A stretch of 64,000 bases of DNA from IMG/VR virus record IMGVR_UViG_3300020020_000001, positions 16,171 to 80,170 of that record. One strand, given 5' to 3'. The notes under the pieces are model-generated. The model ran no database searches and was not told the origin of the DNA. It worked only from the letters and a program-made list of their open reading frames with translations. The position numbers and the translations under genes were made by a program. Source of the DNA: a virus. Below are positions 1 through 64,000 of the stretch, one piece after another. Position 1 is the first letter of the stretch. The number at the start of each line of letters is the position of its first letter.

Positions 1-1
1 C

Positions 2-997
2 CAGGTTACTCAGTCAGGCTCGCCTGCCATGTCTGTTATTGTCAAGTCTGGACATGCAGCCATTTCTGGTACTGAGGGTAGCAAGCAAGGTGTCTACCTA
101 GTAATGAACGATGCTGATGTTACGCTCAGCATTTCGGCGGCCCATGCTACTCTAAACCGTATTGACAGTGTGGTCTTCAAGGTTGAAGATGCTGCTTATT
201 CGGGCGCGGCAAATACTAGCTCACTTGTTGTAGTGACTGGTACTCCGGCTGGTTCGCCCGTGGCTCCAACACTACCAGCTAACTCACTAGAGCTTGCTCG
301 TGTATCAGTGGTAGCGCTTGATACCTCTATTACCAATGGTGAGATCACCGACAGACGTACATATTTGGCAGCCACTGGTGGAGTGATTACTGCAACGAGC
401 GGTCTGCGACCAGCAGCAAACACAGTAACAAGTGGACAACGAATCTACGAAACTGACACAGCTAGATCGTATATCACGCACGACGCTGGCACCACCTGGT
501 CTTTGTTACCAAACAATTATCTAGCACGGAATACTTTGTCTGGAACGGCTGCATCAGTTACGTTTAGCAGCATTCCAACCAATTTGCGAACAGTGACAGT
601 GAGATATCGTGCTCGGTCTAACTCTGGAGCAATCACTAACGTTAACATGACCATTAATGGTAGCGCTGCTGCATCTTATACCCAGTATAGCGCAGGATCG
701 ACAGATGGTGCAGATGTTACTCCAGCCGGTGGTGGAGGACTGACAAGCGCAGGAGTTGGACTAGTTCCAGGTACTACTACTCGATTCTCTGCTAATGAGA
801 TCATGTTCACGTCCTGGGACATTACTACTTTGCTGCAATGGCATTATAGAATGTATGCCTTCGATGGTAACCTCTATATCCGCCACGGAGGTGGCAACTT
901 CGACGTGGCAGGCCCATACACTAGCATCACTCTTACTCCATCGGCTGGCAGCTTCGTCTCTGGATCTGACTTCCAGTTGGAAGGCATCTACGCGTAA
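2..997 (+). CDS. Minor tail / fibre protein (5' end outside window)
   Basis: The frame is already open at the first bases (reading VTQSGSPAM), so the gene begins before this window and only its C-terminal part is seen. The stretch SPAMSVIVKSGHAAISGTE resembles the junction found in phage tail or baseplate-attached proteins, where a short assembly domain is followed by beta-rich repeats. The rest is Ser/Thr/Gly/Ala-rich with regular beta-strand spacing and no catalytic motif, as expected for a distal tail or receptor-binding protein. It lies directly upstream of the lysin and other tail genes. The family assignment is by character, not by a recognised domain. Confidence 0.7.
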   Translation, partial: QVTQSGSPAMSVIVKSGHAAISGTEGSKQGVYLVMNDADVTLSISAAHATLNRIDSVVFKVEDAAYSGAANTSSLVVVTGTPAGSPVAPTLPANSLELARVSVVALDTSITNGEITDRRTYLAATGGVITATSGLRPAANTVTSGQRIYETDTARSYITHDAGTTWSLLPNNYLARNTLSGTAASVTFSSIPTNLRTVTVRYRARSNSGAITNVNMTINGSAAASYTQYSAGSTDGADVTPAGGGGLTSAGVGLVPGTTTRFSANEIMFTSWDITTLLQWHYRMYAFDGNLYIRHGGGNFDVAGPYTSITLTPSAGSFVSGSDFQLEGIYA

Positions 998-1009
998 GGA
1001 GAGGTGAGT

Positions 1010-1135
1010 ATGACAGAGCCACGCACGGAGGAAACCGTCCAAGAGCAATTTCCAGACCGTGGTCAGCGTCCTTCTGACGCTGTGGTTGTCGATGAGAATG
1101 CTGACCCCGCACCTAACACTGGACATCCAGAATGA
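1010..1135 (+). CDS. Small acidic hypothetical protein (41 aa)
   Basis: A 41-residue ORF with a strong ribosome-binding site (AAGGAGAGGTGAGT before the ATG). Its TGA overlaps the endolysin ATG (ATGA), which is good evidence of translational coupling. The product is hydrophilic, rich in Glu, Asp and Pro, with no membrane segment. Function is unknown. The position between a tail gene and the lysin fits a small structural or lysis accessory protein. Confidence 0.6.
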   Translation: MTEPRTEETVQEQFPDRGQRPSDAVVVDENADPAPNTGHPE

Positions 1136-2070
1136 GTACTAATCCAATGCTGTGGGTAGGTTACCCACGAAGCTATACTGCCGGTCGCGCTCGGTCAGTA
1201 CAGTATGTTACATTGCACTATACTGCTGGTAGTGAAGGACCAACTTCTGCTGAAGGTGGAGCCAACTACGACAAGACCCGTACCGATGGTACGTCCTGTC
1301 ACGCATTCTTTGACTCATCTGGACCTGGTTTGCAAGAAGTACCGTTTGGTGATAGGTCACACTCAGCCTATTTCCATGGTAATGAGATTGGTGTGCATTA
1401 CGAGATTTGTGGCACCATACAAACTAGGGCTCAGTGGCTTGATCCGACTTCGATGGCAACATTGAAGACTTGTGCACAGGCTGTTGCGTATGCTTGTGAA
1501 GCCTTAGGACTACAGAAGCGTAGACTGTCTGTAGATGAGACCCGGGCTGCGTATTTTGGCGCATCTGGACAACGGCCTACGGGTATCAACGACCATTGGA
1601 CGATCACAAAAGCATATCCGGAAGATCCAGGTAACCACACTGATGTTGGTGCGGAGTTTCCATGGGATGTTTTCATGGATATGGTGACCGGTGGAACAAT
1701 TAAGGAGGATGTTGACATGCCCGCAGTATTCAAGATCAAGCCATACAAAGAATCTGACGGATCATCTGGGAAATTCTCCAATCGTTATGGTGTTAGTAAC
1801 GGTCCAACATTTTATTGGCTTCCAGTTGGTCCAGCGTCAGATCCAAACCTATACGTGCGTGCTTGCACTGGGTTGTATGATATACCAATGACCGAAGGTT
1901 CTGGCGGCGCAATTAAGAGTTACGATATTGCTTGGATGCCTGGCGCCGGCACTGAAGTTCCATGGTCAGGGTCTGGTGGTGTTGCAACAGCGGTAAAGCT
2001 CACAGCAGATGGTGAAAAGCAGGTTTACGACCAGGCACTCAAGGCTGCGCAGAGTGCTGAGGATAGCTAA
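1132..2070 (+). CDS. Endolysin, N-acetylmuramoyl-L-alanine amidase (PGRP/Amidase_2)
   Basis: The N-terminal part, residues about 20-190, has the amidase_2/PGRP layout. The first zinc histidine is in VTLHYTAG (near residue 29), a middle region HAFFDSSGPG follows, and the second histidine is in DPGNHTDVG. The enzyme class cleaves the bond between muramic acid and the stem peptide. The C-terminal 110 residues (from about 205) are Gly/Ser/Pro/Tyr-rich and probably bind the cell wall. No signal peptide is seen, so export would need a holin; membrane proteins at 7193-8717 are candidates. The ATG overlaps the stop of the small upstream gene. Confidence 0.9.
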   Translation: MSTNPMLWVGYPRSYTAGRARSVQYVTLHYTAGSEGPTSAEGGANYDKTRTDGTSCHAFFDSSGPGLQEVPFGDRSHSAYFHGNEIGVHYEICGTIQTRAQWLDPTSMATLKTCAQAVAYACEALGLQKRRLSVDETRAAYFGASGQRPTGINDHWTITKAYPEDPGNHTDVGAEFPWDVFMDMVTGGTIKEDVDMPAVFKIKPYKESDGSSGKFSNRYGVSNGPTFYWLPVGPASDPNLYVRACTGLYDIPMTEGSGGAIKSYDIAWMPGAGTEVPWSGSGGVATAVKLTADGEKQVYDQALKAAQSAEDS

Positions 2071-2073
2071 TTC

Positions 2074-3162
2074 GTGACTGACTACCGATACATTTTTGGA
2101 ACTCTTCGAACCGAGCAAGTCATCGAAGAGATAGCTTGCTATGGCGTCATAATGAATATGGCCATCAATCTTGGTGGCGATTTTCAAGGCACGTTCCAGC
2201 TAGACCAGACTGGTAAAGACAATGATTCATTACTTTCCGCTTGTGTGCCAGGTAAAACTTGGATAGCAGTGGAACGTAATGGAGTCGCGATCTGGCATGG
2301 TTATATTTGGAGTCGTGTGTATTCGGCGCAGTCCAAATCTGTGCAATTATTTGCACAAAGTTTTGAACACTATCCTAAAAAGCGCATCATTCGCAGTGAT
2401 CTTACATATTCTGGAGTGGACCAGCGAAATATCTTCCGCGACCTGTGGGATCAGATGCAAGCACCGGTTGGTGGAAATGCCAACATCAATGTACCTTCAG
2501 CATTTTCCACTTTGGTGCCTATTGATTTAACAATCTTGGCTACAGAATTCAAGTACTATGATAATGTTATGACTTCACTATCGAATGCCGTTGATGGTTT
2601 TGACTGGTACATATCAGTTACTAAAGATGGAATTCTATATCGTAAGGATTTGCGCATTGGTTATCCAACACTTGGAACCAGTGAGAGTCCAGGAATGACA
2701 GTGTTTGAGTATCCAGGAAACATTACACAATACTACTTAACTGAACCGATGGCGGACGCTGGTACCCACATCTATGTTATAGGTGCTGGAGAAGGCTCAG
2801 ACATGCTTATTGGTACCTATATTAATACGGATGCTATCAGTGGTGGTTCACTTATTTGGGATGCAAATGTAAGTCGTAAGGATATAAATTCACAGGAACT
2901 TCTTGATGGACTAGCGGCACAAGAAGGACATATTAGAACTCCTCCAATGTCAGTGATAAAGATGAATGTAAAAGGTAATCTTGCGCCTGAGTTTGGTAGC
3001 TACAACCTTGGTGACGCTTGTAAGATTGTCATCAGGGACCCACGTTGGCCGGGTAATGGTTTTTCTTCTGTAAAGAGATTACTTAAATGGGAACTTAAAC
3101 CGCAATCATCTGAGTCTACCGAAGAGGCAATGCTAGTATTCGAAGGAGACCCTGATCTATAA
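2074..3162 (+). CDS. Minor tail protein (Gp37-like)
   Basis: A 362-residue protein starting at GTG three bases after the lysin stop. The N-terminus (YRYIFGTLRTEQVIEEI, then LGGDFQGTFQLD) and the later GVAIWHGYIWSR and YPKKRIIRSDLTYSG segments resemble the minor tail protein family that follows the tape measure and Dit proteins in actinophages. Such proteins form the tail tip or baseplate. The ATG of the next gene overlaps this stop. The call rests on overall pattern and gene order. Confidence 0.75.
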   Translation: MTDYRYIFGTLRTEQVIEEIACYGVIMNMAINLGGDFQGTFQLDQTGKDNDSLLSACVPGKTWIAVERNGVAIWHGYIWSRVYSAQSKSVQLFAQSFEHYPKKRIIRSDLTYSGVDQRNIFRDLWDQMQAPVGGNANINVPSAFSTLVPIDLTILATEFKYYDNVMTSLSNAVDGFDWYISVTKDGILYRKDLRIGYPTLGTSESPGMTVFEYPGNITQYYLTEPMADAGTHIYVIGAGEGSDMLIGTYINTDAISGGSLIWDANVSRKDINSQELLDGLAAQEGHIRTPPMSVIKMNVKGNLAPEFGSYNLGDACKIVIRDPRWPGNGFSSVKRLLKWELKPQSSESTEEAMLVFEGDPDL

Positions 3163-3839
3163 TGTCAAGATACCGTGAAGAGCCTCAAGACTTAGTTGAT
3201 AGGGTCTTAGCGCTAGAGCGGCGTCTAACGACTCTTGAGAATAACCCACAGACTGGCAATACTACCATTGACACAGGAACATTGAAAATCAAGGACGCAA
3301 CTGGAAGTGTTCGAGTACAAATAGGCTTACTGAGTGATGGTACCTATGGTATTGAAGTTAAGGAAACTGGTCAGGATATCTTCCACCAGGTCCCATACAT
3401 CTTCTCTTCAACCATTGACACATTCCAGAGCACAACCTCTGTAAGCTTTACGGACTTGGCGACAGTTGGACCTGTGCAACTAGTTCCAATTCGGTCCACT
3501 GGTAGAGTACTTGTGATGGTGTCATCACAAGTCCAATGGCCATCTAACGCTTACAGTTCAGGTCCAGTTACTCAGGGTGGATACGTAACGATATCCGCCT
3601 CTGGTGCAAATACTATAACGACAGCACAAGGAAGCGTAAAGCTCCTTCCAATGCATCTGTGGTCATGGGGATTGTCTGGTGGAATTCAGTTCTCCAACAC
3701 ATCAACTATGATGAGTACGAGTGCTGCTGTGTTTAGCGGTCTAAACGCAGGAGACACAACGTTCACCGTGAAGTATTCTTCACCTGGTGGAGGCACAACC
3801 GAGTTTGGTAGACGCAATCTTACTATCTTTGCTCTGTAG
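3162..3839 (+). CDS. Minor tail / fibre protein with N-terminal coiled coil
   Basis: A 225-residue product. Residues 1-30 form a heptad-like helix (DLVDRVLALERRLTTLE) that would trimerise, followed by a beta-rich domain containing GTLKIKDATGSVRVQIG and GTYGIEVK, a layout typical of trimeric tail fibres. The C-terminal half is Ser/Thr/Gly-rich. The start overlaps the upstream stop (TAATG), so translation is probably coupled. No receptor-binding or enzymatic motif is recognised. Confidence 0.65.
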   Translation: MSRYREEPQDLVDRVLALERRLTTLENNPQTGNTTIDTGTLKIKDATGSVRVQIGLLSDGTYGIEVKETGQDIFHQVPYIFSSTIDTFQSTTSVSFTDLATVGPVQLVPIRSTGRVLVMVSSQVQWPSNAYSSGPVTQGGYVTISASGANTITTAQGSVKLLPMHLWSWGLSGGIQFSNTSTMMSTSAAVFSGLNAGDTTFTVKYSSPGGGTTEFGRRNLTIFAL

Positions 3840-3849
3840 GAGGTGATAT

Positions 3850-4203
3850 ATGACAACGGCCAGAAGTAATATCACCATCCAACAAGGTGCCAAATTTGAA
3901 TTTAACATCGGAGCAACCAATTCCGATGGCACTGTTAAGGACCTCACTGGCTATTCAGCTAGAATGCAAGTTAGAGCAACGCCTTTATCACTTACAACAT
4001 TGCTCGATGCTAATACAACTAATGGTCGTATCACAATCAATGCACCTGGCGGTATCGTCATGGTGGCTGTGGGTGCAGATGTAACAGCATTACTTAATTG
4101 GAATGTTGCATACTATGACCTAGAAATTTATACAGTAGACCCAACGAACGTAATACGGCTCGTAGAAGGTTACGCTTCTCTGAGCAGGGAGGTCACTAGA
4201 TAA
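3850..4203 (+). CDS. Tail-associated protein (BppU-like beta domain)
   Basis: A 117-residue protein with a good ribosome-binding site (AGGAGGTGATAT before the ATG). The pattern ITIQQGAKFEFNIGATNSDG, DLTGYSARMQVR and YYDLEIYTVD matches the N-terminal domain of baseplate upper or tail assembly proteins that join fibres to the tail. It lies between fibre genes and its stop overlaps the next ATG. Confidence 0.6.
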   Translation: MTTARSNITIQQGAKFEFNIGATNSDGTVKDLTGYSARMQVRATPLSLTTLLDANTTNGRITINAPGGIVMVAVGADVTALLNWNVAYYDLEIYTVDPTNVIRLVEGYASLSREVTR

Positions 4204-5060
4204 TGACCAATGTACTTTTTGAGCTAGCGCGTGAAAAGTTTTTGGGTGGCACCCTAGACTGGGACACGCAGACCTTTTCTGCGGTGCTGCTCGACCTGTC
4301 CGTTTCTGATGCTGGAATTCGTCAGATCACCAGCTCTACCAACGCTACACCGATTGTGGTAACAACCGCAGTTGCACATGGCTTTACCACAGGAGACATT
4401 GTTTATGTAGACGGTATTACGACGGGGACCTCTGGCAATGGCCTGTGGGCGATTACGGCAGCTTCGGGATCTGTTTTTAGTCTTACTGATCCTATCACTG
4501 GCACTAACGCTGTTGGTAACGGTGTCGGCTCTGGCGGTTATTGTGTCAACTTAGGTCGTTCTACTTCTGCTGACTTCTTTGACGACTTTGATGCGGCACT
4601 TGTAGGCTCTAAGGTTAACCTAACATCGCCAACAATTGTTGGTGGGGTTGCCGACGCAGCCGACGTCACGTTTACTTCGGTATCAGGTGCCTCGGTTGAG
4701 GCTGTTGGTATCATTCGTGATACTGGTGCTAATGGTACTTCCGAAATGGTAGCACTCATCACAGGTAAGCACATTGTGGTCTGTAATACTAACTTAGCGG
4801 CTGGGACGACACTTCTCGTTGAGCCGATTAAGTATGCAATTCCGAACGGTACTGTACTAGCATTCTCTACTGGACAGTCTGCTACCATGACTGCACTAGC
4901 TAATGCTGGAGATCGTTCACTGACTGTATCATCTACGACTGTAACCGCAGGCGCTAAAGCGCTTGCACCAGCAACAGGATCAGGATTACCAGTAACTCCA
5001 AACGGTGGCAACATCGTGGTAACCTGGGACAATGGTGCGAATCGGATTTTCAAGCTCTAA
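4203..5060 (+). CDS. Tail fibre-like structural protein
   Basis: A 285-residue Ser/Thr/Gly/Ala-rich beta protein. The opening (MTNVLFELAREKFLGGTLDW) is common to phage virion proteins that carry a decoration or fibre domain. Motifs such as VTTAVAHGFTTGDIVYVDG occur in ubiquitin-activating-like decoration repeats of tail proteins. The gene overlaps the upstream stop by one base. A structural role is inferred from composition and context. Confidence 0.6.
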   Translation: MTNVLFELAREKFLGGTLDWDTQTFSAVLLDLSVSDAGIRQITSSTNATPIVVTTAVAHGFTTGDIVYVDGITTGTSGNGLWAITAASGSVFSLTDPITGTNAVGNGVGSGGYCVNLGRSTSADFFDDFDAALVGSKVNLTSPTIVGGVADAADVTFTSVSGASVEAVGIIRDTGANGTSEMVALITGKHIVVCNTNLAAGTTLLVEPIKYAIPNGTVLAFSTGQSATMTALANAGDRSLTVSSTTVTAGAKALAPATGSGLPVTPNGGNIVVTWDNGANRIFKL

Positions 5061-5078
5061 TTATAATAAGAAGGTAAA

Positions 5079-5483
5079 ATGGGAGCACAAGGAACAGTCA
5101 GTCTCGATTTTGGAGTGTTTCCTGGTGGTTCAGACGCTTCTGTTGTTATTACTGGGCAAACCAGTATCCTAGCTGGCTCATTAGTTGAAGCATGGATTCT
5201 ACCAGCCGATACTGCCGATCACACCGTTGATGAACACCTTGTCGAAACACTGAGTATACTAGCCGGTAATATTGTAGCTGGAACTGGCTTCACCATTTAT
5301 GGAATAAATACGAGTCAACTAAATGAACCAATTACGATTAAACAACATGAAGGTAGTTTGCATCAGGCCAATGCCACCACCATTGTATATAAGGTTGCGG
5401 CTCGTGGAGCTGGACCGGCTCAAGATGGTGGAATTGGTACACGACTTTATGGAGTTTTCAATATAGGGTGGGTGTGGAACTAA
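5079..5483 (+). CDS. Tail-associated hypothetical protein
   Basis: A 134-residue protein preceded by AGAAGGTAAA. The segment MGAQGTVSLDFGVFPGGSDASVVITGQTSI with a following EAWILPADTADHT stretch is a short beta-sandwich pattern found in small phage virion proteins. It is packed tightly with its neighbours, the next ATG coming directly after its stop. No specific function can be read. Confidence 0.55.
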   Translation: MGAQGTVSLDFGVFPGGSDASVVITGQTSILAGSLVEAWILPADTADHTVDEHLVETLSILAGNIVAGTGFTIYGINTSQLNEPITIKQHEGSLHQANATTIVYKVAARGAGPAQDGGIGTRLYGVFNIGWVWN

Positions 5484-6146
5484 ATGGGTATTCAGATCCA
5501 AGGCAGTGGTGGTGTCATCAGTGAGGTTGATGGCACTACGTTTCGAGCATTAAGAACTACGCCTCGACCAGTAGAATACGGCGCGTTTGGTCACTATAGA
5601 CTATCAACTACTGTTGCATTAGTTGTCACACAGGCTGCTAATGGTTTATTGTTTAGTTTCCGCTGGGGAGATGCCACACGATTTTGTGTATTACAAAAAA
5701 TTCGTATTGGTTGTTTGCAAACTGCTGCGGCTACGGCAACAATTACGCCGTCATTTCAAGTTGTTATTGCTAGAGGCTGGACGGTTTCTGATTCGGTAGG
5801 TACTGCAATTACGTTAACCGGTAACCAGATGAAGAAGCGCACCAATATGGGAACGACTTTGGTTACAGATATTCGTAAGTCTGCTGTTGCGGCTGGTCTT
5901 ACTTCTGGTGCTAAAACATTGGACCTAGAACCTATTCTTGAATTGCCAACAAACCAAACTATTACCACTCCCAACGCAATATTCTACGAGCGTGGTGTCG
6001 ACTTTGAGGCCGGCGATGGTCTCCATCCTACTGTGCTGGCACAGAATGAAGGCTTTGTTGTGCGTGGTCCAACAGTTATATTTGGAGCCGCTGGAACAGC
6101 GAACCTTACAGTTGATGTTGCCTGGGCCGAAGTAGCAGCTTTCTAG
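5484..6146 (+). CDS. Virion-associated hypothetical protein
   Basis: A 220-residue protein starting at the base after the upstream stop. It begins MGIQIQGSGGVISEVDGTTFRALR, a form typical of small phage virion proteins repeated in tail and fibre modules. The remainder is beta-rich, without catalytic motifs. It lies in the late structural operon. Confidence 0.55.
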   Translation: MGIQIQGSGGVISEVDGTTFRALRTTPRPVEYGAFGHYRLSTTVALVVTQAANGLLFSFRWGDATRFCVLQKIRIGCLQTAAATATITPSFQVVIARGWTVSDSVGTAITLTGNQMKKRTNMGTTLVTDIRKSAVAAGLTSGAKTLDLEPILELPTNQTITTPNAIFYERGVDFEAGDGLHPTVLAQNEGFVVRGPTVIFGAAGTANLTVDVAWAEVAAF

Positions 6147-6166
6147 CCTGAAAGGGGCGATAGCCC

Positions 6167-7159
6167 ATGTCGCTCCTTATATCACAACTAACTGGTACTG
6201 CACAACTAGATATAACAGCAAGAGGTGTTCCAGCAAGTGAACACTTTGGAAGCATATCGGTTACTCCAGGCACTGTTACCATCAGTGCTAATGGCATAGT
6301 TTCTTCTGAACTTGTTTCGAACGCTAATGCTGCAACTATATCCGCTGTTGCCGCGAATGGTATAACTAGTCAGCAGTTGGTTGGTAATCCATCTGTCACA
6401 GCTAGTGTAATAATCAGCGCAAGTGGAATTATCTCTACTGAGCGCCTTGGATCAAACACAGTATCAACAACTTACGCACTATCAGCAAATGGAATTTCTG
6501 GTGGGCAAGCTCTGGGCCAGCCCACGTTAACTCATGTCACAGCGGCCAACCCAGCGGGCATCATGAGCGCTGAGCGCGTAGGCGCGCCGGCCATCACCAC
6601 GACGTATACTATCAGTGCAAATGGCATTCCTAGCTCTGCACTAGTTGGCAACACAAGTGCACTGAATGCGCTCTCTATCTCTAACAATGGAATACCATCA
6701 GCGGAGCGACTTGGTCAACCCACAGTCACCACTAGTGCCGTCACCATCAATGCGAATGGTATTGTTAGCGAATCGCGCGTTGGTGCTGTTAATGCTGTCA
6801 CGACAGCTTCGATCAATGCTCACAGTATTTCATCAAGAGAGCTTATTGGTAGCGCAACTGTATCAGCGGGATCAGTAACTATATTTGCTGGTTCAATAAG
6901 AACTGATGAGCAATTTGGGCATCAGCAGATAAGTATAGGAGCACTTGCACTTATGATAAGCGCCAATAGCATTCTTTCTGCTGCTGTCAATGGTTATCCA
7001 CACGTAGGCCCAGAGGTTACTGTAAATGCTACATGGTCGTCAACAGTAGATATGATAATTTGGCGAGACTCCAGTGGACCAGAAACATGGACTGCGCCAG
7101 GTGTGGTGGTAGCTAGAATTGCTGGAAATTCAATAACAGTAGTAGTTGGACCCGGCTAG
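6167..7159 (+). CDS. Repeat protein built of ISANGI..LVG units
   Basis: A 330-residue protein made of about 12 imperfect repeats of 22-26 residues. Each contains a (V/I)TI(S/N)ANGI core followed by (P/V)S(S/A)(E/A)(R/L)(L/V)G and a polar linker. The DNA encoding them is diverged, so the repeats are old or under selection at protein level. Regular short beta repeats of this kind suggest an elongated beta-helical or beta-prism fibre. The last 60 residues (from WSSTVDMIIWRDSSGPETW) form a separate domain. The gene closes the tail-fibre block; the ribosome-binding site is AAAGGGGCGATAG. Confidence 0.6.
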   Translation: MSLLISQLTGTAQLDITARGVPASEHFGSISVTPGTVTISANGIVSSELVSNANAATISAVAANGITSQQLVGNPSVTASVIISASGIISTERLGSNTVSTTYALSANGISGGQALGQPTLTHVTAANPAGIMSAERVGAPAITTTYTISANGIPSSALVGNTSALNALSISNNGIPSAERLGQPTVTTSAVTINANGIVSESRVGAVNAVTTASINAHSISSRELIGSATVSAGSVTIFAGSIRTDEQFGHQQISIGALALMISANSILSAAVNGYPHVGPEVTVNATWSSTVDMIIWRDSSGPETWTAPGVVVARIAGNSITVVVGPG

Positions 7160-7192
7160 ATATAGTTTGCTTTCTGGACCCCGAGGTGACAC

Positions 7193-7495
7193 GTGGAACT
7201 TGCACTCCTAGCTAATTTGGGGATTGGAGGTATGTTTCTTGTGGTACTTTTTCTGGGGTTAGCTCGTGGTCTTCTCTTCACCAAATCATCGGTGACCATG
7301 TTAATGGCAGAGAAGGAGCAACGGCTAAAAGACAAAGATACATACATTGCCAAGATTGAAGAAATTAACAAAAAGGTAGATGAGCGTAACGATCTATTAG
7401 CTAGCAGAATAGATCATGTAATTGAGGTTGCCCGTGCGCAAGGTATGCTAGAAGCACTTCCACCTAGCATAGGCGAAAGGGTTGTTAACAAATGA
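7193..7495 (+). CDS. Small membrane protein with coiled-coil tail, lysis cassette candidate
   Basis: The start is GTG, with CCGAGGTGAC upstream. Residues about 3-28 (ALLANLGIGGMFLVVLFLGLARGLLF) form one transmembrane helix. It is followed by a charged helix (EKEQRLKDKDTYIAKIEEINKK) with heptad spacing. One-TM proteins with a cytoplasmic coiled coil often accompany holins in actinophages (DUF2746-like layout). The stop overlaps the next gene. Whether it is a holin, antiholin or spanin-like protein cannot be decided. Confidence 0.6.
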   Translation: MELALLANLGIGGMFLVVLFLGLARGLLFTKSSVTMLMAEKEQRLKDKDTYIAKIEEINKKVDERNDLLASRIDHVIEVARAQGMLEALPPSIGERVVNK

Positions 7496-7728
7496 GATGG
7501 TGGGTGATAGGTAGAAGGCGACGGAATGAGATGATTGGTGAACACAATACTGAAGAACTGAAGAAGGTGGATCAGGAACTAAAAATTGTGGAGGAGAAAC
7601 TGGCAGAAGATAAGGCGAAAGTGCCTGAGTTGTCACGAGCAGTAGCCAGTGCTCGACGCACCAAGTATCGAGTGGACAAGTTCACTCAAGAAATTGCAAC
7701 TAGCTTTGGGAGAGTAAACCATGGCTAA
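7492..7728 (+). CDS. Small coiled-coil protein
   Basis: A 78-residue, highly charged helical protein (ELKKVDQELKIVEEKLAEDKAKV) with no membrane segment. It overlaps its neighbours on both sides (4 bp upstream, 8 bp downstream), so it is co-translated with the membrane proteins around it. The function is unknown; a lysis or tail accessory role is inferred from position only. Confidence 0.5.
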   Translation: MRWWVIGRRRRNEMIGEHNTEELKKVDQELKIVEEKLAEDKAKVPELSRAVASARRTKYRVDKFTQEIATSFGRVNHG

Positions 7729-8050
7729 CCTGCTCCTCAACATTGTCCTGTGGGTAGTGTTAGGAGGGTTTCTGACTTTTTGTATTTTATATGCTTGGCT
7801 GGCAAGACCATGGCGTGATCACATGGGTCGACACATATTGGTCTTTGAGACTGGATTCCTGATAGCCTTTGCATATGCTGCATCCAGTCGTTATATACCA
7901 GAACCACAACGTACTATCGGTTGGATAATTACGTTATCTGTAATAGCCATACTGATTTGGTGGCGAGTGATAATACTGGTTAAATATCAATTAATGGCCA
8001 GAAGGTTGGCTGATGTCGGTGAGCAATCCAGTGACGATGTCGATGCCTGA
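7721..8050 (+). CDS. Multi-pass membrane protein, holin candidate
   Basis: A 109-residue protein with three predicted transmembrane helices: residues about 4-26 (LLNIVLWVVLGGFLTFCILYAWL), 40-58, and 65-90 (TIGWIITLSVIAILIWWRVIILV). The tail is charged. Small multi-TM proteins next to lysin and coiled-coil genes are typical phage holins. It overlaps the genes before and after it. Confidence 0.6.
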   Translation: MANLLLNIVLWVVLGGFLTFCILYAWLARPWRDHMGRHILVFETGFLIAFAYAASSRYIPEPQRTIGWIITLSVIAILIWWRVIILVKYQLMARRLADVGEQSSDDVDA

Positions 8051-8717
8051 TGACGATTACGCTAGACGGTCAGGAGATACTAACGTTCCTGTTCCCGATC
8101 CTACGAGATTAACTACCCAACTTGTTGATAGAGCTCTAGCTTCGTTTCGTGAAGTTGTCGAAACGCGAATAGGAGCAATGGATCAAGCAACAAAACTCGT
8201 AGCTGCTGATGTTGCTCGAATATCAGCAGGTACTGAATCACAGACAGAACATCTTAGGCATGACATTGATCGACAACTAGCTGCGCTTCGTGAGTATCTC
8301 ATAGAACATATCAATCGTGTGTCTGATATATCATCAGAAAAGTTTGTTGGCATTGATACGCGATTTGGTGAGCGAGACGAACGAACTGCACAAGCGGCAC
8401 AAGAAAGCAGAATTTCGCTTGATGCTGCGCTAGCCGCCGCCAAGGAAGCTGTGTCAGAACAGAACAAAGCTAATACATTAGCTATTGGTAAGTCAGAGGC
8501 GGCCACGCAAAAACAGATCGATTCGCTAGTTGCACTCATGAACACTAACAATAAGTCAGTTGAAGATAAGATTAGTGACCTCAAGAGTCGGCTAGATCGT
8601 GGACCGATAGAACAGACAGTAGCAAATAAAGCCGAACGTCGGCTAGATATTGGACAAATACTATTGGCAGTATCAGTCGTAATAGCAGCTATTGCTTTGG
8701 TGGTAGGACTCAGATGA
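8013..8717 (+). CDS. Coiled-coil protein with C-terminal membrane anchor
   Basis: A 234-residue protein: a long helical region (about 30-205) rich in Ala, Glu, Gln and Lys, ending in one transmembrane helix (IGQILLAVSVVIAAIALVVGL, about 210-232). Tail-anchored coiled coils of this size lie at the end of late operons in many actinophages. The listed start overlaps the upstream gene by 38 bp; a second ATG at 8037-8039 would shorten the overlap. The strong hairpin at 8733 follows. Confidence 0.6.
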   Translation: MSVSNPVTMSMPDDDYARRSGDTNVPVPDPTRLTTQLVDRALASFREVVETRIGAMDQATKLVAADVARISAGTESQTEHLRHDIDRQLAALREYLIEHINRVSDISSEKFVGIDTRFGERDERTAQAAQESRISLDAALAAAKEAVSEQNKANTLAIGKSEAATQKQIDSLVALMNTNNKSVEDKISDLKSRLDRGPIEQTVANKAERRLDIGQILLAVSVVIAAIALVVGLR

Positions 8718-8732
8718 ATAGAAACACGAAAA

Positions 8733-8762
8733 AGGGCTAGCCAATTGACGTTGGCTAGCCCT
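8733..8762. terminator. Bidirectional terminator between convergent operons
   Basis: A perfect 12-bp stem (AGGGCTAGCCAA / TTGGCTAGCCCT) with a 6-base loop, flanked by an A-run on the left and CTTTGTT on the right. It separates the plus-strand late operon from the minus-strand operon and can act in both directions. Confidence 0.85.
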
Positions 8763-8767
8763 CTTTG

Positions 8768-9220
8768 TTATACCAGTGCTTCTCTTAGTTGTCTGATGAT
8801 TGCTGCTTTCCATACTGGATCTGTTTTCATGCGCCAGGTGTTAAGGATTCTCGTAGCATCGTTAGCATGTGGCATGCCACGGCGATATAGTCCTAATGCA
8901 CGAAGCTTGTTGTCGTTCCAGAAAGCCTTGCCATCGCTCGGCGAGATCTTCGTTGCACCTATACACTTCATTTGAGCGAACAGTTCAATTATACCAATGA
9001 ACTCAACGCCAGTGAGTACCACACCGTTCTTTGCAGCGCGAAAATCGAAACGTTCATATACAATACTCAGTGGCGCAATTTCGGTTATTGTGTCAAAGAC
9101 TGCTTCATGTGGATGTGGAAATTCCATTGGTACAAGTTGTCTTGACTCGTAAGTGCCATCTTCATGTAAGATACAGATACCTATAGTTAGTCCAGGGTCT
9201 AAAGCAACAATGTTTGCCAA
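8768..9220 (-). CDS. RuvC-like Holliday junction resolvase family nuclease
   Basis: A 150-residue protein with RuvC-fold signatures: IVALDPGLTIG (first acidic residue, near 7), IVYERFDFR (Glu near 65) and the C-terminal GMPHANDATR with an Asp in the usual HxxDA position. In phages such enzymes resolve branched DNA before packaging. It is the last gene of the minus-strand replication operon. The substrate is inferred from the family. Confidence 0.8.
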   Translation of the reverse strand: MANIVALDPGLTIGICILHEDGTYESRQLVPMEFPHPHEAVFDTITEIAPLSIVYERFDFRAAKNGVVLTGVEFIGIIELFAQMKCIGATKISPSDGKAFWNDNKLRALGLYRRGMPHANDATRILNTWRMKTDPVWKAAIIRQLREALV

Positions 9221-9487
9221 CTACAAACTCCTAAGTTCGAACTGGCGCTTGAATGCTTCATCAGTGTAAACCGTTGTAGTGCCAGGAACATACACTATCC
9301 AGTTTTCCAGCTCGGCTTGCGCAGGTCCCACTTCAGTGTATATAATGAGCTGGCCACCAGACTTGATTTCATCAAATGAGTAATCAATAACTAGTCTGTC
9401 AAGCCACTCCAGAACTAGTTTGTTGTTGTCTTCCTTGAGTTGGATGGCAATTGCTTGTTCCACTTTACGAACATAGACGTCAGACAT
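9221..9487 (-). CDS. Hypothetical protein (88 aa)
   Basis: A small mixed alpha/beta protein. Its stop abuts the start of the RuvC-like gene, and its start overlaps the next upstream gene. It contains a helical N-terminus (VRKVEQAIAIQLKEDNNKLVLEWLDRL) and a beta-rich C-terminus. No known motif is recognised. Confidence 0.55.
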   Translation of the reverse strand: MSDVYVRKVEQAIAIQLKEDNNKLVLEWLDRLVIDYSFDEIKSGGQLIIYTEVGPAQAELENWIVYVPGTTTVYTDEAFKRQFELRSL

Positions 9488-9713
9488 TTAGCTTCCTTAA
9501 TGCTCTAGCTGTGTCTACCCGACGCTGCCTCATTGTTTCTCGTTCTAGGTAGTCTTCAGCTCTCGCTAGGCAGTTACCACCACAGCCACACAGTGTCTTA
9601 ATGGTCTTGACCGTGTGGCACTTAGCACAATGGCCTGTACGAGCCAGGCAGCATTTGCACTTGACACAAAACACGGTGAAAACTTCTGTGCCGATCTTTA
9701 TTACAGTAGTCAT
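9480..9713 (-). CDS. Cysteine-rich zinc-binding protein
   Basis: A 77-residue protein with many Cys residues: CVKCKCC, CAKCH and CGCGGNC. They are arranged as two or three zinc knuckles between residues 16 and 50, followed by a basic helix. Such small zinc ribbons are common in phage replication operons and may bind DNA or host proteins. No specific family is recognised. Confidence 0.6.
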   Translation of the reverse strand: MTTVIKIGTEVFTVFCVKCKCCLARTGHCAKCHTVKTIKTLCGCGGNCLARAEDYLERETMRQRRVDTARALRKLNV

Positions 9714-9732
9714 TGCATTTCCTTATTAGGAC

Positions 9733-10329
9733 TTAGCCGCGCGGTTCTGTAGTGGCCGCTTCGATGATCGCAGAATCAGAAGCTGTTGTTACAGCCTCGC
9801 CAGCTTCCACAACTTCTGGCTCATTGATTGGGTCGGGTAGGTAAACCGAAACTCGCGCGTTTGGCGTGACGGCTGGACGGGTCCAGAGCGCCTGTGCGAG
9901 CGGCACCACGACGACGATAAAGGCGATGAGGGCATCGGGTACGCCCGGAGAAATTGCTACACCCACAGATGCGAGAAGTGCCACTACTGACACAATCAAA
10001 CCACGGAAAACTGCCGGGTCAAGCTTTGTTAGTCTGTACCAGAAGTTGTCATTCTGCATTGTCTGCTCCTTCGTTGGTAACGGTTTTAGGTACTTTGCGA
10101 CTACCTTCGCTTGCTGTATAAGCTCATCCATTTCTTGTGCCTGTGGGTGCTCTCTCCAAGTTTCGTAATAGACAAATTCGATTTTGTTTGCATCAATACC
10201 CATGAGCATTTCTGGTCCGGCGACGTATCTAGCGTTTCCGATATTTGGAGAGATATCATTTTCTCTACACCAGGTACGGAAATGCATATAGTTCTTTGCT
10301 AGTACATAGAACTTCTTAGTCTGTTCCAC
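9733..10329 (-). CDS. Two-part protein: small soluble domain plus membrane domain, with internal start
   Basis: The likely start is the GTG at 10329 (reading V-EQTKKFYVLAKNYM), overlapping the upstream gene by 14 bp. The first 90 residues include WCRENDISPNIGNARYVAG, a form seen in stand-alone small actinophage proteins. The second part begins at an in-frame ATG at 10059 with its own strong ribosome-binding site (GAAGGAGCAGACA). It carries two transmembrane helices (about FRGLIVSVVALLASVGVAI and LIAFIVVVVPLAQALW) and an acidic tail, and looks holin-like. The full-length fusion, a 108-residue membrane protein, or both may be made. Confidence 0.6.
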   Translation of the reverse strand: MEQTKKFYVLAKNYMHFRTWCRENDISPNIGNARYVAGPEMLMGIDANKIEFVYYETWREHPQAQEMDELIQQAKVVAKYLKPLPTKEQTMQNDNFWYRLTKLDPAVFRGLIVSVVALLASVGVAISPGVPDALIAFIVVVVPLAQALWTRPAVTPNARVSVYLPDPINEPEVVEAGEAVTTASDSAIIEAATTEPRG

Positions 10330-10519
10330 GGTATGCCTTCGTTGGTGGATTGTATTTGTCGGCAATGGCGCGTAGTGACCCTGCAACGACCGACGCATCT
10401 GTGGAAGTTACCTCATGTACGGTTTCCCAATACGTTTCGTCTGAATACATCTCTCCGCCCTGTGGGTGTGGTACAGTTTTACGCTGTTCTTCTTGTATGG
10501 TAATTTTGATTCTTGGCAT
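10316..10519 (-). CDS. Hypothetical protein (67 aa)
   Basis: A small protein, MPRIKITIQEEQRKTVPH at the start and a helical C-terminus (SVVAGSLRAIADKY). It overlaps both neighbours, as is usual in this operon. No motif is recognised. Confidence 0.55.
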   Translation of the reverse strand: MPRIKITIQEEQRKTVPHPQGGEMYSDETYWETVHEVTSTDASVVAGSLRAIADKYNPPTKAYRGTD

Positions 10520-10868
10520 GATCGAATTCCTCTATTATATCGTTACCCAACGTAGTTGTTCCTAGTAAGGCTAGCTCTAAATCTCCTAGGTCTACTACAC
10601 ATTCGTTGATGCTGCGAAGCCAAAGTGAACCTGGTGTTCTACAATAAGTAGACACAGGATGATACATCTCAATGAGGTCTTGAGGTATCAACGACACATG
10701 AGTTTCACAAGAGAACGCACATGGTTGATACCCTTCGTCATCGCGACCAAAGATGAGTATGTGCCGAACCGTCGGCATTTTTCCACAAATATGGCCATGG
10801 TTGTCTGGATAGATATATCCACAACCTAAGTCATATGTTTGCTCAGGTCCGATTCTTGGATCCATCAT
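10479..10868 (-). CDS. Cys/His-containing hypothetical protein
   Basis: The start is placed at the ATG (MMDPRIGPEQ) that overlaps the upstream stop as ATGA. Longer ORF starts lie inside the upstream gene. Possible metal ligands lie in GCGYIYPDNHGHICG and CAFSCETHVS. The C-terminus is acidic and overlaps the next gene by about 40 bp. Function unknown. Confidence 0.5.
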   Translation of the reverse strand: MMDPRIGPEQTYDLGCGYIYPDNHGHICGKMPTVRHILIFGRDDEGYQPCAFSCETHVSLIPQDLIEMYHPVSTYCRTPGSLWLRSINECVVDLGDLELALLGTTTLGNDIIEEFDHAKNQNYHTRRTA

Positions 10869-11077
10869 TCGCGCTTCCACATCCAACCCAAACTAAATGA
10901 ATGTGCCCAGCTTTGGTAGTATTCACAGTCTACGCATCTCAGTCCATCAGTGCTAGCTATGAGCGGTTTGTGAATACTTTCAATACCGCAGGTGTATGGA
11001 TGCTGACCACTATTCCGTTGGTAAGCGTTGAAGCTTTCTACTTGTTCTTCAGTGAACGGTTGATCAATGTTTGGCAT
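10865..11077 (-). CDS. Small zinc-ribbon-like protein
   Basis: The ATG at 11077 shares its A with the TAA of the polymerase gene (TAATG), so the two are coupled. About 70 residues; CGIESIHKP and CVDCEYY give possible zinc ligands. Its neighbours suggest a replication accessory, but nothing in the sequence proves this. Confidence 0.55.
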   Translation of the reverse strand: MPNIDQPFTEEQVESFNAYQRNSGQHPYTCGIESIHKPLIASTDGLRCVDCEYYQSWAHSFSLGWMWKRE

Positions 11078-13380
11078 TACAAGGCACTCCACCTTTTGCC
11101 TCTTGATGCGTCTACCACAAATGGTACGAAGTCGGTGAAATCTCGTCCAGCCCTAATCATAGCCTCTGTCATTATTGATGTGACTTCGTCGGCATCTACC
11201 TCTTTGCACTCGACTATCATGGCGTCATGGATGGTAAGACGAGTAGTGGCTAAGCCTTTTAGTTTGGGTTGTAAATCGATAAGGGCTGAAAGGCAGATGT
11301 CGGAGGCAATTGATTGTGGCAAGAAGCTGAGGGCTTCGTTGACAACGTCAGCTCTGTTCTGTTCTGTAATAAGCCAAAAGGATCGTTTCCGGCCAAACGG
11401 TGTAGTGAGATCTTCACCAGAAAGAACCTTATGCGTGACCGATGCCTGCCAAGATACCGTCGCTGGAATAAGCGCCTTAAAGTTCGAAAGAAGTTCCTTA
11501 GCTTCACTGACTGGCATTCCTAGTTCTACGCCAATGGATTCAGCACCACGACCGTAGGAGAGTCCATAGAATACTGACTTGATCTTTACACGTTCTTCCT
11601 TAGTCCACTTACCAGCACCATAAATCTGTTCGGTAAGCTCATCGAAGATATCACGGCTACCATCATTGAAAATTGAGGCGAGATAATCATCACGCGCTAG
11701 GGTCGTAATAACACGACCTTCGGCTTGCTTATAGTCAAGTTGTACGAGAACATTGTCCTCATGCTCAACCGTGAACTGATGCTTAATTCTCTTGTCCCGT
11801 ACGATGTTTTGCATATTTGGATTTATGGATGCCAAACGGCCAGAAGTAGTTCCATGGAGAGTGTAAGTAGTGAAGACCTTGCCATCGTGAATTCGCTTCT
11901 GAAAGCCCTTGACATAGGTACCATTGAGCTTTGTTCGTCTACGGTGCAGAAGTAGTTGCTCAATGAAGGTACGGATGTCCTGTGGGATCGTTGCCTTTTC
12001 TAGGACCTTTTCTAGTACATCAGCCTGCGTGGTCTTTAGTGCAAATCCACGATCAGCAAACCAACGCATGATTTGCATTGGTGATCTTGGATTCAAGGCT
12101 CGACCAGTTGTGCGTTCGATGGTTAGTTCTAGATCGAATAGTTCCTTTTCAAGTAGCTCTTGCAGTTCAACACTGTACTCAGTATCGAAAGTAATTCCTG
12201 CTAGCTCTAGGTTAATGATCGCATTAGCAGCTTCTACTAAGAAGTCATGCTGTTGACGTTCGCGCGGACCCATCCTGGTATCGAAGTATTCCCGCAAGTC
12301 CCAAGTAACACCGCAGTCAATTGAATTATACTTGTATAGTGCAGAGCGCTTAGGCGAGCCGTAGTTTCCACCAGTTGGAATCAGCTTCTTAAAAGCGCCT
12401 TTCCAATCGTGTGTACCTAGAATTTCAATACCTAGCTTACCTAGTGCATGGTGTCCAGGTCGTTCATCCAATGAATAGGATTGTAGCATGGTGTCTGCAA
12501 ATAGCTCTAACACACCAAAAATTGGACGCAGACCAGCTAGGTCAGACTTGCCATTGTGGGCAATGATTGGGTGTGTTTGTAAGTACTCTCTGAGCGCATC
12601 CTGCACTTCTTTTATCTTGAGTGCATTTTCACCTAGAACTACAACCTTACCTTTGTTATACGCAATACCAATACATAACAAATTATGCTGATCTGGGTGT
12701 TCGTAAGTATCGTCTTTTTCCATGCCAGTTTCGATGTCAATAACAATGGGACCCACAGGTATGGTTTGTAGCCGTCTAAGTGCTTCGACTGCTATATCAT
12801 TGTCGAAGACACGATAATCCGGTGCGTTCCATTGCTTATAAGTTTGACCACGAAGCTTGGCGGTATCTGATACCAGAGATGGAAATGCATCCGGCGCTCT
12901 AAGGCAATAAGCAGGATGCCAGGAGGCTACTACCTTCACCTCTGGATTCTCAATGTATGGCTTTGGTGGACCAATACGTAGAGAAGAAATCTTTTTCTTA
13001 GGATCAATAAGTGCACTAGCTGCGGTGCCACCCACAGCAAGTATCTTGTCGACACCACTGTTTGCTAGCTCGGCGTCGAGTCTAGGCTTACAGGCAGCAA
13101 TGGCCGACTTAGGTGGGTCAGCGTTGTCAGTGGGGCGACACAAACAGACGTTGGTTATCATTACCTCTGAGCGCTGGTAGCCATGATGGCTGAGCACCTG
13201 GTCGAGGAGACGTCCAGATGGGCCGGTGAAGGGAATACCACGACCAGCCTCATAGGCACCCGGCGCTTCACCAACGACTGCTAGCTTAGCTCTTGGCTGT
13301 GGGTTTTGCGTTGGCACGAATGGTGCATTTTGGAATACGCATTCTTCGCATTTTGCGAGTGGGTGTTTTCTCACCGGCAT
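11077..13380 (-). CDS. Uracil-DNA glycosylase / DNA polymerase I fusion
   Basis: A 767-residue replicative enzyme with three blocks. Residues about 1-190 are a family-4-type uracil-DNA glycosylase: CEECVFQN with Cys ligands for an iron-sulfur cluster, VVGEAPGAYEAGRGIPFTGP, then VVASWHPAYCL. Residues about 210-390 are a 3'-5' exonuclease: IVIDIETG (motif I), IAHNGKSDL (II), YNSIDCGVTWDL (III). The remainder is family A polymerase: QLDYKQAEGR (motif A), KSVFYGLSYGRGAESI (B), LTIHDAMIVEC (C). Fusion would couple removal or sensing of uracil to synthesis. Key residues of all three parts are present, so the protein looks intact. Confidence 0.93.
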   Translation of the reverse strand: MPVRKHPLAKCEECVFQNAPFVPTQNPQPRAKLAVVGEAPGAYEAGRGIPFTGPSGRLLDQVLSHHGYQRSEVMITNVCLCRPTDNADPPKSAIAACKPRLDAELANSGVDKILAVGGTAASALIDPKKKISSLRIGPPKPYIENPEVKVVASWHPAYCLRAPDAFPSLVSDTAKLRGQTYKQWNAPDYRVFDNDIAVEALRRLQTIPVGPIVIDIETGMEKDDTYEHPDQHNLLCIGIAYNKGKVVVLGENALKIKEVQDALREYLQTHPIIAHNGKSDLAGLRPIFGVLELFADTMLQSYSLDERPGHHALGKLGIEILGTHDWKGAFKKLIPTGGNYGSPKRSALYKYNSIDCGVTWDLREYFDTRMGPRERQQHDFLVEAANAIINLELAGITFDTEYSVELQELLEKELFDLELTIERTTGRALNPRSPMQIMRWFADRGFALKTTQADVLEKVLEKATIPQDIRTFIEQLLLHRRRTKLNGTYVKGFQKRIHDGKVFTTYTLHGTTSGRLASINPNMQNIVRDKRIKHQFTVEHEDNVLVQLDYKQAEGRVITTLARDDYLASIFNDGSRDIFDELTEQIYGAGKWTKEERVKIKSVFYGLSYGRGAESIGVELGMPVSEAKELLSNFKALIPATVSWQASVTHKVLSGEDLTTPFGRKRSFWLITEQNRADVVNEALSFLPQSIASDICLSALIDLQPKLKGLATTRLTIHDAMIVECKEVDADEVTSIMTEAMIRAGRDFTDFVPFVVDASRGKRWSAL

Positions 13381-13611
13381 TTATCCCCAATGTATCTGAC
13401 CAACGTGACGTACACATGTGCAACTGAAGTTATAGCAATTGTAGTGTGGATACAGACAGGTGCATGGTCGATCATCAGGAGGGTACGGTTCTGGATTATC
13501 ACATGGTTCAAATCTGAATGAAAGTTTGTGTCTATATAGGTAGCCACCCTTACCATCTAATGTACCATATAGTACACAAGAACAGTTGTGGCACTTACCC
13601 GGGTGTATCAT
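13381..13611 (-). CDS. Cysteine-rich small protein
   Basis: The start is placed at MIHPGKCHNCSC (13611), inside the end of the upstream gene, because the longer ORF would run across it. About 76 residues. Cys pairs CHNCSC, CTC, CYNFSCTC and a terminal HVGQIHWG suggest two zinc sites. It ends next to the polymerase start. Confidence 0.5.
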   Translation of the reverse strand: MIHPGKCHNCSCVLYGTLDGKGGYLYRHKLSFRFEPCDNPEPYPPDDRPCTCLYPHYNCYNFSCTCVRHVGQIHWG

Positions 13612-13834
13612 GCTGTAGTTCTTCCCAAGTTTTGGTAAACTGGTGATACGGTTTTCCACCAGCTAACAATGCGTTAATGATATTGGTTGTTGATACCAAT
13701 GCTTCTTGAGCTGCTTTTCCAACGAACCAGTTTACGACATCGTTAGCATCACCATCAACCAAGATGAAGTCTTCAACGACTGATGAATAGATAGCAAATC
13801 TGCCGTCAGGTTGTATCATAATTTGTTGGCTCAT
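13595..13834 (-). CDS. Hypothetical protein (79 aa)
   Basis: A small soluble protein (MSQQIMIQPDGRFAIYSSVVEDF...), mixed alpha/beta, overlapping both neighbours by a few bases. No recognised motif. Confidence 0.5.
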   Translation of the reverse strand: MSQQIMIQPDGRFAIYSSVVEDFILVDGDANDVVNWFVGKAAQEALVSTTNIINALLAGGKPYHQFTKTWEELQHDTPG

Positions 13835-14127
13835 GATGAATCAACTAATACCCTTTCAGCACTAGCGCCAAAGATCAGATCTTGCTTGGTTGTTATTTCT
13901 ACTTGGACCCACACAAGTTGGTTGCCATCTAGATGTCGCTCTTTGACATCATAGGCGATCATCTTGCAAATCTCAGAAAGATTTGCAGTTTCGTAAGTCT
14001 CAATCCTAGCTGGAACATACTTCTTCAGCTCAGATATTATACCAGATGGTATATTGTCCAGCGGTCCATGAATTCGGAAAGTTATGGAGAATCTATCTAA
14101 ATCTATTTTTGCGCCAAAATATGGCAT
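13831..14127 (-). CDS. Hypothetical protein (98 aa)
   Basis: A 98-residue mixed protein starting three bases after the primase-helicase stop and overlapping the next gene by 4 bp. It contains FRIHGPLDNIPSGIISELKKYV and WVQVEITTKQDL. It is part of the replication operon; function unknown. Confidence 0.5.
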   Translation of the reverse strand: MPYFGAKIDLDRFSITFRIHGPLDNIPSGIISELKKYVPARIETYETANLSEICKMIAYDVKERHLDGNQLVWVQVEITTKQDLIFGASAERVLVDSS

Positions 14128-14130
14128 GAT

Positions 14131-16347
14131 TTATCCACCAAAAAATCTAGGTTGCCCGTTGACCGAGTGAGAAAACATCATTTTGCGCTGTAATAATGTG
14201 GTAAATAGTAGTTCAGCGCGTCGTGAGTCAAGCTTGTATCTTCTCATTAATTCAGCGCGAGTCACACCCAGCTTTCCAGTATGAGTAATAAAGTCATGAA
14301 TCTGAGTCATGAGACGCTCATCTTGGCTGTCACCAATGCTATTTACAATCTCACTAGCGTACATGTGCCAGTGTCGACAGTAGTAAATTGCATGAATGAT
14401 GTCTTCTTCTGTGACTTTGATCGTGGTACCATCTGCACCCTGTGTGCTGGCTGCAATCAACAATGCGGCTTTAAGTGTCGACTTTGACAATCGATCATAG
14501 ACAGGAGTGAGGTGATTGAGACCACTCTCTAACGCTGAGTTTGTTAGTGTTGTTTCTAGTTTGTTATATCGAGTCCACGCTGCTGGAGTTAGCTCAGCCT
14601 CAAATTCTGGCTTGAGATTTGCAGAGCCATGTCCACCATTCATGACAACAAGTCGTGGACTGTTGTATCTAAAATTGATATCGAACAGTTCATCAGTAAT
14701 CAAACTGCGTTCTTCGATATTTACTGTCTTCGGCGGACCAACCGGACGCACCCGATCAGGGTCAGCAATAGCAGTAATGAACACAAAGCGAGGAATAAAT
14801 CCGGAATCGATGTGCCCTTCGTTAAGTAGATTTTGAATTCTTGTTTTCGTTCCAGCGGCATACATGATGAATACAGGCTTAGTGATCTTGATTTCTTCCT
14901 TGCGCAGTAGACGCTTGAGGTTGTCTCCATCGTACAACTTGGTGAAGGTCTCAGCCATCCCTGCCATGTAATCTTTGTGGGTCATAGCTTCGAGTAGTCC
15001 AGCGAATTCATCGCGATGATAAATAGATGAAGTTCCAGGACGATCTTTCAGTGCCGATAGGATGCCTTCGACTGAGCCATCTGTTGCCATAATGGCACTA
15101 GGCATGACTTCTTCAAGAACGTTCGTGGCTATCTTCATACTCGTCGTTTTACGCGTTAAAGTAGTATCTGCGAGTATCATAAACCACATGTTAGGGACAA
15201 CATTGCCAAACGATGTTGGCAATCGTAGTGCACCTGAGATAACCGCGCTTAGGATGATAAATGCACCAGCTTGGTGATACTGTGGCGCTGCGTCCGAAAG
15301 GTTGGTTGCCCATCTTATGTATCTTTCCACAAAGGTTTCTCTGGATTGTGCTAGTCTGATTTCGTCCTCAGTTATTAGGACTGGAATGGTTGATGCCGGT
15401 GTAGGAGCAAGTTTGAAATGCTCAACTTCCTTGACATAGATTTTCTTTAGCTCAGTCCAGAGATGTGACATTGGTCGACCATCACGAGCGTACTTGTTGC
15501 AGCGCGCGGTGCACATGACAACAAAGTTCTCTTCAAGTGACAGCCCAGTCTCGGCTAGTAGCTTAGCGAGTTTCCACTGAGTTGCTGACCAGTCCTGACC
15601 TTCCTCTGGCAGCTCTGTGTATAGTTCCATGATCTGTTCGGTGATATAGTATCTGGAAAGAATCTCTTTTGGTGTTTCTTGCGGCAGAGCTTCTTCTGTG
15701 GGTAAAGGATTATTGACGAACTCTAGTGCTTTGTATGCTGGGTAGCAATCGAAGTCAGTGACACGATAGAGTGCTGGACTCGTGTTAATAACGGTGACTA
15801 CGGGTGCGGTTTTTGCATCGCCATACTTATAGTTTGGAGTGTAGGGTACCCGCATTAACTGCGTTAGGTCCCAACCGCTACGGTCTGCACCTTGTGCGGC
15901 GTGAAAATATGCAATCTTTAGGCAGATCGCTTCTGCGTCTTCCGGCAGAAGCGTACTGTCCATACGCCAAAAGGCTTGCCATCTTCCATGACTCGACTGA
16001 ACTACAATTGAGGCCGGTATTTGTAAGTTCTGTGGATTACAGGTATCTAGATCAGCCCACAGGACAGTACACTTTGAGACATCACTCTTCTTTCTCCGCT
16101 TGGCGCTGAGGAGTTGTGGACAGAAATACACATGGGTAAGATTCAGAGATCCTTTGTCGATGTCTTCGCACATCGCATCCAACTCTTTTGGATACTCGAA
16201 GAACTTCTCTGAAAAGGACTTGTCTGTCTGACCCTTGTACGCAATGCACACAAAGCCAGTTTCATTGCCAAAAATTAGTCTGAAGAAGTCATGCCGACGC
16301 TCCGTTGTATGTTCTATCGCTTCCCGGAAAGTGGAGTAATGTGACAT
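14131..16347 (-). CDS. Primase-helicase (AEP-like N-terminus, DUF3987-like C-terminus)
   Basis: The start is placed at 16347 (MSHYSTFREAI), preceded by AGAGGAGTAGGT; the longer ORF runs into the terminator hairpin. 738 residues. The N-terminus has a primase-polymerase pattern: CTVLWADLDTCN with acidic metal ligands and SSHGRWQAFWRMD. The middle (about 340-600) resembles DUF3987/D5-like ATPases: a degenerate Walker A ADTTLTRKTTSM, then DEFAGLLEA and FIMYAAGTKTR. The last 90 residues form a winged helix (LGVTRAELMRRYKLDSRRAELL). It probably primes and unwinds phage DNA for the fused polymerase nearby. Confidence 0.75.
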   Translation of the reverse strand: MSHYSTFREAIEHTTERRHDFFRLIFGNETGFVCIAYKGQTDKSFSEKFFEYPKELDAMCEDIDKGSLNLTHVYFCPQLLSAKRRKKSDVSKCTVLWADLDTCNPQNLQIPASIVVQSSHGRWQAFWRMDSTLLPEDAEAICLKIAYFHAAQGADRSGWDLTQLMRVPYTPNYKYGDAKTAPVVTVINTSPALYRVTDFDCYPAYKALEFVNNPLPTEEALPQETPKEILSRYYITEQIMELYTELPEEGQDWSATQWKLAKLLAETGLSLEENFVVMCTARCNKYARDGRPMSHLWTELKKIYVKEVEHFKLAPTPASTIPVLITEDEIRLAQSRETFVERYIRWATNLSDAAPQYHQAGAFIILSAVISGALRLPTSFGNVVPNMWFMILADTTLTRKTTSMKIATNVLEEVMPSAIMATDGSVEGILSALKDRPGTSSIYHRDEFAGLLEAMTHKDYMAGMAETFTKLYDGDNLKRLLRKEEIKITKPVFIMYAAGTKTRIQNLLNEGHIDSGFIPRFVFITAIADPDRVRPVGPPKTVNIEERSLITDELFDINFRYNSPRLVVMNGGHGSANLKPEFEAELTPAAWTRYNKLETTLTNSALESGLNHLTPVYDRLSKSTLKAALLIAASTQGADGTTIKVTEEDIIHAIYYCRHWHMYASEIVNSIGDSQDERLMTQIHDFITHTGKLGVTRAELMRRYKLDSRRAELLFTTLLQRKMMFSHSVNGQPRFFGG

Positions 16348-16368
16348 ACCTACTCCTCTGGGAAGTTT

Positions 16369-16402
16369 GGTAGCCAGCACCTAAGAATAAGTGCTGGCTA
16401 CC
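16369..16402 (-). terminator. Strong hairpin between SSB-like gene and primase gene
   Basis: A perfect 12-bp stem (GGTAGCCAGCAC / GTGCTGGCTACC) around a 10-base A-rich loop. It lies after the stop of the DUF669-like gene and before the primase start. It has no long T-run, so it may attenuate or process the transcript rather than fully terminate it. Confidence 0.7.
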
Positions 16403-16414
16403 TACACTATGGTG

Positions 16415-16879
16415 CTATGGTAGAAGGGACGAATCACCAGTCTTTACACCACTGCGAGTAGGTGCCTTGAAACCCTTAACCTCGAAGCGCTCAGACAGTT
16501 CAGTACCATCTGGTAGAGTGGTGGCAGCCTTCTTGAATCCACGAACGTTTACATTCTGGCCAATGATGTCATCAAGCTGAGGGACAATGAAATCGCCAGC
16601 ATTTGTGTCATGGCCGAGTGCCTTCATAAGCTGCGCAAAGCTGTATAGCGCACCATCGAAAAGCATGACAGAAGCAATGAGTGTGGTGCCTGCGTATGCG
16701 CCATCCTGGATCACCAGGCGTAGCTGCCAGTAAGGCTTGCCAGTGTTCTTCCGTCCGGGCTTTACGTCTTTGATTTCGCCGTCAGTGATTGCTACTAGGT
16801 ACTCACCACTTGGAGGAATTTCGCGAACGGTCGAGCCGGCTTCTTGATCTGTAAAATTAACTTTCAGCGGTTGCGTCAT
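16415..16879 (-). CDS. DUF669-like single-strand-binding partner protein
   Basis: A 154-residue protein with the OB-like pattern IPPSGEYLVAITDGEIKDVKPG, KPYWQLRLVIQDGAYAGTTLIASVM and DIIGQNVNVRGFKKA. This matches the DUF669 group, which sits next to Sak4-like ATPases in phages and probably binds single-stranded DNA. Its start overlaps the ATPase gene end, supporting a shared role in replication or recombination. Confidence 0.75.
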   Translation of the reverse strand: MTQPLKVNFTDQEAGSTVREIPPSGEYLVAITDGEIKDVKPGRKNTGKPYWQLRLVIQDGAYAGTTLIASVMLFDGALYSFAQLMKALGHDTNAGDFIVPQLDDIIGQNVNVRGFKKAATTLPDGTELSERFEVKGFKAPTRSGVKTGDSSLLP

Positions 16880-17618
16880 TATCTGTTAACCCCTTGACTG
16901 CTTTCCATATGGTTGACATAGTTGGTTGCTGGATAACTTGTTCTAGTCTGTCTGTGCGATCCTTAGCCACGTTGTCTTGAGTAGCACCACACAGTAACAT
17001 TCTTCGCTGTTCTCCATCAACCTCCTTGGTATATAAATAAGATACGATGTCAAGAAAGCCTGCAACTTCATCGGCGACTTTACCAGATAGGTATGGTTTA
17101 GTTCTAGTGGTTCCGTTGCGAGGATTCTTGTCCGTCTTGGAAAGTGCAGTAAAGATGGTGTTTATTGGAAGGTCTCGGAACAGCCGGACAAACTTCCTGG
17201 TCTGCTCAATGTTGATATTCCATTCGCGAATGCCAGGTACATCGGCATCGCGGTCTTCGTGTTCTTTGACAAGCTTACGCATGATCTCATCCATGGACAT
17301 CTTCTGAATCTCAGTCAGTGAGTCCAAGACCACAGTGTTATAACCGTGGTTGTCTAGATACAGTTCATTGTAGACATTTTGCATGTCTACCCATGACTTG
17401 ATGCGTACGCTGTCAACGTTTGGGTAACGAGAGCGTAGGGATAAAGTTCCACCTTCAATGTCCAGGATCAAAACCCTGCGCATTTCCGGGACATCATCCG
17501 CTGAACCTGCTAGGGTGGTCTTACCTGCTCCGGACTCTCCATACACAAGGAAGTTGAAAACTACCGGAGCATCTGTAACTTTGACGACTGGTAGACCTGC
17601 GATGCTAGCTAGTGACAT
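16857..17618 (-). CDS. Sak4-like RecA-fold ATPase (AAA_24)
   Basis: A 253-residue ATPase with Walker A GESGAGKTTLAG (near residue 28), Walker B YNTVVLDSLTE (near 95), and FTALSKTDKN after it. It is a short RecA-core protein without other RecA domains, as in Sak4 single-strand annealing recombinases. It is preceded by AAGGATTTTGC and a short gap that may hold a promoter (TTGTGC, 17 bases, TAGACT; weak). Confidence 0.85.
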   Translation of the reverse strand: MSLASIAGLPVVKVTDAPVVFNFLVYGESGAGKTTLAGSADDVPEMRRVLILDIEGGTLSLRSRYPNVDSVRIKSWVDMQNVYNELYLDNHGYNTVVLDSLTEIQKMSMDEIMRKLVKEHEDRDADVPGIREWNINIEQTRKFVRLFRDLPINTIFTALSKTDKNPRNGTTRTKPYLSGKVADEVAGFLDIVSYLYTKEVDGEQRRMLLCGATQDNVAKDRTDRLEQVIQQPTMSTIWKAVKGLTDNDATAES

Positions 17619-17725
17619 GCAAAATCCTTAATACTACTTTTGTCCGAATTGTGACGTTTCGTATTAATTTTCTTGGTGGACACTAAGTCTAACATCGCAG
17701 GCTAGCCAGCACAAGGCCCTATGAA

Positions 17726-18115
17726 TCAGAAAGTTTCGATGCGAGACTGCTCATAGACCTCATCGTCTTCGTCATCATCGTCGTCGTCTTCGTCGTCGTC
17801 TTCGTTCTCGTCTTCATCATCGTCTTCGAACTCGTCATCGAGGTCATCGTCTTTGGATGCTGATACGTCAGCCTTTGGTAGATCTGAGGTGTTCTTAACC
17901 TCAGTAGTGCGAGGTCCGTAACCGCCGAGAATATTAGCAGTGTACTCAACACCAGTGCTTGGGTCCTTAACAAAGTCATCGATCGACTTAACGACACTAG
18001 GATCCGCAGTTGCTGGATACGTACTAGTAACCGGGATACTTTCTTCACCGTCCACCTTGACGAAGGTATCTGGCGACGAGAATGCTGAGTTAGTGGTAGT
18101 TGGTTCGTTAGACAT
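17726..18115 (-). CDS. Acidic protein with Asp/Glu tract
   Basis: The start is placed at MSNEPTTTNS (18115), after AAGGAGATGGAACTA. About 129 residues. The N-terminal half is Ser/Thr/Val-rich with no motif. Residues about 85-120 are almost all Asp and Glu, encoded by a (GAC/GAT/GAA)n run that forms a low-complexity DNA tract at 17757-17840. Such acidic tails mimic DNA or bind basic proteins (SSB-type tails, DNA mimics). It stands next to the recombination ATPase and SSB-like genes. Confidence 0.6.
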   Translation of the reverse strand: MSNEPTTTNSAFSSPDTFVKVDGEESIPVTSTYPATADPSVVKSIDDFVKDPSTGVEYTANILGGYGPRTTEVKNTSDLPKADVSASKDDDLDDEFEDDDEDENEDDDEDDDDDDEDDEVYEQSRIETF

Positions 18116-18272
18116 TAGTTCCATCTCCTTGATCGACAAGCTTACTAGATGTTGTAGATTCTTCGTTCATTTGTGTAGCGTCTGACCTGTGTTGACAGTC
18201 ACACCAAGTTCCGCCCTTGCAGTCCTTGGGCTTACTGTTGTGTGGACCCTTCTGACACGGTGGGCATACCAT
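18108..18272 (-). CDS. Small zinc-ribbon protein (54 aa)
   Basis: ORF MVCPPCQKGPHNSKPKDCKG followed by CDC. The Cys pairs CPPC and CDC would bind zinc. It starts after AAGGAGCAGCGTG and its stop overlaps the start of the acidic protein gene. A basic zinc ribbon next to an acidic protein is notable, but interaction is only a guess. Confidence 0.55.
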   Translation of the reverse strand: MVCPPCQKGPHNSKPKDCKGGTWCDCQHRSDATQMNEESTTSSKLVDQGDGTNV

Positions 18273-18283
18273 CACGCTGCTCC

Positions 18284-18460
18284 TTAGTAAGTCTGAATCA
18301 CCTTGGTAAGGTAGTAAACCCTACCTTCCTGCTGAGAATCTGTCGACTCAACTGAGCATTGAAGACCATGAACGTTGAACGTGGTAACTTCCAAGTCCAG
18401 CTTCTCTAACTCGGTCATCTTTTTGGCAATGACGATTAGCGTGTCGGCATTAACTCGCAC
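18284..18460 (-). CDS. Hypothetical protein (58 aa)
   Basis: GTG start preceded by GGAAGGAGCAGC, overlapping the upstream stop by 11 bp. The sequence (VRVNADTLIVIAKKMTELEK...) has one amphipathic helix and a beta hairpin. No motif. Operon spacing supports translation. Confidence 0.5.
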   Translation of the reverse strand: MRVNADTLIVIAKKMTELEKLDLEVTTFNVHGLQCSVESTDSQQEGRVYYLTKVIQTY

Positions 18461-18803
18461 GCTGCTCCTTCCATTTCTCGTACCAGCGGTAAAAGCGCTG
18501 TTGCTCCTTCGGGTTGTAATGTATGCAGTTATGAATCAGATGGTTGTAGCAGAAGTTACCATCTTTAGCTGGTGGATATGGGTAATGAGCGCTGTATCGT
18601 CTAAGTGCACGAAAGCGCCAATATGCTTTCGACTTGCACTTGTACTTCTCGGTGCCTGTGGGTGGCTTACCGCCCATCGAATAAATAGCTTTGAGTGGCA
18701 TGTGATTATACTTTAAGGCATCACATGTCGTAGCTTCTTTTAGTCGATCAATCCACGGTGTAGCAGCTAGTGCTTCTCGACGTTCAGCGCTTGTCAGTGC
18801 CAT
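18450..18803 (-). CDS. Hypothetical Cys/His protein (117 aa)
   Basis: The start is placed at MALTSAERREALAATPW (18803). The frame is open to a TTG at 18905, but that region also encodes the membrane peptide at 18784-18894 in another frame. The C-terminal half, AKDGNFCYNHLIHNCIHYN followed by a basic Trp/Arg-rich helix, could bind metal. It may be a diverged HNH-like or DNA-binding protein; this is uncertain. Confidence 0.55.
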   Translation of the reverse strand: MALTSAERREALAATPWIDRLKEATTCDALKYNHMPLKAIYSMGGKPPTGTEKYKCKSKAYWRFRALRRYSAHYPYPPAKDGNFCYNHLIHNCIHYNPKEQQRFYRWYEKWKEQRAS

Positions 18804-18894
18804 TAGCAACTGGCTTCCAGCGATAGATGGCGGCGACGATAGAGCTACCCACAGCAGCAGTAGCAAGGACGATAGTGATAATGTAATTAACCAT
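18784..18894 (-). CDS. Single-pass membrane peptide (36 aa)
   Basis: ORF MVNYIITIVLATAAVGSSIV then AAIYRWKP: one transmembrane helix and a short basic end. It overlaps the stop of the upstream gene (AAATGGTTAA) and the start of the downstream gene. Function unknown. Confidence 0.45.
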   Translation of the reverse strand: MVNYIITIVLATAAVGSSIVAAIYRWKPVANGTDKR

Positions 18895-19117
18895 TTTGTT
18901 TCCAATCATATTCGGCGCCACGCACTACGCGGCTGTCTTGAGTTTGTTCTGACATTGTAGATTCTCTGGCTTTGTAGTATGTTCCACCATCATCGCCAAG
19001 CGGCATGATGAACTTTGGTAGTGGCCATGCCATGAGTCCGGTGTGTGTCTTCTTCTTACCATCATATGGTCCACCAAGAAAAACCAGCACAAGTGGCTCA
19101 TGCCATGGCTTATCCAT
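18887..19117 (-). CDS. Hypothetical protein (76 aa)
   Basis: Contains VLVFLGGPYDGKKK, a small beta motif (LGGPxDGxxx) widespread in short actinophage proteins. It abuts the gene upstream. No known function. Confidence 0.5.
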   Translation of the reverse strand: MDKPWHEPLVLVFLGGPYDGKKKTHTGLMAWPLPKFIMPLGDDGGTYYKARESTMSEQTQDSRVVRGAEYDWKQNG

Positions 19118-19299
19118 TATTGTGTCTTTACTATTTGTCGGTACGTTCCGCCTTCTGCAAGTAAAAGTGCGATGTAGTGTATTCGTACGGCGCTTCGGCC
19201 GGGCAGAGAAAGGATGAGATTTTCGTGAAGTAATGGTAAGTCACCTACCCACTCAGCTTGAGTGTTGTTATTTTTAGTGTATTCGATTTTCGTTATCAC
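19117..19299 (-). CDS. Hypothetical protein (60 aa)
   Basis: Short mixed protein (MITKIEYTKNNNTQAEWVGDL...), overlapping the neighbours by 1 and 4 bases. No motif is visible. Confidence 0.45.
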   Translation of the reverse strand: MITKIEYTKNNNTQAEWVGDLPLLHENLILSLPGRSAVRIHYIALLLAEGGTYRQIVKTQ

Positions 19300-19580
19300 G
19301 TTCCGCCTAGACCTTCAGTTTCATAGTTATAGTTTGAGATAGTGTCGTCGTAAAAGATTGCCCACTCGTGTGCATCAGATTCTTTGACTGCCTTGATGTG
19401 TTCACCATACGCCTGATACCACTTCTTGCACAGAGTGTCCATAAATGCTTGCTTAGCAGCACGCCAGTCATCCACAGCTATTTCATCTGTGAAGAAACCC
19501 TCTACGTACTTGTTACCATCAACAATTGAGACATACATGCCGCTCTGTACTTCGACCCGACGCACTGTGAGAGTAAGCAT
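19296..19580 (-). CDS. Hypothetical protein (94 aa)
   Basis: A small soluble protein with a beta N-terminus (LTLTVRRVEVQSGMYVSIV) and a helical middle (DDWRAAKQAFMDTLCKKW). Its start shares a base with the stop of the upstream SLOG-like gene. Function unknown. Confidence 0.5.
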   Translation of the reverse strand: MLTLTVRRVEVQSGMYVSIVDGNKYVEGFFTDEIAVDDWRAAKQAFMDTLCKKWYQAYGEHIKAVKESDAHEWAIFYDDTISNYNYETEGLGGT

Positions 19581-20026
19581 TACTTCTCCTTGAAGTAGCT
19601 ACCATCAGGAAGTATTACCAACGTCTCTACATTACTCTTTATTGCATATCGGTAGGTAGACCAAGTGCCAGAGCGTAAACGTTGACGATCACCTTTGGGT
19701 GCAACGATAAGTAGATCGCTGGCATCGACAATACTTTGGTTACGTACTAGGTAATCTTGATCCGCCATGATAGTAGAAGATAGCGCAACTGCAAGCTTAG
19801 ATTCGTATGTCTTGATAGTCGGCGGGTACGCCACGATAGGTATGGTTCCAAGCGTCGCAGCCATAATGGTGATCTGTTCATCGCCACCAACACAACAACC
19901 CTGATGCATACACAAACCTACAAGATCCTTAGTCATCGCATTGTACCGCAAGACGTCGAGAATTGCCTTTGCCTGTGGGCCAGTAACACCAAGCCGGGTG
20001 GCGGTGATACCAATGTGGAAAGTCAC
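19580..20026 (-). CDS. SLOG/DprA-like nucleotide-binding protein
   Basis: A 148-residue Rossmann-type protein. HIGITATRLGVTGPQ, LCMHQGCCVGGDEQITIMA (phosphate-binding CxGGDE) and the later SDLLIVAPKGDR and STYRYAIKS match the SLOG superfamily (LOG, DprA-A). Phage members are thought to bind or hydrolyse nucleotide derivatives; some are linked to defence signalling. The substrate is unknown here. Confidence 0.65.
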   Translation of the reverse strand: MTFHIGITATRLGVTGPQAKAILDVLRYNAMTKDLVGLCMHQGCCVGGDEQITIMAATLGTIPIVAYPPTIKTYESKLAVALSSTIMADQDYLVRNQSIVDASDLLIVAPKGDRQRLRSGTWSTYRYAIKSNVETLVILPDGSYFKEK

Positions 20027-20217
20027 TGCGTATCCCAGCGTTGCAAAGCTTCCATTGCGGTTAGAGCAGGTACTTCTTGGTTACTATGCTCACCAGTACA
20101 CGCATTGTTGATAACACGAATGGCACACCACATCACAAAGCGCTTAGGTGTCCTGTATGAAACCCAAATAAGGAATTTGTCAACTCTTTTGCCAACTCGA
20201 TACTTCATTGGCATCAT
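20023..20217 (-). CDS. Hypothetical protein (64 aa)
   Basis: A small basic protein with a hydrophobic centre (FLIWVSYRTPKRFVMWCAIRVI). It overlaps the next gene by 4 bp on each side. No motif. Confidence 0.45.
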   Translation of the reverse strand: MMPMKYRVGKRVDKFLIWVSYRTPKRFVMWCAIRVINNACTGEHSNQEVPALTAMEALQRWDTQ

Positions 20218-20567
20218 GATCGCTTGTTACCGTGACGGTGTGGTCTAGTCGAATTATAAGATACTTTGTTCCAAATCGCTTGCTCAATGTCAATTTTATA
20301 GTAAGCACAAATATCTAGAACTCGAATAATAATGTCTGCCAATTCAATAGGTATACCTTCTGGCTTATGACTATCCTCAGCGTAATATGTTTCATTAAAA
20401 CCTTTGCCATTACGCCATTCAAATAGTGCCTCAGATACTTCACCATGAATGTTGGCGAGCATACCATCAAAATCACGAACTAGATCTGGTTCATAGAATC
20501 CTTTAGCAACAGAGATACTATGAATGTAATTAGCTAAATCGTTCATACTTTTTGGTGTGTCAGTCAT
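20214..20567 (-). CDS. MazG-like nucleotide pyrophosphohydrolase
   Basis: A 117-residue helical protein with the MazG/all-alpha NTP-PPase pattern: HGEVSEALFEWR (ExxE-type metal ligands) and ELADIIIRVLDICAY (ExxD), then KVSYNSTRPHRHGNK. These enzymes remove the pyrophosphate from NTPs or dNTPs. Phage versions may clean damaged nucleotides or alter alarmone levels. Confidence 0.75.
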   Translation of the reverse strand: MTDTPKSMNDLANYIHSISVAKGFYEPDLVRDFDGMLANIHGEVSEALFEWRNGKGFNETYYAEDSHKPEGIPIELADIIIRVLDICAYYKIDIEQAIWNKVSYNSTRPHRHGNKRS

Positions 20568-21859
20568 TAGTCTGTACTCGCTTCCTTCTGTTCCCAGTAA
20601 TGAAGAGTCTTTCTTTCAAAGAGAGTATCAAGAGTATAAAGGTAGTCCTCGCCCATGTTCATCCCAAGACACGGTTGCTTAAATAGACACCAATTACAAC
20701 TAAAACGACCCGGCTGTGGGTACACTCGCAGGTCTGCGCCAGTCATGTCCATTGCTTCTAGTGCAATAACACGACCAGCCTCTTTGATTTCATGCTGATT
20801 CTTATGTATCTGGTGCCTCTGCGTAAATCGTGGACCCTCAGATTTGAGCCGGAGGAGGTGATCATCGTAAAGTCCCATTTGCCATGCTGGATTGTCCTCA
20901 CGCTGTACCGTTTCTAGGAACATTTCATGTGTGGTGAGGAAATCCTTATTAGTCGAGAAAGACCTGCCCTTGTAGAGTCTGCTCAACTTTTCGGGTGGGC
21001 GTGGGAAAGCCTTTTTAATCTCGACGTAGACGAAGCCAGCGCAGTGAATCCCGTACTGCTCAAGGGCCCACAGGTAGCTCACAATCTGGTCGTCGAGCTG
21101 CAAGAACGACGCCTCAGCGTCTTCGTCGAGCAAACGCGCGGTAGTCTTCCAATCGACGATCCAGTAACGTCCTGAGCTATCCTGGAATAGTCCATCGAGT
21201 CGACCACCGTAGGTGACAGGAAGACCTTTCCAATGGTTTTCTCTATATTCAGACTCAGTAAGTACCGGACGAACGTAGCCAGGTTTGTCCTCTACTGGTA
21301 AGATAGGGATTATTGTCTGCATCCAACCTTCTGGATGCTTAGCAAATTTATTCCAGCATTGGTTACACTTGCAGAACATTTGCTGGTTTGTGTCTGGGTT
21401 TTTGATTGGTACTTCGAAAGAAACTTCAACCCGAAGTGGTGTCCAGTTGTTGTCATACAGAGGAGACACAGTATCGCAGTAGTATTTAAGCATACCTAGA
21501 CCGAGGTCTAGTCGTGTCTTGTACGATTCCAAAATGGTGACATCAGGATCTGGATTGAGCTTCTTATAGTTCTTGAGGTGGGTTTTGCATTCCTGCGCAA
21601 AGGCTACCAATGCTAAGTTACGGCGAATCTCGCGTGGACTTAGCCAGGTGCGTGGCTCGTAGAATGTTTCCATCGCCTTGTGGAAGGCCGTCCCAAACTC
21701 TAATGGTTCGGGTGTAGTCAGTGGATAGTACATGTCACGGTAGATCCAATTCCACCGACGACGACAAGCTCTGAAAGCCCGTCGCTCAGAAGTGTGGAGT
21801 TGGTGCACAAGTTTGCGATCCATATACCATTGGATCTTAGGATCAACTTCGAGTGACAC
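20567..21859 (-). CDS. Cas4-like PD-(D/E)XK exonuclease
   Basis: A 430-residue nuclease of the RecB/Cas4 type. N-terminal FGTAFHKAMETFYEP (His motif) precedes YGGRLDGLFQDSSGRYWIVDWKTTARLL (Asp and D-x-K core). A C-terminal RFSCNWCLFKQPCLG supplies Cys residues that, with an upstream Cys, may hold an iron-sulfur cluster. Actinophages often carry it close to Sak4/SSB genes, where it would resect DNA ends for recombination. Confidence 0.8.
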   Translation of the reverse strand: MSLEVDPKIQWYMDRKLVHQLHTSERRAFRACRRRWNWIYRDMYYPLTTPEPLEFGTAFHKAMETFYEPRTWLSPREIRRNLALVAFAQECKTHLKNYKKLNPDPDVTILESYKTRLDLGLGMLKYYCDTVSPLYDNNWTPLRVEVSFEVPIKNPDTNQQMFCKCNQCWNKFAKHPEGWMQTIIPILPVEDKPGYVRPVLTESEYRENHWKGLPVTYGGRLDGLFQDSSGRYWIVDWKTTARLLDEDAEASFLQLDDQIVSYLWALEQYGIHCAGFVYVEIKKAFPRPPEKLSRLYKGRSFSTNKDFLTTHEMFLETVQREDNPAWQMGLYDDHLLRLKSEGPRFTQRHQIHKNQHEIKEAGRVIALEAMDMTGADLRVYPQPGRFSCNWCLFKQPCLGMNMGEDYLYTLDTLFERKTLHYWEQKEASTD

Positions 21860-22148
21860 GCAGAGCCTCCACCTTGTCTTGTAATTCTATGTTTACGCGC
21901 GTGCGAGAAATAGTTCCTTGCATCATGGACATGTTGAGAATTTCACCAACGAAGACTACCACACCACCAATAGTGATATGAAAATCACTTTTCTTACCAT
22001 CAATCCAGTCGATGATAATTGGCTTGTTCTCTTGGTTACGACCTAGAAATTGATCACGGAGCTTCGGACCCATAATGGCTAACACTGCTACAATACCAGC
22101 TACCATGCCACTGCACAAGCCGATGAGTAAGAAAATTAGTTCACGCAT
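21843..22148 (-). CDS. Membrane-anchored hypothetical protein
   Basis: The start is set at MRELIFLLIGL (22148), which overlaps the upstream stop (ATGCGTGA). One N-terminal transmembrane helix (about 3-28), then a cytoplasmic beta-rich part (IIIDWIDGKKSDFHITIGG). Overlaps the nuclease gene start by 17 bp. Function unknown. Confidence 0.5.
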   Translation of the reverse strand: MRELIFLLIGLCSGMVAGIVAVLAIMGPKLRDQFLGRNQENKPIIIDWIDGKKSDFHITIGGVVVFVGEILNMSMMQGTISRTRVNIELQDKVEALRVTRS

Positions 22149-22356
22149 GATGTGTCTTCTCACCGACACGAATACGTCTTGGTCGAGTGAGTTCAGTAAG
22201 CCAATCTGGTAATGTTTCCACGTCTAGTGCGTCATCATACTCGCCTGGGTTTGTTGGCATCCCAAGTAGAATTCCATACATGATTCGAGCTAGTGCTCGC
22301 GCCTCGTCACGTTCAGTCTGTGCGTCTACTAAATCGCTCTTTAAGTTTCTACTCAT
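22141..22356 (-). CDS. Hypothetical protein (71 aa)
   Basis: MSRNLKSDLVDAQTERDEARALAR forms an amphipathic helix, followed by a short acidic region. It overlaps the 37-residue ORF upstream. No motif. Confidence 0.45.
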   Translation of the reverse strand: MSRNLKSDLVDAQTERDEARALARIMYGILLGMPTNPGEYDDALDVETLPDWLTELTRPRRIRVGEKTHHA

Positions 22357-22462
22357 ACCTGCGTTCCTTCATCCATTTTGAACGTTCACAATCACATAGC
22401 CAGGTTCCATCGAACATGGCGTGCCAAAAGAATTTGATTTCAGCGACGATCGCTTTAATCAT
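22349..22462 (-). CDS. Small protein (37 aa)
   Basis: ORF MIKAIVAEIKFFWHAMFDGT, then WLCDCERSKWMKERRYE. The ATG overlaps the upstream TGA, and the TAG overlaps the downstream ATG (ATGAGTAG). Its CDCERSKWMK motif resembles a recurrent Cys-Cys short protein in actinophages. Function unknown. Confidence 0.5.
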   Translation of the reverse strand: MIKAIVAEIKFFWHAMFDGTWLCDCERSKWMKERRYE

Positions 22463-22713
22463 CGCAGTCGAATTTCTAGATAAAGTGCCATGCGACTGCC
22501 GCACATTCTAACCAACTCAAAGCCATATGGGCTAGGCAAATAGAAAAGATCGCCTGTGGCAATCCACATACACAATTTCCAATCGTCACCACTATACACA
22601 ACGTGTGAGTAACTGTAGTTTGGATACTTGTGCACATGAATTACTTCCCACTGACGATCCTTTCTATTACGCCGTACCTGGTATTCCTTATTCACCTTCA
22701 TCTTGGTCGTCAT
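22459..22713 (-). CDS. Hypothetical protein (84 aa)
   Basis: Small basic protein (start at 22713, or MKVNKEYQVRR at 22701). Aromatic-rich beta strands WEVIHVHKYPNYSYSHVVY and WKLCMWIATG. It overlaps the helicase stop. No motif. Confidence 0.45.
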   Translation of the reverse strand: MTTKMKVNKEYQVRRNRKDRQWEVIHVHKYPNYSYSHVVYSGDDWKLCMWIATGDLFYLPSPYGFELVRMCGSRMALYLEIRLR

Positions 22714-24105
22714 CGAAGTCCTCTGCGGTTGGATCTGCCTTAGTGTCTCCGATGAGACGTTTGATCCAGGCCCATTTAGTCTGGATGATCTTTATACGTT
22801 TACGGTCAATGGTGTCATTGGCGATTATATCAATGACCTGAACAGCCTGCTTTTGTCCAATTCGATGGAGTCTATCCTCTGCCTGAAGATTGAGGGCTGC
22901 GGACCAGGACCGATCAATAAATATAACGGTACTTGCCGCCGTAAGAGTAATCCCAACTCCACCTGCGGCGATAGTTCCAGCAAATACTTGAACCTTACCC
23001 TCTTGAAATCCTGATACGATGCGTGCACGTTCGTCGGCAGGCGTTTCACCAATGAATTTGCCAACGGTGATGCCCTTCTTATCTAGCCTTGCTGCTAACA
23101 GTTTAATGACCTGAGCAAACTGACTGAAAACCACAACTTGTTGTCCAGTGGACTCGATAATTTCCATCACCGCATCAATCTTACTAGACGGTTCGGAAAG
23201 CATCATCTTGCCCTTTTCTTCGTCGAACTCAGCGAAGGCGCAGGCAAATTGTTGTAGTCGAGTGAGTTGGGCAATGACCACTGGGGCCACTACTGGTTCG
23301 GCTTCACGCTCACCAATCCAGGCGAGCATATCATCCTTCATAGACTTGTACGCACGAGCTTGCTTTGGGTGCAAGTCTACTCGAATTTCAGTGTAGTACT
23401 TCTCTGGTAGATCAACTAGTACATCTTCTTTTTTACGTCTGATGTAGAACCCAGACATTTCAGACTGTAGCTTCTCTGGGTTGTTGACACCAATAACTGT
23501 CTTGTACCCATTGAAGTTTTCAAACAAAATGTGATCGTTGTAATAATTCCAGTAGCTGGACCAGTAACGTGGGTACAGCCAGTTGAGAATACTCCACAGG
23601 TCGTCTGGTTTGTCAAAAGCGGGTGTGCCTGTGAGTGCAGTCTTGTAACCTGCTGGAATTCTTTTTAGTGTCTTGCTTTGCTTTGAATTTCGATTTTGTA
23701 GCGCATGTGCTTCATCAGCAATAACGTGAAACCACTTGACTTCTTCCAGTTCTGGAATTAGTCGAAGGGCTGGCCAGTGCATGATGAAGACATCATAATT
23801 CTCTTGCTCTAGTTCATCGATAAAGTGCGAACGATCCTTGTTGTTAATTGGGAGAATATTGAGATCAGGTGCCCAAGCAAACCATGCACGTGTCCAGGTA
23901 GACACCATAGCCAGTGGGCAGATGATCAACGTCTTCATTTTGTAGTCTGAAAATTGTGCTCGACGTACTAGATCTAGAGCAATAGCTTCGTGAGTTTTGC
24001 CAAGACCCGAGGTAACATGTCGTCACCAATGAGAACGGCTTTTATACCTTTTAGTTTCTCAACTGCTTCCTGTTGAAATGGAAACAATTTCATTTGTGAC
24101 GACAT
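22688..24105 (-). pseudogene. SNF2-family helicase, frameshifted in Walker A
   Basis: The 416-residue 3' part (22688-23938) has helicase motifs: IADEAHAL (II), ALTGTPAFDKPDDLW (III), VVVFSQF (IV), GTIAAGGVGITLTA (V), QAEDRLHRIGQKQAVQ (VI). The 5' part starts at 24105 (MSSQMKLFPFQQEAVEKLKG) and reads to LIGDDM. The GLGKTHEAIALDL sequence (motif I) follows, but 8 bases (TTACCTCG, 24008-24015) stand between DDM and GLGKT and shift the frame to a stop 15 codons on. Removing these 8 bases gives a clean 469-residue protein. The gene is broken unless the shift is corrected. Confidence 0.8.
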
Positions 24106-24168
24106 ATTTTTAGATCACCGCCTTAGATCGAAAACGCGCAACGGCGTCATAAGTTAGTAGAATTAATC

Positions 24169-24477
24169 TCAATGAGTTTCGCTTCCTGGAGTAAGTGTTT
24201 GATCATAGAGCCGTTGCATCTGCGCCTGTACTGCGTTTGTTCTATCAGGCAGAGTTGGGAAGCTCTTGTCTCTATCCAGTGTTGGCTCTGGAATCGTGCC
24301 ATCAGCATTAATCTGCACAATCCAAGATGTATCAAGCCACTCACAGCGTGAGTTGCGACAGTACACAGTCTTTAGTTCACCTGCACCGTGTCGCAATACC
24401 TTGCCCTGTGCTGATACTTGTCCAGGTTGATTACATTTAGGACAACGGCTAGCTTCTTCGAATTTTGTATCAGCCAT
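24169..24477 (-). CDS. Zinc-ribbon protein (102 aa)
   Basis: CPKCNQPG near residue 12 and CRNSRCEW near 40 give a four-Cys zinc ribbon with a beta hairpin between them (RHGAGELKTVYCR). The C-terminal helix is polar. It overlaps the next upstream gene by 8 bp. Similar small ribbons occur beside helicases in phages; role unknown. Confidence 0.6.
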   Translation of the reverse strand: MADTKFEEASRCPKCNQPGQVSAQGKVLRHGAGELKTVYCRNSRCEWLDTSWIVQINADGTIPEPTLDRDKSFPTLPDRTNAVQAQMQRLYDQTLTPGSETH

Positions 24478-24952
24478 GCTGATTTCCTCTCAGCTCTGCA
24501 AGTTCTCGTTCTACTACATCGAGACGCTGCCGAATGACTACAAGATCATTGATAAGCGAATCATACCTATTTGGTATGGTCTTACGTTCTATAGCATAAC
24601 TGTTTCCCATGAAATCTTCGTACTGTTCCATGGTAGGTCGGTAATGCAGTAGGTAAATGCTTTTACGAATCTTGTTGCCCATAATCAGCAAGGTAACTGC
24701 GTTCATGGCCTTGAGTGTTGCTGTTGCATGTGTAATAGATGAAGGCAACAAGTTAAGCTCTGTCGCAGCAATCTTGGTAACGTAACCTTCGAAGACAAGA
24801 ATCTCTTCGCCCTCACGAGCTGGATATCCATACTCTTGCAGCTCAATTGCTGGTGTCATCTTTGCATGCTCAGCTAGTTTATCGTAAATTTCCATTGCAT
24901 TTTGAAATGCAATTCTACCGCCGCGCTTCGCGAGTGGTTTGTCTGCCATCAC
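24470..24952 (-). CDS. Winged-helix-like protein with C-terminal coiled coil
   Basis: A 160-residue protein. The middle (YVTKIAATELNLLPSSITHATATLKAMNAV) looks like a helix-turn-helix or winged helix, and the C-terminus (LINDLVVIRQRLDVVERELAELRG) is a coiled coil. A DNA-binding regulator is a reasonable guess. The start overlaps the ParB-like gene end. Confidence 0.5.
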   Translation of the reverse strand: MMADKPLAKRGGRIAFQNAMEIYDKLAEHAKMTPAIELQEYGYPAREGEEILVFEGYVTKIAATELNLLPSSITHATATLKAMNAVTLLIMGNKIRKSIYLLHYRPTMEQYEDFMGNSYAIERKTIPNRYDSLINDLVVIRQRLDVVERELAELRGNQHG

Positions 24953-25815
24953 TGCTCGATTGGCTGTGGGAAGGCCATCGTTGAGCGCCAGGAAATTGCA
25001 TTCCGACGCTTCTTATTGGCGTAATCATTCCAAGCAATGATGTAAAGTGCCAAGTGCATAGCAGCATCACGACGCATCTTGGGTTGACCCTTTGATCGAA
25101 CCATGTATTCACGGAGCACACGACGTGGATCATCGTTGCCAGTGTAATTCAGGCCGCTATATAGCGCTTCCAAGAATTCGTTGTGTGGTCCTGTTGGATA
25201 GGCACGTTCACAGACAAAGTAGCCAGCCGTAACTGCTGATGGAATAAATCCAACAGGAATCAACGGAGTGGCGTATGGAACGTATTCAATCAAACCAGTT
25301 TTCTGAACAGTCTGTAGGATTTCGTGGTTAGAAACCTTAGTACCACGCCAGTACTTGTATTCCAGGTTGTCAAACTGAAAAACCAGACGAGCAGCCGCTG
25401 CGAGTGAATTCTGATTTGAGTAACCTGCAATGGCAAGAATCTGTGCCGCAGACCGAGGCAAACCAGTGTCCAAAACGTCGAATACATCGTCTTCAAGTCC
25501 AAACGTAACCTGCATTTGGATCTTGATCTTTGGGTTTGCTGGCAAAGTCTCATCACCCATAGTGGCACCTTGTTCACCAGCTTGAATGACTGCCATGATA
25601 CGGTGCTGGCCATCCTTCATAAAGCCAGACTTGGCAAAACCAATACCTTGATGGGTGAGTCGCCACTTGCCTTTCAGCATGTCAAATGCATACTGGTTGA
25701 CCTTGCGTGCACTCATCGGACGGTTAGTACCAAATTCGCCACGCTGGTAGGGCAAATTCTTTTCTGCCCAATCCTTAGCCTTTGTGAGTGTTACGTCGTG
25801 GACTTCCGTTTTCAT
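24949..25815 (-). CDS. ParB-like / DGQHR-domain protein
   Basis: A 288-residue protein with GFMKDGQHRIMAVIQAG near residue 65, the DGQHR signature of ParB-N-like domains, followed by a helical C-terminal half. Phage members are mostly of unknown role; the fold binds or hydrolyses CTP in ParB and acts as a nuclease in others. The ribosome-binding site is not strong. Confidence 0.7.
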   Translation of the reverse strand: MKTEVHDVTLTKAKDWAEKNLPYQRGEFGTNRPMSARKVNQYAFDMLKGKWRLTHQGIGFAKSGFMKDGQHRIMAVIQAGEQGATMGDETLPANPKIKIQMQVTFGLEDDVFDVLDTGLPRSAAQILAIAGYSNQNSLAAAARLVFQFDNLEYKYWRGTKVSNHEILQTVQKTGLIEYVPYATPLIPVGFIPSAVTAGYFVCERAYPTGPHNEFLEALYSGLNYTGNDDPRRVLREYMVRSKGQPKMRRDAAMHLALYIIAWNDYANKKRRNAISWRSTMAFPQPIEQ

Positions 25816-26011
25816 CTTGTGTGCTCCATGTATGTATTAACCAGTATATAGTAGTTCGGTTGATTCCAGTCATACGTGCAAGATTGGTTACTTGGTTCGT
25901 TTTCATTGCTTTAAGCAGTAAATTTGCTACCACTTCTCTTTGCTTTTTATATTCTATTTCGTCAGAGTTTAACTTTAGTACCGCCTCCAATAGAGCCGCA
26001 TGTATATTCAT
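25775..26011 (-). CDS. Small helix-turn-helix protein
   Basis: A 78-residue protein with a clear HTH at about 40-62 (NLARMTGINRTTIYWLIHTW). It overlaps the ParB-like gene start by about 40 bp and is the first gene downstream of tRNA-Lys(CTT). It may regulate the adjacent operon. Confidence 0.65.
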   Translation of the reverse strand: MNIHAALLEAVLKLNSDEIEYKKQREVVANLLLKAMKTNQVTNLARMTGINRTTIYWLIHTWSTQDENGSPRRNTHKG

Positions 26012-26064
26012 GTTAGGCTCCTAGTTTACCGATCTTCATGGCTTTCTCCTTGATTATGAATTTG

Positions 26065-26140
26065 TGGTAGTCCCGGTCGGGATCGAACCGACGACCGTCG
26101 CATTAAGAGTGCGCTACTCGTTCCACTGAGTTACGGGACT
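26065..26140 (-). tRNA. tRNA-Lys(CTT)
   Basis: AGTCCCG/CGGGACT acceptor stem, loop CTCTTAA with anticodon CTT, T-arm with GGTTCGATCC. The 3' CCA is encoded (TGG on the plus strand at 26065-26067), which is not so for most tRNAs here. Confidence 0.9.
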
Positions 26141-26294
26141 AGGTACTTGGCAGTGTGTCAGAGAACTGTCGCGCTGTCAAGCACATTTATGTATTTGAAT
26201 GTGTCTATTTCTAGCTCTTGTCGAACCAATCATAGTACTCATAACGGTCTTCGTATCTAATAAGTGTTGGTTCGAAGCCAACCTTGATCTCTTG

Positions 26295-26675
26295 TCACCA
26301 CATTAGCATTCGACCAGTTCGACCGTTGCCATCAATGAATGGATGGATGTGCTCAAATCGGATGTGCTCCATCCTTGGTGTATTGGTCAGATCTGTAAGC
26401 CATTCATCCATAAGTGTTGGCACATCACGCCAGTGTGGGCAGTCACGGCCACCAACGGTGACGTTGGTTAGTCGATAGGAACCACGTCCACCAGGCTTCA
26501 ATAACAAGAAGTTCATCATGATAGCGCTGTGCAATTCGAGTACCATAAACTCATTGAGTGGACCTGGATGATCCTTGATGAGATTCCAAGCTATCCAACT
26601 CTGCCCAATTTCAGCTTCGTCTGTAACACCTTCGATAAGGTTGGACTGTCGGATGTGATCTTCAGTTATATTCAT
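26295..26675 (-). CDS. Fic/Doc-family protein, interrupted by in-frame TGA
   Basis: A 126-residue Fic protein ending just after the active-site loop HPFIDGNGRTGRMLMW. Fic enzymes transfer AMP or other groups to host proteins. The reading frame continues past the TGA (26295-26297) for 27 further codons with a plausible sequence (QEIKVGFEPTLIRYED and on to WFDKS) to a TAG at 26211. The usual family continuation after the loop is a tryptophan-rich helix, so the TGA may be a recent mutation or a readthrough site. A toxin or counter-defence role is inferred from the family. Confidence 0.75.
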   Translation of the reverse strand: MNITEDHIRQSNLIEGVTDEAEIGQSWIAWNLIKDHPGPLNEFMVLELHSAIMMNFLLLKPGGRGSYRLTNVTVGGRDCPHWRDVPTLMDEWLTDLTNTPRMEHIRFEHIHPFIDGNGRTGRMLMW

Positions 26676-26961
26676 ACTCGTCTTCCGAATCTTCTTCCCA
26701 GTCGAGTGCTTCGGCTACTTCTCTGACTGCTACCTTGCGCATCTCATATTGAGCCTCATAAGCAAAAATATCTAGCTCATGCTTTGGCTGTGGGATGTGA
26801 TTGATACCCAAAACAGAGCGCTCGTAGTTCATCTTACTTGGCTTACGGCAACGAGAACACACCCACAGACCAGACGGTCGGTCGAGTGTGTACCCATCCT
26901 GACTTCTATGTGCACCACGCCGATGGCAGTTACACCATGGATGGATATTGAGTTCGACCAT
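26662..26961 (-). CDS. Zinc-binding protein (99 aa)
   Basis: CNCHRRGAHR at residues 10-19 and CSRCRKPSK near 36 form a Cys/His zinc knuckle pair. The C-terminus is acidic (WEEDSEDEYEYN). It overlaps the Fic gene start by 14 bp. Function unknown; co-translated with the Fic gene. Confidence 0.55.
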   Translation of the reverse strand: MVELNIHPWCNCHRRGAHRSQDGYTLDRPSGLWVCSRCRKPSKMNYERSVLGINHIPQPKHELDIFAYEAQYEMRKVAVREVAEALDWEEDSEDEYEYN

Positions 26962-27009
26962 TAGTGTCCTTTTGTTGATGTCCGTTTTGTCCTTGAGATT
27001 TACGTGCAG

Positions 27010-27082
27010 TACCCACAGTAGGGATCGAACCTACGACTTACTGCTTAGAAGGCAGTCACTCTATCCGCTGAGTTATGTGGGC
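27010..27082 (-). tRNA. tRNA-Arg(TCT)
   Basis: GCCCACA/TGTGGGT acceptor (G1-U72 wobble), loop CTTCTAA with anticodon TCT, T-arm GGTTCGATCCC. CCA is not encoded. The 5' end overlaps the last codons of the gene at 27073. Confidence 0.9.
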
Positions 27083-27669
27083 TTAACGGATCGTGCATGA
27101 ATTAGTACACGTACTAGTAGAACTATATCACTTGGTATGCCACCAACTTGCGCTATGGCAATCACTATTTTATGCCAGGAATTTGGTTTTTGGTCATTGA
27201 GCCAACCAGTGAATGTAGCAGGTGTTATACCTAAAAACCTAACTATGTCATATGAACCTAGCCAGTGTCGATTTGGCCGCCGTTGGTTGCATCTGCGAAT
27301 CTCAACTACTCTTCCATAAAGAATTGAGTCCGCAAAGAATTCATAAATTTCAATCTCTACTAGTTTAGGCAATAGAAGAAGTAGTCGACGATTCTGTCGA
27401 ACAGCAGCGCCATTATCCATAAACATTGTACCCATTGGAATACTTGATCGTCTTAGCTTGTCATTGATAATCCAAACCTTGTTAGACCAATGGCAAGGTG
27501 TAAGTAAGGTGGTGGCGTACGTATCAGTAGTCCAACCACCTTCGTTTTGTACTCTTATTTCTGTAACTCGCCAACGATAATCATGCTGTAGAACCGTAAT
27601 GGAAATCCCTTTTACGTTTGGTCGTTCCAACATTACATCGGTGTGGAGTTTATATTTTGCGTTATCCAT
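27073..27669 (-). CDS. Hypothetical protein with C-terminal HTH-like segment
   Basis: A 198-residue basic protein. The C-terminal region, IVRFLGITPATFTGWLNDQKP, looks like a helix-turn-helix, so DNA or RNA binding is possible. The middle is Leu/Arg-rich. Its last codons overlap the 5' end of tRNA-Arg, which suggests processing would trim the coding end. Confidence 0.5.
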   Translation of the reverse strand: MDNAKYKLHTDVMLERPNVKGISITVLQHDYRWRVTEIRVQNEGGWTTDTYATTLLTPCHWSNKVWIINDKLRRSSIPMGTMFMDNGAAVRQNRRLLLLLPKLVEIEIYEFFADSILYGRVVEIRRCNQRRPNRHWLGSYDIVRFLGITPATFTGWLNDQKPNSWHKIVIAIAQVGGIPSDIVLLVRVLIHARSVKPT

Positions 27670-27704
27670 TGTATGCTCATCACTATTAGTTATGTGGTAT
27701 CACG

Positions 27705-28170
27705 TACGCATGGTAGGATTCGAACCTACAATCACTAGGACTTTCTTCCTGCTTTGCCGGCACATCTTTTAGAACAGAATGGGCCGCGACCTTTATATAA
27801 AAGTTGGTTAGTTTTATATCTTTTGTATTCACGATAGAAATTCGAACCACAAATTGGGCATATGAAGTTCTTCCATGAAGTAGGACGCTTTGATTTACTA
27901 AGATTTTCGTCTTGAGTTAAAATTTGTAAGTTATCAATTCTGTTGTCACGGAAATCTTCATTTCTATGGTCAACATGTTCCCAAGACTCAAGCTTGCGAC
28001 CCAAATGTTGTTCCATAAGATAACGTGGATACGATTGTGTACGACCGACCCCATTCTCGTAATGAATTACGAAAAATCTTCCAGGCTTGGAACCCGATTC
28101 ATAAGGTCCATATACAGCAATCATATTTATATCCTAGATCCTAGCGGCTTTGCCATTAGCCCACATGCGC
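27705..28170 (-). tRNA. Split tRNA gene interrupted in the anticodon loop
   Basis: The 5' half (28170 down to 28140) reads GCGCATG, TG, D-arm GGCTAATGGCAAAGCC, G, then CTAGG. The 3' half (27739 down to 27705) reads CCTAG, TGATT, T-arm GTAGG TTCGAAT CCTAC, then CATGCGT and discriminator A. Acceptor GCGCATG/CATGCGT and anticodon stem CTAGG/CCTAG pair fully. About 393 nt, mostly the HNH ORF, lie in the anticodon loop. The anticodon cannot be read, because the splice points are unknown. CCA is not encoded. Confidence 0.75.
27735..28124 (-). CDS. HNH endonuclease inside tRNA anticodon loop
   Basis: A 129-residue homing-endonuclease-like HNH protein: WEHVDHRNEDFRDNRIDNLQ is the HNH core, and CPICGSNF with CSKRCAGK near the C-terminus is an extra zinc finger. 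The ORF fills nearly all of the insertion in the split tRNA; its TAG stop lies in the 3' strand of the anticodon stem. A group I intron of about 393 nt, or direct insertion of an endonuclease gene, would both fit. Intron core elements cannot be verified by eye. Confidence 0.8.
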   Translation of the reverse strand: MIAVYGPYESGSKPGRFFVIHYENGVGRTQSYPRYLMEQHLGRKLESWEHVDHRNEDFRDNRIDNLQILTQDENLSKSKRPTSWKNFICPICGSNFYREYKRYKTNQLLYKGRGPFCSKRCAGKAGRKS

Positions 28171-28174
28171 ATAT

Positions 28175-28294
28175 TCAGTTGTTGAGATTTGGACTTTGGA
28201 ATGTATAGTTGTACCTGTGGGCTAGAATAAGCAAGCCCACACCATTACTAGCCAACACGGTAGCTATGTAAATATATGTTAATGTAAACAACAT
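28175..28294 (-). CDS. Membrane peptide (39 aa)
   Basis: ORF beginning MLFTLTYIYIATVLASNGVG with one transmembrane helix, preceded by AAGGAACAAGTA and overlapping the upstream TAA. It ends 5 bases before the split-tRNA 5' end. Function unknown. Confidence 0.5.
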   Translation of the reverse strand: MLFTLTYIYIATVLASNGVGLLILAHRYNYTFQSPNLNN

Positions 28295-28434
28295 TACTTG
28301 TTCCTTATTGCAGAAACAAATTCGTAGCCAATCCAGATCGGAATGGCAAACCCACAGGACAAGATTGATGCAAGTAAGAAGCCTGCCCTGATCTGTGACT
28401 TCGTGTTGTACTTAATCTGTACTATGTTGTTCAT
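28294..28434 (-). CDS. Membrane peptide (46 aa) directly after tRNA-Thr
   Basis: ORF MNNIVQIKYNTKSQIRAGFL, then a transmembrane helix (LLASILSCGFAIPIWIGYEF). Its ATG begins one base after the discriminator of tRNA-Thr. There is no separate Shine-Dalgarno sequence, so leaderless translation after tRNA processing is likely. Confidence 0.5.
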   Translation of the reverse strand: MNNIVQIKYNTKSQIRAGFLLASILSCGFAIPIWIGYEFVSAIRNK

Positions 28435-28435
28435 G

Positions 28436-28507
28436 AGCCCCGTGTAAGAATCGAACTCACAATTCCTTATTACAAGTAAGGTGTTATGACCATTTAACTA
28501 ACAGGGC
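28436..28507 (-). tRNA. tRNA-Thr(TGT)
   Basis: GCCCTGT/ACGGGGC acceptor, loop CTTGTAA with anticodon TGT, T-arm GAGTTCGATTC. No encoded CCA. An ATG follows the discriminator after one base. Confidence 0.9.
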
Positions 28508-28515
28508 ATATTTAG

Positions 28516-28896
28516 TTATGTTAGGTTGCCATCCTCACGCAACTTACTTACTCGCTCGAAGATGTCTTCCAGTAATGCAGTTGGATCAACACCTGTAGCT
28601 CTACCAAGCAAAGCCATTAGCTCTGTGATAATAGCAGCGGCACCATCAGTACCAAACAAGAACATTACCTCTGCGTGATCTTGTGTTCTATTGATTCTAC
28701 CACTCAATGCCATAGCAATTACTGAGCTGTCGCTTCCTTCAAAATCTAAAGTAGATACAACACACTCTTTTAGCAAGATCGCATTTCTAGTATCTAGGAC
28801 TACACCAGCTTGGTCATGTGGTCCACCTGGACCTATGATTTTGCCGCCTAAATTACGAGGATCAGCCGTCCTCTTAATTTTACGTCGATTACTCAT
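28516..28896 (-). CDS. Hypothetical protein (126 aa)
   Basis: The start is placed at MSNRRKIKRTADPR (28896); further ATGs are in line upstream. The N-terminus is basic, the rest mixed (LGGKIIGPGGPHDQAGVVLD, then a helical C-terminus). No motif recognised. Overlaps the upstream gene end by 8 bp. Confidence 0.5.
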   Translation of the reverse strand: MSNRRKIKRTADPRNLGGKIIGPGGPHDQAGVVLDTRNAILLKECVVSTLDFEGSDSSVIAMALSGRINRTQDHAEVMFLFGTDGAAAIITELMALLGRATGVDPTALLEDIFERVSKLREDGNLT

Positions 28897-29188
28897 CATC
28901 CTGTCCAACTCTTAGTTCATCCTCAGGATCTTCACCTATTGCCTCGCAGATCTTAGTCCAGATAGGCTCAAGACACAAACGACATAAATCCTTACGAACT
29001 CTAGAGTTGACACATAAGTCGACATTCAATAGAATGATTAGTTCTTGCGCATATAGATCTTCATTGCCGTCTGGTGGTTCATCAGGATCAACAATCTTAC
29101 CACAGACATCACATTTTATCGTAGTCGTGTATGTTGTGATGATGGTTGCAGGTGCAACCTCGTTGACTACTACGGTTTCTCTTGACAT
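28889..29188 (-). CDS. Zinc-binding hypothetical protein after tRNA-Ile(TAT)
   Basis: A 99-residue protein. CDVCGKIVDPDEPPDG and CRLCLEPIWTKIC form a possible four-Cys zinc site; the end is acidic. The ATG begins one base after the discriminator of tRNA-Ile(TAT), so a leaderless mRNA is expected after tRNA cleavage. Confidence 0.6.
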   Translation of the reverse strand: MSRETVVVNEVAPATIITTYTTTIKCDVCGKIVDPDEPPDGNEDLYAQELIILLNVDLCVNSRVRKDLCRLCLEPIWTKICEAIGEDPEDELRVGQDDE

Positions 29189-29189
29189 G

Positions 29190-29264
29190 TACTGGTGGAG
29201 GGAATCGAACCCACTATCACTAAGTTATAAGCTTAGCTGCAAGACCAAAGTAGCATTCACCAGC
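29190..29264 (-). tRNA. tRNA-Ile(TAT)
   Basis: GCTGGTG/CACCAGT acceptor, loop CTTATAA with anticodon TAT, T-arm GGTTCGATTCC. No encoded CCA. UAU anticodons for Ile are rare in bacteria and would read AUA codons, rare in the high-GC host. Confidence 0.85.
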
Positions 29265-29272
29265 ATATTTAG

Positions 29273-29473
29273 TTATAACAACTTGAGAATTTCCTCTTTA
29301 AAGTACTGGCCGATCTCCTCCGCGCTCACGATGCCCTGCTCAACGCAGGATTCGAGGTCCAGAGGTAGCGGTCTGCCGGCCCCTGGTGCACGCTGGTCGA
29401 CGAAATCGTGCGCGAGCTGCGCCACTGCGGTCAGGATTAATTCCTTTTTGAAATTATAGTCAACGCTACTCAA
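29273..29473 (-). CDS. Small helical protein (66 aa)
   Basis: TTG start overlapping the upstream TAG. MSSVDYNFKKELILTAVAQL and the following acidic helical segment are encoded by sequence more GC-rich than its neighbours. No known motif. Confidence 0.45.
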   Translation of the reverse strand: MSSVDYNFKKELILTAVAQLAHDFVDQRAPGAGRPLPLDLESCVEQGIVSAEEIGQYFKEEILKLL

Positions 29474-29615
29474 CTGTTATCACAACTCGATCAGTTTCTG
29501 GGTCATACCGCACGGAATCGATCTTCCAGTACGTGTCACCAACCTGGACAAATACCTCTTTTAGAGCTGCACCTGTAGTCCTTTTGAGTGCACGCTCTAG
29601 GTCAGCTTTCCTCAT
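29466..29615 (-). CDS. Small hypothetical protein (49 aa)
   Basis: ORF MRKADLERALKRTTGAALKE, then a beta-rich end (VFVQVGDTYWKIDSVRYD). The ATG overlaps the stop of the short hydrophobic ORF upstream (ATATGA). Function unknown. Confidence 0.5.
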   Translation of the reverse strand: MRKADLERALKRTTGAALKEVFVQVGDTYWKIDSVRYDPETDRVVITVE

Positions 29616-29677
29616 ATAACGAGTCCAATCAAAACAATTGCTGTTATTATGATTATGAATAATGATACAAATTTCAC
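29612..29677 (-). CDS. Hydrophobic micropeptide (21 aa) after tRNA-Gln
   Basis: ORF VKFVSLFIIIITAIVLIGLV: a single transmembrane helix. The GTG begins one base after the tRNA-Gln discriminator, and the stop overlaps the next ATG. It is too short to be sure, but the spacing matches the other tRNA-start junctions. Confidence 0.4.
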   Translation of the reverse strand: MKFVSLFIIIITAIVLIGLVI

Positions 29678-29678
29678 G

Positions 29679-29749
29679 CTCAGGTACCTAGATTCGAACT
29701 AAGACTCCCGCATCCAAGGTGCAGTGGGCTACCATTACCCCATACCTGA
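29679..29749 (-). tRNA. tRNA-Gln(TTG)
   Basis: TCAGGTA/TACCTGA acceptor with U1-A72 as usual for bacterial tRNA-Gln, anticodon-loop CCTTGGA with anticodon TTG. The loop has C at position 33 rather than U, which is unusual. No encoded CCA. Confidence 0.8.
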
Positions 29750-29750
29750 T

Positions 29751-29829
29751 TGGTAGATCGGGTGGGATTTGAACCCACGATTTTGACGAATTAAAAGTTC
29801 GTTCCAATTGACCGCTCTGGCACCGATCT
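29751..29829 (-). tRNA. tRNA-Lys(TTT)
   Basis: AGATCGG/CCGATCT acceptor, loop CTTTTAA with anticodon TTT. The CCA end is encoded (29751-29753), and the next tRNA (Gln) follows after one base. Confidence 0.9.
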
Positions 29830-29837
29830 GTATTTAG

Positions 29838-30107
29838 TTATGATGGCCAATTATCTAGATAACTACTACCGAAGTTGGGATCATAGGTGTACTCGTATGC
29901 GAGGTCAAGATCTGCTTTTACTGGAAGACTTCTCCCTCGTGGTGCACTGCCATATACCTTACGCCCACAGAGGCAGCACTTACCATGAACGTCAGTGGAT
30001 TTGTGCTCGCCACTGATGTCCTCTTTGCATGCACCATTACGATTCAGGCGCGCCTCGTGCTCCTCACGTAGACGCGCCCGGACCATTAGTTCTTCAAAGC
30101 TAATCAT
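29838..30107 (-). CDS. Zinc-knuckle hypothetical protein (89 aa)
   Basis: GKCCLCGRKVYGSAPRGR in the middle gives a CxxC site, and the N-terminal part is a basic helix (ELMVRARLREEHEARLNR). It overlaps the upstream gene by 4 bp. Function unknown. Confidence 0.5.
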   Translation of the reverse strand: MISFEELMVRARLREEHEARLNRNGACKEDISGEHKSTDVHGKCCLCGRKVYGSAPRGRSLPVKADLDLAYEYTYDPNFGSSYLDNWPS

Positions 30108-30457
30108 TCGCTGTCCCAGAGTGCCTGATGCCTGTGGGGAAAGGTTTGGAAATCACCATCTTCAAGGTCTTTACGAGACATCTTCATCATAGTTCTTAGT
30201 TGGCTACGGAGTGTCGTTCGTGCATGACCATTAGCTTCTTTACGGTATACCTGTTCGTGCCTACCACGAGCCCAGATGTGCTGGTTACCAAGATCATTTG
30301 CCCAATAACAACAGCCACGTCCAGACCAAGTGTAGCATTCTACAACGTTAGCTTGCATGTCGCAGATGCCGCGCTCGTGGTTGTGGTTCTCTTCTCTCCA
30401 CTGTGGGTTTTGCATGAGCTTAACCCAGTATGGTTTTGTTTTGTCCGTGTTGGACAT
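30104..30457 (-). CDS. Hypothetical Cys/His-rich protein (117 aa)
   Basis: MSNTDKTKPYWVKLMQNPQW start, with ECYTWSGRGCCYWANDLG and many His/Arg residues. Possible nucleic-acid or metal binding. No family recognised. Confidence 0.5.
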   Translation of the reverse strand: MSNTDKTKPYWVKLMQNPQWREENHNHERGICDMQANVVECYTWSGRGCCYWANDLGNQHIWARGRHEQVYRKEANGHARTTLRSQLRTMMKMSRKDLEDGDFQTFPHRHQALWDSE

Positions 30458-30501
30458 GATGCCTTTCCACGCCCTGGTCTCTCCAGGTCGTTACCTATGC
30501 A

Positions 30502-30699
30502 TCATGTCGACCTCCCAAAAAGCTTAGCGTAAGTTGATGATGTAATCATCATAACCATGGTTAACCAAATGCAGAATGTTACTAACCTTGCACCTGGATT
30601 GACTGAGAAAAGCATAGAGATGAGGACATCAATCCACATCACTATGACCAAAATCCATAGCAACATCCGCATGATTGGATGATCTATGAATTCTCTCAT
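30502..30699 (-). CDS. Two-pass membrane protein (65 aa)
   Basis: Two transmembrane helices: RMLLWILVIVMWIDVLISML (about 11-31) and LVTFCIWLTMVMMITSS (about 39-56), then a basic end. Function unknown. Confidence 0.5.
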   Translation of the reverse strand: MREFIDHPIMRMLLWILVIVMWIDVLISMLFSVNPGARLVTFCIWLTMVMMITSSTYAKLFGRST

Positions 30700-30706
30700 A
30701 GATCAT

Positions 30707-30778
30707 CTATTTTGGCTTTGGAGGATTAGCTGGTGGTACTGGAATGATTGGCCGTGGTGGTGTAGGCGTATTAGCCAT
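30707..30778 (-). CDS. Proline-rich micropeptide (23 aa)
   Basis: ORF MANTPTPPRPIIPVPPANPP after a strong site (AAGGAGAACAAA). About half the residues are proline, giving a polyproline-II peptide. It is the third of three tandem Pro-rich ORFs. Confidence 0.5.
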   Translation of the reverse strand: MANTPTPPRPIIPVPPANPPKPK

Positions 30779-30788
30779 TTTGTTCTCC

Positions 30789-30869
30789 TTAAATGAATTT
30801 CGGTCCTGGTGCTGACCTTGGCTTCGGCTTGGGCGGTGGAGGTGGCGGAGTCGACGGTCTGTTAGGCAT
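30789..30869 (-). CDS. Proline-rich micropeptide (26 aa)
   Basis: ORF MPNRPSTPPPPPKPKPRSAP and a short end. The ATG overlaps the TAA of the Pro-rich ORF before it (ATGCCTAA), which supports coupled translation. Confidence 0.5.
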   Translation of the reverse strand: MPNRPSTPPPPPPKPKPRSAPGPKFI

Positions 30870-30930
30870 TTGGTTTTGGTCTTGGTGGTGGTGGCGGAGG
30901 TGGTGGAGGAGGCTGTATAGGTCTAGGCAC
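30862..30930 (-). CDS. Proline-rich micropeptide (22 aa)
   Basis: GTG start preceded by AGGAGAAGAA. The peptide is a run of prolines between Arg/Lys residues (VPRPIQPPPPPPPPPPRPKP). Confidence 0.45.
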   Translation of the reverse strand: MPRPIQPPPPPPPPPPRPKPNA

Positions 30931-30965
30931 TTCTTCTCCTATATGGAAATGGACCGAAATATGTA

Positions 30966-31217
30966 CTAATCTTGTGGAAGAAATCCGGCATTCGCTTGAC
31001 CAGGTTGCGCCATGGTAGGCTGATGACCAACAACAATTTGCCTTCTAGTCATCTCTTTGGATACTTGCTCAAGTTGTCCATGCGCACGTTGCATGCGCTT
31101 TCTGACTGACTTCATTTTGTTGATGTAAGATTCACCAGCTTCTTGTACTTCATTCCGAAGCTGTTCCATTTGCCATACAAGTTGGTTGTATTGGTTTATG
31201 ATATCTTCGTTGGCCAT
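30966..31217 (-). CDS. Coiled-coil hypothetical protein (83 aa)
   Basis: Start MANEDIINQYNQLVWQMEQL (31217) after TAGGAGCGTCA. A long helix (IINQYNQLVWQMEQLRNEVQEA and MKSVRKRMQRAHGQLEQVS) with heptad spacing, then a Pro/Gln-rich end. The start lies inside the 3' end of the HNH gene upstream. Confidence 0.55.
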   Translation of the reverse strand: MANEDIINQYNQLVWQMEQLRNEVQEAGESYINKMKSVRKRMQRAHGQLEQVSKEMTRRQIVVGHQPTMAQPGQANAGFLPQD

Positions 31218-31650
31218 TGACGCTCCTAGTAGTGATATTACATCTAAAGCAGGATACAACTAGATTGCTTATATCATTATTTAACTTATCAAAGTTAAGA
31301 TGATCTGATAATATACCATGTATGCCACCCCATGTAAGAGTTACACCACACCAATTGCATTCATGTTCACAATCAATGGATTCACAACCAAGTGAATTCC
31401 ATAAAACCAATCTATGTTCTCTAACAACTCCATTTTGTGGACTAGCTAATGGATGATTCCACATACCACTAAGTGATACATAACCATCTGCTATGTATCT
31501 TCTTATCGGTTCTTGTGTTGGTTCTGGAACCTTTCTTCCTCTACGTTTAAGAGATTTATCACTAGTCCAGTAATCTTTACTTTGAACATACTTGCGAGCA
31601 ATGCCTTCTAAATCCACGTTTAATGTCGCACGGATATACGAAATATTCAT
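31150..31650 (-). CDS. HNH endonuclease
   Basis: The start is placed at MNISYIRATLNV (31650); the ORF can extend a little. About 166 residues. The HNH core CEHECNWCGVTLTWGGIHG, LSDHLNFDKLNNDISNL and CFRCNITTRS has both zinc Cys pairs and the histidines expected for an HNH nuclease. Free-standing HNH genes in phages are usually mobile. It overlaps the coiled-coil gene. Confidence 0.75.
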   Translation of the reverse strand: MNISYIRATLNVDLEGIARKYVQSKDYWTSDKSLKRRGRKVPEPTQEPIRRYIADGYVSLSGMWNHPLASPQNGVVREHRLVLWNSLGCESIDCEHECNWCGVTLTWGGIHGILSDHLNFDKLNNDISNLVVSCFRCNITTRSVNGQRRYHKPIQPTCMANGTASE

Positions 31651-31709
31651 TATTGCACTGCTCACGAGCACATAATACAATAGGCATGGTGTTCCTTTGT
31701 TGTACTGAG

Positions 31710-31780
31710 CTCCCTCACCTGGAATCGGACCAAGATCATGCGATTAACAGTCGCAGGTTTTGCCATTAAACTATGAGGGA
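31710..31780 (-). tRNA. tRNA-Asn(GTT)
   Basis: TCCCTCA/TGAGGGA acceptor, loop CTGTTAA with anticodon GTT. The T-loop is TCCGATT-like rather than TTCGATT. No encoded CCA. Confidence 0.85.
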
Positions 31781-31813
31781 TTGCCCTACCGATTGGGCGA
31801 CATGGGATTGATA

Positions 31814-31972
31814 CTATTCAATTGTAGGCCAAACAAGTTTTAGATATTCAACTATTTTCTTACGTCCATATTCCCAAGTTCCAACGTATGAATTTGATAA
31901 CCAATATTTATGCCATTCATCATCGTCTAATAGAATTTCCATAAGACGTTCAAATCTTTCGTTTTCGTTCAT
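31814..31972 (-). CDS. Small hypothetical protein (52 aa)
   Basis: ORF MNENERFERLMEILLDDDEW, then HKYWLSNSYVGTWEYG and a helical end. It ends about 33 bases upstream of tRNA-Asn. Function unknown. Confidence 0.5.
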   Translation of the reverse strand: MNENERFERLMEILLDDDEWHKYWLSNSYVGTWEYGRKKIVEYLKLVWPTIE

Positions 31973-31977
31973 GCTTG

Positions 31978-32232
31978 TTAGACCTCGCTTGGCTTTATTA
32001 AGTTGTAGCAGTCCTCACAGTTGAAGAACAGATCATTCTCAGGATCACGAGCCTGATCCATAGTTATAGCTCTATCACCATAGACAGCATGTCCACACAT
32101 GGATTGTAAGTTACTAGCATCAGGATCTAGTACATGTGTCGTTGGCTCTATTACTTCTGTCAACTGTGGCTCCAATTGTCCTGGAGTTTCCCATTCATAC
32201 GCTTCACGCCAAGCGGGGTTACTAACAAGCAT
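31978..32232 (-). CDS. Hypothetical protein (84 aa)
   Basis: Contains MCGHAVYGDRAITMDQA and CEDCYNLIK, a possible Cys/His zinc site. It follows directly on the Pro-rich pair at 32240-32466. Function unknown. Confidence 0.5.
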   Translation of the reverse strand: MLVSNPAWREAYEWETPGQLEPQLTEVIEPTTHVLDPDASNLQSMCGHAVYGDRAITMDQARDPENDLFFNCEDCYNLIKPSEV

Positions 32233-32239
32233 GTTGATA

Positions 32240-32365
32240 TTAACGTGGTCTAGTTGGCTTAACTGGATGTGGTGGATCCTGGCGAGTTGGCTTAATTGGT
32301 TTACCAGGAACAGGCATTGGACGTGGTTCTGGTCTAGGATTTGATGGGTTGGGTCGATGTGCCAT
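32240..32365 (-). CDS. Proline-rich micropeptide (41 aa)
   Basis: ORF MAHRPNPSNPRPEPRPMPVP, then GKPIKPTRQDPPHPVKPTRP. The ATG overlaps the TAA of the Pro-rich ORF before it (TTAATGG). High proline and basic residues. Confidence 0.5.
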   Translation of the reverse strand: MAHRPNPSNPRPEPRPMPVPGKPIKPTRQDPPHPVKPTRPR

Positions 32366-32466
32366 TAACGTGGCCTATTTGGTGGTACTGGGTGTGGAGC
32401 TGGTCTTGGCTGTGGAGGTAATGGCCTAGGTTGTGGTCTCATGGGTGGATTTACTGGATGTGGCAT
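32365..32466 (-). CDS. Proline-rich micropeptide (33 aa)
   Basis: ORF MPHPVNPPMRPQPRPLPPQP, then RPAPHPVPPNRPR; preceded by AAGGGTAACAGA. Second Pro-rich cluster; homologous in style to 30707-30930. Confidence 0.5.
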   Translation of the reverse strand: MPHPVNPPMRPQPRPLPPQPRPAPHPVPPNRPR

Positions 32467-32470
32467 TCTG

Positions 32471-32755
32471 TTACCCTTTGTTTATTGGTGGCGCATTAAT
32501 CGTTATGACATGATGTACTAAGGCTTCATCTTTCTTATGTTTGTTGTAACCTTTCCAAAGGGAATATGAAAATATAGTTATGTATGTTAGAGCGGACGCT
32601 ACGAATCCATACTGATGTGTAACGAATCCATAGATGAACCACAGAATGTGGCCAGCAATATTGTAGTAGGCACCAACTCTTGGATGTCTAATGTAAAACC
32701 AGAATCCAAACGCACCGTTGGCGAATAATAACCAACTCCACCAACTATTGTACAC
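32471..32755 (-). CDS. Three-pass membrane protein after tRNA-Ala
   Basis: GTG start (32755) one base after the tRNA-Ala discriminator. 94 residues with three hydrophobic helices (SWWSWLLFANGAFGFWFYI; YYNIAGHILWFIYGFVTHQ; FVASALTYITIFSYSLW). The longer ORF would run through the tRNA and is rejected. Similar small proteins follow the PnuC-like layout, but no signature is present. Confidence 0.6.
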   Translation of the reverse strand: MYNSWWSWLLFANGAFGFWFYIRHPRVGAYYNIAGHILWFIYGFVTHQYGFVASALTYITIFSYSLWKGYNKHKKDEALVHHVITINAPPINKG

Positions 32756-32756
32756 G

Positions 32757-32829
32757 TGGACCCACTCGGATTCGAACCGAGAACCTTCACCTTGCAAAGG
32801 TGTTGCTCTACCATTGGAGCTATAGGCCC
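32757..32829 (-). tRNA. tRNA-Ala(TGC)
   Basis: GGGCCTA/TGGGTCC acceptor (wobble pairs), loop TTTGCAA with anticodon TGC, T-arm CTCGG TTCGAAT CCGAG. No encoded CCA; GTG follows after one base. Confidence 0.9.
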
Positions 32830-33012
32830 TAGAGAGTGAGAAGATCCAGCCGTTCGTTGGTTCATGCCGTTGGCGCCAAAGGCATGGGCCAAGTACTTGT
32901 GAATTCTCTTCTCACTCTGCTTCATAGCTATCCGATTTCTCGGATCTTACTTTCGCCAGACCTAATGCTCAAATAAAGGTATGAGTAGTATCTGACTTCT
33001 GTGATCACAGCG

Positions 33013-33082
33013 TGGGCATGGATGGAGTCGAACCACCAGGCTACTGATTTACAGTCAGCGCCGCTACCGTTGCATCACACCC
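33013..33082 (-). tRNA. tRNA-Tyr(GTA), short variable arm
   Basis: GGGTGTG/CATGCCC acceptor, anticodon loop CTGTAAA with GTA. The variable region is only about 5 bases, whereas bacterial tRNA-Tyr normally has a long arm; this version is of the archaeal/eukaryotic-like short form. No encoded CCA. Confidence 0.8.
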
Positions 33083-33090
33083 ATATTCAG

Positions 33091-33237
33091 TTAGTTTTCC
33101 CAAGGCATATATGGCTCATTCATCCAGGCTTTTTCTGCCTGTTCTGCACGATATTTGAGCCAAGCACGAACATTTCGCCAGTTTTCTTTTGATGTGTGTA
33201 GTTTAGCCTTTAAGTGAAATGCTTGTAGTCTATTCAC
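33091..33237 (-). CDS. Small protein (48 aa) after tRNA-Pro
   Basis: GTG start one base after the tRNA-Pro discriminator; the longer ORF runs through the tRNA and is rejected. Sequence NRLQAFHLKAKLHTSKENWR then a helical, Arg/Ala-rich segment. Function unknown. Confidence 0.5.
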   Translation of the reverse strand: MNRLQAFHLKAKLHTSKENWRNVRAWLKYRAEQAEKAWMNEPYMPWEN

Positions 33238-33238
33238 G

Positions 33239-33310
33239 TCGGGCAGGAGAGAATCGAACTCTCTACTTCTGGTACCCAAAACCAGCACTCTACCAATGAG
33301 CTACAACCCG
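33239..33310 (-). tRNA. tRNA-Pro(TGG)
   Basis: CGGGTTG/CTGCCCG acceptor (one mismatch), loop TTTGGGT with anticodon TGG, T-arm GAGAG TTCGATT CTCTC. No encoded CCA. Confidence 0.88.
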
Positions 33311-33312
33311 TA

Positions 33313-33500
33313 TAACTGGTTTCCGCGAGACGAGAGAGCCAGTATCTCGTTGACAAACCCTAACTAAGACATTACCTGCGGAGGTAGTAGTCAGAGTACT
33401 CACGTCTATGGTGCTGGTTTCTTGTGGTCCGAGAGAGCCAGCATCTCGGCGCGAATCCGGATACTATGGTCCGTGGGTACCATAGTATACCTCAACCACG
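33313..33500 (-). ncRNA. Duplicated hairpin RNA between tRNA-Pro and tRNA-Ile(GAT)
   Basis: Two copies of a hairpin with the same loop: ACGAGA-GAGCCAGTA-TCTCGT (33329-33349) and CCGAGA-GAGCCAGCA-TCTCGG (33430-33450). The outer base pair changes from A-T to C-G, a compensatory change that suggests RNA structure. A third hairpin (ATACTATGG/CCATAGTAT, 33464-33491) lies just before tRNA-Ile(GAT). No protein-coding frame of note is present. Confidence 0.5.
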
Positions 33501-33501
33501 T

Positions 33502-33573
33502 TGGGCACCTGAGAGTCGAACTCAGATCTACTATCTCATCAGGATAGTGCTCGAACCTATTGAGCTAGCGCCC
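33502..33573 (-). tRNA. tRNA-Ile(GAT)
   Basis: GGGCGCT/GGTGCCC acceptor, loop CTGATGA with anticodon GAT, T-arm CTGAG TTCGACT CTCAG. No encoded CCA. Its 5' end overlaps the TAG of the upstream small ORF. Confidence 0.88.
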
Positions 33574-33702
33574 ATTGAAGATAGCACCAAACTGGAATAG
33601 TATCACTATAATAGCAGCACAAACCAGTGTGATACTTAATGCTATATAGATTTCTTTGTCTACATCTTGGTGTTTGTGCCACCATTCTTTGATTCTTTTC
33701 AC
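33565..33702 (-). CDS. Membrane protein (45 aa) after tRNA-Glu
   Basis: GTG one base after tRNA-Glu: reads VKRIKEWWHKHQDVDKEIYI then a transmembrane helix (ALSITLVCAAIIVILFQFG). It ends inside the 5' part of tRNA-Ile(GAT). Confidence 0.45.
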   Translation of the reverse strand: MKRIKEWWHKHQDVDKEIYIALSITLVCAAIIVILFQFGAIFNGR

Positions 33703-33703
33703 G

Positions 33704-33776
33704 TACAGTCAACGGGATTTGAACCCGTACCATCCGCTTTGAAAGAGCGGGGACCTGCCTATTAGTCTATGACTGC
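33704..33776 (-). tRNA. tRNA-Glu(TTC)
   Basis: GCAGTCA/TGACTGT acceptor, loop CTTTCAA with anticodon TTC, T-arm CGGG TTCAAAT CCCG. No encoded CCA; GTG follows after one base. Confidence 0.9.
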
Positions 33777-33779
33777 TTG

Positions 33780-33926
33780 CCCTGGTGCTGTACTAAGTTT
33801 CACTGCCTTGTTAAGTACTATGGGTCTACATACCCAGTTCCCATATCAGGTCTACACTTCGTACGAGCGGCATGTATGTGCTGTTACCAGGGTGTTTCCT
33901 AGCCCGTTGTGCACTACGGACTAGGC
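33780..33926 (-). ncRNA. Structured RNA / terminator region upstream of tRNA-Glu
   Basis: CCCTGGT (33780) pairs with ACCAGGG (33889) and closes a 116-base segment. That segment holds the hairpins TGGGT-CTACAT-ACCCA and GTACTAA/TTAAGTAC. A last hairpin (CCTAG...CCGT/ACGG...CTAGG) at 33899-33926 ends the gene at 33914. No Y-RNA motif is present. Function unknown. Confidence 0.4.
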
Positions 33927-34159
33927 ACATCTCTTCTGTGTTCCAAATTATCATACAAAACTGAGCGTTTGGCGAATAAGTGCGCACGCTCATTTACTTT
34001 TGCACCAACAATGGATATTTTGTCTTTACCAACAAATGCATTATCTCTTAGTCTTTGAATGAACGCTTCTAAGTCTTCTAGTAAAACTAGATCTTCGGAG
34101 GCGTTCAATGCGAACTCGATGTAATGCACTTCTTTTTTGGTGATGTGATGTATGTCCAT
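33914..34159 (-). CDS. Hypothetical protein (81 aa)
   Basis: The start is placed at MDIHHITKKEVHYIEFA (34159), after GGCTGAGGCA; the longer ORF runs inside the secreted protein gene. The sequence has an acidic helix (SEDLVLLEDLEAFIQRLRD) and a basic end. Function unknown. Confidence 0.55.
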   Translation of the reverse strand: MDIHHITKKEVHYIEFALNASEDLVLLEDLEAFIQRLRDNAFVGKDKISIVGAKVNERAHLFAKRSVLYDNLEHRRDVPSP

Positions 34160-34163
34160 TGCC

Positions 34164-34790
34164 TCAGCCAAGCAACGCTGTGTCAAGGACAGTGTATGAT
34201 CCACGAGAGATCCACACGTAGCCCGTCTTGCCACTCTTGTCGTCAAGCTTAAACATTGTACTCTTGTCGACATCTGTCGCGTAGCCAGTCACACCACTAG
34301 CAGCAAAGGCAAGGATCGGATTGTTGTTCTGGTCGCAGACCTGAGCAACACGAGCCGTGCCAACGAAAATGTTCTTCACATCACGCCACAGGAAGTTGAC
34401 TAGTGGAATGCTTCGGTTGTTATTCTTGACACGTAGATCAGCAAACTGCTGTGAGTTAGCCATGAGATTATCCTTGGCTTCATCTGTCATGTAGACCGAG
34501 GTGAAACCCACAGTTGAAAACAAGTTGTTGCCGCAGTTTACCTTAACAACTGACGAGTCTTCGATTTTCTCACCGGCTGCGTTGTGTCGGTCGTACTCAG
34601 TGTCACGAGTGAAGGCTAGACTAGCACACCGTGCCTCGAACACAACCTGTCCATCTGCACCATAGTTAGTGAAGGTGCCAGGAGTTGCGCCAAGGACGCG
34701 CATGATGTCGTCGATCTTCTTTTCACAGGCCGAAGCACTAGTGAATACCAGACCAATGATAAGAATAGCACTAACAACGATCTTCTTCAC
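34164..34790 (-). CDS. Secreted or lipid-anchored protein (208 aa)
   Basis: An N-terminal signal peptide (KKIVVSAILIIGLVFTSASA, residues 2-21) followed by Cys, possibly a weak lipobox. Several Cys residues (C54, C84, C151 approx.) suggest disulfides. The mature domain is beta-rich with no known family. Export from the infected cell is implied; role unknown. Confidence 0.65.
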   Translation of the reverse strand: MKKIVVSAILIIGLVFTSASACEKKIDDIMRVLGATPGTFTNYGADGQVVFEARCASLAFTRDTEYDRHNAAGEKIEDSSVVKVNCGNNLFSTVGFTSVYMTDEAKDNLMANSQQFADLRVKNNNRSIPLVNFLWRDVKNIFVGTARVAQVCDQNNNPILAFAASGVTGYATDVDKSTMFKLDDKSGKTGYVWISRGSYTVLDTALLG

Positions 34791-34996
34791 GTATTTGTCC
34801 TTATTTGAGAACTAGCCTGATTTCCAATTTCGGAAAGAATTCTTTCTAATTCGTTTGATTCTTCTTTTAGTTTCAGTTTTAGTTCAGCGTCTGATTCTTC
34901 GACAGACATAAGTTCGGTTTCGTTTATCGCTAGACACAAACCATCGACTAGCTTATTATAGTCTTCTTCCAGAAGCTGTATGAATACAGTTAACAT
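34787..34996 (-). CDS. Small acidic helical protein after tRNA-Leu(TAA)
   Basis: ATG one base after the tRNA-Leu(TAA) discriminator. MLTVFIQLLEEDYNKLVDGL and a run of Glu/Leu (LKLKLKEESNELERILSEIG) form a coiled coil. Its stop overlaps the secreted protein start. Confidence 0.5.
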   Translation of the reverse strand: MLTVFIQLLEEDYNKLVDGLCLAINETELMSVEESDAELKLKLKEESNELERILSEIGNQASSQIRTNT

Positions 34997-34997
34997 G

Positions 34998-35070
34998 TGC
35001 TCCTAGAGAGATTCGAACTCTCACTAATCGGGACTTAAATCCGATGCCTCTGCCATTGGGCTACAGGAGC
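34998..35070 (-). tRNA. tRNA-Leu(TAA)-like, short variable arm
   Basis: GCTCCTG/TAGGAGC acceptor and T-arm GAGAG TTCGAAT CTCTC. The loop TTTAAGT gives anticodon TAA. Bacterial tRNA-Leu has a long variable arm; here it is about 5 bases, so identity by charging is uncertain. No encoded CCA. Confidence 0.65.
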
Positions 35071-35076
35071 TTAGGT

Positions 35077-35248
35077 GCCACACCCTAGAGGCTGGTCTCT
35101 ATGTGTGGCTGCAAGAGGTCATCCTTGCGACAAAATGTAGTAACCCGAAGGAGAGGTAGGACAACTGGATAGGCAGCCCAACCCTTACTACATAGTGCCC
35201 GTCATTACGCAGCTTTCGCTGGCCAGCTTGCCTGTGGGCATTGCGTAA
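35077..35248 (-). ncRNA. Structured RNA after the Ro60 gene
   Basis: Three strong hairpins: GCCACAC/GTGTGGC with inner TAGAG/CTCTA (35077-35109), ATGTAGTAA/TTACTACAT (35135-35193), and TTACGCA/TGCGTAA (35205-35248). They lie between the Ro60 stop and tRNA-Leu(TAA). The hallmark Y-RNA strands (GGGTCG, CATATCC) are absent, so I do not call it a Y RNA. It could be a long 3' UTR structure or separate RNA. Confidence 0.45.
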
Positions 35249-35269
35249 GAGGCAGCTACCCAGTGGTCA

Positions 35270-36919
35270 TTAGATCCGTCCTGCACTAAAGTTTGCAATG
35301 AGTGACGGTAGGTTGGCGTCGCCACCACACACGTCAAGCATACCACGATCCGACGGGTCGGCAATGGTGAAATCTGTGGCGGTAAGTCCAACAACAACCA
35401 ACTTGGCGTCAATGCCTGTCTTCTGTCGATATGTACGAAGTGCCTGGAATGGGTGTGGACGACCTGCGTACGTTTCGCTGTCTGTAATGACAACGAACGT
35501 GTCTACCGCAATGTTGTTTCGTTCAGCAAACAACATTGGTAGTGAGCAGTCTGTTGACATGAATGGCCGAGAGACGCGCTTCATCACATCGTTCAGATCC
35601 ATACTTGCAGTTAGACCTAGATCGACAAACTGGCTACCAAACCCATAAACCTGGTAGTACGGCTCAGTGCGCATGATAGTCATGGCCATAGCTGCACCAA
35701 CCTGCGCGCAGTTAAGGTCAATACCCATCGCTGGTGAACCCATTGAACCGGACACATCAAGGGCGAGCATTGTGCGCTTGTTCGCTGGTTCTACATACTT
35801 GAATGCCTTGTAGAAACCTTCGTTCAGCGCCGCAACAATTACTGGATTGGTGTTCCAGTCCTTGACTCGCTGAGTTGTGTAACTATAACCGGGTGGAGGT
35901 ATGTCGCCAGGCTTCTTTGAACGCCAAATCTGACCGTTCTCGTGAACTGTCAGTGCAAGAAGGTACTGGATCGGGTGTAGCTTGGTACGTGCAATCATGC
36001 TTTCAGTTGTGAGTGCTGTTGCTACCTCACGAGTGAATACCATGTCATTGAACGCACCAATACGAGCTAGCCGCGTGATGTTACGGACAAGCGCCTGACC
36101 CTTAAGCTGACCGTTATAGAACAGCTTCTTCCATACTTCAGCATTCTTAAGAAACTGCGTAGGTAGTGCTTCCCATGGTAGGAGTGGATGATCATTCAGA
36201 ACATTTAGTACCGTCTGCACATTTTCCGCACCGGAAACACGATCGAATCCAATAAGAATATCCGACCGCTCTTCAACAGATGCCATGTTAGGTAGAGGCT
36301 TGCCAAGGATAAAGCTACCGACACTCTTGTCAATACCCACAGGGTGTGACAAGCGGAACATGTCACGGTGGGTCCAACCATCACGCTGACGATACTTCAC
36401 AGCCTGGTATGCAACCTGGTCTGGTGTCTTACGCTCATACCAGCTTGCCACCGCAGCACGCTTTGATCGACCCCAACCACCAAGTAGCTCGATGTACTGA
36501 GTAAACTGGAACAGGTGTGTCGAAATGCGAACTACCTTGGCAAAGGCGTCCTTGTTCTTACGCTTGCCGTAAGTGAACAGCGCAGCCATCACGAAGATAG
36601 CAGTGTTGTTACGGTAGGCGCGTCCACTTTCCGAAATCTCTGTTACTACCTGCTCGACTAATTCCTCATCGCGTCCGATCATCTCAATGACGAAGTTGAT
36701 GTTCTCCTTGGTGAGCGGCTTCTCCTGTACGTAGTAGGTACCCTTGTCAGTACCAAGAATCAGGAAACGCTCTAGCCGTGTGCGATCTGAGACCTGGAAG
36801 ACAAATCCACCAGCGTTGTTGACAACCTGGTCTGGACGTGCCTGCACTGTCTGTGGGGTATCCTGAATTTCCATCAGTGCTTCGGTGATGGCGTCACGGT
36901 TCTTATCTGGCTTAGACAT
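35270..36919 (-). CDS. rsr: Ro60/Rsr-like TROVE-vWA RNA-binding protein
   Basis: 549 residues; start at MSKPDKNRDAITEAL (36919), preceded by GAAAGGGG. Residues about 20-365 are TROVE HEAT-like repeats, including the conserved KYRQRDGWTHRDMFRLSHP segment that in Ro60 helps form the RNA-binding ring. From about 380 a von Willebrand A domain with a complete MIDAS (DVSGSMGS, residues 389-396; ITDSETYAG later) follows. In bacteria Rsr binds Y RNAs and acts in RNA quality control with PNPase. Here it lies among tRNA genes and Y-RNA-like genes; its leader carries a Y-like stem. Confidence 0.92.
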   Translation of the reverse strand: MSKPDKNRDAITEALMEIQDTPQTVQARPDQVVNNAGGFVFQVSDRTRLERFLILGTDKGTYYVQEKPLTKENINFVIEMIGRDEELVEQVVTEISESGRAYRNNTAIFVMAALFTYGKRKNKDAFAKVVRISTHLFQFTQYIELLGGWGRSKRAAVASWYERKTPDQVAYQAVKYRQRDGWTHRDMFRLSHPVGIDKSVGSFILGKPLPNMASVEERSDILIGFDRVSGAENVQTVLNVLNDHPLLPWEALPTQFLKNAEVWKKLFYNGQLKGQALVRNITRLARIGAFNDMVFTREVATALTTESMIARTKLHPIQYLLALTVHENGQIWRSKKPGDIPPPGYSYTTQRVKDWNTNPVIVAALNEGFYKAFKYVEPANKRTMLALDVSGSMGSPAMGIDLNCAQVGAAMAMTIMRTEPYYQVYGFGSQFVDLGLTASMDLNDVMKRVSRPFMSTDCSLPMLFAERNNIAVDTFVVITDSETYAGRPHPFQALRTYRQKTGIDAKLVVVGLTATDFTIADPSDRGMLDVCGGDANLPSLIANFSAGRI

Positions 36920-37184
36920 TTCGACCCCTTTCAAAGGGATATGTTACTGTCAGTTTGATGAGATTTTTGATTGATTTCCATAGTTCTTGGCATCTTATGG
37001 TAAGTACAGATGCTATGATCATCCAACGTGGGCAGCTAACGATGAATTGTAACATCTCACCTTGTAAGTGCATACATCTGGTACACCAATCGCCATCAAT
37101 ATCTTCGTCGCAAGGCTGTCCATCGTGGGATAAGTCAATTGCTTTCATGAGTTGTTGTGCTTCATAGTGGAAATTTCTCGTCAC
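36912..37184 (-). CDS. Small Cys protein after tRNA-Ser(TGA), upstream of rsr
   Basis: GTG one base after the tRNA-Ser(TGA) discriminator. 90 residues: MTRNFHYEAQQLMKAIDL, CDEDIDGDWCTRCMHLQG (possible zinc site), then a hydrophobic helix. It ends 8 bases inside the rsr start, so the two are coupled. A partner of the Ro60 protein is possible but unproven. Confidence 0.55.
   Translation of the reverse strand: MTRNFHYEAQQLMKAIDLSHDGQPCDEDIDGDWCTRCMHLQGEMLQFIVSCPRWMIIASVLTIRCQELWKSIKNLIKLTVTYPFERGRNV
36915..36951 (-). promoter_or_regulatory. Y-RNA-like stem over rsr ribosome-binding site
   Basis: On the minus strand AACATATCC, a short hairpin (CCCTTTGAAAGGG) and GGGGTCGAAATGTC follow each other. 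These are the two conserved Y-RNA strands of this phage (CATATCC and GGGTCGAA) in swapped order, closed by GACA/TGTC. The hairpin holds the Shine-Dalgarno and the start codon lies in the stem. Binding of Rsr here would block its own translation; this is an inference. Confidence 0.5.
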
Positions 37185-37185
37185 G

Positions 37186-37270
37186 CAGAGGGTGTAGGAT
37201 TTGAACCCACGGTGGTGTTACCCACTTCTGTTTTCAAGACAGATGCCTTAAGCCTCTCGGCCAACCCTCC
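37186..37270 (-). tRNA. tRNA-Ser(TGA)
   Basis: GGAGGGT/ACCCTCT acceptor, loop CTTGAAA with anticodon TGA, long variable arm (AGTGGGTAACACCACC), T-arm GTGGG TTCAAAT CCTAC. Discriminator G, as usual for Ser. GTG follows after one base. Confidence 0.9.
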
Positions 37271-37277
37271 TAAATAG

Positions 37278-37517
37278 CTAATCTGTAACTTTTCTTATGT
37301 CACCCTTATGCTGGATCATTTGTATTGGATGTATAATCCACATTGAGACTCGAACCATAAAGAGAATATAGTTTGGTGTCTCATTGTATACTTCTTCGAA
37401 CTTTTCTTCTAGATTTTTACAGCGCACGCAATCTTTTGAGTTATCACAATCTTCAGCATGTCTATTCAATGCTTCGTTTACATGTTCTATTTTTCTTAAT
37501 AAGAAAACAAGATCCAT
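37278..37517 (-). CDS. Hypothetical protein (79 aa)
   Basis: The start is at MDLVFLLRKIEHVNEALN (37517), after TTTGGAGAGTTAAA. It contains CDNSKDCVRCKNLEEKFEE (possible zinc pair) and a C-terminal hydrophobic helix. The longer ORF would enter the Y-RNA upstream. Confidence 0.5.
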   Translation of the reverse strand: MDLVFLLRKIEHVNEALNRHAEDCDNSKDCVRCKNLEEKFEEVYNETPNYILFMVRVSMWIIHPIQMIQHKGDIRKVTD

Positions 37518-37532
37518 TTTAACTCTCCAAAG

Positions 37533-37659
37533 GTTGTCGGATATGGTTATGTCATCGTGTCGATTCGCAGGGAAGGACTCCAACCCTCATAACTGTCACG
37601 CAGACATTGCACTAGCCGTTGTGCTACCTGGGATAAACGATGTACTTCGACCCGACTAC
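37533..37659 (-). ncRNA. Y-RNA-like RNA 2 (with tRNA-like core)
   Basis: Minus-strand RNA: closing stem GTAGTCGG/CCGACAAC, then GTCGAAGTA, inner stem CATCG/CGATG, TTTATC, and 3' ACCATATCC. The loop (37564-37633) folds as an almost complete tRNA in normal order: acceptor TCCCAGG/CCTGCGA, D-arm GCACAACGGCTAGTGC, an anticodon-like arm and T-arm with TTGGAGT. It would score as a degenerate tRNA-Arg(GCG), but the frame around it is Y-like. Confidence 0.65.
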
Positions 37660-37677
37660 TCTTGTAAGTTTTTGTAA

Positions 37678-38040
37678 CTATGGAGTTACTGGAGGAACTG
37701 TTGGCTCTGGCGATTCGGCTTCTACATCTGCGTCTAGTGCTTCGATGTTTGCATTTGCTGTTGCTAGGTTGTCTGCTACACCCTGAAGTGCCTCTTCAGC
37801 AGCCGCAGTGTCACCCTGAGCTAGTAGACGCTGAACGTCCTTTACTAGTTCAGCAGTGTTGGTGAGGAGAGTACCCACACCAGTCACAACCGCGCTTACC
37901 TTATCGTCGAGAGCCGACACTTTTGCCTCCATCGCAGTAATGGCCGAAGCCAATTCCTGTGCATACTCAAGATGAACATGCACTTCCGTTACTGTGGGTG
38001 GAAGTCCTGACAAGTTTAGGTTCAAACTAATGTCAGCCAT
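37678..38040 (-). CDS. Coiled-coil protein (120 aa)
   Basis: MADISLNLNLSGLPPTVTEV leads into two helical stretches (LASAITAMEAKVSALDDKVSAVV; TAAAEEALQGVADNLATANANIEALD) with heptads, then an acidic Pro-rich tail. A structural or tail-tip-like role is possible; function unknown. The Y-RNA 1 lies just upstream. Confidence 0.55.
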   Translation of the reverse strand: MADISLNLNLSGLPPTVTEVHVHLEYAQELASAITAMEAKVSALDDKVSAVVTGVGTLLTNTAELVKDVQRLLAQGDTAAAEEALQGVADNLATANANIEALDADVEAESPEPTVPPVTP

Positions 38041-38063
38041 CCATTTTCCCTTCTATCAAAGGG

Positions 38064-38161
38064 TTGGTTGGATATATTTAAGGTAGTCAGAAGTGGTTCT
38101 AATTCACTAGCCTTGCGGCTTTTGCAGTGTATAGATAACTGACTACTTTCGACCCAACCAA
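38064..38161 (-). ncRNA. Y-RNA-like RNA 1
   Basis: 98 nt on the minus strand: TTGGTTGG/CCAACCAA closing stem, GTCGAAA, inner stem GTAGTCAG/CTGACTAC, GTTATC, and 3' CTTAAATATATCC. The GTCGAAAG strand is close to the published consensus of bacterial Y RNA Ro-binding stems. The loop has a GCC-GCAA-GGC hairpin and an AGTG/CACT hairpin, without an obvious T-arm. It sits 8 bases after the NlpC/P60 gene. Confidence 0.75.
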
Positions 38162-38168
38162 AAACTAT

Positions 38169-38975
38169 CTATACGTATCTTCGAGCTGCCATGAATGCGT
38201 ATAGGTTGTTCTGGATCACGCCTGTACGAGAGCTAGCCGCTTCAACAACTCTATTGTTACCAATGTAAATCATCACGTGTCCATTGTATGGCCAAACGAT
38301 ATCACCAGGCTGTAGGTTAGCTTTCGATACCGCGTATCCTTGACCAGAGTATAGAATGCTCTGATCCTGATGTGGTACTGAAACGCCAACCTGACGAAGG
38401 GCTGCCTGCACTAGTCCTGAACAGTCATAGGCATTAGGTCCACCGGCAGCCCATACATAAGGCTTGCCAACCTGTGCTAGAGCAAAGTTCACAATCGTTT
38501 GTGCTCTGCTTGACTGTGGGGCTGGCGCTGCGCCACCACTACGTGATGCTACCGGCGGTTGTGCACGAACCGGTGCGCTACCCTGTGGGGCTGCGCTAGG
38601 CACCTTTACTTGCTGACCTACCTGAATGCTATCACAGTTGGCAATTCCATTTGTCTGGCATAGACCTGGCCAGTATCCGGGAGTGCCGTAGAACGCCTGA
38701 CTGATATTCGAAAGACTACCGTACTGTGAAGGATAGGCAGTAACTGAAACCAACGAGTCGCTTGCAACTACTACTGTTGCTGACGTCTTGGTCACTTCAC
38801 TGTTCGTCGTCTTAACTACGTTTGCAGTCCCCAACTGCACAACTTGCGGTGCCTGTGGGCTACTCAGTGCTGCGTTAGCAACACCAGTTGGCGTAGCCAA
38901 GATTCCTAGGGTGATTAGGCCACACATCATGGTAGCGACTAATCGGCTTCTGTTCATTCTCATCCTTTTTCGCAT
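38169..38975 (-). CDS. Secreted NlpC/P60 endopeptidase with LysM
   Basis: 268 residues: signal peptide (MNRSRLVATMMCGLITLGILATP, cleavage near TGVANA), a LysM-like domain at about 55-125 (YGSLSNISQAFYGTPGYWPGLCQTNGI), a Pro/Ala linker, then NlpC/P60. The peptidase has YDCSGLV (catalytic Cys), DIVWPYNGHVMIYIG (His). The family cleaves stem peptides of cell walls. The upstream leader has an 8-bp hairpin (AAAGGCGA/TCGCCTTT, 38976-39025). A role in host wall remodelling or spread of lysis is likely. Confidence 0.9.
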   Translation of the reverse strand: MRKRMRMNRSRLVATMMCGLITLGILATPTGVANAALSSPQAPQVVQLGTANVVKTTNSEVTKTSATVVVASDSLVSVTAYPSQYGSLSNISQAFYGTPGYWPGLCQTNGIANCDSIQVGQQVKVPSAAPQGSAPVRAQPPVASRSGGAAPAPQSSRAQTIVNFALAQVGKPYVWAAGGPNAYDCSGLVQAALRQVGVSVPHQDQSILYSGQGYAVSKANLQPGDIVWPYNGHVMIYIGNNRVVEAASSRTGVIQNNLYAFMAARRYV

Positions 38976-39083
38976 GCAAAGGCGAAGCTGTGCATTGGAA
39001 TAGGTTGGAAGATGATCGCCTTTGCTCCAAATGGAATATTCTATTGTGCGAAAACCCTCAGCCCTTGGTTTTCTTGGAGGCCC

Positions 39084-39194
39084 TCAACGGTTTGGCTGCC
39101 TCTCCAACACCTCATACGGTTTCAGTGTCCAACTCCCGTACAAAACGCATATCGCTGCACATAGAACGGGGGTAATATATGCGAGGGACACCAT
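39084..39194 (-). CDS. Small membrane peptide (36 aa)
   Basis: ORF MVSLAYITPVLCAAICVLYG then WTLKPYEV: one hydrophobic helix. It lies between tRNA-Phe and the NlpC/P60 gene. Support is limited to an open frame and hydrophobicity. Confidence 0.35.
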   Translation of the reverse strand: MVSLAYITPVLCAAICVLYGSWTLKPYEVLERQPNR

Positions 39195-39204
39195 GCGTAA
39201 AACG

Positions 39205-39276
39205 TCGTTCCACTAGGAATCGAACCTAGGTCCCACCAGTTTCAGTGGTATGCTCTGCCAACTGAGCTATAGAACG
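39205..39276 (-). tRNA. tRNA-Phe(GAA)
   Basis: CGTTCTA/TGGAACG acceptor, loop CTGAAAC with anticodon GAA, T-arm CCTAGG TTCGATT CCTAG. No encoded CCA. Confidence 0.88.
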
Positions 39277-39281
39277 TTGAC

Positions 39282-39398
39282 CTACGGATCATCTTGATGT
39301 TTCCAACATCTGAATTGGTAAGTCATACCTCTAAAGCACCATTTGTGATAGCACATAGCATATAGTGGATAATACTTTGTTAACCATTTCTTAATCAT
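39282..39398 (-). CDS. Small basic protein (38 aa) after tRNA-His
   Basis: ATG one base after the tRNA-His discriminator. ORF MIKKWLTKYYPLYAMCYHKW and a Cys/Trp-rich end (CFRGMTYQFRCWKHQDD). Function unknown. Confidence 0.5.
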   Translation of the reverse strand: MIKKWLTKYYPLYAMCYHKWCFRGMTYQFRCWKHQDDP

Positions 39399-39399
39399 G

Positions 39400-39472
39400 G
39401 GTGGCTGGTGGAATTCGAATCCACGAATGACTAGGTTCACAACCTAGCTCCTGATGCCTCCGGATCAGCCAC
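39400..39472 (-). tRNA. tRNA-His(GTG)
   Basis: GTGGCTG/CAGCCAC acceptor with discriminator C, loop TTGTGAA with anticodon GTG. The base at -1 is T in the genome; the G(-1) would have to be added. No encoded CCA. Confidence 0.88.
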
Positions 39473-39480
39473 ACTTTATA

Positions 39481-39852
39481 CTAAGCTAGTTTCATCTCCC
39501 ATGACGACGTGGTGTCATTGAATGGCCAGAAGTTATTATCTGTATCGCCACCATTCCACACCGTGATGGTACCACCCCAACAACCGGCCTCTGAGTAGAA
39601 GAGTACCTTGTAGCTTGGTGTCTTGTTGATCGCCGAAGAGATCACGTCATTCCAACCACCAGGCATACCTTGACAGTTGTTCAGTCCAACCCATGGTAGT
39701 GTCCACTGGGAACCGTTACCATTCGAGTCTGTATAGGCACAGATATGTGATGCTGGACATGAGGAGTAGGCTGCATGAGCAGGAGAAGCTGCAATGCCAA
39801 TCATGATTGCAAACATCACGAGTACAGCACCAACACGCTTAGTTGTTCTCAT
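39481..39852 (-). CDS. Secreted protease-inhibitor-like protein (family I36)
   Basis: 123 residues: signal peptide (VGAVLVMFAIMIGIAASPAHA), then a beta-gamma-crystallin-like domain with Cys pairs: CPASHICAYTDSNGNGSQW, NNCQGMPGGWNDVISSAINK and LFYSEAGCWGG. This matches the peptidase inhibitor I36 (SMI) type known from Streptomyces. If active it would inhibit metalloproteases outside the cell. A secreted inhibitor encoded by a phage is unusual. Confidence 0.75.
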   Translation of the reverse strand: MRTTKRVGAVLVMFAIMIGIAASPAHAAYSSCPASHICAYTDSNGNGSQWTLPWVGLNNCQGMPGGWNDVISSAINKTPSYKVLFYSEAGCWGGTITVWNGGDTDNNFWPFNDTTSSWEMKLA

Positions 39853-39877
39853 TTGTGTCCTTTCGTAGTTTGTTACG

Positions 39878-39958
39878 TACCTATGACAGGATTCGAACCT
39901 GCAAGCCTTTCGGCACTAGGACCTAAACCTAGCGTGTATCCCGTTCCACCACATAGGC
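39878..39958 (-). tRNA. tRNA-Leu(TAG)
   Basis: GCCTATG/CATAGGT acceptor, loop TTTAGGT with anticodon TAG, long variable arm (TGCCGAAAGGCTT), T-arm CAGG TTCGAAT CCTG. No encoded CCA. Confidence 0.9.
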
Positions 39959-39962
39959 ATAA

Positions 39963-40094
39963 TGTAGTAAGGTACTGCACGAACACCATTCGTAACAGTT
40001 AGTCAGCCTCACCTAGTTAGTATACACTTCACTAGGCAGTATTGGGACCCCTGTGGGGAAGCACGCTCAACTCTCTTTCGAGAGACCTTACTAC
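39963..40094 (-). ncRNA. Multibranch RNA between tRNA-Leu(TAG) and tRNA-Ser(GCT)
   Basis: A perfect 10-bp stem GTAGTAAGGT/ACCTTACTAC closes 132 bases. Inside, CTCTC-TTTC-GAGAG (a GAAA tetraloop on the RNA strand), CCCC-TGT-GGGG, CCTAGT/ACTAGG and TACTGC/GCAGTA pair. The element fills the space between the two tRNAs (1 and 4 bases left over), so RNase P and RNase Z could free it. Contains one CCTGTGGG. Confidence 0.5.
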
Positions 40095-40095
40095 G

Positions 40096-40180
40096 CAGAA
40101 GATGTAGGATTCGAACCTACGAAGGTATTACCCTTACTTCCTTAGCAGGGAAGCCCGATCAACCACTCTGGCAATCTTCC
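40096..40180 (-). tRNA. tRNA-Ser(GCT)
   Basis: GGAAGAT/ATCTTCT acceptor, loop CTGCTAA with anticodon GCT, long variable arm, discriminator G. No encoded CCA. Confidence 0.9.
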
Positions 40181-40186
40181 ATAGTA

Positions 40187-40236
40187 GTCGGTAGGCGACC
40201 CCCAAGAGTGTTAGCCGCACTCTTGCACCTACCGAC
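40187..40236 (-). ncRNA. Hairpin RNA between tRNA-Ser(GCT) and tRNA-Gly
   Basis: Two-part stem GTCGGTAGG/CCTACCGAC (9 bp) and AAGAGTG/CACTCTT (7 bp) in a 50-base segment 6 bases from the tRNA-Ser 5' end. Function unknown; may be an RNA processing or stability element. Confidence 0.4.
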
Positions 40237-40274
40237 CGTGTCCTACCAACCATCGTGCGCACCCTGGAGATGCG

Positions 40275-40345
40275 AACCGACAGTGAGTTTCGAACTCACT
40301 CAATCATCTTGGAAGGATGATATGCAACCAATACATCATGTCGGC
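40275..40345 (-). tRNA. tRNA-Gly(TCC)
   Basis: GCCGACA/TGTCGGT acceptor, loop CTTCCAA with anticodon TCC, T-arm GTGAG TTCGAAA CTCAC. No encoded CCA. The 3' end of Y-RNA 3 lies 3 bases upstream of this tRNA. Confidence 0.88.
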
Positions 40346-40348
40346 AAG

Positions 40349-40459
40349 TGATGTGGATATGTTGTTAGAAATCGGGGTATGTCTACCAAGACGACACGGA
40401 ATTGAACCGCACTGTTCTAAATATCAGTTAGATAACCGATTTCAATCCGACCCACATCA
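40349..40459 (-). ncRNA. Y-RNA-like RNA 3 (with T-arm)
   Basis: Minus-strand RNA: closing stem GATGTGG/CCACATC, GTCGGATT, inner stem GAAATC/GATTTC, GGTTATC, and 3' CTAACAACATATCC. The loop holds a T-arm (TGCGG TTCAATT CCGTG) and a TCTAA/TTAGA hairpin. Its 5' end is 4 bases after the DUF397 gene, and its 3' end abuts tRNA-Gly, so RNase P could form the 3' end. Confidence 0.75.
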
Positions 40460-40463
40460 ACGC

Positions 40464-40649
40464 TTATACGTCAAACTCTCCAGCTTTTACACCTTCAATA
40501 AAGGTGCGCCACTCAGCAATGGTGAATACATTGTACTGATCTGGCTTGTCACTATTGCGAATTGCGACACTCGTGTCACCAAGAGAAGCTTCAACACAGT
40601 TTGCGGTATCGCATCTGCCAGATTTAATCCAGTATAACTGGTCAGTCAT
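40464..40649 (-). CDS. DUF397 protein
   Basis: 61 residues with the typical DUF397 pattern: LYWIKSGRCDTANCVEAS, VAIRNSDKPDQ and FTIAEWRTFIEGVKAGEFD. This family is almost limited to Streptomyces and relatives, where each gene stands beside an XRE-type regulator and acts as its partner. No XRE gene is next to it here, so a decoy or anti-regulator of a host pair is possible. Confidence 0.85.
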   Translation of the reverse strand: MTDQLYWIKSGRCDTANCVEASLGDTSVAIRNSDKPDQYNVFTIAEWRTFIEGVKAGEFDV

Positions 40650-40668
40650 TGTCTATTACGCTTCCAAT

Positions 40669-41760
40669 CTAAGCATTGACCGTGCTCAGGTTGCTATCTA
40701 GGTAGTTGCCAGACCAGTCAATGCCTGAGTGGTTACAAGCATCGGTGAGTCCATAAGCAGCGGAGTAATCGTGACCAGCCTTAGCAGGTACAAACCGGTT
40801 TTTACGTACAACAAAACCAATACCTTGCTCTGGACAGTACACGGTGTAAGCACCGCCACCAAAGAAATTGTTCTCAACCAGCCACATGTTATTTGCGGTT
40901 GGGTTTGTGATGATGGCTGACGTCATTGGATTCAGTTGTAACATTGTGTTGTGTCGAATAACAACGTTGTTACCACCCTGTGACTGAATACCATCACCAT
41001 GTGGAGCATTGCCGCGACCTTGTTCAGAACCTCGAATGAATGACTCAGTGATTTGTGAGTTGCTGTTCATTTCCAACCCGTTCTCACACTTGTCAATATA
41101 CATACGAGTGGCGCGGAAGTTCGGTCCAGCAAGTGCATTACCATGTGCGTAGTTACACGTAATTTCCGTGTCGCTAATTGTAGCTACGCCAGTTGCGGGT
41201 ACTCTATCCGTGTTGATACCGTGGTAGCAAGAGTCTGACACTAGCAGCTTCACGTTGCGAATAACTACATTCGCCGCGAAGATGTAGATACAACCATTGT
41301 GTTCCCGGTTTTCTAGTACAGTACCAGCTACTGTTATATTGATAACACCACTCGAACTGGTAAGCACTGTTCCAGTTGGGACACCAGTGTTCACGGCCGT
41401 TGGATACCCACAGGCACCAGGATTCGACCAACAATTGGTCGGTGTTGGACTAGGTGTTGTTACAGTAGGCGAAGGAGTAGGACTAACTGTCTGACTCGCT
41501 GACGCTGACGGGCTTCCTGTGGGTGTGGTCAGAAGTGCAATGATTGCATTCTGATCATTGATACAGTTGACGGCCCGTGTCCGTTGCGAACTACTTGTTG
41601 TATTACTCGCAAGTAGTTGACAGTTTGCCTTAGCATCCTCTGCTAACTGTAACCGGCTCGATACGGACGATGGCGCAGCGCTAGCTAGCGACGACCAACC
41701 GAGCATAATGATTACTGCACCACCAATTACTGATGCAGCAACCTTACTATTCCGGTGCAT
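40669..41760 (-). CDS. Secreted beta-helix protein (pectate-lyase-like fold)
   Basis: 363 residues: signal peptide (KVAASVIGGAVIIMLGWSSLASA), a coiled region, a Ser/Thr/Pro linker (PTPSPTVTTPSPTPTN), then right-handed beta-helix repeats (INITVAGTVLENREHNGCIYI; NVVIRNVKLLVSDSC; GDGIQSQGGNNVVIRHNTML; NMWLVENNFFGGG). The fold is that of carbohydrate-binding or -cleaving proteins. A secreted product expressed during infection, not a tail part, because of the signal peptide. Confidence 0.75.
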   Translation of the reverse strand: MHRNSKVAASVIGGAVIIMLGWSSLASAAPSSVSSRLQLAEDAKANCQLLASNTTSSSQRTRAVNCINDQNAIIALLTTPTGSPSASASQTVSPTPSPTVTTPSPTPTNCWSNPGACGYPTAVNTGVPTGTVLTSSSGVINITVAGTVLENREHNGCIYIFAANVVIRNVKLLVSDSCYHGINTDRVPATGVATISDTEITCNYAHGNALAGPNFRATRMYIDKCENGLEMNSNSQITESFIRGSEQGRGNAPHGDGIQSQGGNNVVIRHNTMLQLNPMTSAIITNPTANNMWLVENNFFGGGAYTVYCPEQGIGFVVRKNRFVPAKAGHDYSAAYGLTDACNHSGIDWSGNYLDSNLSTVNA

Positions 41761-41813
41761 CCATACTCCTTAACTCGAAAACATTGGAGTAATGTCTGAA
41801 CCCCGTACAATAT

Positions 41814-41887
41814 TGGCATGAGTTGTAGGATTTGAACCCACACAAAAGACTTTGGAGGCCTTTATGCTACCGTTACATCAAACTCAC
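41814..41887 (-). tRNA. tRNA-Trp(CCA)
   Basis: GTGAGTT/AACTCAT acceptor, loop CTCCAAA with anticodon CCA, T-arm GTGGG TTCAAAT CCTAC. The CCA end is encoded (41814-41816). Not a UGA-reading (TCA) form. Confidence 0.9.
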
Positions 41888-41968
41888 TAGGTGTGACCAC
41901 AGCTCAGACACTATGGCCACACTTGGTTACCTATTTCTCCGCCCGCTAGAGCTAGAAAGAAGGAACCG

Positions 41969-42040
41969 CACCCTCAGCAGGATTCGAACCTGCACTTATA
42001 GCTTCGTAGGCTATTACTCTGTCCGTTGAGTTATAAGGGT
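41969..42040 (-). tRNA. tRNA-Arg(ACG)
   Basis: ACCCTTA/TGAGGGT acceptor, loop CTACGAA with anticodon ACG (A34 to be deaminated), T-arm GCAGG TTCGAAT CCTGC. No encoded CCA. Confidence 0.88.
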
Positions 42041-42044
42041 TTAT

Positions 42045-42117
42045 GTGGTGGGCTTCTCATTAACTGTGCTTCCCCACAGGGGTTACCTCGCATGGCGAAC
42101 CTACACCCGCCCACCAC
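42045..42117 (-). ncRNA. Closed hairpin RNA before tRNA-Arg(ACG)
   Basis: GTGGTGGGC/GCCCACCAC (9 bp, perfect) closes 73 bases that include CCCC-ACA-GGGG and CGC-ATG-GCG hairpins and an AGGTTCGCC strand. Its 3' end is 4 bases from the tRNA-Arg 5' end. It contains an 18-base reverse copy of 40047-40064 (see findings). Confidence 0.45.
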
Positions 42118-42316
42118 TCAAGTGTACGGCATGGTTGGTAACTAGTCACTGAGACATTTATGGTCCCTCCCAAGATTTACGTCGGGGGAGGGATTCCGAC
42201 GTTTCCACTAATGGCCTGAGGAGACTATATCATGGAAACTTAAGTACGTAGTGACTGGGCAGTACTGTGTGCATCCCGGCAACATAGTGCAGCAACCACT
42301 ACGCACGACTATGAAA
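42118..42316 (-). other. Non-coding structured stretch
   Basis: No convincing ORF. Nested pairings are visible: AGTCACT (42144) with AGTGACT (42252), CCCTCCC with GGGAGGG, and ACGTCGG/CCGACGT (42179-42202). It lies between the closed hairpin RNA and Y-RNA 4. It may be one larger RNA. Confidence 0.3.
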
Positions 42317-42407
42317 GCTTTGGATATGCTTAACTGAATCGAATTGTCAGCGCTGCAATGCGCCGTCCTGTGAATGGGTGGATAACCGATTCATTCCGAC
42401 CCAAAGC
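42317..42407 (-). ncRNA. Y-RNA-like RNA 4
   Basis: 91 nt on the minus strand: closing stem GCTTTGG/CCAAAGC, GTCGGAAT, inner stem GAATC/GATTC, GGTTATC, and 3' AGTTAAGCATATCC. Loop with GCGC-ATTGCA-GCGC hairpin. No T-arm in this copy. Confidence 0.7.
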
Positions 42408-42437
42408 CCCGGTGCCGTTGGCCTCCGGCAGAAAATA

Positions 42438-42582
42438 GATTCGGATATGTATTTGTAATTGGAAATGGCTTGCGCCAAGGCAATTGCTCTACCAATTGAG
42501 CTATACGACGATAAATCGTCGCAGTAGGACTCGAACCTACAACCCATTGCTTCCAGATAACCAACTACGGCCGACCCGAACC
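42438..42582 (-). ncRNA. Y-RNA-like RNA 5 (circularly permuted tRNA mimic)
   Basis: 145 nt on the minus strand: closing stem GGTTCGG/CCGAATC, GTCGGCC, inner stem GTAGTTGG/CCAATTAC, TTATC, and 3' AAATACATATCC. The loop has T-arm GTAGG TTCGAGT CCTAC (42524-42540), then a closed acceptor hairpin CGACGA-TTTA-TCGTCG (42506-42521), then D-arm TAGCTCAATTGGTAGAGCA (42485-42503). This is a tRNA elbow with the acceptor end closed, as reported for bacterial YrlA. Confidence 0.8.
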
Positions 42583-42667
42583 TGAAACTTGAATGCGTAT
42601 CTCGTCCTCCACTATACGCTTACCACACCCATAACGGCACGTGTGGCATCCACTTTTTCATAGCTAA

Positions 42668-42743
42668 GACACGGATATATACCACTAGACAAGGAGTTTT
42701 ATCTCCAAATGATAGGATAACCCTTGTCAATCCGACCCGTGTT
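42668..42743 (-). ncRNA. Y-RNA-like RNA 6 (short form)
   Basis: 76 nt on the minus strand: closing stem AACACGG/CCGTGTC, GTCGGATT, inner stem GACAAGG/CCTTGTC (7 bp), GTTATC, and 3' TAGTGGTATATATCC. The loop is short, without tRNA-like arms. It is preceded on its 5' side by GACAGAGGGCTGAC, which recurs at 44056-44069. Confidence 0.7.
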
Positions 42744-42777
42744 TGACGTCAGCCCTCTGTCTGACAATGATGTAGTA

Positions 42778-42916
42778 TCGTGGATATGTATTGAGATCGG
42801 GAGTTTCACCTATTACTAGGCTAGCCGGTACCGTCCGGCGTATGGTGTTGGTCCGTGTCGCGGAGCACCATGGTGGAATTGAACCATCGATAACCGATTA
42901 CTCTGCCGACCCACGA
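42778..42916 (-). ncRNA. Y-RNA-like RNA 7 (with closed acceptor-like arm)
   Basis: 139 nt on the minus strand: closing stem TCGTGG/CCACGA, GTCGGCAG, inner stem ATCGG/CCGAT, TTATC, and 3' CTCAATACATATCC. The loop has a T-arm-like GATGG TTCAATT CCACC, then ATGGTG...CACCAT closed arm and a GCCGG/CCGGC arm. Its 5' end overlaps the last codons of the HNH gene. Confidence 0.7.
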
Positions 42917-43281
42917 ATTAAATCTAGTAGTCCTGGAAATGTCTCACCCAAATTGTACGCTAGGTGATCATTACCGCCAGAATCTCTTACCGTTCTTGAT
43001 ACTGCCTTTGGCAGTTGATGTTTCAGGTTGTTACAAGTTCCATGTGCTAACTGCACGTTTGCGTCGTCACGAGCTTCATCAAGTGTGCACAGTGCGAAGT
43101 CTTTTATGTGGTCGCGGGACCAATCTTCTCTTTTAACTGGCTGAAAGCACAGTTGACAGATTCCGCGATCTCTTACATAAATTCGTTCGAGTTGTGCTCT
43201 TTTATTTTTTGTTTCGTTGCGACGTCTTCGTGCTTCGTGATTCATGTTGACCCAGTCTGGCTTTTGATGTGCTTTACTCAA
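42898..43281 (-). CDS. HNH endonuclease
   Basis: 127 residues (TTG start). RDRGICQLCFQPVKREDWSRDH and HGTCNNLKH give the HNH fold with both Cys pairs; the N-terminus is strongly basic. Its 3' end overlaps Y-RNA 7. It may be mobile or act in DNA packaging, as some HNH proteins next to terminases do; here a mobile role seems more likely. Confidence 0.7.
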   Translation of the reverse strand: MSKAHQKPDWVNMNHEARRRRNETKNKRAQLERIYVRDRGICQLCFQPVKREDWSRDHIKDFALCTLDEARDDANVQLAHGTCNNLKHQLPKAVSRTVRDSGGNDHLAYNLGETFPGLLDLIRGSAE

Positions 43282-43489
43282 TGGGCATCATCTCTCTTTA
43301 TTGTTATTGCTACTCTTCTTCCATCACCACTGCATGTTGTGAATGCGCCCTCTTTAAAAACACATTCTCATGTTGGGTGGCAGTGGCTTCACAATGGAAC
43401 CTTTAGTAGCCATCGTCACGTCTTTTTGGCACCCGGCAACTAGGTCATTGTTGGCAGCTAATCGCCGGGGCACACCAAAATTTTTTGCG
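43282..43489 (-). other. Non-coding stretch between HNH gene and small ORF
   Basis: Only very short frames (17-21 codons) without clear ribosome-binding sites. An imperfect inverted repeat (GTTGCCGGGTGCC and GGCACACC...GGCAGC) is seen near 43430-43480. Confidence 0.3.
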
Positions 43490-43570
43490 TTATGCGATTT
43501 TAGTGTCTAATTTCTGACACTGTAATAGTCCGGTTAGACCGTAGTCTCTGTGGCGGGACCATACCCACAT
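43490..43570 (-). CDS. Small protein (26 aa) after tRNA-fMet
   Basis: ATG two bases after the tRNA-fMet discriminator: MWVWSRHRDYGLTGLLQCQK, LDTKIA. Similar to the other tRNA-start junctions, but with one extra base. Low certainty because of length. Confidence 0.35.
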   Translation of the reverse strand: MWVWSRHRDYGLTGLLQCQKLDTKIA

Positions 43571-43572
43571 AG

Positions 43573-43644
43573 TAGCGCAGTCGGGAGTTGAACCCGAATC
43601 TTCAGGGTTATGAGCCCTGCGTGTTACCTTTACACCACCGCGCG
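43573..43644 (-). tRNA. Initiator tRNA-fMet(CAT)
   Basis: Acceptor CGCGCGG/CTGCGCT with an unpaired C1/U72, and three consecutive G-C pairs in the anticodon stem (CAGGG CTCATAA CCCTG). These are the hallmarks of initiator tRNAs. No encoded CCA. An initiator tRNA in a phage is unusual. Confidence 0.85.
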
Positions 43645-43660
43645 ATGTTATTATATTACG

Positions 43661-43732
43661 TACACCCACAGGGATTCGAACCCCGAACCTATGCCTTGTA
43701 AGGACACCGCTCTCCCGTTGAGCTATAGGTGC
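43661..43732 (-). tRNA. tRNA-Val(TAC)
   Basis: GCACCTA/TGGGTGT acceptor, loop CTTACAA with anticodon TAC, T-arm CGGGG TTCGAAT CCCTG. No encoded CCA. It is the first tRNA of the cluster in the direction of transcription. Confidence 0.9.
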
Positions 43733-43737
43733 AAGAT

Positions 43738-43815
43738 GCAGCAACCTTTGTTTCATGGTCATCACTCAGCAGTGTTAACAATCAGAGATCTCCTCTGACA
43801 ACATACGGTTGCTGC
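43738..43815 (-). ncRNA. Closed hairpin RNA upstream of tRNA-Val
   Basis: GCAGCAACC/GGTTGCTGC (9 bp) closes 78 bases, with an inner TCAGAG/CTCTGA hairpin; it ends 5 bases from the tRNA-Val 5' end, so RNase P could trim it. No Y-RNA motif. Confidence 0.4.
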
Positions 43816-44087
43816 AAATCTTCCATTTGTTGAAGTTTATGCGTGGACTTTGGCCCTGAGGAGCCACGCTTCCTACTTAAGTACGCTGGCCCGGACGGAA
43901 CCATTGTACTAGGCTAACACACTGTATCAAGCTTAGACACAAAGCGATACAGTGTGTCCTCGCGCTGCGCTCGAAAGGTAAAATGGACAAAAACCCTTGA
44001 GGCGCGCTAAAGGTCTAACAAGTATGGAATTCTCAAATCCCAAGGACCAGAAGACTGTCAGCCCTCTGTCACGTGCCAACGAGAAGA

Positions 44088-44117
44088 ACCGTAGCACGTG
44101 CTCGCGGTCGAGGTCAA
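44088..44117 (-). promoter_or_regulatory. Candidate promoter for tRNA cluster
   Basis: On the minus strand TTGACC, 18 bases, TACGGT. It reads toward the tRNA block. The -10 is poor, so confidence is low, but it is the best match in the gene-free region upstream of tRNA-Val. Confidence 0.3.
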
Positions 44118-44225
44118 GGGTATTCGTTCAATCATCATTCGCGCTGGTCAGAGCGTGATCAAATCGACGAAAGTCAATATGTCCGATATGTCCTCTGCAA
44201 CTTGCAACTGGCAGGTGCAGAACAC

Positions 44226-44249
44226 GTTACTAGTACACTGACTAGTAAC
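44226..44249 (-). terminator. Perfect hairpin after gene 44264
   Basis: GTTACTAGT / ACTAGTAAC with a 6-base loop, located 15 bases after the stop of the gene at 44264. No T-run. It may terminate or protect the upstream operon transcript. Confidence 0.5.
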
Positions 44250-44263
44250 ATGCACAACATCTG

Positions 44264-44509
44264 CTAGACGTTCAATGTTAGAGTGATTCGCGTGCTAACT
44301 TCCTCTGCTGACATCATTTCAAGTTGCCCAATAAACTTGTCACGGAGATGCTCCATGACAAATTCCTTGAGATCTTGAAACGGTACCTCAACAAAGAGGT
44401 GACCATCGTCAGCCGGTTCTACCTTATCCTTTGACACCGTGATAAGGACGTTGCCGGAGAAATCACCATTGAAATGGAATCTTACATTCTTAGTACTAAG
44501 AGAGTGCAT
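44264..44509 (-). CDS. Hypothetical protein (81 aa)
   Basis: The start is placed at MHSLSTKNVRFHFNGD (44509), after GAGGAATACAA. A beta-rich N-terminus and helical C-terminus (FKEFVMEHLRDKFIGQ-like). Overlaps the upstream gene by 14 bp. Function unknown. Confidence 0.5.
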   Translation of the reverse strand: MHSLSTKNVRFHFNGDFSGNVLITVSKDKVEPADDGHLFVEVPFQDLKEFVMEHLRDKFIGQLEMMSAEEVSTRITLTLNV

Positions 44510-44852
44510 CTTTGTATTCCTCAACTGTCTCAGCGAACTTGGTAAATTCTTCTATCAACCATTCTGGTACATCAGCTTCGTCACCATCAAGACCATTGCC
44601 AAGGAAAATAACGTTCCCTACAAGGATATCACCACGTGGCCAACCAAGTTTATGTGCAAATTTGGTTGCTACTGTGTTAGGACGAAGTGCTTGTATCTTT
44701 CCTTCTTCATTACAATAGCCATGCCAGTCACTATGTGAGTTTCCACTGCTAAAGACCTCAATGTAACCACCCACAGTAGCCTGTAGCCACTCTAGTGTCA
44801 CGTCGATATGGAATATTGAGGCCATTTCAGCTTCAATAACGAGTACCTTCAT
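44496..44852 (-). CDS. Hypothetical protein (118 aa)
   Basis: The start is placed at MKVLVIEAEMASIFHID (44852), after AATGGAGAAAAA; the longer ORF would include the stem-loop at 44867. Contains an acidic helical end (EEFTKFAETVEEYKDAL). No motif. Confidence 0.5.
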   Translation of the reverse strand: MKVLVIEAEMASIFHIDVTLEWLQATVGGYIEVFSSGNSHSDWHGYCNEEGKIQALRPNTVATKFAHKLGWPRGDILVGNVIFLGNGLDGDEADVPEWLIEEFTKFAETVEEYKDALS

Positions 44853-44866
44853 TTTTTCTCCATTTG

Positions 44867-44919
44867 TTAGTTGTGCAACACGACACTCAATCGAGTTGAG
44901 TGTCATGCAATACAACTAA
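44867..44919 (-). terminator. Intergenic stem-loop, TTAGTTGTGCAAC type
   Basis: Outer arms TTAGTTGTGCAAC and ATGCAATACAACTAA with inner 10-bp stem GACACTCAAT/GTTGAGTGTC. One of a family (see findings). Confidence 0.6.
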
Positions 44920-45251
44920 GCCGGTGCCTTTTCTCTGCGTCTGCGCTTTGGTTTTTCTGGTTTTGGGTCACCGTTTACATAAGTTAGAAAATCTGGATGT
45001 GCTTCGTAACAGGTTTTGTTCACACATGGTGTAATGTGACCATATCGTGTCACTAATTCGTAACAGTTTGGTCTATTCCGTCCATCAGGATGACAAGTAT
45101 TTGGGTGACAGAGTGGTTCCGCTTTGTGACCACGACTGTATCCACCGGGCAAATTACCCATTCTGCGTTGACAGTGGGCACAGCCCATCGTTGCGCCATA
45201 CGTTGTGCCGTTTCCGGCCATTTTGCGGCTTGGCGACTTGTTGTAGTTCAT
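44916..45251 (-). CDS. Cysteine-rich protein with basic tail (111 aa)
   Basis: Cys pairs CAHCQRR, LCHPNTCHPDG, CVNKTCYEAH and a C-terminal KRRRREK tail. It could bind zinc and nucleic acid. Overlaps the stem-loop at its end. Confidence 0.5.
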   Translation of the reverse strand: MNYNKSPSRKMAGNGTTYGATMGCAHCQRRMGNLPGGYSRGHKAEPLCHPNTCHPDGRNRPNCYELVTRYGHITPCVNKTCYEAHPDFLTYVNGDPKPEKPKRRRREKAPA

Positions 45252-45265
45252 GTACTCTCTTCCAA

Positions 45266-45514
45266 TTATGGTACTGGAATATATGCAGCGGTAACATCAG
45301 TCCAAACTGGTACTGGTATGTTTGATTCAAAAATCTTGACTGCACGTACTCCACCACCAACACGAGCGACTGCCCGCAAACGATTGAAAGCGCTTACTGC
45401 CTCCGCTTCAGGCATTTGTGGTAATTCAGTTGCTACCCAATCATCAGTTGTAACACTGCCGGCCGGAACGCCAACCGGTCCAGATTCATAGGTAACCTTA
45501 AACAGATTAGCCAT
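45266..45514 (-). CDS. Hypothetical protein (82 aa)
   Basis: Small beta/alpha protein (MANLFKVTYESGPVGVPAGS..). It overlaps the membrane protein gene by 8 bp. No motif. Confidence 0.5.
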   Translation of the reverse strand: MANLFKVTYESGPVGVPAGSVTTDDWVATELPQMPEAEAVSAFNRLRAVARVGGGVRAVKIFESNIPVPVWTDVTAAYIPVP

Positions 45515-45824
45515 TCTCCACCTCTGATTCTTCTAGCTCCTTGCTAGGAGCGTTGAAACCTTTACCGGGAGGACATTCTGGACAAGGAGATCCGTCGTAC
45601 CAAGGCTTGTACTGTCTGTGTGGGCAAGCCCAGTCCACCTCTTCTGGTGCGGTACGCAGTTGCCTTATTACTAGAACTGCTACGCCGACTACACCTGCTA
45701 CTGTCGCAGCCAGTATAGCATAACCGAGCGGAGTCTTAGGAATCATGTGCGCAAACTCCATCCTGTGGGCAATCACCAATGTCGCAGCGATCACAGTCAC
45801 AATAACATTCTTCATGGCAGTCAT
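45507..45824 (-). CDS. Two-pass membrane protein (105 aa)
   Basis: Hydrophobic helices at about 5-22 (NVIVTVIAATLVIAHRM) and 33-56 (YAILAATVAGVVGVAVLVIRQL), then CPHRQYKPWYDGSPCPECPPG, a possible zinc site. Starts MTAMKN or MKN. Function unknown. Confidence 0.5.
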   Translation of the reverse strand: MTAMKNVIVTVIAATLVIAHRMEFAHMIPKTPLGYAILAATVAGVVGVAVLVIRQLRTAPEEVDWACPHRQYKPWYDGSPCPECPPGKGFNAPSKELEESEVENG

Positions 45825-45862
45825 CGAGAAAGATATCGATACCTACGTCCTGTGGGATTGGT

Positions 45863-46036
45863 TCAGGTCGAAAGATCTTCATCCCAAATACATTCCACTT
45901 CTAATTCGGTCATGTCAAGCAGGATAGCTAACCGATGAATTTCGGTTCGCTTTCGAATCTCCATCTCGCGGAAGTACAGGTTTCGTGTTCCCTTGATGTA
46001 TAATTCTTTCATTTGCTCAACAGTTATCGTTGCCAA
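45863..46036 (-). CDS. Small helical protein (57 aa)
   Basis: TTG start after AAGGAGTAGAA: LATITVEQMKELYIKGTRN, then a basic helix and an acidic end (DMTELEVECIWDEDLST). The longer ORF runs through the stem-loop upstream and is rejected. Confidence 0.45.
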   Translation of the reverse strand: MATITVEQMKELYIKGTRNLYFREMEIRKRTEIHRLAILLDMTELEVECIWDEDLST

Positions 46037-46052
46037 TTCTACTCCTTCGATC

Positions 46053-46104
46053 TTAGTTGTGCAACACGGCTCAGGTGCAAGACCTGAACCATGCAACTCA
46101 ACTA
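46053..46104 (-). terminator. Intergenic stem-loop, TTAGTTGTGCAAC type
   Basis: Outer arms TTAGTTGTGCAAC and ATGCAACTCAACTA around TCAGGT-gcaag-ACCTGA. Same family as 44867 and 51480. Confidence 0.6.
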
Positions 46105-46829
46105 CCAATCGCACGTCGAGTACTATGCTGCGAGCTAATCCTAGTACCACCGAGGTCAGCACGCTGACCGGCAGAAGTACCAGCACTACGGCCAGCACTA
46201 CTACTAGCACTGAAACTGGTACGTCTATAGCTCAACCGTGGAAAGACAGTGCTAACAAGGTTCTTAACGATTTGCGCCTTGTTGACTAGCACCAATTCCA
46301 TACCACTGCCCTCACTTGCCTTCTTGATATCTTCCTTTGCCCGTTGTGAAGCAACCTTGATGCGAATGATTACCGTACTCACAAAGGCAGAAACAAAGGA
46401 ACCATTGAAGGTTCGACCATGCTCACGCGCAGGCTTGTAGACCTGCGCATTTGCCAAAGCCGTATCAAGTTGCAAGACGAGAGACATGTAGAGCATAAAC
46501 ACGCGCTCAATGTCATCATCAGTACCAAACACACTAACCTTGTTACCTTCGATCGTTACAGCAAAGCAACCAAAGGCGTGGCAAATCGCTTGTAGAAGTG
46601 AGTCTTTCCTATTTGGGTATGTACCAACGATCTTAAAGATACGATGCGAAGCGGTCAATGGCCGCTGCTCTTTAGCAGCGAGCATATCCTGCTCAATGCC
46701 ATGCTTCGTCATCAGATACGTGATCTTGTCAATGATCGAAGCACGTTCGTCTTCTGTCGTAGCTCTGTCTTCGGCCTTAACCATTAGTTTTTCGATGATT
46801 TCAAGCCACTTGTTATTAGGTTCTGTCAT
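46098..46829 (-). CDS. DUF2786-like protein (243 aa)
   Basis: The N-terminal 45 residues (WLEIIEKLMVKAEDRATTEDERASIIDKITYLMTKHGI) match the DUF2786 pattern. The middle is helical and Lys/Arg-rich; the C-terminus is Ser/Gly/Thr-rich (FSASSSAGRSAGTSAG) and unstructured. Such proteins occur in many actinophages and Streptomyces plasmids; function unknown. Confidence 0.7.
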   Translation of the reverse strand: MTEPNNKWLEIIEKLMVKAEDRATTEDERASIIDKITYLMTKHGIEQDMLAAKEQRPLTASHRIFKIVGTYPNRKDSLLQAICHAFGCFAVTIEGNKVSVFGTDDDIERVFMLYMSLVLQLDTALANAQVYKPAREHGRTFNGSFVSAFVSTVIIRIKVASQRAKEDIKKASEGSGMELVLVNKAQIVKNLVSTVFPRLSYRRTSFSASSSAGRSAGTSAGQRADLGGTRISSQHSTRRAIGS

Positions 46830-46848
46830 TTTGTATCACCTCTCCATT

Positions 46849-46902
46849 TTAGTGGTACAGTACCAAGCTAGTACTAGACTAGCATGATACAACGCCGCTA
46901 AG
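46849..46902 (-). terminator. Intergenic stem-loop (GCTAGT/ACTAGC)
   Basis: TTTAGTGGTACAGTACC and ATGATACAACGCCGCTAA arms around GCTAGT-actag-ACTAGC. A more diverged member of the family. Confidence 0.45.
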
Positions 46903-47356
46903 TGAAGTTTAATACTGCGTATTCACCAAAGTGTTGTATTGCTTTGTCGTCATATGCTTTGGCTGCAACCATTTCATTTTCAAACAGACCTATATTTATT
47001 CTTCTTCCGTCAACTTGTATACGAGCAATCCACTTTTTACGATCTTTCCGAAAAACAACACCCTTATATTTAGAAGATCGTCCTGATCTCTTTTGTCGAT
47101 TTGCAGCATTTTGTGATGTTGTTGCCGGTCGAAGATTAGCTCTTGTGTTATCTAGCCCGTCACCATTTACATGATCTACTTGAGCAAATCCAGTTATTAA
47201 CGTATGCATCAACTGTTTTCCATATGTTCCTACACTTCGTCCCGCGTAGAATTTGTTATATCCTTTCTTAGCGTGCCACTTATATTGAACAACCAGGTCG
47301 TAGTCTTCGTCATCTACGATGGCTTGCTGTCCTTGTGTTAGTGGAATAAATCGCAT
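46898..47356 (-). CDS. HNH homing endonuclease with AP2 domain
   Basis: The start is placed at MRFIPLTQGQQAIVDDED (47356). HNH core QVDHVNGDGLDNTRANLR is followed by an AP2 domain from about 100 (GRSSKYKGVVFRKDRKKW, INIGLFENEMVAAKAYDD). AP2-HNH proteins are mobile homing endonucleases in phages. It inserts between small genes with repeated hairpins on both sides. Confidence 0.85.
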   Translation of the reverse strand: MRFIPLTQGQQAIVDDEDYDLVVQYKWHAKKGYNKFYAGRSVGTYGKQLMHTLITGFAQVDHVNGDGLDNTRANLRPATTSQNAANRQKRSGRSSKYKGVVFRKDRKKWIARIQVDGRRINIGLFENEMVAAKAYDDKAIQHFGEYAVLNFT

Positions 47357-47386
47357 CACGGCCTCTTTAGTCAAATTGTACCGCGT

Positions 47387-47406
47387 CCTGTGGGTTAGCC
47401 CACAGG
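47387..47406. terminator. CCTGTGGG hairpin
   Basis: CCTGTGGG-TTAG-CCCACAGG: the octamer of this genome and its reverse complement form a perfect 8-bp stem with a 4-base loop, between two minus-strand genes. Confidence 0.6.
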
Positions 47407-47422
47407 GCACGATACAATGTCA

Positions 47423-47590
47423 CTAAAAGGCTTTGTATAGTCGATTGGTTAAAATAACCCACTTTGTGGCGTCGTGATGCTTAGTGAGAGCATAAAGATG
47501 TTCTTTTAGAAACCTCAACAAGTCGATTTCCTGAGCATCTGGTGGCATTTCTTCTTTGTCGATCAATTCAATTTCTACAAGGTATTTCAT
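47423..47590 (-). CDS. Small hypothetical protein (55 aa)
   Basis: ORF MKYLVEIELIDKEEMPPDAQ then a helical half (FLKEHLYALTKHHDATKW). Starts right after the stop of the Cys-rich gene. Function unknown. Confidence 0.5.
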   Translation of the reverse strand: MKYLVEIELIDKEEMPPDAQEIDLLRFLKEHLYALTKHHDATKWVILTNRLYKAF

Positions 47591-47965
47591 TTACATTCCA
47601 TGTGTTGGACAGTGTTGCGCACCACAAGTGATGACTCCGATTCCAACATCTGCCTCACAGCAAGGTGTGTCACAAGTGCAGATCTCAGTCTCTTGTGGCG
47701 GAAGATCAACACATGCCTGACAGATTTCGTGCTCGCAGTCATCGCATAGCCCATCATCGGCTGCTATATGACCAGTTTTGCTAAGTTTAGCACACGCACA
47801 ACACAGATTACAGAGAGGGAGTCCCATTCGTGCGAACTCTCTATCCTCACAGATGTAACACCCGTTACGATGTACCTTCTGTGTCGTCACTGGAACATTG
47901 TCTAGAAGAAAATACGCAGGATCATTCGGTCTCTGATGCATCCGTGGTGTGCTGTGACTGGTCAT
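47591..47965 (-). CDS. Cysteine-rich zinc-finger-like protein (124 aa)
   Basis: About 19 Cys residues in CxxC pairs: CYICEDRE, CNLCCACAK, CDDCEHEICQAC, CTCDTPCC. They probably bind three or more zinc ions. Possible RNA or protein binding. No known family. Confidence 0.55.
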   Translation of the reverse strand: MTSHSTPRMHQRPNDPAYFLLDNVPVTTQKVHRNGCYICEDREFARMGLPLCNLCCACAKLSKTGHIAADDGLCDDCEHEICQACVDLPPQETEICTCDTPCCEADVGIGVITCGAQHCPTHGM

Positions 47966-48161
47966 TTACCTCATCCTTCGTCGGAGTAGGGTTGTTGAGC
48001 CGATCGCGCGCAGTGACGGCATCATTGATGTTGTCATACTCAGTGTACTTATACTCAGTCTTTTCACCATTCAGTACCGCTTGCCATTCATCGCTATCAA
48101 CAACGCGGAACTTCTTAGTGAGATTGGTGTTACTGAACGGATACAATGCAACATATGACAT
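47922..48161 (-). CDS. Hypothetical protein (79 aa)
   Basis: MSYVALYPFSNTNLTKKFRV, then WQAVLNGEKTEYKYTEYDN and an acidic tail. Overlaps the Cys-rich gene start by 44 bp. No motif. Confidence 0.45.
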   Translation of the reverse strand: MSYVALYPFSNTNLTKKFRVVDSDEWQAVLNGEKTEYKYTEYDNINDAVTARDRLNNPTPTKDEVNDQSQHTTDASETE

Positions 48162-48163
48162 TA

Positions 48164-48376
48164 TTACTCCTCAAATATGAAACCATAAGTTAGAAACCAC
48201 TTAGCTAGGTAAGCATCACGGAATCTACGTCTACGTTCTAATTCTGCATTACGTAAGTCTCTATAGCGAACTATGTGTAAGTATTTTCTCTTACGTTTGT
48301 TTTCCTTACACCATTGGCCGATCCTGACCATACATGCCCTACATTCAACACTTAGGCCAGGATCGTCCAAATTCAC
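48164..48376 (-). CDS. Small basic protein (70 aa)
   Basis: CRACMVRIGQWCKENKRKRK near residue 12 is a zinc-like Cys pattern, followed by a basic helix (DLRNAELERRRRFRDAYLAK). Nucleic-acid binding is possible. Confidence 0.5.
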   Translation of the reverse strand: MNLDDPGLSVECRACMVRIGQWCKENKRKRKYLHIVRYRDLRNAELERRRRFRDAYLAKWFLTYGFIFEE

Positions 48377-48633
48377 TACCGTTCCTTTTGTTGTGATGGA
48401 TGCTCGCCACGAGAGCGGAGCAGCATTTCTAAACGATCAACTCTAGCTTTCGCTTTGTCGAGTCGTTCTTGTTGTTTAGTGAGTCTTTGTGCCGTCCGGA
48501 ATTTCTCTACAATTACTGGATCGTTACCACACGTGTTGCAAAAGCCTGGTGGTCGACCACGTCGAGCTGGAATTGCATAGACTTCCTGACAGGCATTGCA
48601 AAACAGCATCATGTTGTCATGCTTTTCTGTCAT
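48376..48633 (-). CDS. Small zinc-ribbon protein (85 aa)
   Basis: LFCNACQEVYAIPARRGRPPGFCNTC is a four-Cys zinc ribbon, followed by a coiled coil (KQQERLDKAKARVDRLEMLL). Abuts the next gene stop. Possible DNA-binding dimer. Confidence 0.55.
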   Translation of the reverse strand: MTEKHDNMMLFCNACQEVYAIPARRGRPPGFCNTCGNDPVIVEKFRTAQRLTKQQERLDKAKARVDRLEMLLRSRGEHPSQQKER

Positions 48634-48654
48634 TTTTCATCCATTCGTTTTGTT

Positions 48655-48706
48655 TGAATGAACAGCACGGCACTCACTATGGGTGAGTGCCATACAGATC
48701 ATTCAT
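48655..48706 (-). terminator. Intergenic stem-loop (GGCACTCAC/GTGAGTGCC)
   Basis: 9-bp stem GGCACTCAC-TATGG-GTGAGTGCC with outer GAATGA/TCATTC arms, just after the stop of the 48703 gene (overlap). Confidence 0.5.
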
Positions 48707-48873
48707 CTCTGGGTTGTACTCTCTTTCAGTGGATCCTTTTTGAGGGAAAGACACAATCTCTCAATCTGGTTTAGTCGCTCTTGCGCGGACATGGTTACAT
48801 TCACGGTGATAATGCTTAGAACCTGACTCGCTAGTGTAGCCTTTCCGTCTTCTAAACCGCCATGATAAGTCAT
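48703..48873 (-). CDS. Small hypothetical protein (56 aa)
   Basis: ORF MTYHGGLEDGKATLASQVLS, then a polar helix (SAQERLNQIERLCLSLKKD). Overlaps the upstream stop (ATGACTT) by 4 bp. Function unknown. Confidence 0.5.
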   Translation of the reverse strand: MTYHGGLEDGKATLASQVLSIITVNVTMSAQERLNQIERLCLSLKKDPLKESTTQR

Positions 48874-49088
48874 GGTACCTTCTTCTCCACACTGTAGATG
48901 CGGATATCAGACAATCTAATTGCCTTCAGCATTCTACGACGCTTGAACCAGCGAGTCCACAAGAACAATGTGGTATTCTTCTTGTCGCGCGTCTCTTCGA
49001 TAATGTCACTAAAAATCTCAACTGCACCATCGATTTTCGTTATTACATATCGAACCGAAGGATCATATTTTATTGGATCACTTTTCAT
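48870..49088 (-). CDS. Hypothetical protein (72 aa)
   Basis: Start at MKSDPIKYDPSVRYVITK (49088), after GGAGGTATT. Mixed fold with a basic segment (TRWFKRRRMLKAIRLSD). Overlaps the upstream gene by 4 bp. Confidence 0.5.
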   Translation of the reverse strand: MKSDPIKYDPSVRYVITKIDGAVEIFSDIIEETRDKKNTTLFLWTRWFKRRRMLKAIRLSDIRIYSVEKKVP

Positions 49089-49387
49089 AATACCTCCGGA
49101 ACAAAGGTATAAGTCCAACTATGCCATAGCTTATCAGTTGGTAGATGACCCAAATCATAGCTCGGATTCAGTTTAGCGTGGATCTCTTCACCTTCACGCC
49201 GAAGTGTCCAAACTGCATTCATAAGAAACCACCCACCACGTTCCTCTTGGTTTTTCAGAATGGTTTCTAGTCGCTCGCGCTCGATGCGCTTTTCTACTTC
49301 ACCATACTGGTTATAATGCACGTAGTGCGTAAAATTTTCTGGAGTGGAGGTTTCTGTGTCAGTTTCCTGACGGTCTAAATTATCCAC
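49085..49387 (-). CDS. Hypothetical protein (100 aa)
   Basis: Acidic N-terminus, then a helix (YGEVEKRIERERLETILKNQEER) and a beta-rich end (WHSWTYTFVPEVL). No motif. Overlaps the upstream small ORF end. Confidence 0.45.
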   Translation of the reverse strand: MDNLDRQETDTETSTPENFTHYVHYNQYGEVEKRIERERLETILKNQEERGGWFLMNAVWTLRREGEEIHAKLNPSYDLGHLPTDKLWHSWTYTFVPEVL

Positions 49388-49541
49388 GTTTCATCTGCTT
49401 TCGTGAACACTGAGTGCACGTTCTTGCTTGCACAGTAGCTTTGTTCTTGAAATACTCAAGGTTGCCGGCCGAGTAGTCATCCATACTTACTCGGACGACG
49501 CGCCACGGGCCCCAATTGCGATGAAAGAGAAAATGAATCAT
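49380..49541 (-). CDS. Small protein (53 aa) with CxxC
   Basis: ORF MIHFLFHRNWGPWRVVRVSM, then YFKNKATVQARTCTQCSRKQ. The ATG overlaps the upstream TGA. CTQC could bind metal. Function unknown. Confidence 0.5.
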   Translation of the reverse strand: MIHFLFHRNWGPWRVVRVSMDDYSAGNLEYFKNKATVQARTCTQCSRKQMKRG

Positions 49542-49735
49542 TTGTCAATCTCAAACTGCAAAATTGGCTCCTCAATTGTATCAGCAACGAAGGAAACCAT
49601 ATCGTGCCCATCTTCTAGCCAAGCGAGTTGATTCACCATTGCTTCTGTTACAGTTTTGGCTTCATACGCTGCTAGGTCAGTGTCATCAATGTAAAAATGA
49701 CCCTTCAGTGTCACATTTACCTTATGCTTAGCCAT
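49538..49735 (-). CDS. Hypothetical protein (65 aa)
   Basis: Start MAKHKVNVTLKGHFYIDD (49735) after TAAGGAGAAAA. Small beta strand followed by an acidic helix (AMVNQLAWLEDGHDMVSFVADT). Resembles a small regulator fold, but no clear family. Confidence 0.5.
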   Translation of the reverse strand: MAKHKVNVTLKGHFYIDDTDLAAYEAKTVTEAMVNQLAWLEDGHDMVSFVADTIEEPILQFEIDK

Positions 49736-49801
49736 TTTTCTCCTTATAGCAACTAATTGAACACTACCACCCTGCCCCGTGGACAGGATGATAGAATTCA
49801 A

Positions 49802-50161
49802 TCAGGCAGGTACCCAATTTTCATTGGTATTTTCGATATGGTCGGATCGCATCCTAGGATCAACATGCGAGACTACCCGCTCATATCCGAGCTTGATAAT
49901 AAGCCGTCGACGAACTTCGACCTGTACTGGCATACCGGCAGCCTTATCAACTTCGAGTCGGATACCGTGACGTTCCCGCGACTCTTTGCGCATCGCGTTT
50001 GTCTCGCGCACCCACTCTTCGGCTGATGTCAGCCCTGTGGGACCAATGGCAAACACCCGAATAGGTTCCGTGAAATAGAACTTGTACTGCGGGTCGACAT
50101 CAAATGCCGGTTCTCGGTTGAACGCATAGTACTCATACTCATATTCGGCTTTTGTTTTCAT
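49802..50161 (-). CDS. Hypothetical protein (119 aa)
   Basis: Start MKTKAEYEYEYYAFNREP (50161), after AAAGGACACAAA. Mixed fold, with EWVRETNAMRKESRERHGIRLE in the middle and KLGYERVVSHVDPRM near the end. No motif. Confidence 0.5.
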   Translation of the reverse strand: MKTKAEYEYEYYAFNREPAFDVDPQYKFYFTEPIRVFAIGPTGLTSAEEWVRETNAMRKESRERHGIRLEVDKAAGMPVQVEVRRRLIIKLGYERVVSHVDPRMRSDHIENTNENWVPA

Positions 50162-50190
50162 TTTGTGTCCTTTGTGTCCGATTTGTTCAG

Positions 50191-50224
50191 CTAGGTACCT
50201 TATGCGTAAGCGCAAGGTACCTAG
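50191..50224 (-). terminator. Perfect hairpin CTAGGTACCTT/AAGGTACCTAG
   Basis: 11-bp perfect inverted repeat with a 12-base loop. It precedes the gene at 49802-50161 and sits in a GC-variable spacer that runs to 50404. Confidence 0.6.
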
Positions 50225-50404
50225 ATCAACCATCGGCACACTTTCCAGTATATCACGGTTCCGAATAAATTCAAGACGCACCCTGTACCCTGTACTGAGA
50301 CCCACGAAACCGCTTTTCGGCCGGCAGCGTGCTGCACAGCGGGCTAGTGGGCCATCCTCGCGCCGGTCGTGCGGTGCGCGCGACCAGGCGAGGTGAACGA
50401 CCGT
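50225..50404. other. Intergenic stretch with no minus-strand gene
   Basis: GC-rich spacer (CGGCCGGCAGCGTGCTGCACAGC and similar short inverted motifs). An open plus-strand frame is seen but has no support. No feature identified. Confidence 0.3.
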
Positions 50405-50587
50405 TTAGGTGAACATAGTTGAATCTGGCGTAAATGTTATATCAATATTCGCACTCTCTAAGGAAGCACGAAAATTTCTGAACTTATCGACTGTTGGCAC
50501 AACACCAACACCAATAATTTCGCCATCCATGTATAACTTGTAAGGAACCGTGCCATCTTTAATGTTGTACCTAACGCTCAGAATCAT
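50405..50587 (-). CDS. Small hypothetical protein (60 aa)
   Basis: MILSVRYNIKDGTVPYKLYM, a beta hairpin protein; the start overlaps the CPVC gene stop by 17 bp. No motif. Confidence 0.45.
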   Translation of the reverse strand: MILSVRYNIKDGTVPYKLYMDGEIIGVGVVPTVDKFRNFRASLESANIDITFTPDSTMFT

Positions 50588-50750
50588 TACGCTTTACCCG
50601 TCCTTTATGCGGTACCTCCGCATATCTGGTAAGACCACCATCAACGATGCGCTTTCGCCTATCTATGCACTTAGCGCCAGGAATAGCAGGACAAACTGGA
50701 CACTGACCATACCAGGACCAATCTGTTCGTCCCCTAATTCGTACCGTCAT
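50571..50750 (-). CDS. Zinc-finger protein (59 aa)
   Basis: CPVCPAIPGAKCIDRRKR and a beta strand tail: a pattern (CPxCPAxPGxxC) common in short actinophage proteins. It overlaps the genes on both sides. Possibly nucleic-acid binding. Confidence 0.55.
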   Translation of the reverse strand: MTVRIRGRTDWSWYGQCPVCPAIPGAKCIDRRKRIVDGGLTRYAEVPHKGRVKRNDSER

Positions 50751-50973
50751 AGTGCTTTCCCCGCCATTTTAACCACCTTAGTTCTGGATCAGTGAGAATG
50801 TAGATTGCGCCACACTCTTTACAAGTCTTCATATATTCTGAATATTCATAAGAATGCACACCATAAGAACATCCGGTGATATGCGAATCAGGACTTAGCA
50901 AGGCAAGAAGGTGCATCGTCTTTTTGACGTGCTCAGCCCGCTGATTTCTTTTCTTTCTTAGTCTACTAGACAT
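50734..50973 (-). CDS. Hypothetical zinc-ribbon-like protein (79 aa)
   Basis: Start MSSRLRKKRNQRAEHVKKT (50973) after AGAGAGGCAGATT. A basic helix, then CKECGAIYILTDPELRWLKW. Function unknown. Confidence 0.5.
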   Translation of the reverse strand: MSSRLRKKRNQRAEHVKKTMHLLALLSPDSHITGCSYGVHSYEYSEYMKTCKECGAIYILTDPELRWLKWRGKHYDGTN

Positions 50974-51003
50974 AATCTGCCTCTCTAAGTAAACAGCCCG
51001 ACC

Positions 51004-51024
51004 CCTGTGGGTTATGCCCACAGG
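51004..51024. terminator. CCTGTGGG hairpin
   Basis: CCTGTGGG-TTATG-CCCACAGG hairpin between 50973 and the stop of the next gene at 51040. Confidence 0.6.
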
Positions 51025-51039
51025 AACCAGACAGATCAC

Positions 51040-51462
51040 TCAGATTTCAATTTCTGCTACTTGCTCAGCGGTCAGGTGACCATACTCAACAATATCTTGG
51101 CGGACGGCTTTTTCAAATTCATCGATGTTGCTGGTGAAATTGTGGTAAACCTTGTCACCGAGCAAATCGTTGAAGCCGAGTACCTCATTGGCTGCATCTT
51201 GAAATAGCATCCAATTGCCATCCTTGTCGACGGCATTCCAAAGAGTTGGCCCACCATCGATAGGCTTGCGCAATCGGTTGGAAAGGCTCAATGCCCATCC
51301 ACCGAAACAATAATACGTGTTGCAAGTCAAGCCATCACCATCAATATCATAGTTGGTCGCCCAACCAAGCTGACTCCAATGAGCCAAATCTTCACGAATA
51401 GCCTTGAAGACAAGATCAACTAGCTCCATGTTCGGCGTCGCGGCTGGTACATTATTTTCCAT
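51040..51462 (-). CDS. Hypothetical protein (140 aa)
   Basis: Start MENNVPAATPNMELVDLVF (51462) after AAAGGAGATTACAAA. Contains CNTYYCFGGWALSLSNRL and a helical end. Similar proteins occur in many actinophages without assigned role. Confidence 0.55.
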   Translation of the reverse strand: MENNVPAATPNMELVDLVFKAIREDLAHWSQLGWATNYDIDGDGLTCNTYYCFGGWALSLSNRLRKPIDGGPTLWNAVDKDGNWMLFQDAANEVLGFNDLLGDKVYHNFTSNIDEFEKAVRQDIVEYGHLTAEQVAEIEI

Positions 51463-51479
51463 TTTGTAATCTCCTTTGT

Positions 51480-51535
51480 TAGTTGTGCAGCACCAAGCAT
51501 TGCCCACAGGCAATGCATGATGCAACGCAACTAGG
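51480..51535 (-). terminator. Intergenic stem-loop, TTAGTTGTGCAGCACC type
   Basis: Outer arms TTAGTTGTGCAGCACC and ATGATGCAACGCAACTA, inner stem GCATTGCC-CACA-GGCAATGC. Confidence 0.6.
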
Positions 51536-51755
51536 CTTTTGGTTCCCACCACAATGGTAGAAAACGATCACCTGTGATCGCACTCCTAGTGAGGTATTCA
51601 TCCAATTCTTTGATTAGTTCTACTAGCTTGAACGAATCATTGCCATACTCACCAGTAGTGAAATACAAAACGTTGTCGTTGGAATTATCCACCTTGTACT
51701 TGATAGTGGCAACAAGACCACGAATCCTGGTGAGTGCCAGTGTTGCATCATACAT
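51531..51755 (-). CDS. Hypothetical protein (74 aa)
   Basis: Start MYDATLALTRIRGLVATI (51755) after GGAGGAATAAA. Helix plus beta; no motif. Confidence 0.5.
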   Translation of the reverse strand: MYDATLALTRIRGLVATIKYKVDNSNDNVLYFTTGEYGNDSFKLVELIKELDEYLTRSAITGDRFLPLWWEPKA

Positions 51756-51769
51756 TTTATTCCTCCATT

Positions 51770-51823
51770 TAGTTGTGCAGCACAACGCTCAGGCTGCCCT
51801 GAACATGATGCAACGCAACTAAT
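51770..51823 (-). terminator. Intergenic stem-loop, TTAGTTGTGCAGCAC type
   Basis: Outer arms TTAGTTGTGCAGCAC and ATGATGCAACGCAACTAA, inner stem TCAGG-ctgc-CCTGA. Same family as 51480 and 52052. Confidence 0.6.
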
Positions 51824-52031
51824 CTAGGGCTTGCTTCTTTTGGTGTGCCTGTGCGTATAGTTCTTGGAAAGTCTTAGCCACTAAGTTGACCGCAGCATCT
51901 TGCCTGTGGTCATTTCCTTGCGTAACGATAGCTGACAATAGATCGTCTGGTACCAACACTGATTTGGTAACTGGCCGAATCTTGCCTGGTATCTTGATTG
52001 AGAGATCTACCCGAAACCAAGCTTTAGACAT
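51819..52031 (-). CDS. Small hypothetical protein (70 aa)
   Basis: Start MSKAWFRVDLSIKIPGKI (52031) after AAGGAATTTTAAG. A beta N-terminus and an acidic helix. No motif. Confidence 0.5.
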   Translation of the reverse strand: MSKAWFRVDLSIKIPGKIRPVTKSVLVPDDLLSAIVTQGNDHRQDAAVNLVAKTFQELYAQAHQKKQALD

Positions 52032-52051
52032 CTTAAAATTCCTTCCATACA

Positions 52052-52107
52052 TTTAGTTGTGCAGCACCATGTCTGTGTTCCCACAGGCATGATGCAACGC
52101 AACCAAG
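52052..52107 (-). terminator. Intergenic stem-loop, TTAGTTGTGCAGCACC type
   Basis: Outer arms TTAGTTGTGCAGCACC and ATGATGCAACGCAACCA, inner CTGTG-ttcc-CACAG (contains CCCACAGG). Confidence 0.6.
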
Positions 52108-52108
52108 C

Positions 52109-52408
52109 TTAGTGAATACTACGAAAGTCCTCAAAATTCGCCTTCAACTGCCACTGTTCTGGCAGACCACCACCATTTGACATAATTTCGTCGAATGCTC
52201 TGAATTGCAAAATGAATGCCGCAGTAGCGCGGCCAGCAATGCGCTGGTCATCTGCATTCCAGGCTAACGATAGAAGCTCGCGGAGTCTGGTGAGTCGGTC
52301 TGTTGTAGAGATTTCTTGAACTCTTCGTACTTTTGCAGGTTCGCCTGACGACTGGCCATCTGCTGACTCAATCGACTGGTTTTCTTGGTTTCCACCATTA
52401 TCAACCAT
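52109..52408 (-). CDS. Hypothetical protein (99 aa), overlapping frame
   Basis: ATG start at 52408, lying 145 bp inside the upstream gene in another frame. N-terminus hydrophilic (MVDNGGNQENQSIESADGQ), C-terminus helical. No ATG nearer the stop is available in frame. Either a true overlapping gene or an unusual long overlap; no motif. Confidence 0.4.
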   Translation of the reverse strand: MVDNGGNQENQSIESADGQSSGEPAKVRRVQEISTTDRLTRLRELLSLAWNADDQRIAGRATAAFILQFRAFDEIMSNGGGLPEQWQLKANFEDFRSIH

Positions 52409-52575
52409 TGTACCATGTCTCTTTCTACTCTGACATGTTCATTCCAAAGTTGTGTTGCGTTCCAGCCACTGAGCCCACAGGTGCAGGTCAGAATCTTGCG
52501 AAAGAGTCCTGCCTTCCTACTGTATACATTGTGCTCATAAGCGCTGGTTTTCCAATCATCTGGCACATATGCCAT
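52264..52575 (-). CDS. Hypothetical protein (103 aa)
   Basis: Start MAYVPDDWKTSAYEHNVY (52575) after AGGAGAAGT. CTCGLSGWNATQ and a polar helical end (MASRQANLQKYEEFKKSLQQTD). No motif. Confidence 0.5.
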   Translation of the reverse strand: MAYVPDDWKTSAYEHNVYSRKAGLFRKILTCTCGLSGWNATQLWNEHVRVERDMVQWLIMVETKKTSRLSQQMASRQANLQKYEEFKKSLQQTDSPDSASFYR

Positions 52576-52674
52576 ACTTCTCCTAATATAGTTACTGTCC
52601 ATTATTAGTCGAATAGCACGACTGCCGACACTCGAATCGCGTCGGCAATCATACAAAACGGCCAATTAACTGTC

Positions 52675-53001
52675 CTACTGAGCTTCGTATTCACTCTTGT
52701 TTTTGATCTTGACTTCCTTATCTGGAAGGTCGGCAAGGAAACTTCCGAATCCATCAGTGCGCACTTGCACCTTTTCCAGATCTAACCGACGCTTCTTGAT
52801 TTCTGTATCGCGAAGGTATCCAACAATCTCAGCGTCGCTATTGTCTTCTTGCACCTTTTCGAGGTCGGCCTGCCAATCATACATCTTGACACGCTCGACT
52901 AGCTCGATCACCTCATTGTAATACTCATTTTCATCAGGAATTGCTAGGTTCCTGACTAGAATGTAGAATTCGCGCCGGTCAATTGGACCCTTGATTACCA
53001 T
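52675..53001 (-). CDS. Hypothetical protein (108 aa)
   Basis: MVIKGPIDRREFYILVRNLA, acidic and helical (VIELVERVKMYDWQADLEKVQED). No motif recognised. Confidence 0.5.
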   Translation of the reverse strand: MVIKGPIDRREFYILVRNLAIPDENEYYNEVIELVERVKMYDWQADLEKVQEDNSDAEIVGYLRDTEIKKRRLDLEKVQVRTDGFGSFLADLPDKEVKIKNKSEYEAQ

Positions 53002-53300
53002 TTTATTGGTTCTCTTTCCGTTTCATTGTTATAGAAACAACACCCTCATTGTGCGCGGTATTATAAATACCGTACAAAATGTCGAGCGCCTCCCGGTACG
53101 GAAGATCTCCCCACAGGGACGCCCGACCTGTCTGCCATTCTACCACTAGGTCATATTTCACGCAACCCTCCCGACTTTTTGGACTAAGTCCAATACTTGA
53201 GGACTATTAGCCCATACCACGCCTAAGGGGCGAATCGGATATACTCCATTTGCGGAATATGTCCAATTCGCCCCACTATGACATGCTAGCTATACTGCTT
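53002..53300 (-). other. Gene-free stretch with repeat element and hairpin
   Basis: Holds CGGTATTATAAATACCG (53056-53072), a CCCACAGG site (53110), one copy of the CCGACTTTTTGG element (53170-53205) and a long hairpin GGGGCGAATCGG.../...CCAATTCGCCCC (53228-53275). A D-loop-like GTGGTAGAATGGCAGACAG is present near 53130-53150 on the minus strand but no full tRNA. Confidence 0.4.
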
Positions 53301-53438
53301 TTATTGGTTATTTGGGTCTTTCCGTCGATCGGCCCGTTCCTGGTCCTTGCGCAAGCGCTCTAAGTCTTCCTGCCTGCGCCGTTGGTTTTCCCGTTCAGCC
53401 TCTTGACGTCGAGCCGTTTCGTCATCTTTGTCTGACAT
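53301..53438 (-). CDS. Small charged protein (45 aa)
   Basis: ORF MSDKDDETARRQEAERENQR, then RRQEDLERLRKDQERADRR: a continuous charged helix. Preceded by GAAAGGTATTACAATAA, the same leader as the gene at 53496. Confidence 0.5.
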   Translation of the reverse strand: MSDKDDETARRQEAERENQRRRQEDLERLRKDQERADRRKDPNNQ

Positions 53439-53495
53439 TTATTGTAATACCTTTCAATTCTTCAATTATTTCGTACTATTTACTTGTTCTTCTTT

Positions 53496-53600
53496 TCATT
53501 CGCTCGACGTTCGCGCAGCCTCATTCGCTCGGCGGGTTTCTAGTGCTTTCTGCGCCGAATCACGTGCTGCGCGTGCTCTGTTTTCGTCTTTCTCTGCCAT
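53496..53600 (-). CDS. Small charged protein (34 aa)
   Basis: ORF MAEKDENRARAARDSAQKAL then ETRRANEAARTSSE. Related in style and leader sequence to 53301-53438. Possibly a tandem duplicate. Confidence 0.45.
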   Translation of the reverse strand: MAEKDENRARAARDSAQKALETRRANEAARTSSE

Positions 53601-54117
53601 TTATTGTAATACCTTTCAATTCTTTCAATATGTCCTTTATTTCGTAGTCTGACTTTTTGTCCGTTTTTGTTATGTCAGACAATCTGTCAACGTCATAAGA
53701 CTTGGGACGTCGAGTTGTGCAACTTGCGCACTACCCGTACCTAGTTCCCGTAGTCGAATGGATACGATTATTTGGGGAGATTCCAGGTAGTGCTAGTTCC
53801 CATGGCCCGACTCGAACGGGCAGCCCTTCCACTCTTTCGCAAATAAGTGGCATGGGATCCTTCCGGATTCCGTCTCATGCTTTACGGGCATGATGGTACT
53901 ACCGGTAGTTTTGCGCAGAATACCATCACTGGCTTTTCACAACTCTACAGTTGTCCAGATGTATGTATTCTGCAAGTGAGCCAGGCTAGCTCACGCTAGC
54001 CCGGCCCTAGCCATTTTGATTTCAGACACTTGACCAAGTGTCTTATCTTATCTTATCTTATCTTATCTTATCCTGTCCTGTCCTTAGAGTTTTTGTGAGT
54101 AACTAGAATCTCTTCTG
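53601..54117 (-). other. Gene-free stretch with several hairpins and a CTTAT repeat
   Basis: Contains GTCTGAC/GTCAGAC (53645-53681), the tRNA-like element at 53786-53903, GTGAGC/GCTCAC, a hairpin AAGACACTTGGT/ACCAAGTGTCTT around 54027-54047, and a pentamer array (TCTTA)n at 54041-54071 followed by TCCTG repeats. Confidence 0.4.
53786..53903 (-). ncRNA. tRNA-like structured RNA lacking an anticodon arm
   Basis: Inner part 53798-53857 (minus strand): acceptor-like TCCCATG/CATGGGA, one arm CCACT/AGTGG, and a T-arm GCCCG TTCGAGT CGGGC. There is no anticodon arm. Outer pairing GGTAGT/ACTACC closes 118 bases. It resembles a tRNA mimic, but lacks the Y-RNA strands. Confidence 0.45.
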
Positions 54118-54876
54118 CTACTCGTTGTCTTCGGTCGTCTCAGCCTTTGAACCAGTCTTCTTAGAAGACTTTTCGGCTTCCTTCGCTGCCTTCTCGGCAT
54201 TGTACTGGTCAGTCGCTTCCTGCACGGCCAGCTCAACGGTGTTTTCCTCGACCTTTGCATCGGAGAGGAAACCCTTGTACTTGTCGACAAGCTTGGCAGC
54301 CTGATCAATGCGCTCGATCCACATCTTACTGCGGTCGTTCGCGTAGAGCGACTTCTTTACCGCTTCCGCCAGTAGAGTCAGGTTGTCCTCAGGGGTCCGC
54401 GAGCTTGCACGCTGCGAACCAGATCCCCGAGTAGCAAGGCGCTCGCGCCTGGACTCCCACCACGAAGTGGCAAGGTCGGTCAGCACGTACACTCTCGCCT
54501 CATTGTCATCGGGACCCTGCACCAAAACGTGCGGAATCCGATCACGCTGAGCCTTAACGGTCTGGTACACGCTCTGCGGAACGACATACTCAGTACCGTC
54601 GAGGTCTTCCCCTGCCATAAACTTCGCCTTCATGAGAGTCTTCGTCATGAAAGCCGCGAATTCCGTGATGGACATAGCGCCATCCGGAACCTGCGCAACG
54701 GTCTCCACAGGAGACTCAGACTCACTCTCTCCACTGTTGTCAGTAGAACTGGCGTTCTCTACGTCCGCAGACTCGGCAGCCAAGGTTGCTGGCTGGCCTT
54801 CAGAAGTCTCTGAGACAGTACCATCGACCGAATCGCCAGTCTGGAGGTCGTCAAAGAGATCAACGTTTGAAGTCAT
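54118..54876 (-). CDS. Large acidic protein (252 aa)
   Basis: N-terminal 70 residues are acidic and Ser/Thr-rich (SVDGTVSETSEGQPATLAAE and following). The central part (SITEFAAFMTKTLMKAKFMAGED, then VYVLTDLATSWWESRRERL) may be a DNA- or protein-binding fold. The C-terminus is Lys/Glu-rich and unstructured. A clear promoter lies upstream. Function unknown. Confidence 0.6.
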   Translation of the reverse strand: MTSNVDLFDDLQTGDSVDGTVSETSEGQPATLAAESADVENASSTDNSGESESESPVETVAQVPDGAMSITEFAAFMTKTLMKAKFMAGEDLDGTEYVVPQSVYQTVKAQRDRIPHVLVQGPDDNEARVYVLTDLATSWWESRRERLATRGSGSQRASSRTPEDNLTLLAEAVKKSLYANDRSKMWIERIDQAAKLVDKYKGFLSDAKVEENTVELAVQEATDQYNAEKAAKEAEKSSKKTGSKAETTEDNE

Positions 54877-54934
54877 TTTATGATCCTTTCGTGATCATAG
54901 TTTACTCTATGGTTTTGTTTTCTTAGCTACATCC

Positions 54935-54963
54935 ATCTTACCTGGTAATTTGACTTTCGTCAA
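54935..54963 (-). promoter_or_regulatory. Promoter for gene 54118-54876
   Basis: TTGACG, 17 bases, TAAGAT on the minus strand, about 60 bases before the start codon. This is close to the sigma-70 consensus. Confidence 0.75.
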
Positions 54964-55120
54964 GTCCATTTGAGGGATTACCAAGATTTTCACCAGGTCC
55001 GAAGAGGGCTTCACGATCTTGATAATCCCACAGATAGACTCGCTCGAATTATATTTCTAGTTGATCTTGACTTGTCTGACCTTGTTCTTCGTGCCCTTTG
55101 CCGTCGAGCCGTGAATCTTG

Positions 55121-55178
55121 CCTGTGGGTTGTGCTCCGTGCCTCGCTTACCTCTCTACTATAGCACAACTCCCACAGG
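55121..55178 (-). promoter_or_regulatory. Inverted CCTGTGGG operator-like pair around a promoter
   Basis: On the minus strand CCTGTGGGAGTTGTGC and GCACAACCCACAGG form a 14-bp stem with a 2-base bulge. The first octamer lies in the spacer of a TTGCTG/TATAGT promoter. This is the best place where the octamer looks like an operator. Confidence 0.5.
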
Positions 55179-55185
55179 GCAGCAA
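55157..55185 (-). promoter_or_regulatory. Promoter TTGCTG-17-TATAGT
   Basis: Minus-strand promoter with 17-base spacer containing CCTGTGGG, reading toward 54876. Two promoters in tandem would drive the acidic protein gene. Confidence 0.6.
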
Positions 55186-55242
55186 ACTATTCCAACGATG
55201 AATCCTAGTTTTTACTTGATCTTGGTTCTAGGTTGATCTTGC

Positions 55243-56208
55243 TTACAGCACACCCAGCCGACGGAGGTCGCGTACGGTGATCTCACCAGTAGTGGACACA
55301 CGTACCATATGCTTGGGTCGACCTCGGTGGCCAGTGATGTACGCCTTCAAATCGACCAAACCATACCTTTCTAGCTGAACTAGGTCATTTCTGGCTTTCT
55401 GACCAAACATCGCAGTAGGGACGAAAGCGAGTCGAAGCGGCGCACGCTCCAACTCTTGGTTCATTTCTACCGACATTTGGGTACTGCTGTGGATATCAAA
55501 CATTTTAGCCTGGAATGCCTGTGGTGTGTTCATTGCTTCACGTTGGGTGCCAATGTCCACAATCATGTTAGCTATCTGATTTGGACGTATAACACCAATA
55601 TTTTCTAAATCGTCAGGATCTGGTGCTTCAGCCGTTTTGACCGATCTAAACTTTTCGTCTAGTTCTTCACGGTTTAGCTGTTCTGCCTCTTCTGTGGCTT
55701 TTAGTAGCATTTCAAGCATTTTGAGCTGTCTGACCGAAAGCGAACCGCTTAGGAAACAATGTTCCGCTTTGGTCCAAAATTCCGATTCCTGCGCTTTGGT
55801 AGTGCTTAGGATAGTAGTAACATCATTGTCTGTATCCCAAGAGGTCACGCGGATACCGCGCTCGAATTCCTCCCGATCGGCAGACATAAACATTTCGCGC
55901 AATTGCTCTGCTGTCGTAAGTCCGAATGGTGTTAGTTCGCCATCACTATCGGCTAGTTCTGGACTATATGTGCGACTTGCTGCGAGTTTGCACCTTTGGT
56001 TCCAATTGTGTGTCTTTGGGCTGTGAAATGCCATAAGTCTAGCTTCGAGCATATACCCATCAGCACGTCGAGACTCGACTACACCTAGCTTGTGAGTGAG
56101 CCATACGGCTAGTTCCATCGACATGTTAGGAACTTGTGATTTGATGGGCTCACGCTCAAAAGTAGGTGCATATATTGTTACTGATCGACTTGTCGAAATA
56201 ACTGCCAT
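55243..56208 (-). CDS. Hypothetical protein (321 aa), possible regulator
   Basis: N-terminus mixed; middle helical (QLKMLEMLLKATEEAEQLNREELDEKF). The C-terminal part, LAFVPTAMFGQKARNDLVQLERYGLVDLKAY and GRPKHMVRVSTTGEI, looks like a winged-helix. A DNA-binding or replication role is possible. It has its own strong promoter and lies apart from other genes. Confidence 0.5.
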   Translation of the reverse strand: MAVISTSRSVTIYAPTFEREPIKSQVPNMSMELAVWLTHKLGVVESRRADGYMLEARLMAFHSPKTHNWNQRCKLAASRTYSPELADSDGELTPFGLTTAEQLREMFMSADREEFERGIRVTSWDTDNDVTTILSTTKAQESEFWTKAEHCFLSGSLSVRQLKMLEMLLKATEEAEQLNREELDEKFRSVKTAEAPDPDDLENIGVIRPNQIANMIVDIGTQREAMNTPQAFQAKMFDIHSSTQMSVEMNQELERAPLRLAFVPTAMFGQKARNDLVQLERYGLVDLKAYITGHRGRPKHMVRVSTTGEITVRDLRRLGVL

Positions 56209-57043
56209 GTTACTCTCCGTGTCGGTATGGTTACTGTGGGTTTTGTTTGGCTACATCTTGTTGAGATGGTGACCTTGCCGACACATTAATCGTGATGTGC
56301 AGTCGTGTCAAGAGACACGGAGGTACGTTCATTTTATTTGTGTGGTGTTGATGTGTGAGGGAATTTTTATTCCTTGACATCCTTGTTGGTTGTTGGATAT
56401 CGCATTTTTTGGTGAAAATGAGTCAGGTCAGTATTTTACACGGAATTTTTGGTTATTATCGACCCTATATCGTTGATCATCATTGCGTAGTGCTTGGTGA
56501 GCGCTTGGACCGTCGAGTGTGGACGGTAAAGGGTAAAGGAATATTCGACGTTGGATTTTTAGGAAAGTTAACTAACGATAGGCGAAATGTCCGAATTGCC
56601 AGGAGGAAATGTCCGAAATGTCAATGCCATTCGAACAAAGGTTTGAATGGCTTATTGATTAATAACTTAAAGAGCACTACCCCCCGTTCCAAACGATATT
56701 GAGGTTTTGTGTATGTGGTGGGTTGTGGTGGACTGACCAGGAATGTGTTGGTTTGGGGGAAGTGTCGGATGTGTCCGATTTGGTGTCCCACGATGTGGCT
56801 GATCATGTATAGAGGGGGGGTCTAGCCGTGCTGAAGTATCTATAGATCAATAAGCCAATAAATACTCCGAACGCATGTTCCCACCCCCATATTGATTGGC
56901 TTCGATTGGGATTATTGAAGTTTATCGATGTCCGACTTTTTGGGAAAAGCCCAATTTTTGAGGACTTCATAGGGTAGACATAAAAATATGGTGATATAGG
57001 ACCCTAACTGGCTGTTTGGGTCCTATTCACCTATCTTATGGTG
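56209..57043. other. Gene-poor stretch
   Basis: No minus-strand gene is seen. A plus-strand frame of 115 codons (56355-56702) exists, with a TTGACA (56374-56379) but a poor -10, and I do not support it. A CCGACTTTTTGG element is at 56931. A G-run (GGGGGGG) at 56814 and an AT-rich band are seen. Confidence 0.35.
56283..56311 (-). promoter_or_regulatory. Promoter for gene 55243-56208
   Basis: Consensus TTGACA, 17-base spacer, TAATGT on the minus strand, about 75 bases before the ATG. Confidence 0.8.
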
Positions 57044-57310
57044 CTATGAGCAGGTATGTCCGGTTTCGCCCCAAAGGAAGTTATATCCTGCCAATCGCGT
57101 AGATGTGGGCGGTCCGTACCTGGATAGACGAGATTCGGTAGCTGCATCCGCAATTACGGCGTTCGTGCCGATTGCGTAGATGAGGCCGATTGTATTCGAT
57201 CGTCCCATTCCGGCCTGCTTTTTGCCGAATGTGTGCTTTCGGCGCTTTCCGGCTTTCTTGGTGGTATACGGCATTGGTGGATTTTGAGGCTGAATGTCCT
57301 GGGTGTCCAT
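57044..57310 (-). CDS. Hypothetical basic protein (88 aa)
   Basis: N-terminus Pro/Lys-rich (MDTQDIQPQNPPMPYTTKKA GKRRKHTFGKKQAG), then a Gly/Ala/Thr-rich stretch. No motif. Confidence 0.5.
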   Translation of the reverse strand: MDTQDIQPQNPPMPYTTKKAGKRRKHTFGKKQAGMGRSNTIGLIYAIGTNAVIADAATESRLSRYGPPTSTRLAGYNFLWGETGHTCS

Positions 57311-57649
57311 AAATGTCCGTTTCTCTTTTTGATCTTGTTTGGTGAGTGCTTAGGTTGCTAGGTGAGAGCGCGTAGGATGCGCGTTCCGCCCTGGCACTTC
57401 AATTGTAACGCGTTTTGGTGCCTATTGCCACTCTGTATAGGGTGGCTATGTGATCTTGGCTTAGAATCGATCTGAGGGGGTTATGGCAGTAGTTGATCTT
57501 GTAGATCGTAAGGTCCAACGGTTCAAGATCAAACTGACGCGTCAGTAAGTCTGAAGCATAGATGATCATGAATTGGGGATCTTGAGGGTTTGATGTGACA
57601 TGGCCAGGTATGGGCTGATTTTTGTGGAATCAGCCCATACGTGACTAAA
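57311..57649. other. Gene-free region with GATCTTG copies and palindrome
   Basis: TGATCTTG or close forms at 57326, 57449, 57494 and 57577, and CAAGATCA at 57521. A perfect 14-bp palindrome ACTGACGCGTCAGT lies at 57535-57548. A hairpin GTATGGGCTGATT/AATCAGCCCATAC (57608-57643) ends the gene at 57650. Confidence 0.4.
57608..57643 (-). terminator. Terminator hairpin after gene 57650
   Basis: Perfect 13-bp stem GTATGGGCTGATT/AATCAGCCCATAC with a short loop. Confidence 0.7.
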
Positions 57650-57919
57650 TCAGATCAAATTACCGAATTGCGCCGTTTGGAGCGCTCTGCGGTAATAGTC
57701 CGATTCGAGTGGATCGCCCTCATTCGAGGTGAATGTGGCGATTCCGATTGGTTCGTCCGAATCGTCCTCATTGTACTCATCGTCCAGATCGTCCTGATCT
57801 TCCGAATCGTCGTAATCGTCCAGATCGTCCGAGTAGTCGTATCCGTACGGATCGTACTGTTCGTCCGAATCGTCCATTCTGTCCTCGTAGTCTGCTTCGA
57901 GGTGTGCGTCCTCATACAT
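57650..57919 (-). CDS. Highly acidic Asp/Tyr-rich protein (89 aa)
   Basis: Start MYEDAHLEADYEDRM (57919) after AAGGGAGACAAACGCAC. Residues about 12-60 are mostly Asp, Glu and Tyr (DSDEQYDPYGYDYSDDLDDY). DNA-mimic or anti-restriction proteins have such composition. The encoding DNA is a repeat-like (GAC/TCC) tract. No fold known. Confidence 0.55.
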   Translation of the reverse strand: MYEDAHLEADYEDRMDDSDEQYDPYGYDYSDDLDDYDDSEDQDDLDDEYNEDDSDEPIGIATFTSNEGDPLESDYYRRALQTAQFGNLI

Positions 57920-58028
57920 GTGCGTTTGTCTCCCTTGTCCGGGTTTGTCCGAATTTAGGTGGTGCATAGCACGATATATGGTGTGTTTTCCATATATCGC
58001 ACTAAACATGACCTAAGGGTAGATCTAC

Positions 58029-58253
58029 CTACCAATCAGGTATTGGGTAACTTGTAGAATGAATTGGCTTCATTACTGGTGATTCGCTACAATAAATGAT
58101 CCTTTGTCCAGATTGACTCAGAATGCCCCATGTGTGCACTTCTGGCCACTCTCCGCACGCATCGCACTTATTGCGGCTTATGTCCAGTTGCAGCCAATCA
58201 ATCCGCCTTATCACCTTTGGCAGATATTCTCCACTTGGTCTGGATTGAGCCAT
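58029..58253 (-). CDS. Hypothetical protein (74 aa)
   Basis: Start MAQSRPSGEYLPKVIRRID (58253) or MANMAQ; CDACGEWPEVHTW gives a zinc-like pair. Short protein, function unknown. Confidence 0.45.
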   Translation of the reverse strand: MAQSRPSGEYLPKVIRRIDWLQLDISRNKCDACGEWPEVHTWGILSQSGQRIIYCSESPVMKPIHSTSYPIPDW

Positions 58254-58275
58254 GTTTGCCATCCTTTCGGATAGT

Positions 58276-58434
58276 TTATCCCTTTAGTACCGTTTGTCCG
58301 ATTTTCGCCCTGTTGATCTTGTGAGCGAGCAGGAAGCGAGCGTGACTGTCGGAATTGCTCCATTTAGCGCAATTGTCCAGAAAGTTATTCCACTTCCGAA
58401 TTTTCGCGATAGTCAGCTTTGTCCGGTATTGCAT
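58276..58434 (-). CDS. Small hypothetical protein (52 aa)
   Basis: ORF MQYRTKLTIAKIRKWNNFLD, then ARFLLAHKINRAKIGQ. Preceded by AGGAAGGACAAACA. Basic, helical. Function unknown. Confidence 0.5.
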   Translation of the reverse strand: MQYRTKLTIAKIRKWNNFLDNCAKWSNSDSHARFLLAHKINRAKIGQTVLKG

Positions 58435-58507
58435 TGTTTGTCCTTCCTATGTGGACATAGCAGCGTATTTCCCTCGTTGAAAGGAAACACGCCACTATGA
58501 GCACATA

Positions 58508-58744
58508 TCAGAGGAATGTCACGAAGGTACTCATTGCGTGAACTGTCCCATTTGAATCGGTTCCGATCAAATGCAACCATCCTCCCCGATTGCCCTCGAA
58601 GATGAGAATTGCGATGAGACCAGCTGGTAGTTCCAGAATTGTGTGCTTACAGAACACTAGGAACGTATGTGTCCTGGTTTTGATGACTTTTGGTGCATTG
58701 TGAACAATGTCCGTTTTGGGAGGTGGTGCGTTGTGCTTACCCAT
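58508..58744 (-). CDS. Hypothetical protein (78 aa)
   Basis: MGKHNAPPPKTDIVHNAPKV then a hydrophobic stretch (TILELPAGLIAILIFEGN). Possible membrane association. Function unknown. Confidence 0.45.
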   Translation of the reverse strand: MGKHNAPPPKTDIVHNAPKVIKTRTHTFLVFCKHTILELPAGLIAILIFEGNRGGWLHLIGTDSNGTVHAMSTFVTFL

Positions 58745-58821
58745 TTTGATTGACTTCCTTCCATTTAGACGGACATGACCGGATATGGGACTGTTTGGGT
58801 ACCATATCCGATTATGTGCGA

Positions 58822-59160
58822 CTAACGGGTTTCGTCAGCCTGTGACTCCATTGTCGTCTCTCGGATGAGATCGGACAGATTGCGCTCATTGCCGTGATTG
58901 TCGTGGACGTGCGGAATGTGTCCCTGTGGGTCCATTGTGAGGTCCGCGAGGGAAAGTCCGAATTCCATCAATGCGTCCGCATAACAGCCATGTACGGTCT
59001 TTTGGAGGGTATCGGCCCACTCGACCAGTTTGTGGTCATTGCGAGCATTGCCCACCTTGCGCAACATGTCCAGATCACGATCGATTGTGGACAGATTGTG
59101 CGCAACCGCCTGAATCATGGCGCTACGCGTGGCATCTTCGTGAATCTCCATAATGCACAC
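58822..59160 (-). CDS. Hypothetical helical protein (112 aa)
   Basis: GTG start at 59160 (reading V-CIMEIHEDATRSAM), with AAAGGAAG at a good distance; the ATG at 59151 is an alternative. Mainly helical (MIQAVAHNLSTIDRDLDMLRKVG), acidic end. No motif. Confidence 0.5.
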   Translation of the reverse strand: MCIMEIHEDATRSAMIQAVAHNLSTIDRDLDMLRKVGNARNDHKLVEWADTLQKTVHGCYADALMEFGLSLADLTMDPQGHIPHVHDNHGNERNLSDLIRETTMESQADETR

Positions 59161-59245
59161 GGTTTGCTTCCTTTCGTCCGGTTTAGGGCTTAAGGGGCCC
59201 ATGGCACGATTCAGACCGGTAAAGCCTGAATCGCACCAAACGTCC

Positions 59246-59842
59246 CTAAGCTGTCAACATGTCCCTTTCGCGGGGGTCTGTCAGGGGTGATGGTGGAATG
59301 AATGGAGTTGTGACCTTTGCCGGAGTTTTCGCTTTCGGGCTCGATGTCCGTTTTGCGGGGACTTGGGCAGCTTTCGCTGCTTTCGCCGGAGATGTCCGCT
59401 TTGCCGGCTCTGCCTTGACTGTCGCTATTGCTGACGTAGGCACCTTTTCGACCAGAATCACCGCAGAAATCACACTTGGTACATCTACGATGAATGGGTA
59501 AGTTATGGCAATAAGCTGGGGTTGTCCGTTTGCTACCGCTTCAGTGAACAAATGGTAGCCAGACATCCCGAAAGCCACTGCCGTTACTATACCCAACCCA
59601 ACGTAGACAAGTACCTTCATATAACCCTTACGGGGATTCAGGTAACTAATCAGGTGAATCGTCAGAAACAGGACAATCACGGGCATAGCCGAAAAAGCGA
59701 TCGGTTCCGCCGCAATCCGCCCAGAACGGACATTAAACCAAATTGAGAAAAGTCCGGTAAGTACCAAAGTCCAGGTACTCCACCTTCGTCCCTTTTGGAA
59801 CCTAGTGAGAGGCTTGCGCTCTTTTTTTGAGAAGAGTGCCAT
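59246..59842 (-). CDS. DUF2637-like membrane protein (198 aa)
   Basis: Start MALFSKKERKPLTRFQKG (59842) after AAAGGAGCCAAAAC. Four transmembrane helices between about 24 and 140 (STWTLVLTGLFSIWF; AFSAMPVIVLFLTIHLISYL; VLVYVGLGIVTAVAFGMSG; FIVDVPSVISAVILVEKV). The C-terminal tail is Pro/Lys/Ala-rich and basic. The layout matches DUF2637 (Spd-type) proteins of Streptomyces plasmids and conjugative elements. Confidence 0.65.
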   Translation of the reverse strand: MALFSKKERKPLTRFQKGRRWSTWTLVLTGLFSIWFNVRSGRIAAEPIAFSAMPVIVLFLTIHLISYLNPRKGYMKVLVYVGLGIVTAVAFGMSGYHLFTEAVANGQPQLIAITYPFIVDVPSVISAVILVEKVPTSAIATVKAEPAKRTSPAKAAKAAQVPAKRTSSPKAKTPAKVTTPFIPPSPLTDPRERDMLTA

Positions 59843-59861
59843 GTTTTGGCTCCTTTCAGGT

Positions 59862-59995
59862 AGGGAAAGCACAGGATGTGCCATAGGAGTGCATTGTCCG
59901 GTTTGAGCGTCCTCATCCTTACCGTCACCTATGTACCGGTGGCGGCGACAATGCACCCTTAAAGCACATCCTGCACTTTTTCTACCTGAAAGTGC
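59862..59995 (-). other. Long inverted repeat upstream of the DUF2637-like gene
   Basis: AGGTAGGGAAAGCACAGGATGTGC (59861) pairs with GCACATCCTGCACTTTTTCTACCT (59971), with further pairing GGAGTGCATTGTC/GACAATGCACCC nearer the centre. The loop holds GGCGGCGACAATGCAC. It may act as a leader structure. Confidence 0.5.
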
Positions 59996-60017
59996 AGTAA
60001 AGTCACTATTTAGGTAA

Positions 60018-60118
60018 GAATGTCCGATTTGGCCGATTTTCCGCTTTCGCGTGGCTCCGACCCTGCCTCTCCAGTATAGCTCGCACAATACCGGCATATT
60101 ACAATAATCGGACATTCT
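60018..60118. other. 13-bp perfect inverted repeat
   Basis: AGAATGTCCGATT and AATCGGACATTCT enclose about 75 bases with a CCAGTATAGC box. No gene lies in it; possibly an operator or promoter region. Confidence 0.4.
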
Positions 60119-60128
60119 GAACTGTCAT

Positions 60129-60257
60129 CTAGCCGACAGTCCCAAACTGGAGGTTTGCGAGCAATATCACCAAAGTGATGATTGCGACCAACATGCACAG
60201 AATCGTGACGATATCCGTGCCTGTGACTGGTTTGCCCACTCTGTCCTGCTTGTCCAT
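60129..60257 (-). CDS. Small membrane protein (42 aa)
   Basis: Start MDKQDRVGKPVTGTDIVT (60257) after AGAAGGGACAAAA. One transmembrane helix (IVTILCMLVAIITLVILLANL). Confidence 0.55.
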   Translation of the reverse strand: MDKQDRVGKPVTGTDIVTILCMLVAIITLVILLANLQFGTVG

Positions 60258-60470
60258 TTTTGTCCCTTCTTCACCGGTATATCCGGCTATGTCAGCCATG
60301 CCCGATTTGTCCCCACTTGTGAGACAATTCGCGCAAAACTCACAAAACCGGACATGTCCGACTTTTTGAGATAAAGCCAATACTTTAGGTATACAATAGC
60401 CCCTCCCTGGGCAAAGTCGGACCTATGCTGCATATCAGGATATAGATGGACACACCCCATTTGTCCGGGT

Positions 60471-60716
60471 TTAGTAGAATTGTCCGATTTGCCAGATCCA
60501 TCCCAGTTGGTATGGACCTGTCTCGGTTTCACACGTTACGTGGTGGTATCTGCACTTTTCCCACCATTTGACCGAAACGAACGGTTCGTCCGATTCTGGC
60601 GAAAAGGGGTCTTTGTCCAGCTTGGTCACAATTCCCACGCATTGTCCGTCTTCGCAGTCTTCGCCCACTTCGTCCGGGTTGTACCACTTGAAGATGGTTC
60701 CTACCCTTATGCCCAT
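60471..60716 (-). CDS. Hypothetical protein (81 aa)
   Basis: Start MGIRVGTIFKWYNPDEVG (60716) after GAGGACAAA. Beta-rich SH3-like barrel character (KWYNPDEVGEDCEDGQCVG). Bracketed by an inverted repeat (60438/60743). Confidence 0.5.
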   Translation of the reverse strand: MGIRVGTIFKWYNPDEVGEDCEDGQCVGIVTKLDKDPFSPESDEPFVSVKWWEKCRYHHVTCETETGPYQLGWIWQIGQFY

Positions 60717-60803
60717 TTTGTCCTCATTCCTGTGGGTTTGAGGGGGTGTGCCCATTTATAGCCTGATATACCCGTTTTAGCCCTGCATGTCCGTTTTGGA
60801 TGA

Positions 60804-61052
60804 TTAGTGGAGTTCGGTAACTTCGACCTTGATGTCCGTTATCTCCAGATTGGACTGTTCGTCCAAAATGTCCATAACGTCCTGATTCTGCTCAATGTCG
60901 AATTCGAGTGAACTTACCGGAATGTCTGTTTCGCCCATTTCGGCCAGATAGTCCGTCATGTCCACATCGTACGCAATTGATACGGTTCGAACCACTCGCA
61001 CCCTTTGACCAGGTACGAGCGATAGATCCCGATGCGCCCGAGTAATATCCAT
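60804..61052 (-). CDS. Hypothetical acidic protein (82 aa)
   Basis: MDITRAHRDLSLVPGQRVRV, then an acidic beta-rich part. Preceded by AAGGAGGACAAATG. Bracketed by a 30-bp inverted repeat (60764/61077). Confidence 0.5.
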   Translation of the reverse strand: MDITRAHRDLSLVPGQRVRVVRTVSIAYDVDMTDYLAEMGETDIPVSSLEFDIEQNQDVMDILDEQSNLEITDIKVEVTELH

Positions 61053-61144
61053 TTGTCCTCCTTAGTCCGGATTGGCCGGACATGCAGAGTTAGAACGGGT
61101 ATATCATGGTATAGTAGCTTTAGACCGGCATGTCCGTTTTGAGG

Positions 61145-61408
61145 CTAAAGGGTGTCTAGCTGCGCTTTGAACTCATTGACCAGATTCTCCTCATTTGTCG
61201 CGTTGATGCCAAATGCGGCATGTGTCGCCAAATGCTCGATATCTGCGAAAATGTGCTCTCCGAGCGCCTTTGCCCTGATAGCGGCCAAAATGCGTACTTC
61301 CGCCGGAAAGTCCTCATTGCCCGTTTCGGCCATAATGACCGCTACGGTGTACTCCGTCACCAATTGCTGGATATGGGCTGCAATGTCGGATCCGTTAGCA
61401 ATGTCCAT
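61145..61408 (-). CDS. Hypothetical helical protein (87 aa)
   Basis: MDIANGSDIAAHIQQLVTEY, then helical Ala/Glu-rich sequence. Preceded by AAAGGAGAGCAAA. Bracketed by a 31-bp inverted repeat (61105/61435). Confidence 0.5.
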   Translation of the reverse strand: MDIANGSDIAAHIQQLVTEYTVAVIMAETGNEDFPAEVRILAAIRAKALGEHIFADIEHLATHAAFGINATNEENLVNEFKAQLDTL

Positions 61409-61510
61409 TTTGCTCTCCTTTGATAGGTTTGAGTGGACATGCCGGTTTAGAGCTACTATACCATGGTTTTACCTGCTTTAGACGCATATGTCCGAAAGTG
61501 TCCAGTTAGT

Positions 61511-61753
61511 CTAGATCGCGCCGATTTTCCACGGTTCGACCTCTATGACCGTTTCGCCCACAACGCCCGTTACGCGCCATTCGTCGTCTAAGACGCATTC
61601 GCGCATAATGACCGTATTGCCGTAATTGGGCAATCTGACCACAATGTACAGTTTGTCCTCATTGTCCGGATTGAGGAGAAACTCCTCATATCCAACGATT
61701 GTCCCGAGTTCTACCCGAAAGTCGTCTTTGTCCAAATAAGACGTAATGCCCAT
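61511..61753 (-). CDS. Hypothetical protein (80 aa)
   Basis: MGITSYLDKDDFRVELGTIV, beta-rich, acidic. Bracketed by a 30-bp inverted repeat (61465/61779). Confidence 0.5.
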   Translation of the reverse strand: MGITSYLDKDDFRVELGTIVGYEEFLLNPDNEDKLYIVVRLPNYGNTVIMRECVLDDEWRVTGVVGETVIEVEPWKIGAI

Positions 61754-61854
61754 TTCGTGCTCCTTTGTCCGAAGTGTCCGGACATATGCGTTTAGAGCAG
61801 GTAAAACCTGAATTATCCCGAGTTAGGAGGATATGTCCGATTTGAGTGGTTAGT

Positions 61855-62031
61855 CTACTTTGTCCGCCATGTCCCGTCTTGGTAGTCGCAGTCCGTGATG
61901 CCCGAATCCTCCGTGATTGCGTGACATACGGCTTTTGAGTGGCTATTTGCCACTGTGACCCATATGTCCACAACCACCAGAATCGCCAGAATCACGAGCA
62001 TTGCTACCAATGCCTGGTATGTGCGTTTCAT
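61855..62031 (-). CDS. Small membrane protein (58 aa)
   Basis: Start MKRTYQALVAMLVILAIL (62031), overlapping the upstream stop. One transmembrane helix at residues about 6-28, then CHAITEDSGITDCDYQDG (two Cys, probably outside). Signal-anchor type. Confidence 0.55.
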   Translation of the reverse strand: MKRTYQALVAMLVILAILVVVDIWVTVANSHSKAVCHAITEDSGITDCDYQDGTWRTK

Positions 62032-62270
62032 GCAGAAACCGCCCTTTCGCCTCGAATGTCCGCCATGCGCATTTCGTCTCGCTTTGTCCAAATTGCCCTA
62101 CTTGTGGCCAAAGCGTCCGTGTCGTCCGTTACGCCACATGCGACTACGTTTGTGTAGATTTCCTCCATTGTGTCGGAAATGTCCAAAACGGCCGCTATGA
62201 GCGATACGACTGACTTGTGTACTTTGCCTTCTGGGTAGGGGTTTGGCCAGATTTGAGCCCAAATGTCCAT
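62028..62270 (-). CDS. Hypothetical protein (80 aa)
   Basis: MDIWAQIWPNPYPEGKVHKS then a helix (SLIAAVLDISDTMEEIYTNV). Overlaps the next gene (ATGA). The pair is bracketed by a 28-bp inverted repeat (61812/62295). Confidence 0.5.
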   Translation of the reverse strand: MDIWAQIWPNPYPEGKVHKSVVSLIAAVLDISDTMEEIYTNVVACGVTDDTDALATSRAIWTKRDEMRMADIRGERAVSA

Positions 62271-62518
62271 TTTGGTCTCCCATGTCCGTTAAGTCGGACA
62301 TATCCTCTTAGCCCGGGATAATCCGGCTTTGTCCACGTACGCCCCCCTCTGTCACTGAATGTCCGCTTTTGTCGGAAATGTGATGAAATTCACCGACTTT
62401 TTGCGAAATGTCCAATTTATGAGGTGTGCATACGCATACGCCACCATAAGGGGATAAATCCCCTCATGCGTGCTAAGCACCCTTTGTCGGGTATGTCCAA
62501 AATGGCTGATTTGTCCGA

Positions 62519-62710
62519 TTAGTCCTCTATGTCGAGATTGTCCGCATCGCCCCATTCGCGCCATTCGCCTCGAATGCCCAAATTGAGCAACATGTCCGCT
62601 CTGTCCATTTCGTCCTCAAGGTCCCTTTCGTCAGAAAAGTCCTCATCGTCCGAAATCTCCCAATTTGCCCACTTTCTGGCGTCTTCGACCACATTGGGAT
62701 CAATGTCCAT
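62519..62710 (-). CDS. Acidic protein (63 aa)
   Basis: MDIDPNVVEDARKWANWEIS, then a run of Asp/Glu/Arg. Bracketed by a 26-bp inverted repeat (62473/62736). Preceded by AAAGGAGGACAAA. Confidence 0.5.
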   Translation of the reverse strand: MDIDPNVVEDARKWANWEISDDEDFSDERDLEDEMDRADMLLNLGIRGEWREWGDADNLDIED

Positions 62711-62808
62711 TTTGTCCTCCTTTGGTAGGTATGTCGGACATACCCGATAAGGAGTGCTTAGTCCGCATTGTCGCTCAAGTCCCTTCTGTCCGGCATGTCG
62801 GTAATGCC

Positions 62809-62985
62809 CTACTTGTCGGCTTTGAGGACTATGTCCTCAATGTCCGTTTCAGGCACCATGTCCACTATGCCGTAACTGTCCCCTCTGCGGAATATGTCCC
62901 GAATCTCTGCATTGTCCGGTTTGGCCGGATTGCCGAAATTGTCCTCATCTGTCTCGATAAGAACCCAAATGGTCGTTTTCGCCAT
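62809..62985 (-). CDS. Hypothetical acidic protein (58 aa)
   Basis: Start MAKTTIWVLIETDEDNFG (62985) after AAAGGAGGCATT. Small ferredoxin-like or beta-alpha-beta character. Last clear gene of the window. Confidence 0.5.
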   Translation of the reverse strand: MAKTTIWVLIETDEDNFGNPAKPDNAEIRDIFRRGDSYGIVDMVPETDIEDIVLKADK

Positions 62986-63029
62986 AATGCCTCCTTTGTC
63001 CGTTTTGGCCGGTTTGTCCGACATGCCGG

Positions 63030-64000
63030 ATAGGAGAGACTTGAGCGCTTTGCCCTATCTATCGCTATTGAGTTGATAAGGAACGATTTGGTGGCATTTC
63101 ACCCGCTACCTCCGGTTTGTCCGAAGTGTCCGGTTTGCCGCCTATCTGCTACTTCCAGTCTACTCCGCCCGGATTATGCCCATATAGTAGGGCAAAGGCG
63201 ACAAATCGGGCATATGAGGCATAATTCGGCCCTGCTATATGGGCACAAAAGAGGACATTTCGGACATGTCGTTTTGTGATTTGGGAGGTTTCAGGACAAA
63301 ACGGACATATGCCCCATAACGAGGGCAAAATGTCCGTTATGCCGGAATATACCACCACATATGGTACAAATCGGACATGATCATGGCACACATATGCCCC
63401 TATATGGGCATAAAAGGGACATAACGGACTACCACAAACCCCCACAAAACGGACATATTCGGAGAGTCCAGACATTTTAGGACAAAACCGGACAAACCAG
63501 GGCAGCGATATGCCCCATATGTCCTTTTGTCATTCGGACATGCGGGTGCATAACCGACATATACCATATGTCCGAATGACAAAACGACAAATCGGGCATT
63601 TCCCCCATACACCCACATATCCGACATACACCCATATGTCCGCCCTGTCCCACCATGCCCGATATGTCCCTTATGCACCATGTGCACCCTATGTCCCATA
63701 TGTCCCACTATGCACCATATAACAGGATATGTCCCCTATGTCCGTTATGCCCTCATTTTATATACCCACATATGCCCATATTATGGGGCAATTTGGACAT
63801 TTTATAACGAAAGTAACTATATTATAACAAAAAGGAAAAATTGGACATTTTGGCAGGTCCTACACGAATCGGTGTGTATTTTTGATGTCAGAAAGTTGAC
63901 ATGTTAATATTTTAAAGAAACGGAAAGTAGTGTTGGAAATCAAACAGTAGACATAGCCCATATCCAGTCGTACTCTGTTCTTGAGGTCTCAGCGCAGGGA
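63030..64000. repeat. TGTCC/GGACA-rich non-coding region
   Basis: About 970 bases with no credible gene. TGTCC or GGACA occurs about 21 times in 63241-63800 (about one is expected), with repeated forms such as CATATGTCC and GGGGCATATG. The last 200 bases are AT-rich with GTTGACATGTTAATATTTTAAAG near 63895. Long near-palindromic runs are seen. It may be a phage end, packaging or origin region. Confidence 0.5.

What the first reader, a model, noticed from the sequence alone, without database searches (positions are those of the whole stretch)
37533..42916. Seven-member Y-RNA-like family around a phage Ro60 gene
Seven minus-strand RNAs (37533, 38064, 40349, 42317, 42438, 42668, 42778) share one architecture with little sequence identity elsewhere. 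Each has a closing stem, then GGGTCG(A/G), an inner stem, then (G/T)TTATC, a loop, and a 3' strand CATATCC or TATATCC. Both stems differ completely in sequence between copies but stay paired, which is strong covariation. Four carry T-arm-like sequences in the loop, and one (42438) has T-arm, closed acceptor hairpin and D-arm in circularly permuted order, as reported for bacterial YrlA. A Ro60/Rsr gene is 1-6 kb away. Known bacterial systems usually have one or two Y RNAs; seven with varied loop modules suggests a phage-specific Ro/Y toolkit that could bind several RNA partners or mimic tRNA.
Basis: partly seen in the sequence, partly recalled or inferred. Interest (0 to 1): 0.95.

Follow-up and report, generated by a model that had tools for sequence, protein, structure and literature searches.

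The report
Seven phage Y RNAs beside Ro60
This phage carries the RNA-ring protein Ro60 and seven real Y RNAs that probably bind it, as many bacteria and phages do, and a Y-RNA-like hairpin at the start of the Ro60 message suggests that the protein may control its own production.

Summary
Seven minus-strand RNAs share the Ro60-binding architecture GGGUCGR–inner stem–UUAUC–loop–inner stem–AUAUCC, closed by an outer helix, with strong compensatory change. One scores as YrlA over the full Rfam model (40 bits, below the curated cut-off). The neighbouring protein is a Ro60 by TROVE and vWA domains and by similarity to Deinococcus Rsr and Xenopus Ro. Its residue at the Y-RNA contact His187 is kept.

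The claim of a phage-specific set, with bacteria having one or two, fails. In 80 bacterial Ro60 loci 44 have at least two copies and 25 at least three (maximum six); Ro60 phages carry up to six. Seven is the highest count seen. The copies mix permuted tRNA mimics, a canonical-order tRNA and plain loops.

Outside the coordinates, 38 of 175 Ro60 leaders (0.44 expected), this phage's included, carry the Y-RNA stem in circularly permuted form, a median of 12 nt before the start codon, with the same covariation. This suggests that Ro60 represses its own translation and that Y RNAs titrate it. Ro60 binding, transcripts and regulation are untested.

The parts
35270..36919 (-). Ro60/Rsr gene (TROVE + vWA, MIDAS DVSGS); likely start ATG at 36919, the longest ORF begins with TTG at 36934
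   Evidence: Pfam TROVE 2.7e-35 and vWA_Ro60 1.9e-60; 2nvo Rsr 3.2e-92, 1yvp Xenopus Ro 3.4e-91; K180, R184, H197 invariant in 13 phage/viral Ro60s
36921..36942 (-). Hairpin AUAUCC-CUUUGAAAG-GGGUCGA in the Ro60 leader, ending 1 nt before ATG: Y RNA lower stem in circularly permuted order (proposed Ro60 operator)
   Evidence: 38 of 175 Ro60 leaders against 0.44 expected; flank specificity 31/64 against 32/3030
37533..37659 (-). Y RNA 1, nearest to Ro60; loop holds a canonical-order tRNA cloverleaf (Arg GCG by ARAGORN)
   Evidence: Rfam tRNA 32.3 bits at 37633-37564
38064..38161 (-). Y RNA 2, loop without tRNA-like arms
   Evidence: Rfam Y_RNA RF00019 20.1 bits, E 1.6, at 38159-38062 (weak alone, but at the same ends)
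40349..40459 (-). Y RNA 3, loop with a T-arm and a closed acceptor-like hairpin, no clear D-arm
42314..42410 (-). Y RNA 4, simple hairpin loop
42437..42583 (-). Y RNA 5, YrlA type: T-arm, closed acceptor, D-arm (permuted tRNA)
   Evidence: Rfam YrlA RF02553, 40 bits, model positions 1-114 of 114
42669..42742 (-). Y RNA 6, minimal loop
42778..42916 (-). Y RNA 7, T-arm-like, closed hairpin and D-arm-like hairpin; overlaps the 3' end of an HNH gene
   Evidence: 6/200 shuffles reach its score

Best explanation
A phage-encoded Ro60 RNP system. Shown by sequence: a Ro60 gene with seven co-directional Y RNAs 0.7 to 6 kb upstream, interleaved with tRNA genes. Each has the Ro60-recognition element (outer helix GGGU/AUCC, unpaired CGR/AU, inner helix, UUAUC) and a different loop. 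Inferred: the RNAs bind the outer face of the Ro60 ring through the conserved stem. They stabilise Ro60 and gate its cavity, and the loops act as adaptors that present Ro60 to different RNA enzymes, such as tRNA-recognising enzymes for the tRNA-like loops and host PNPase as in Deinococcus RYPER. Also inferred: free Ro60 binds the permuted Y-like hairpin over its own start codon and represses its translation, so Ro60 output follows the Y RNA supply. The confidence given is for the identity as Ro60-binding Y RNAs; I put the adaptor role at about 0.5 and the feedback at about 0.45.
For: Motif excess and covariation. The compensatory switch GGGU/AUCC to GGGC/GCCC occurs in the conserved stem (24 UA and 6 CG at that pair, none unpaired). 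Ro60 identity and kept Y-binding position: with H187S losing Y RNA binding (PMC11277228). YrlA full-length match. Strand-specific association with Ro60: 208 same-strand hits (total of the per-locus counts) and no opposite-strand hits in 160 loci, with 2 hits in the reversed-sequence control. Leader hairpin. Published precedent: Rsr binds the lower stem of Yrl RNAs and Y RNA tethers Rsr to PNPase (PMC4726728); YrlA has a tRNA-like domain (PMC7790460).
Against: No transcript or binding data. The 3' strands were found by a search that rewards pairing, so pairing percentages are inflated; the shuffle control corrects for this only per copy. Copies 42916 and 37659 are weak. No local promoters or terminators stand out. 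Leader folds are no more stable than shuffles (z about -0.3 to -1.0). The partners of the loops are unknown.
Confidence: 0.85

Rival explanations
1. The tRNA-like Y RNAs are decoys: they occupy host anticodon nucleases or tRNA-modifying enzymes and protect the phage's own tRNAs, with Ro60 only stabilising them.
For: At least 22 tRNA genes lie on the same strand. Canonical-order cloverleaf in copy 37659 and in other Ro60 loci. A competitive-inhibitor role for YrlA was proposed in PMC7790460.
Against: Three of the seven loops have no tRNA-like arm. The same mixed arrays occur beside Ro60 in bacterial genomes. Anticodon loops are partly degenerate.
Confidence: 0.25
2. The array is mainly a titration device: many Y RNAs soak up Ro60 and so release repression of the Ro60 message through the leader hairpin. 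Loop content is secondary.
For: Leader hairpin with the same recognition letters and covariation in 38 of 175 loci, median 12 nt before the start codon.
Against: Most Ro60 leaders examined lack it. Many of the 38 are related Streptomyces phages, so they are not independent. Loops carry recurrent tRNA mimicry that titration would not need.
Confidence: 0.3
3. The elements are decayed tRNAs or processing hairpins of a long tRNA operon transcript, and the Y-like letters are coincidence.
For: All lie between tRNAs on one strand. ARAGORN calls one a tRNA.
Against: Motif excess, covariation, YrlA match, strict association with Ro60 across phages and bacteria.
Confidence: 0.03

Closest known systems
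YrlA / bacterial Y RNAs (Rfam RF02553; Salmonella, Mycobacterium smegmatis, Deinococcus)
   Same: Ro60/Rsr neighbour, lower-stem recognition element, tRNA-like domain in permuted order in copy 42583.
   Different: Seven copies, dispersed among tRNA genes over 5 kb; scores below Rfam's curated cut-off; most loops are not YrlA-like; one holds a canonical-order tRNA.
Ro60/Y RNA loci of Streptomyces phages (Stanwilliamsviridae) and mycobacteriophages
   Same: Y RNAs upstream of Ro60, same strand, among tRNAs; up to 6 copies per genome.
   Different: In Gilson and three relatives one copy lies about 28 kb downstream of Ro60. The window phage has a family-A DNA polymerase at most about 34% identical to known phages, so its backbone differs from theirs (Trina, with a similar Ro60, has DnaE).
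Vertebrate Y RNA (RF00019) bound to Ro60
   Same: Same order: GG(U/G)YCGA, inner stem, UUAUC (human Y sequence recalled from memory); one copy matches the model weakly.
   Different: No significant match; no poly-U tail or replication domain looked for.
RYPER (Rsr-Y RNA-PNPase, Deinococcus)
   Same: Ro60 and Y RNA components.
   Different: PNPase partner not shown; no PNPase among the window proteins searched against Pfam.
Listeria phage CKA15 putative Rsr and abundant ncRNAs (PMC12282133)
   Same: Phage Ro-like gene next to highly transcribed non-coding regions.
   Different: There the protein call rests on HHPred and the passages read give no Y structures.

Membership tests
Bacterial Y RNA | Encoded near a Ro60/Rsr gene | tested here: met
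   0.7 to 6 kb upstream, same strand
Bacterial Y RNA | Ends paired in a lower stem with the conserved Ro60-recognition element | tested here: met
   weak for 42916 and 37659
Bacterial Y RNA | At least one RNA of the set has a tRNA-like domain | tested here: met
   42583 (YrlA match); 37659 (tRNA model 32.3 bits)
Bacterial Y RNA | Binds Ro60 in cells | not testable with these tools
   no experimental data
Rfam YrlA RF02553 | Score at or above the curated threshold of 69 bits | tested here: not met
   best copy 40 bits, full length; not filed as an RF02553 member
Ro60/Rsr protein | TROVE and vWA domains | tested here: met
Ro60/Rsr protein | Y-RNA-contact residues kept (Xenopus K170, R174, H187) | tested here: met
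   K180, R184, H197 in the alignments; role of H187 from PMC11277228, of K170/R174 from memory
RYPER complex | Y RNA tethers Ro60 to PNPase | not testable with these tools
   partner unknown

The most novel reading that the evidence does not exclude
Ro60 of many phages and of some Nocardia represses its own translation by binding a circularly permuted copy of the Y RNA lower stem placed at its start codon. Multi-copy Y RNAs with different loops both titrate this control and load Ro60 onto different RNA enzymes.
Probability: 0.45. Interest if true: 0.72.

Novelty: new variant of a known kind. Interest (0 to 1): 0.55.

Why it matters
It extends Ro60/Y RNA to a phage backbone far from those known. 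It shows that large, mixed Y RNA sets are common in both bacteria and phages rather than rare. It also gives a direct, cheap test of how Ro60 levels are set: the leader hairpin reads like a Ro60 site, and I found no report of such feedback in the open papers searched (subscription papers were not held). The canonical-order tRNA inside some Y RNA loops adds a second form of tRNA mimicry beside the permuted YrlA form.

Tried and rejected
Rfam at curated thresholds finds only tRNAs. A simple outer-helix finder mis-set many 3' ends and was replaced by one that scores both helices. The eighth motif site (28051) was rejected, since it has no arms. No promoter or terminator excess. A single-protein viral scan found one relative, so an alignment was used. 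The key papers on bacterial Y RNAs (Chen 2013, 2014) are not in the library. Leader hairpin candidates followed by UUAUC, or lacking the A(U/C) flank, were set aside as Y RNAs or chance. Structure prediction of Ro60 was not run because sequence evidence was sufficient.

Full report
Setting. The window is positions 16171-80170 of an 80,170-base virus record that may be incomplete. It encodes a family-A DNA polymerase with a uracil-DNA-glycosylase domain, a DUF3987 protein with a RepB-primase-like domain and an SNF2 helicase. The polymerase is at most about 34% identical to listed phages. Ro60 (window 35270-36919, minus) is nearest to Streptomyces phage Ro60s at 57%, and up to 62% in uncultivated viruses. 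It has TROVE and vWA domains, matches Rsr 2nvo and Xenopus Ro 1yvp, and keeps K180/R184/H197. By counting in the alignment these fall on Xenopus K170/R174/H187. H187S loses Y RNA binding (PMC11277228).

The seven RNAs. GGGTCGR..TTATC gives 8 sites against 0.18 expected; seven have both helices. Shuffling the downstream part shows five copies never reached in 200, two at 2/200 and 6/200, and the decoy at 41/200. Cores of the seven: 95.5% of cells paired, 12 of 16 pairs changed on both sides, 0/500 shuffles. Thirty phage cores behave the same, and sliding the partner by one base destroys the signal. Within the conserved motif itself GGGU/AUCC switches to GGGC/GCCC in other genomes. Independent models: YrlA full length at 42567-42453, 40 bits, E 2e-6, with the order T-arm, acceptor hairpin, D-arm visible in the alignment; SM23, Blueeyedbeauty and Gilson copies also match YrlA.

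Loops. 42583 is a permuted tRNA. 42916 and 40459 have a T-arm and a closed hairpin. 37659 holds a canonical-order tRNA (32.3 bits) whose first acceptor bases overlap UUAUC. The same arrangement occurs in the related viruses L246 (tRNA model 44.2 bits) and L248 (55.9 bits), in the Chloroflexi locus L220 and in Phabba. 42410, 42742 and 38161 have no tRNA arms.

Copy number. Whole-record motif counts: Gilson 6, Blueeyedbeauty 6, Sham 5 on the Ro60 strand, TunaTartare 5 on the Ro60 strand, Warpy 4, Phabba 2 plus 4 GGGCCG. With one detector that all seven window copies pass, 80 bacterial Ro60 loci give 0:18, 1:18, 2:19, 3:17, 4:6, 5:1, 6:1, and 80 viral loci give 0:35, 1:21, 2:11, 3:9, 4:3, 6:1. 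There were no opposite-strand hits and 2 hits in reversed controls. Among loci with two or more copies, 27 of 44 bacterial and 19 of 24 viral ones mix loops with and without T-arms. These loci are the best matches to phage Ro60s, not a random sample. So large mixed sets are common in part of this family, not a phage invention. What is more typical of phages is dispersal among tRNA genes: the median upstream distance is 877 nt in viruses and 280 nt in bacteria.

The Ro60 leader. Just before the Ro60 start codon the window reads A(C)AUAUCC-CUUUGAAAG-GGGUCGA-A-AUG: the Y RNA 3' strand, a loop, then the 5' strand, that is the lower stem permuted. A search for this form (A[UC], four pairs, loop 2-16, GGG[UC]CG[AG], no UUAUC after it) finds it in 38 of 175 distinct leaders against 0.44 expected from the rest of the same loci, a median of 12 nt before the start codon. 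Given the bare stem, both recognition flanks are present in 31 of 64 leader stems against 32 of 3030 elsewhere. The variable pair follows the Y rule (AUAUCC with GGGUCG, AUGCCC with GGGCCG), even in genomes such as Gilson whose Y RNAs use the other form. Carriers include Streptomyces phages, the window's own group, other uncultivated viruses and Nocardia genomes. In the window's minimum-energy fold a further four pairs (GACA/UGUC) enclose the hairpin and take in the last two bases of the start codon, but total stability is ordinary. Caveat: in the window an upstream ORF (36912-37184) runs through this hairpin, so coupling to its translation is possible, and its coding constraint could explain part of the sequence there.

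Reading. Identity as Y RNAs is well supported; the adaptor role of the loops is inferred from YrlA and RYPER. The feedback step is my inference from motif, position and covariation, with no binding data. Many leader carriers are related phages, so the excess is not 38 independent events.

Noticed in passing
window 36921-36942, minus: Circularly permuted Y-RNA-like hairpin at the Ro60 start codon, found in 38 of 175 Ro60 leaders.
   Followed up: yes
window 37564-37633, minus: ARAGORN's tRNA-Arg(gcg) lies inside the loop of a Y RNA and is probably not a free tRNA gene; its acceptor start overlaps the UUAUC motif.
   Followed up: yes
NC_048720.1 67008-67080; ON645339.1 68289-68350; PQ655446.1 26711-26777: Annotated phage tRNAs (His, Ser, Asn) overlap Y RNAs and look mis-annotated.
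   Followed up: partly
window 36912-37184, minus: A 90-aa ORF ends within the Ro60 start region (its stop overlaps the second and third Ro60 codons), suggesting translational coupling.
   Followed up: no
window 38169-38975, 39481-39852, 40669-41760: Genes for likely secreted proteins lie among the Y RNAs: NlpC/P60 peptidase, I36-type inhibitor, and a 363-aa protein without Pfam match.
   Followed up: no
L050 7271-7871 and L307 4707-5512: Six Y RNAs packed in 0.6 to 0.8 kb beside Ro60 in uncultivated viruses.
   Followed up: partly
L026, L028, L031, L034: A short Y RNA about 28 kb downstream of Ro60, immediately before a tRNA gene, conserved in four Streptomyces phages.
   Followed up: partly
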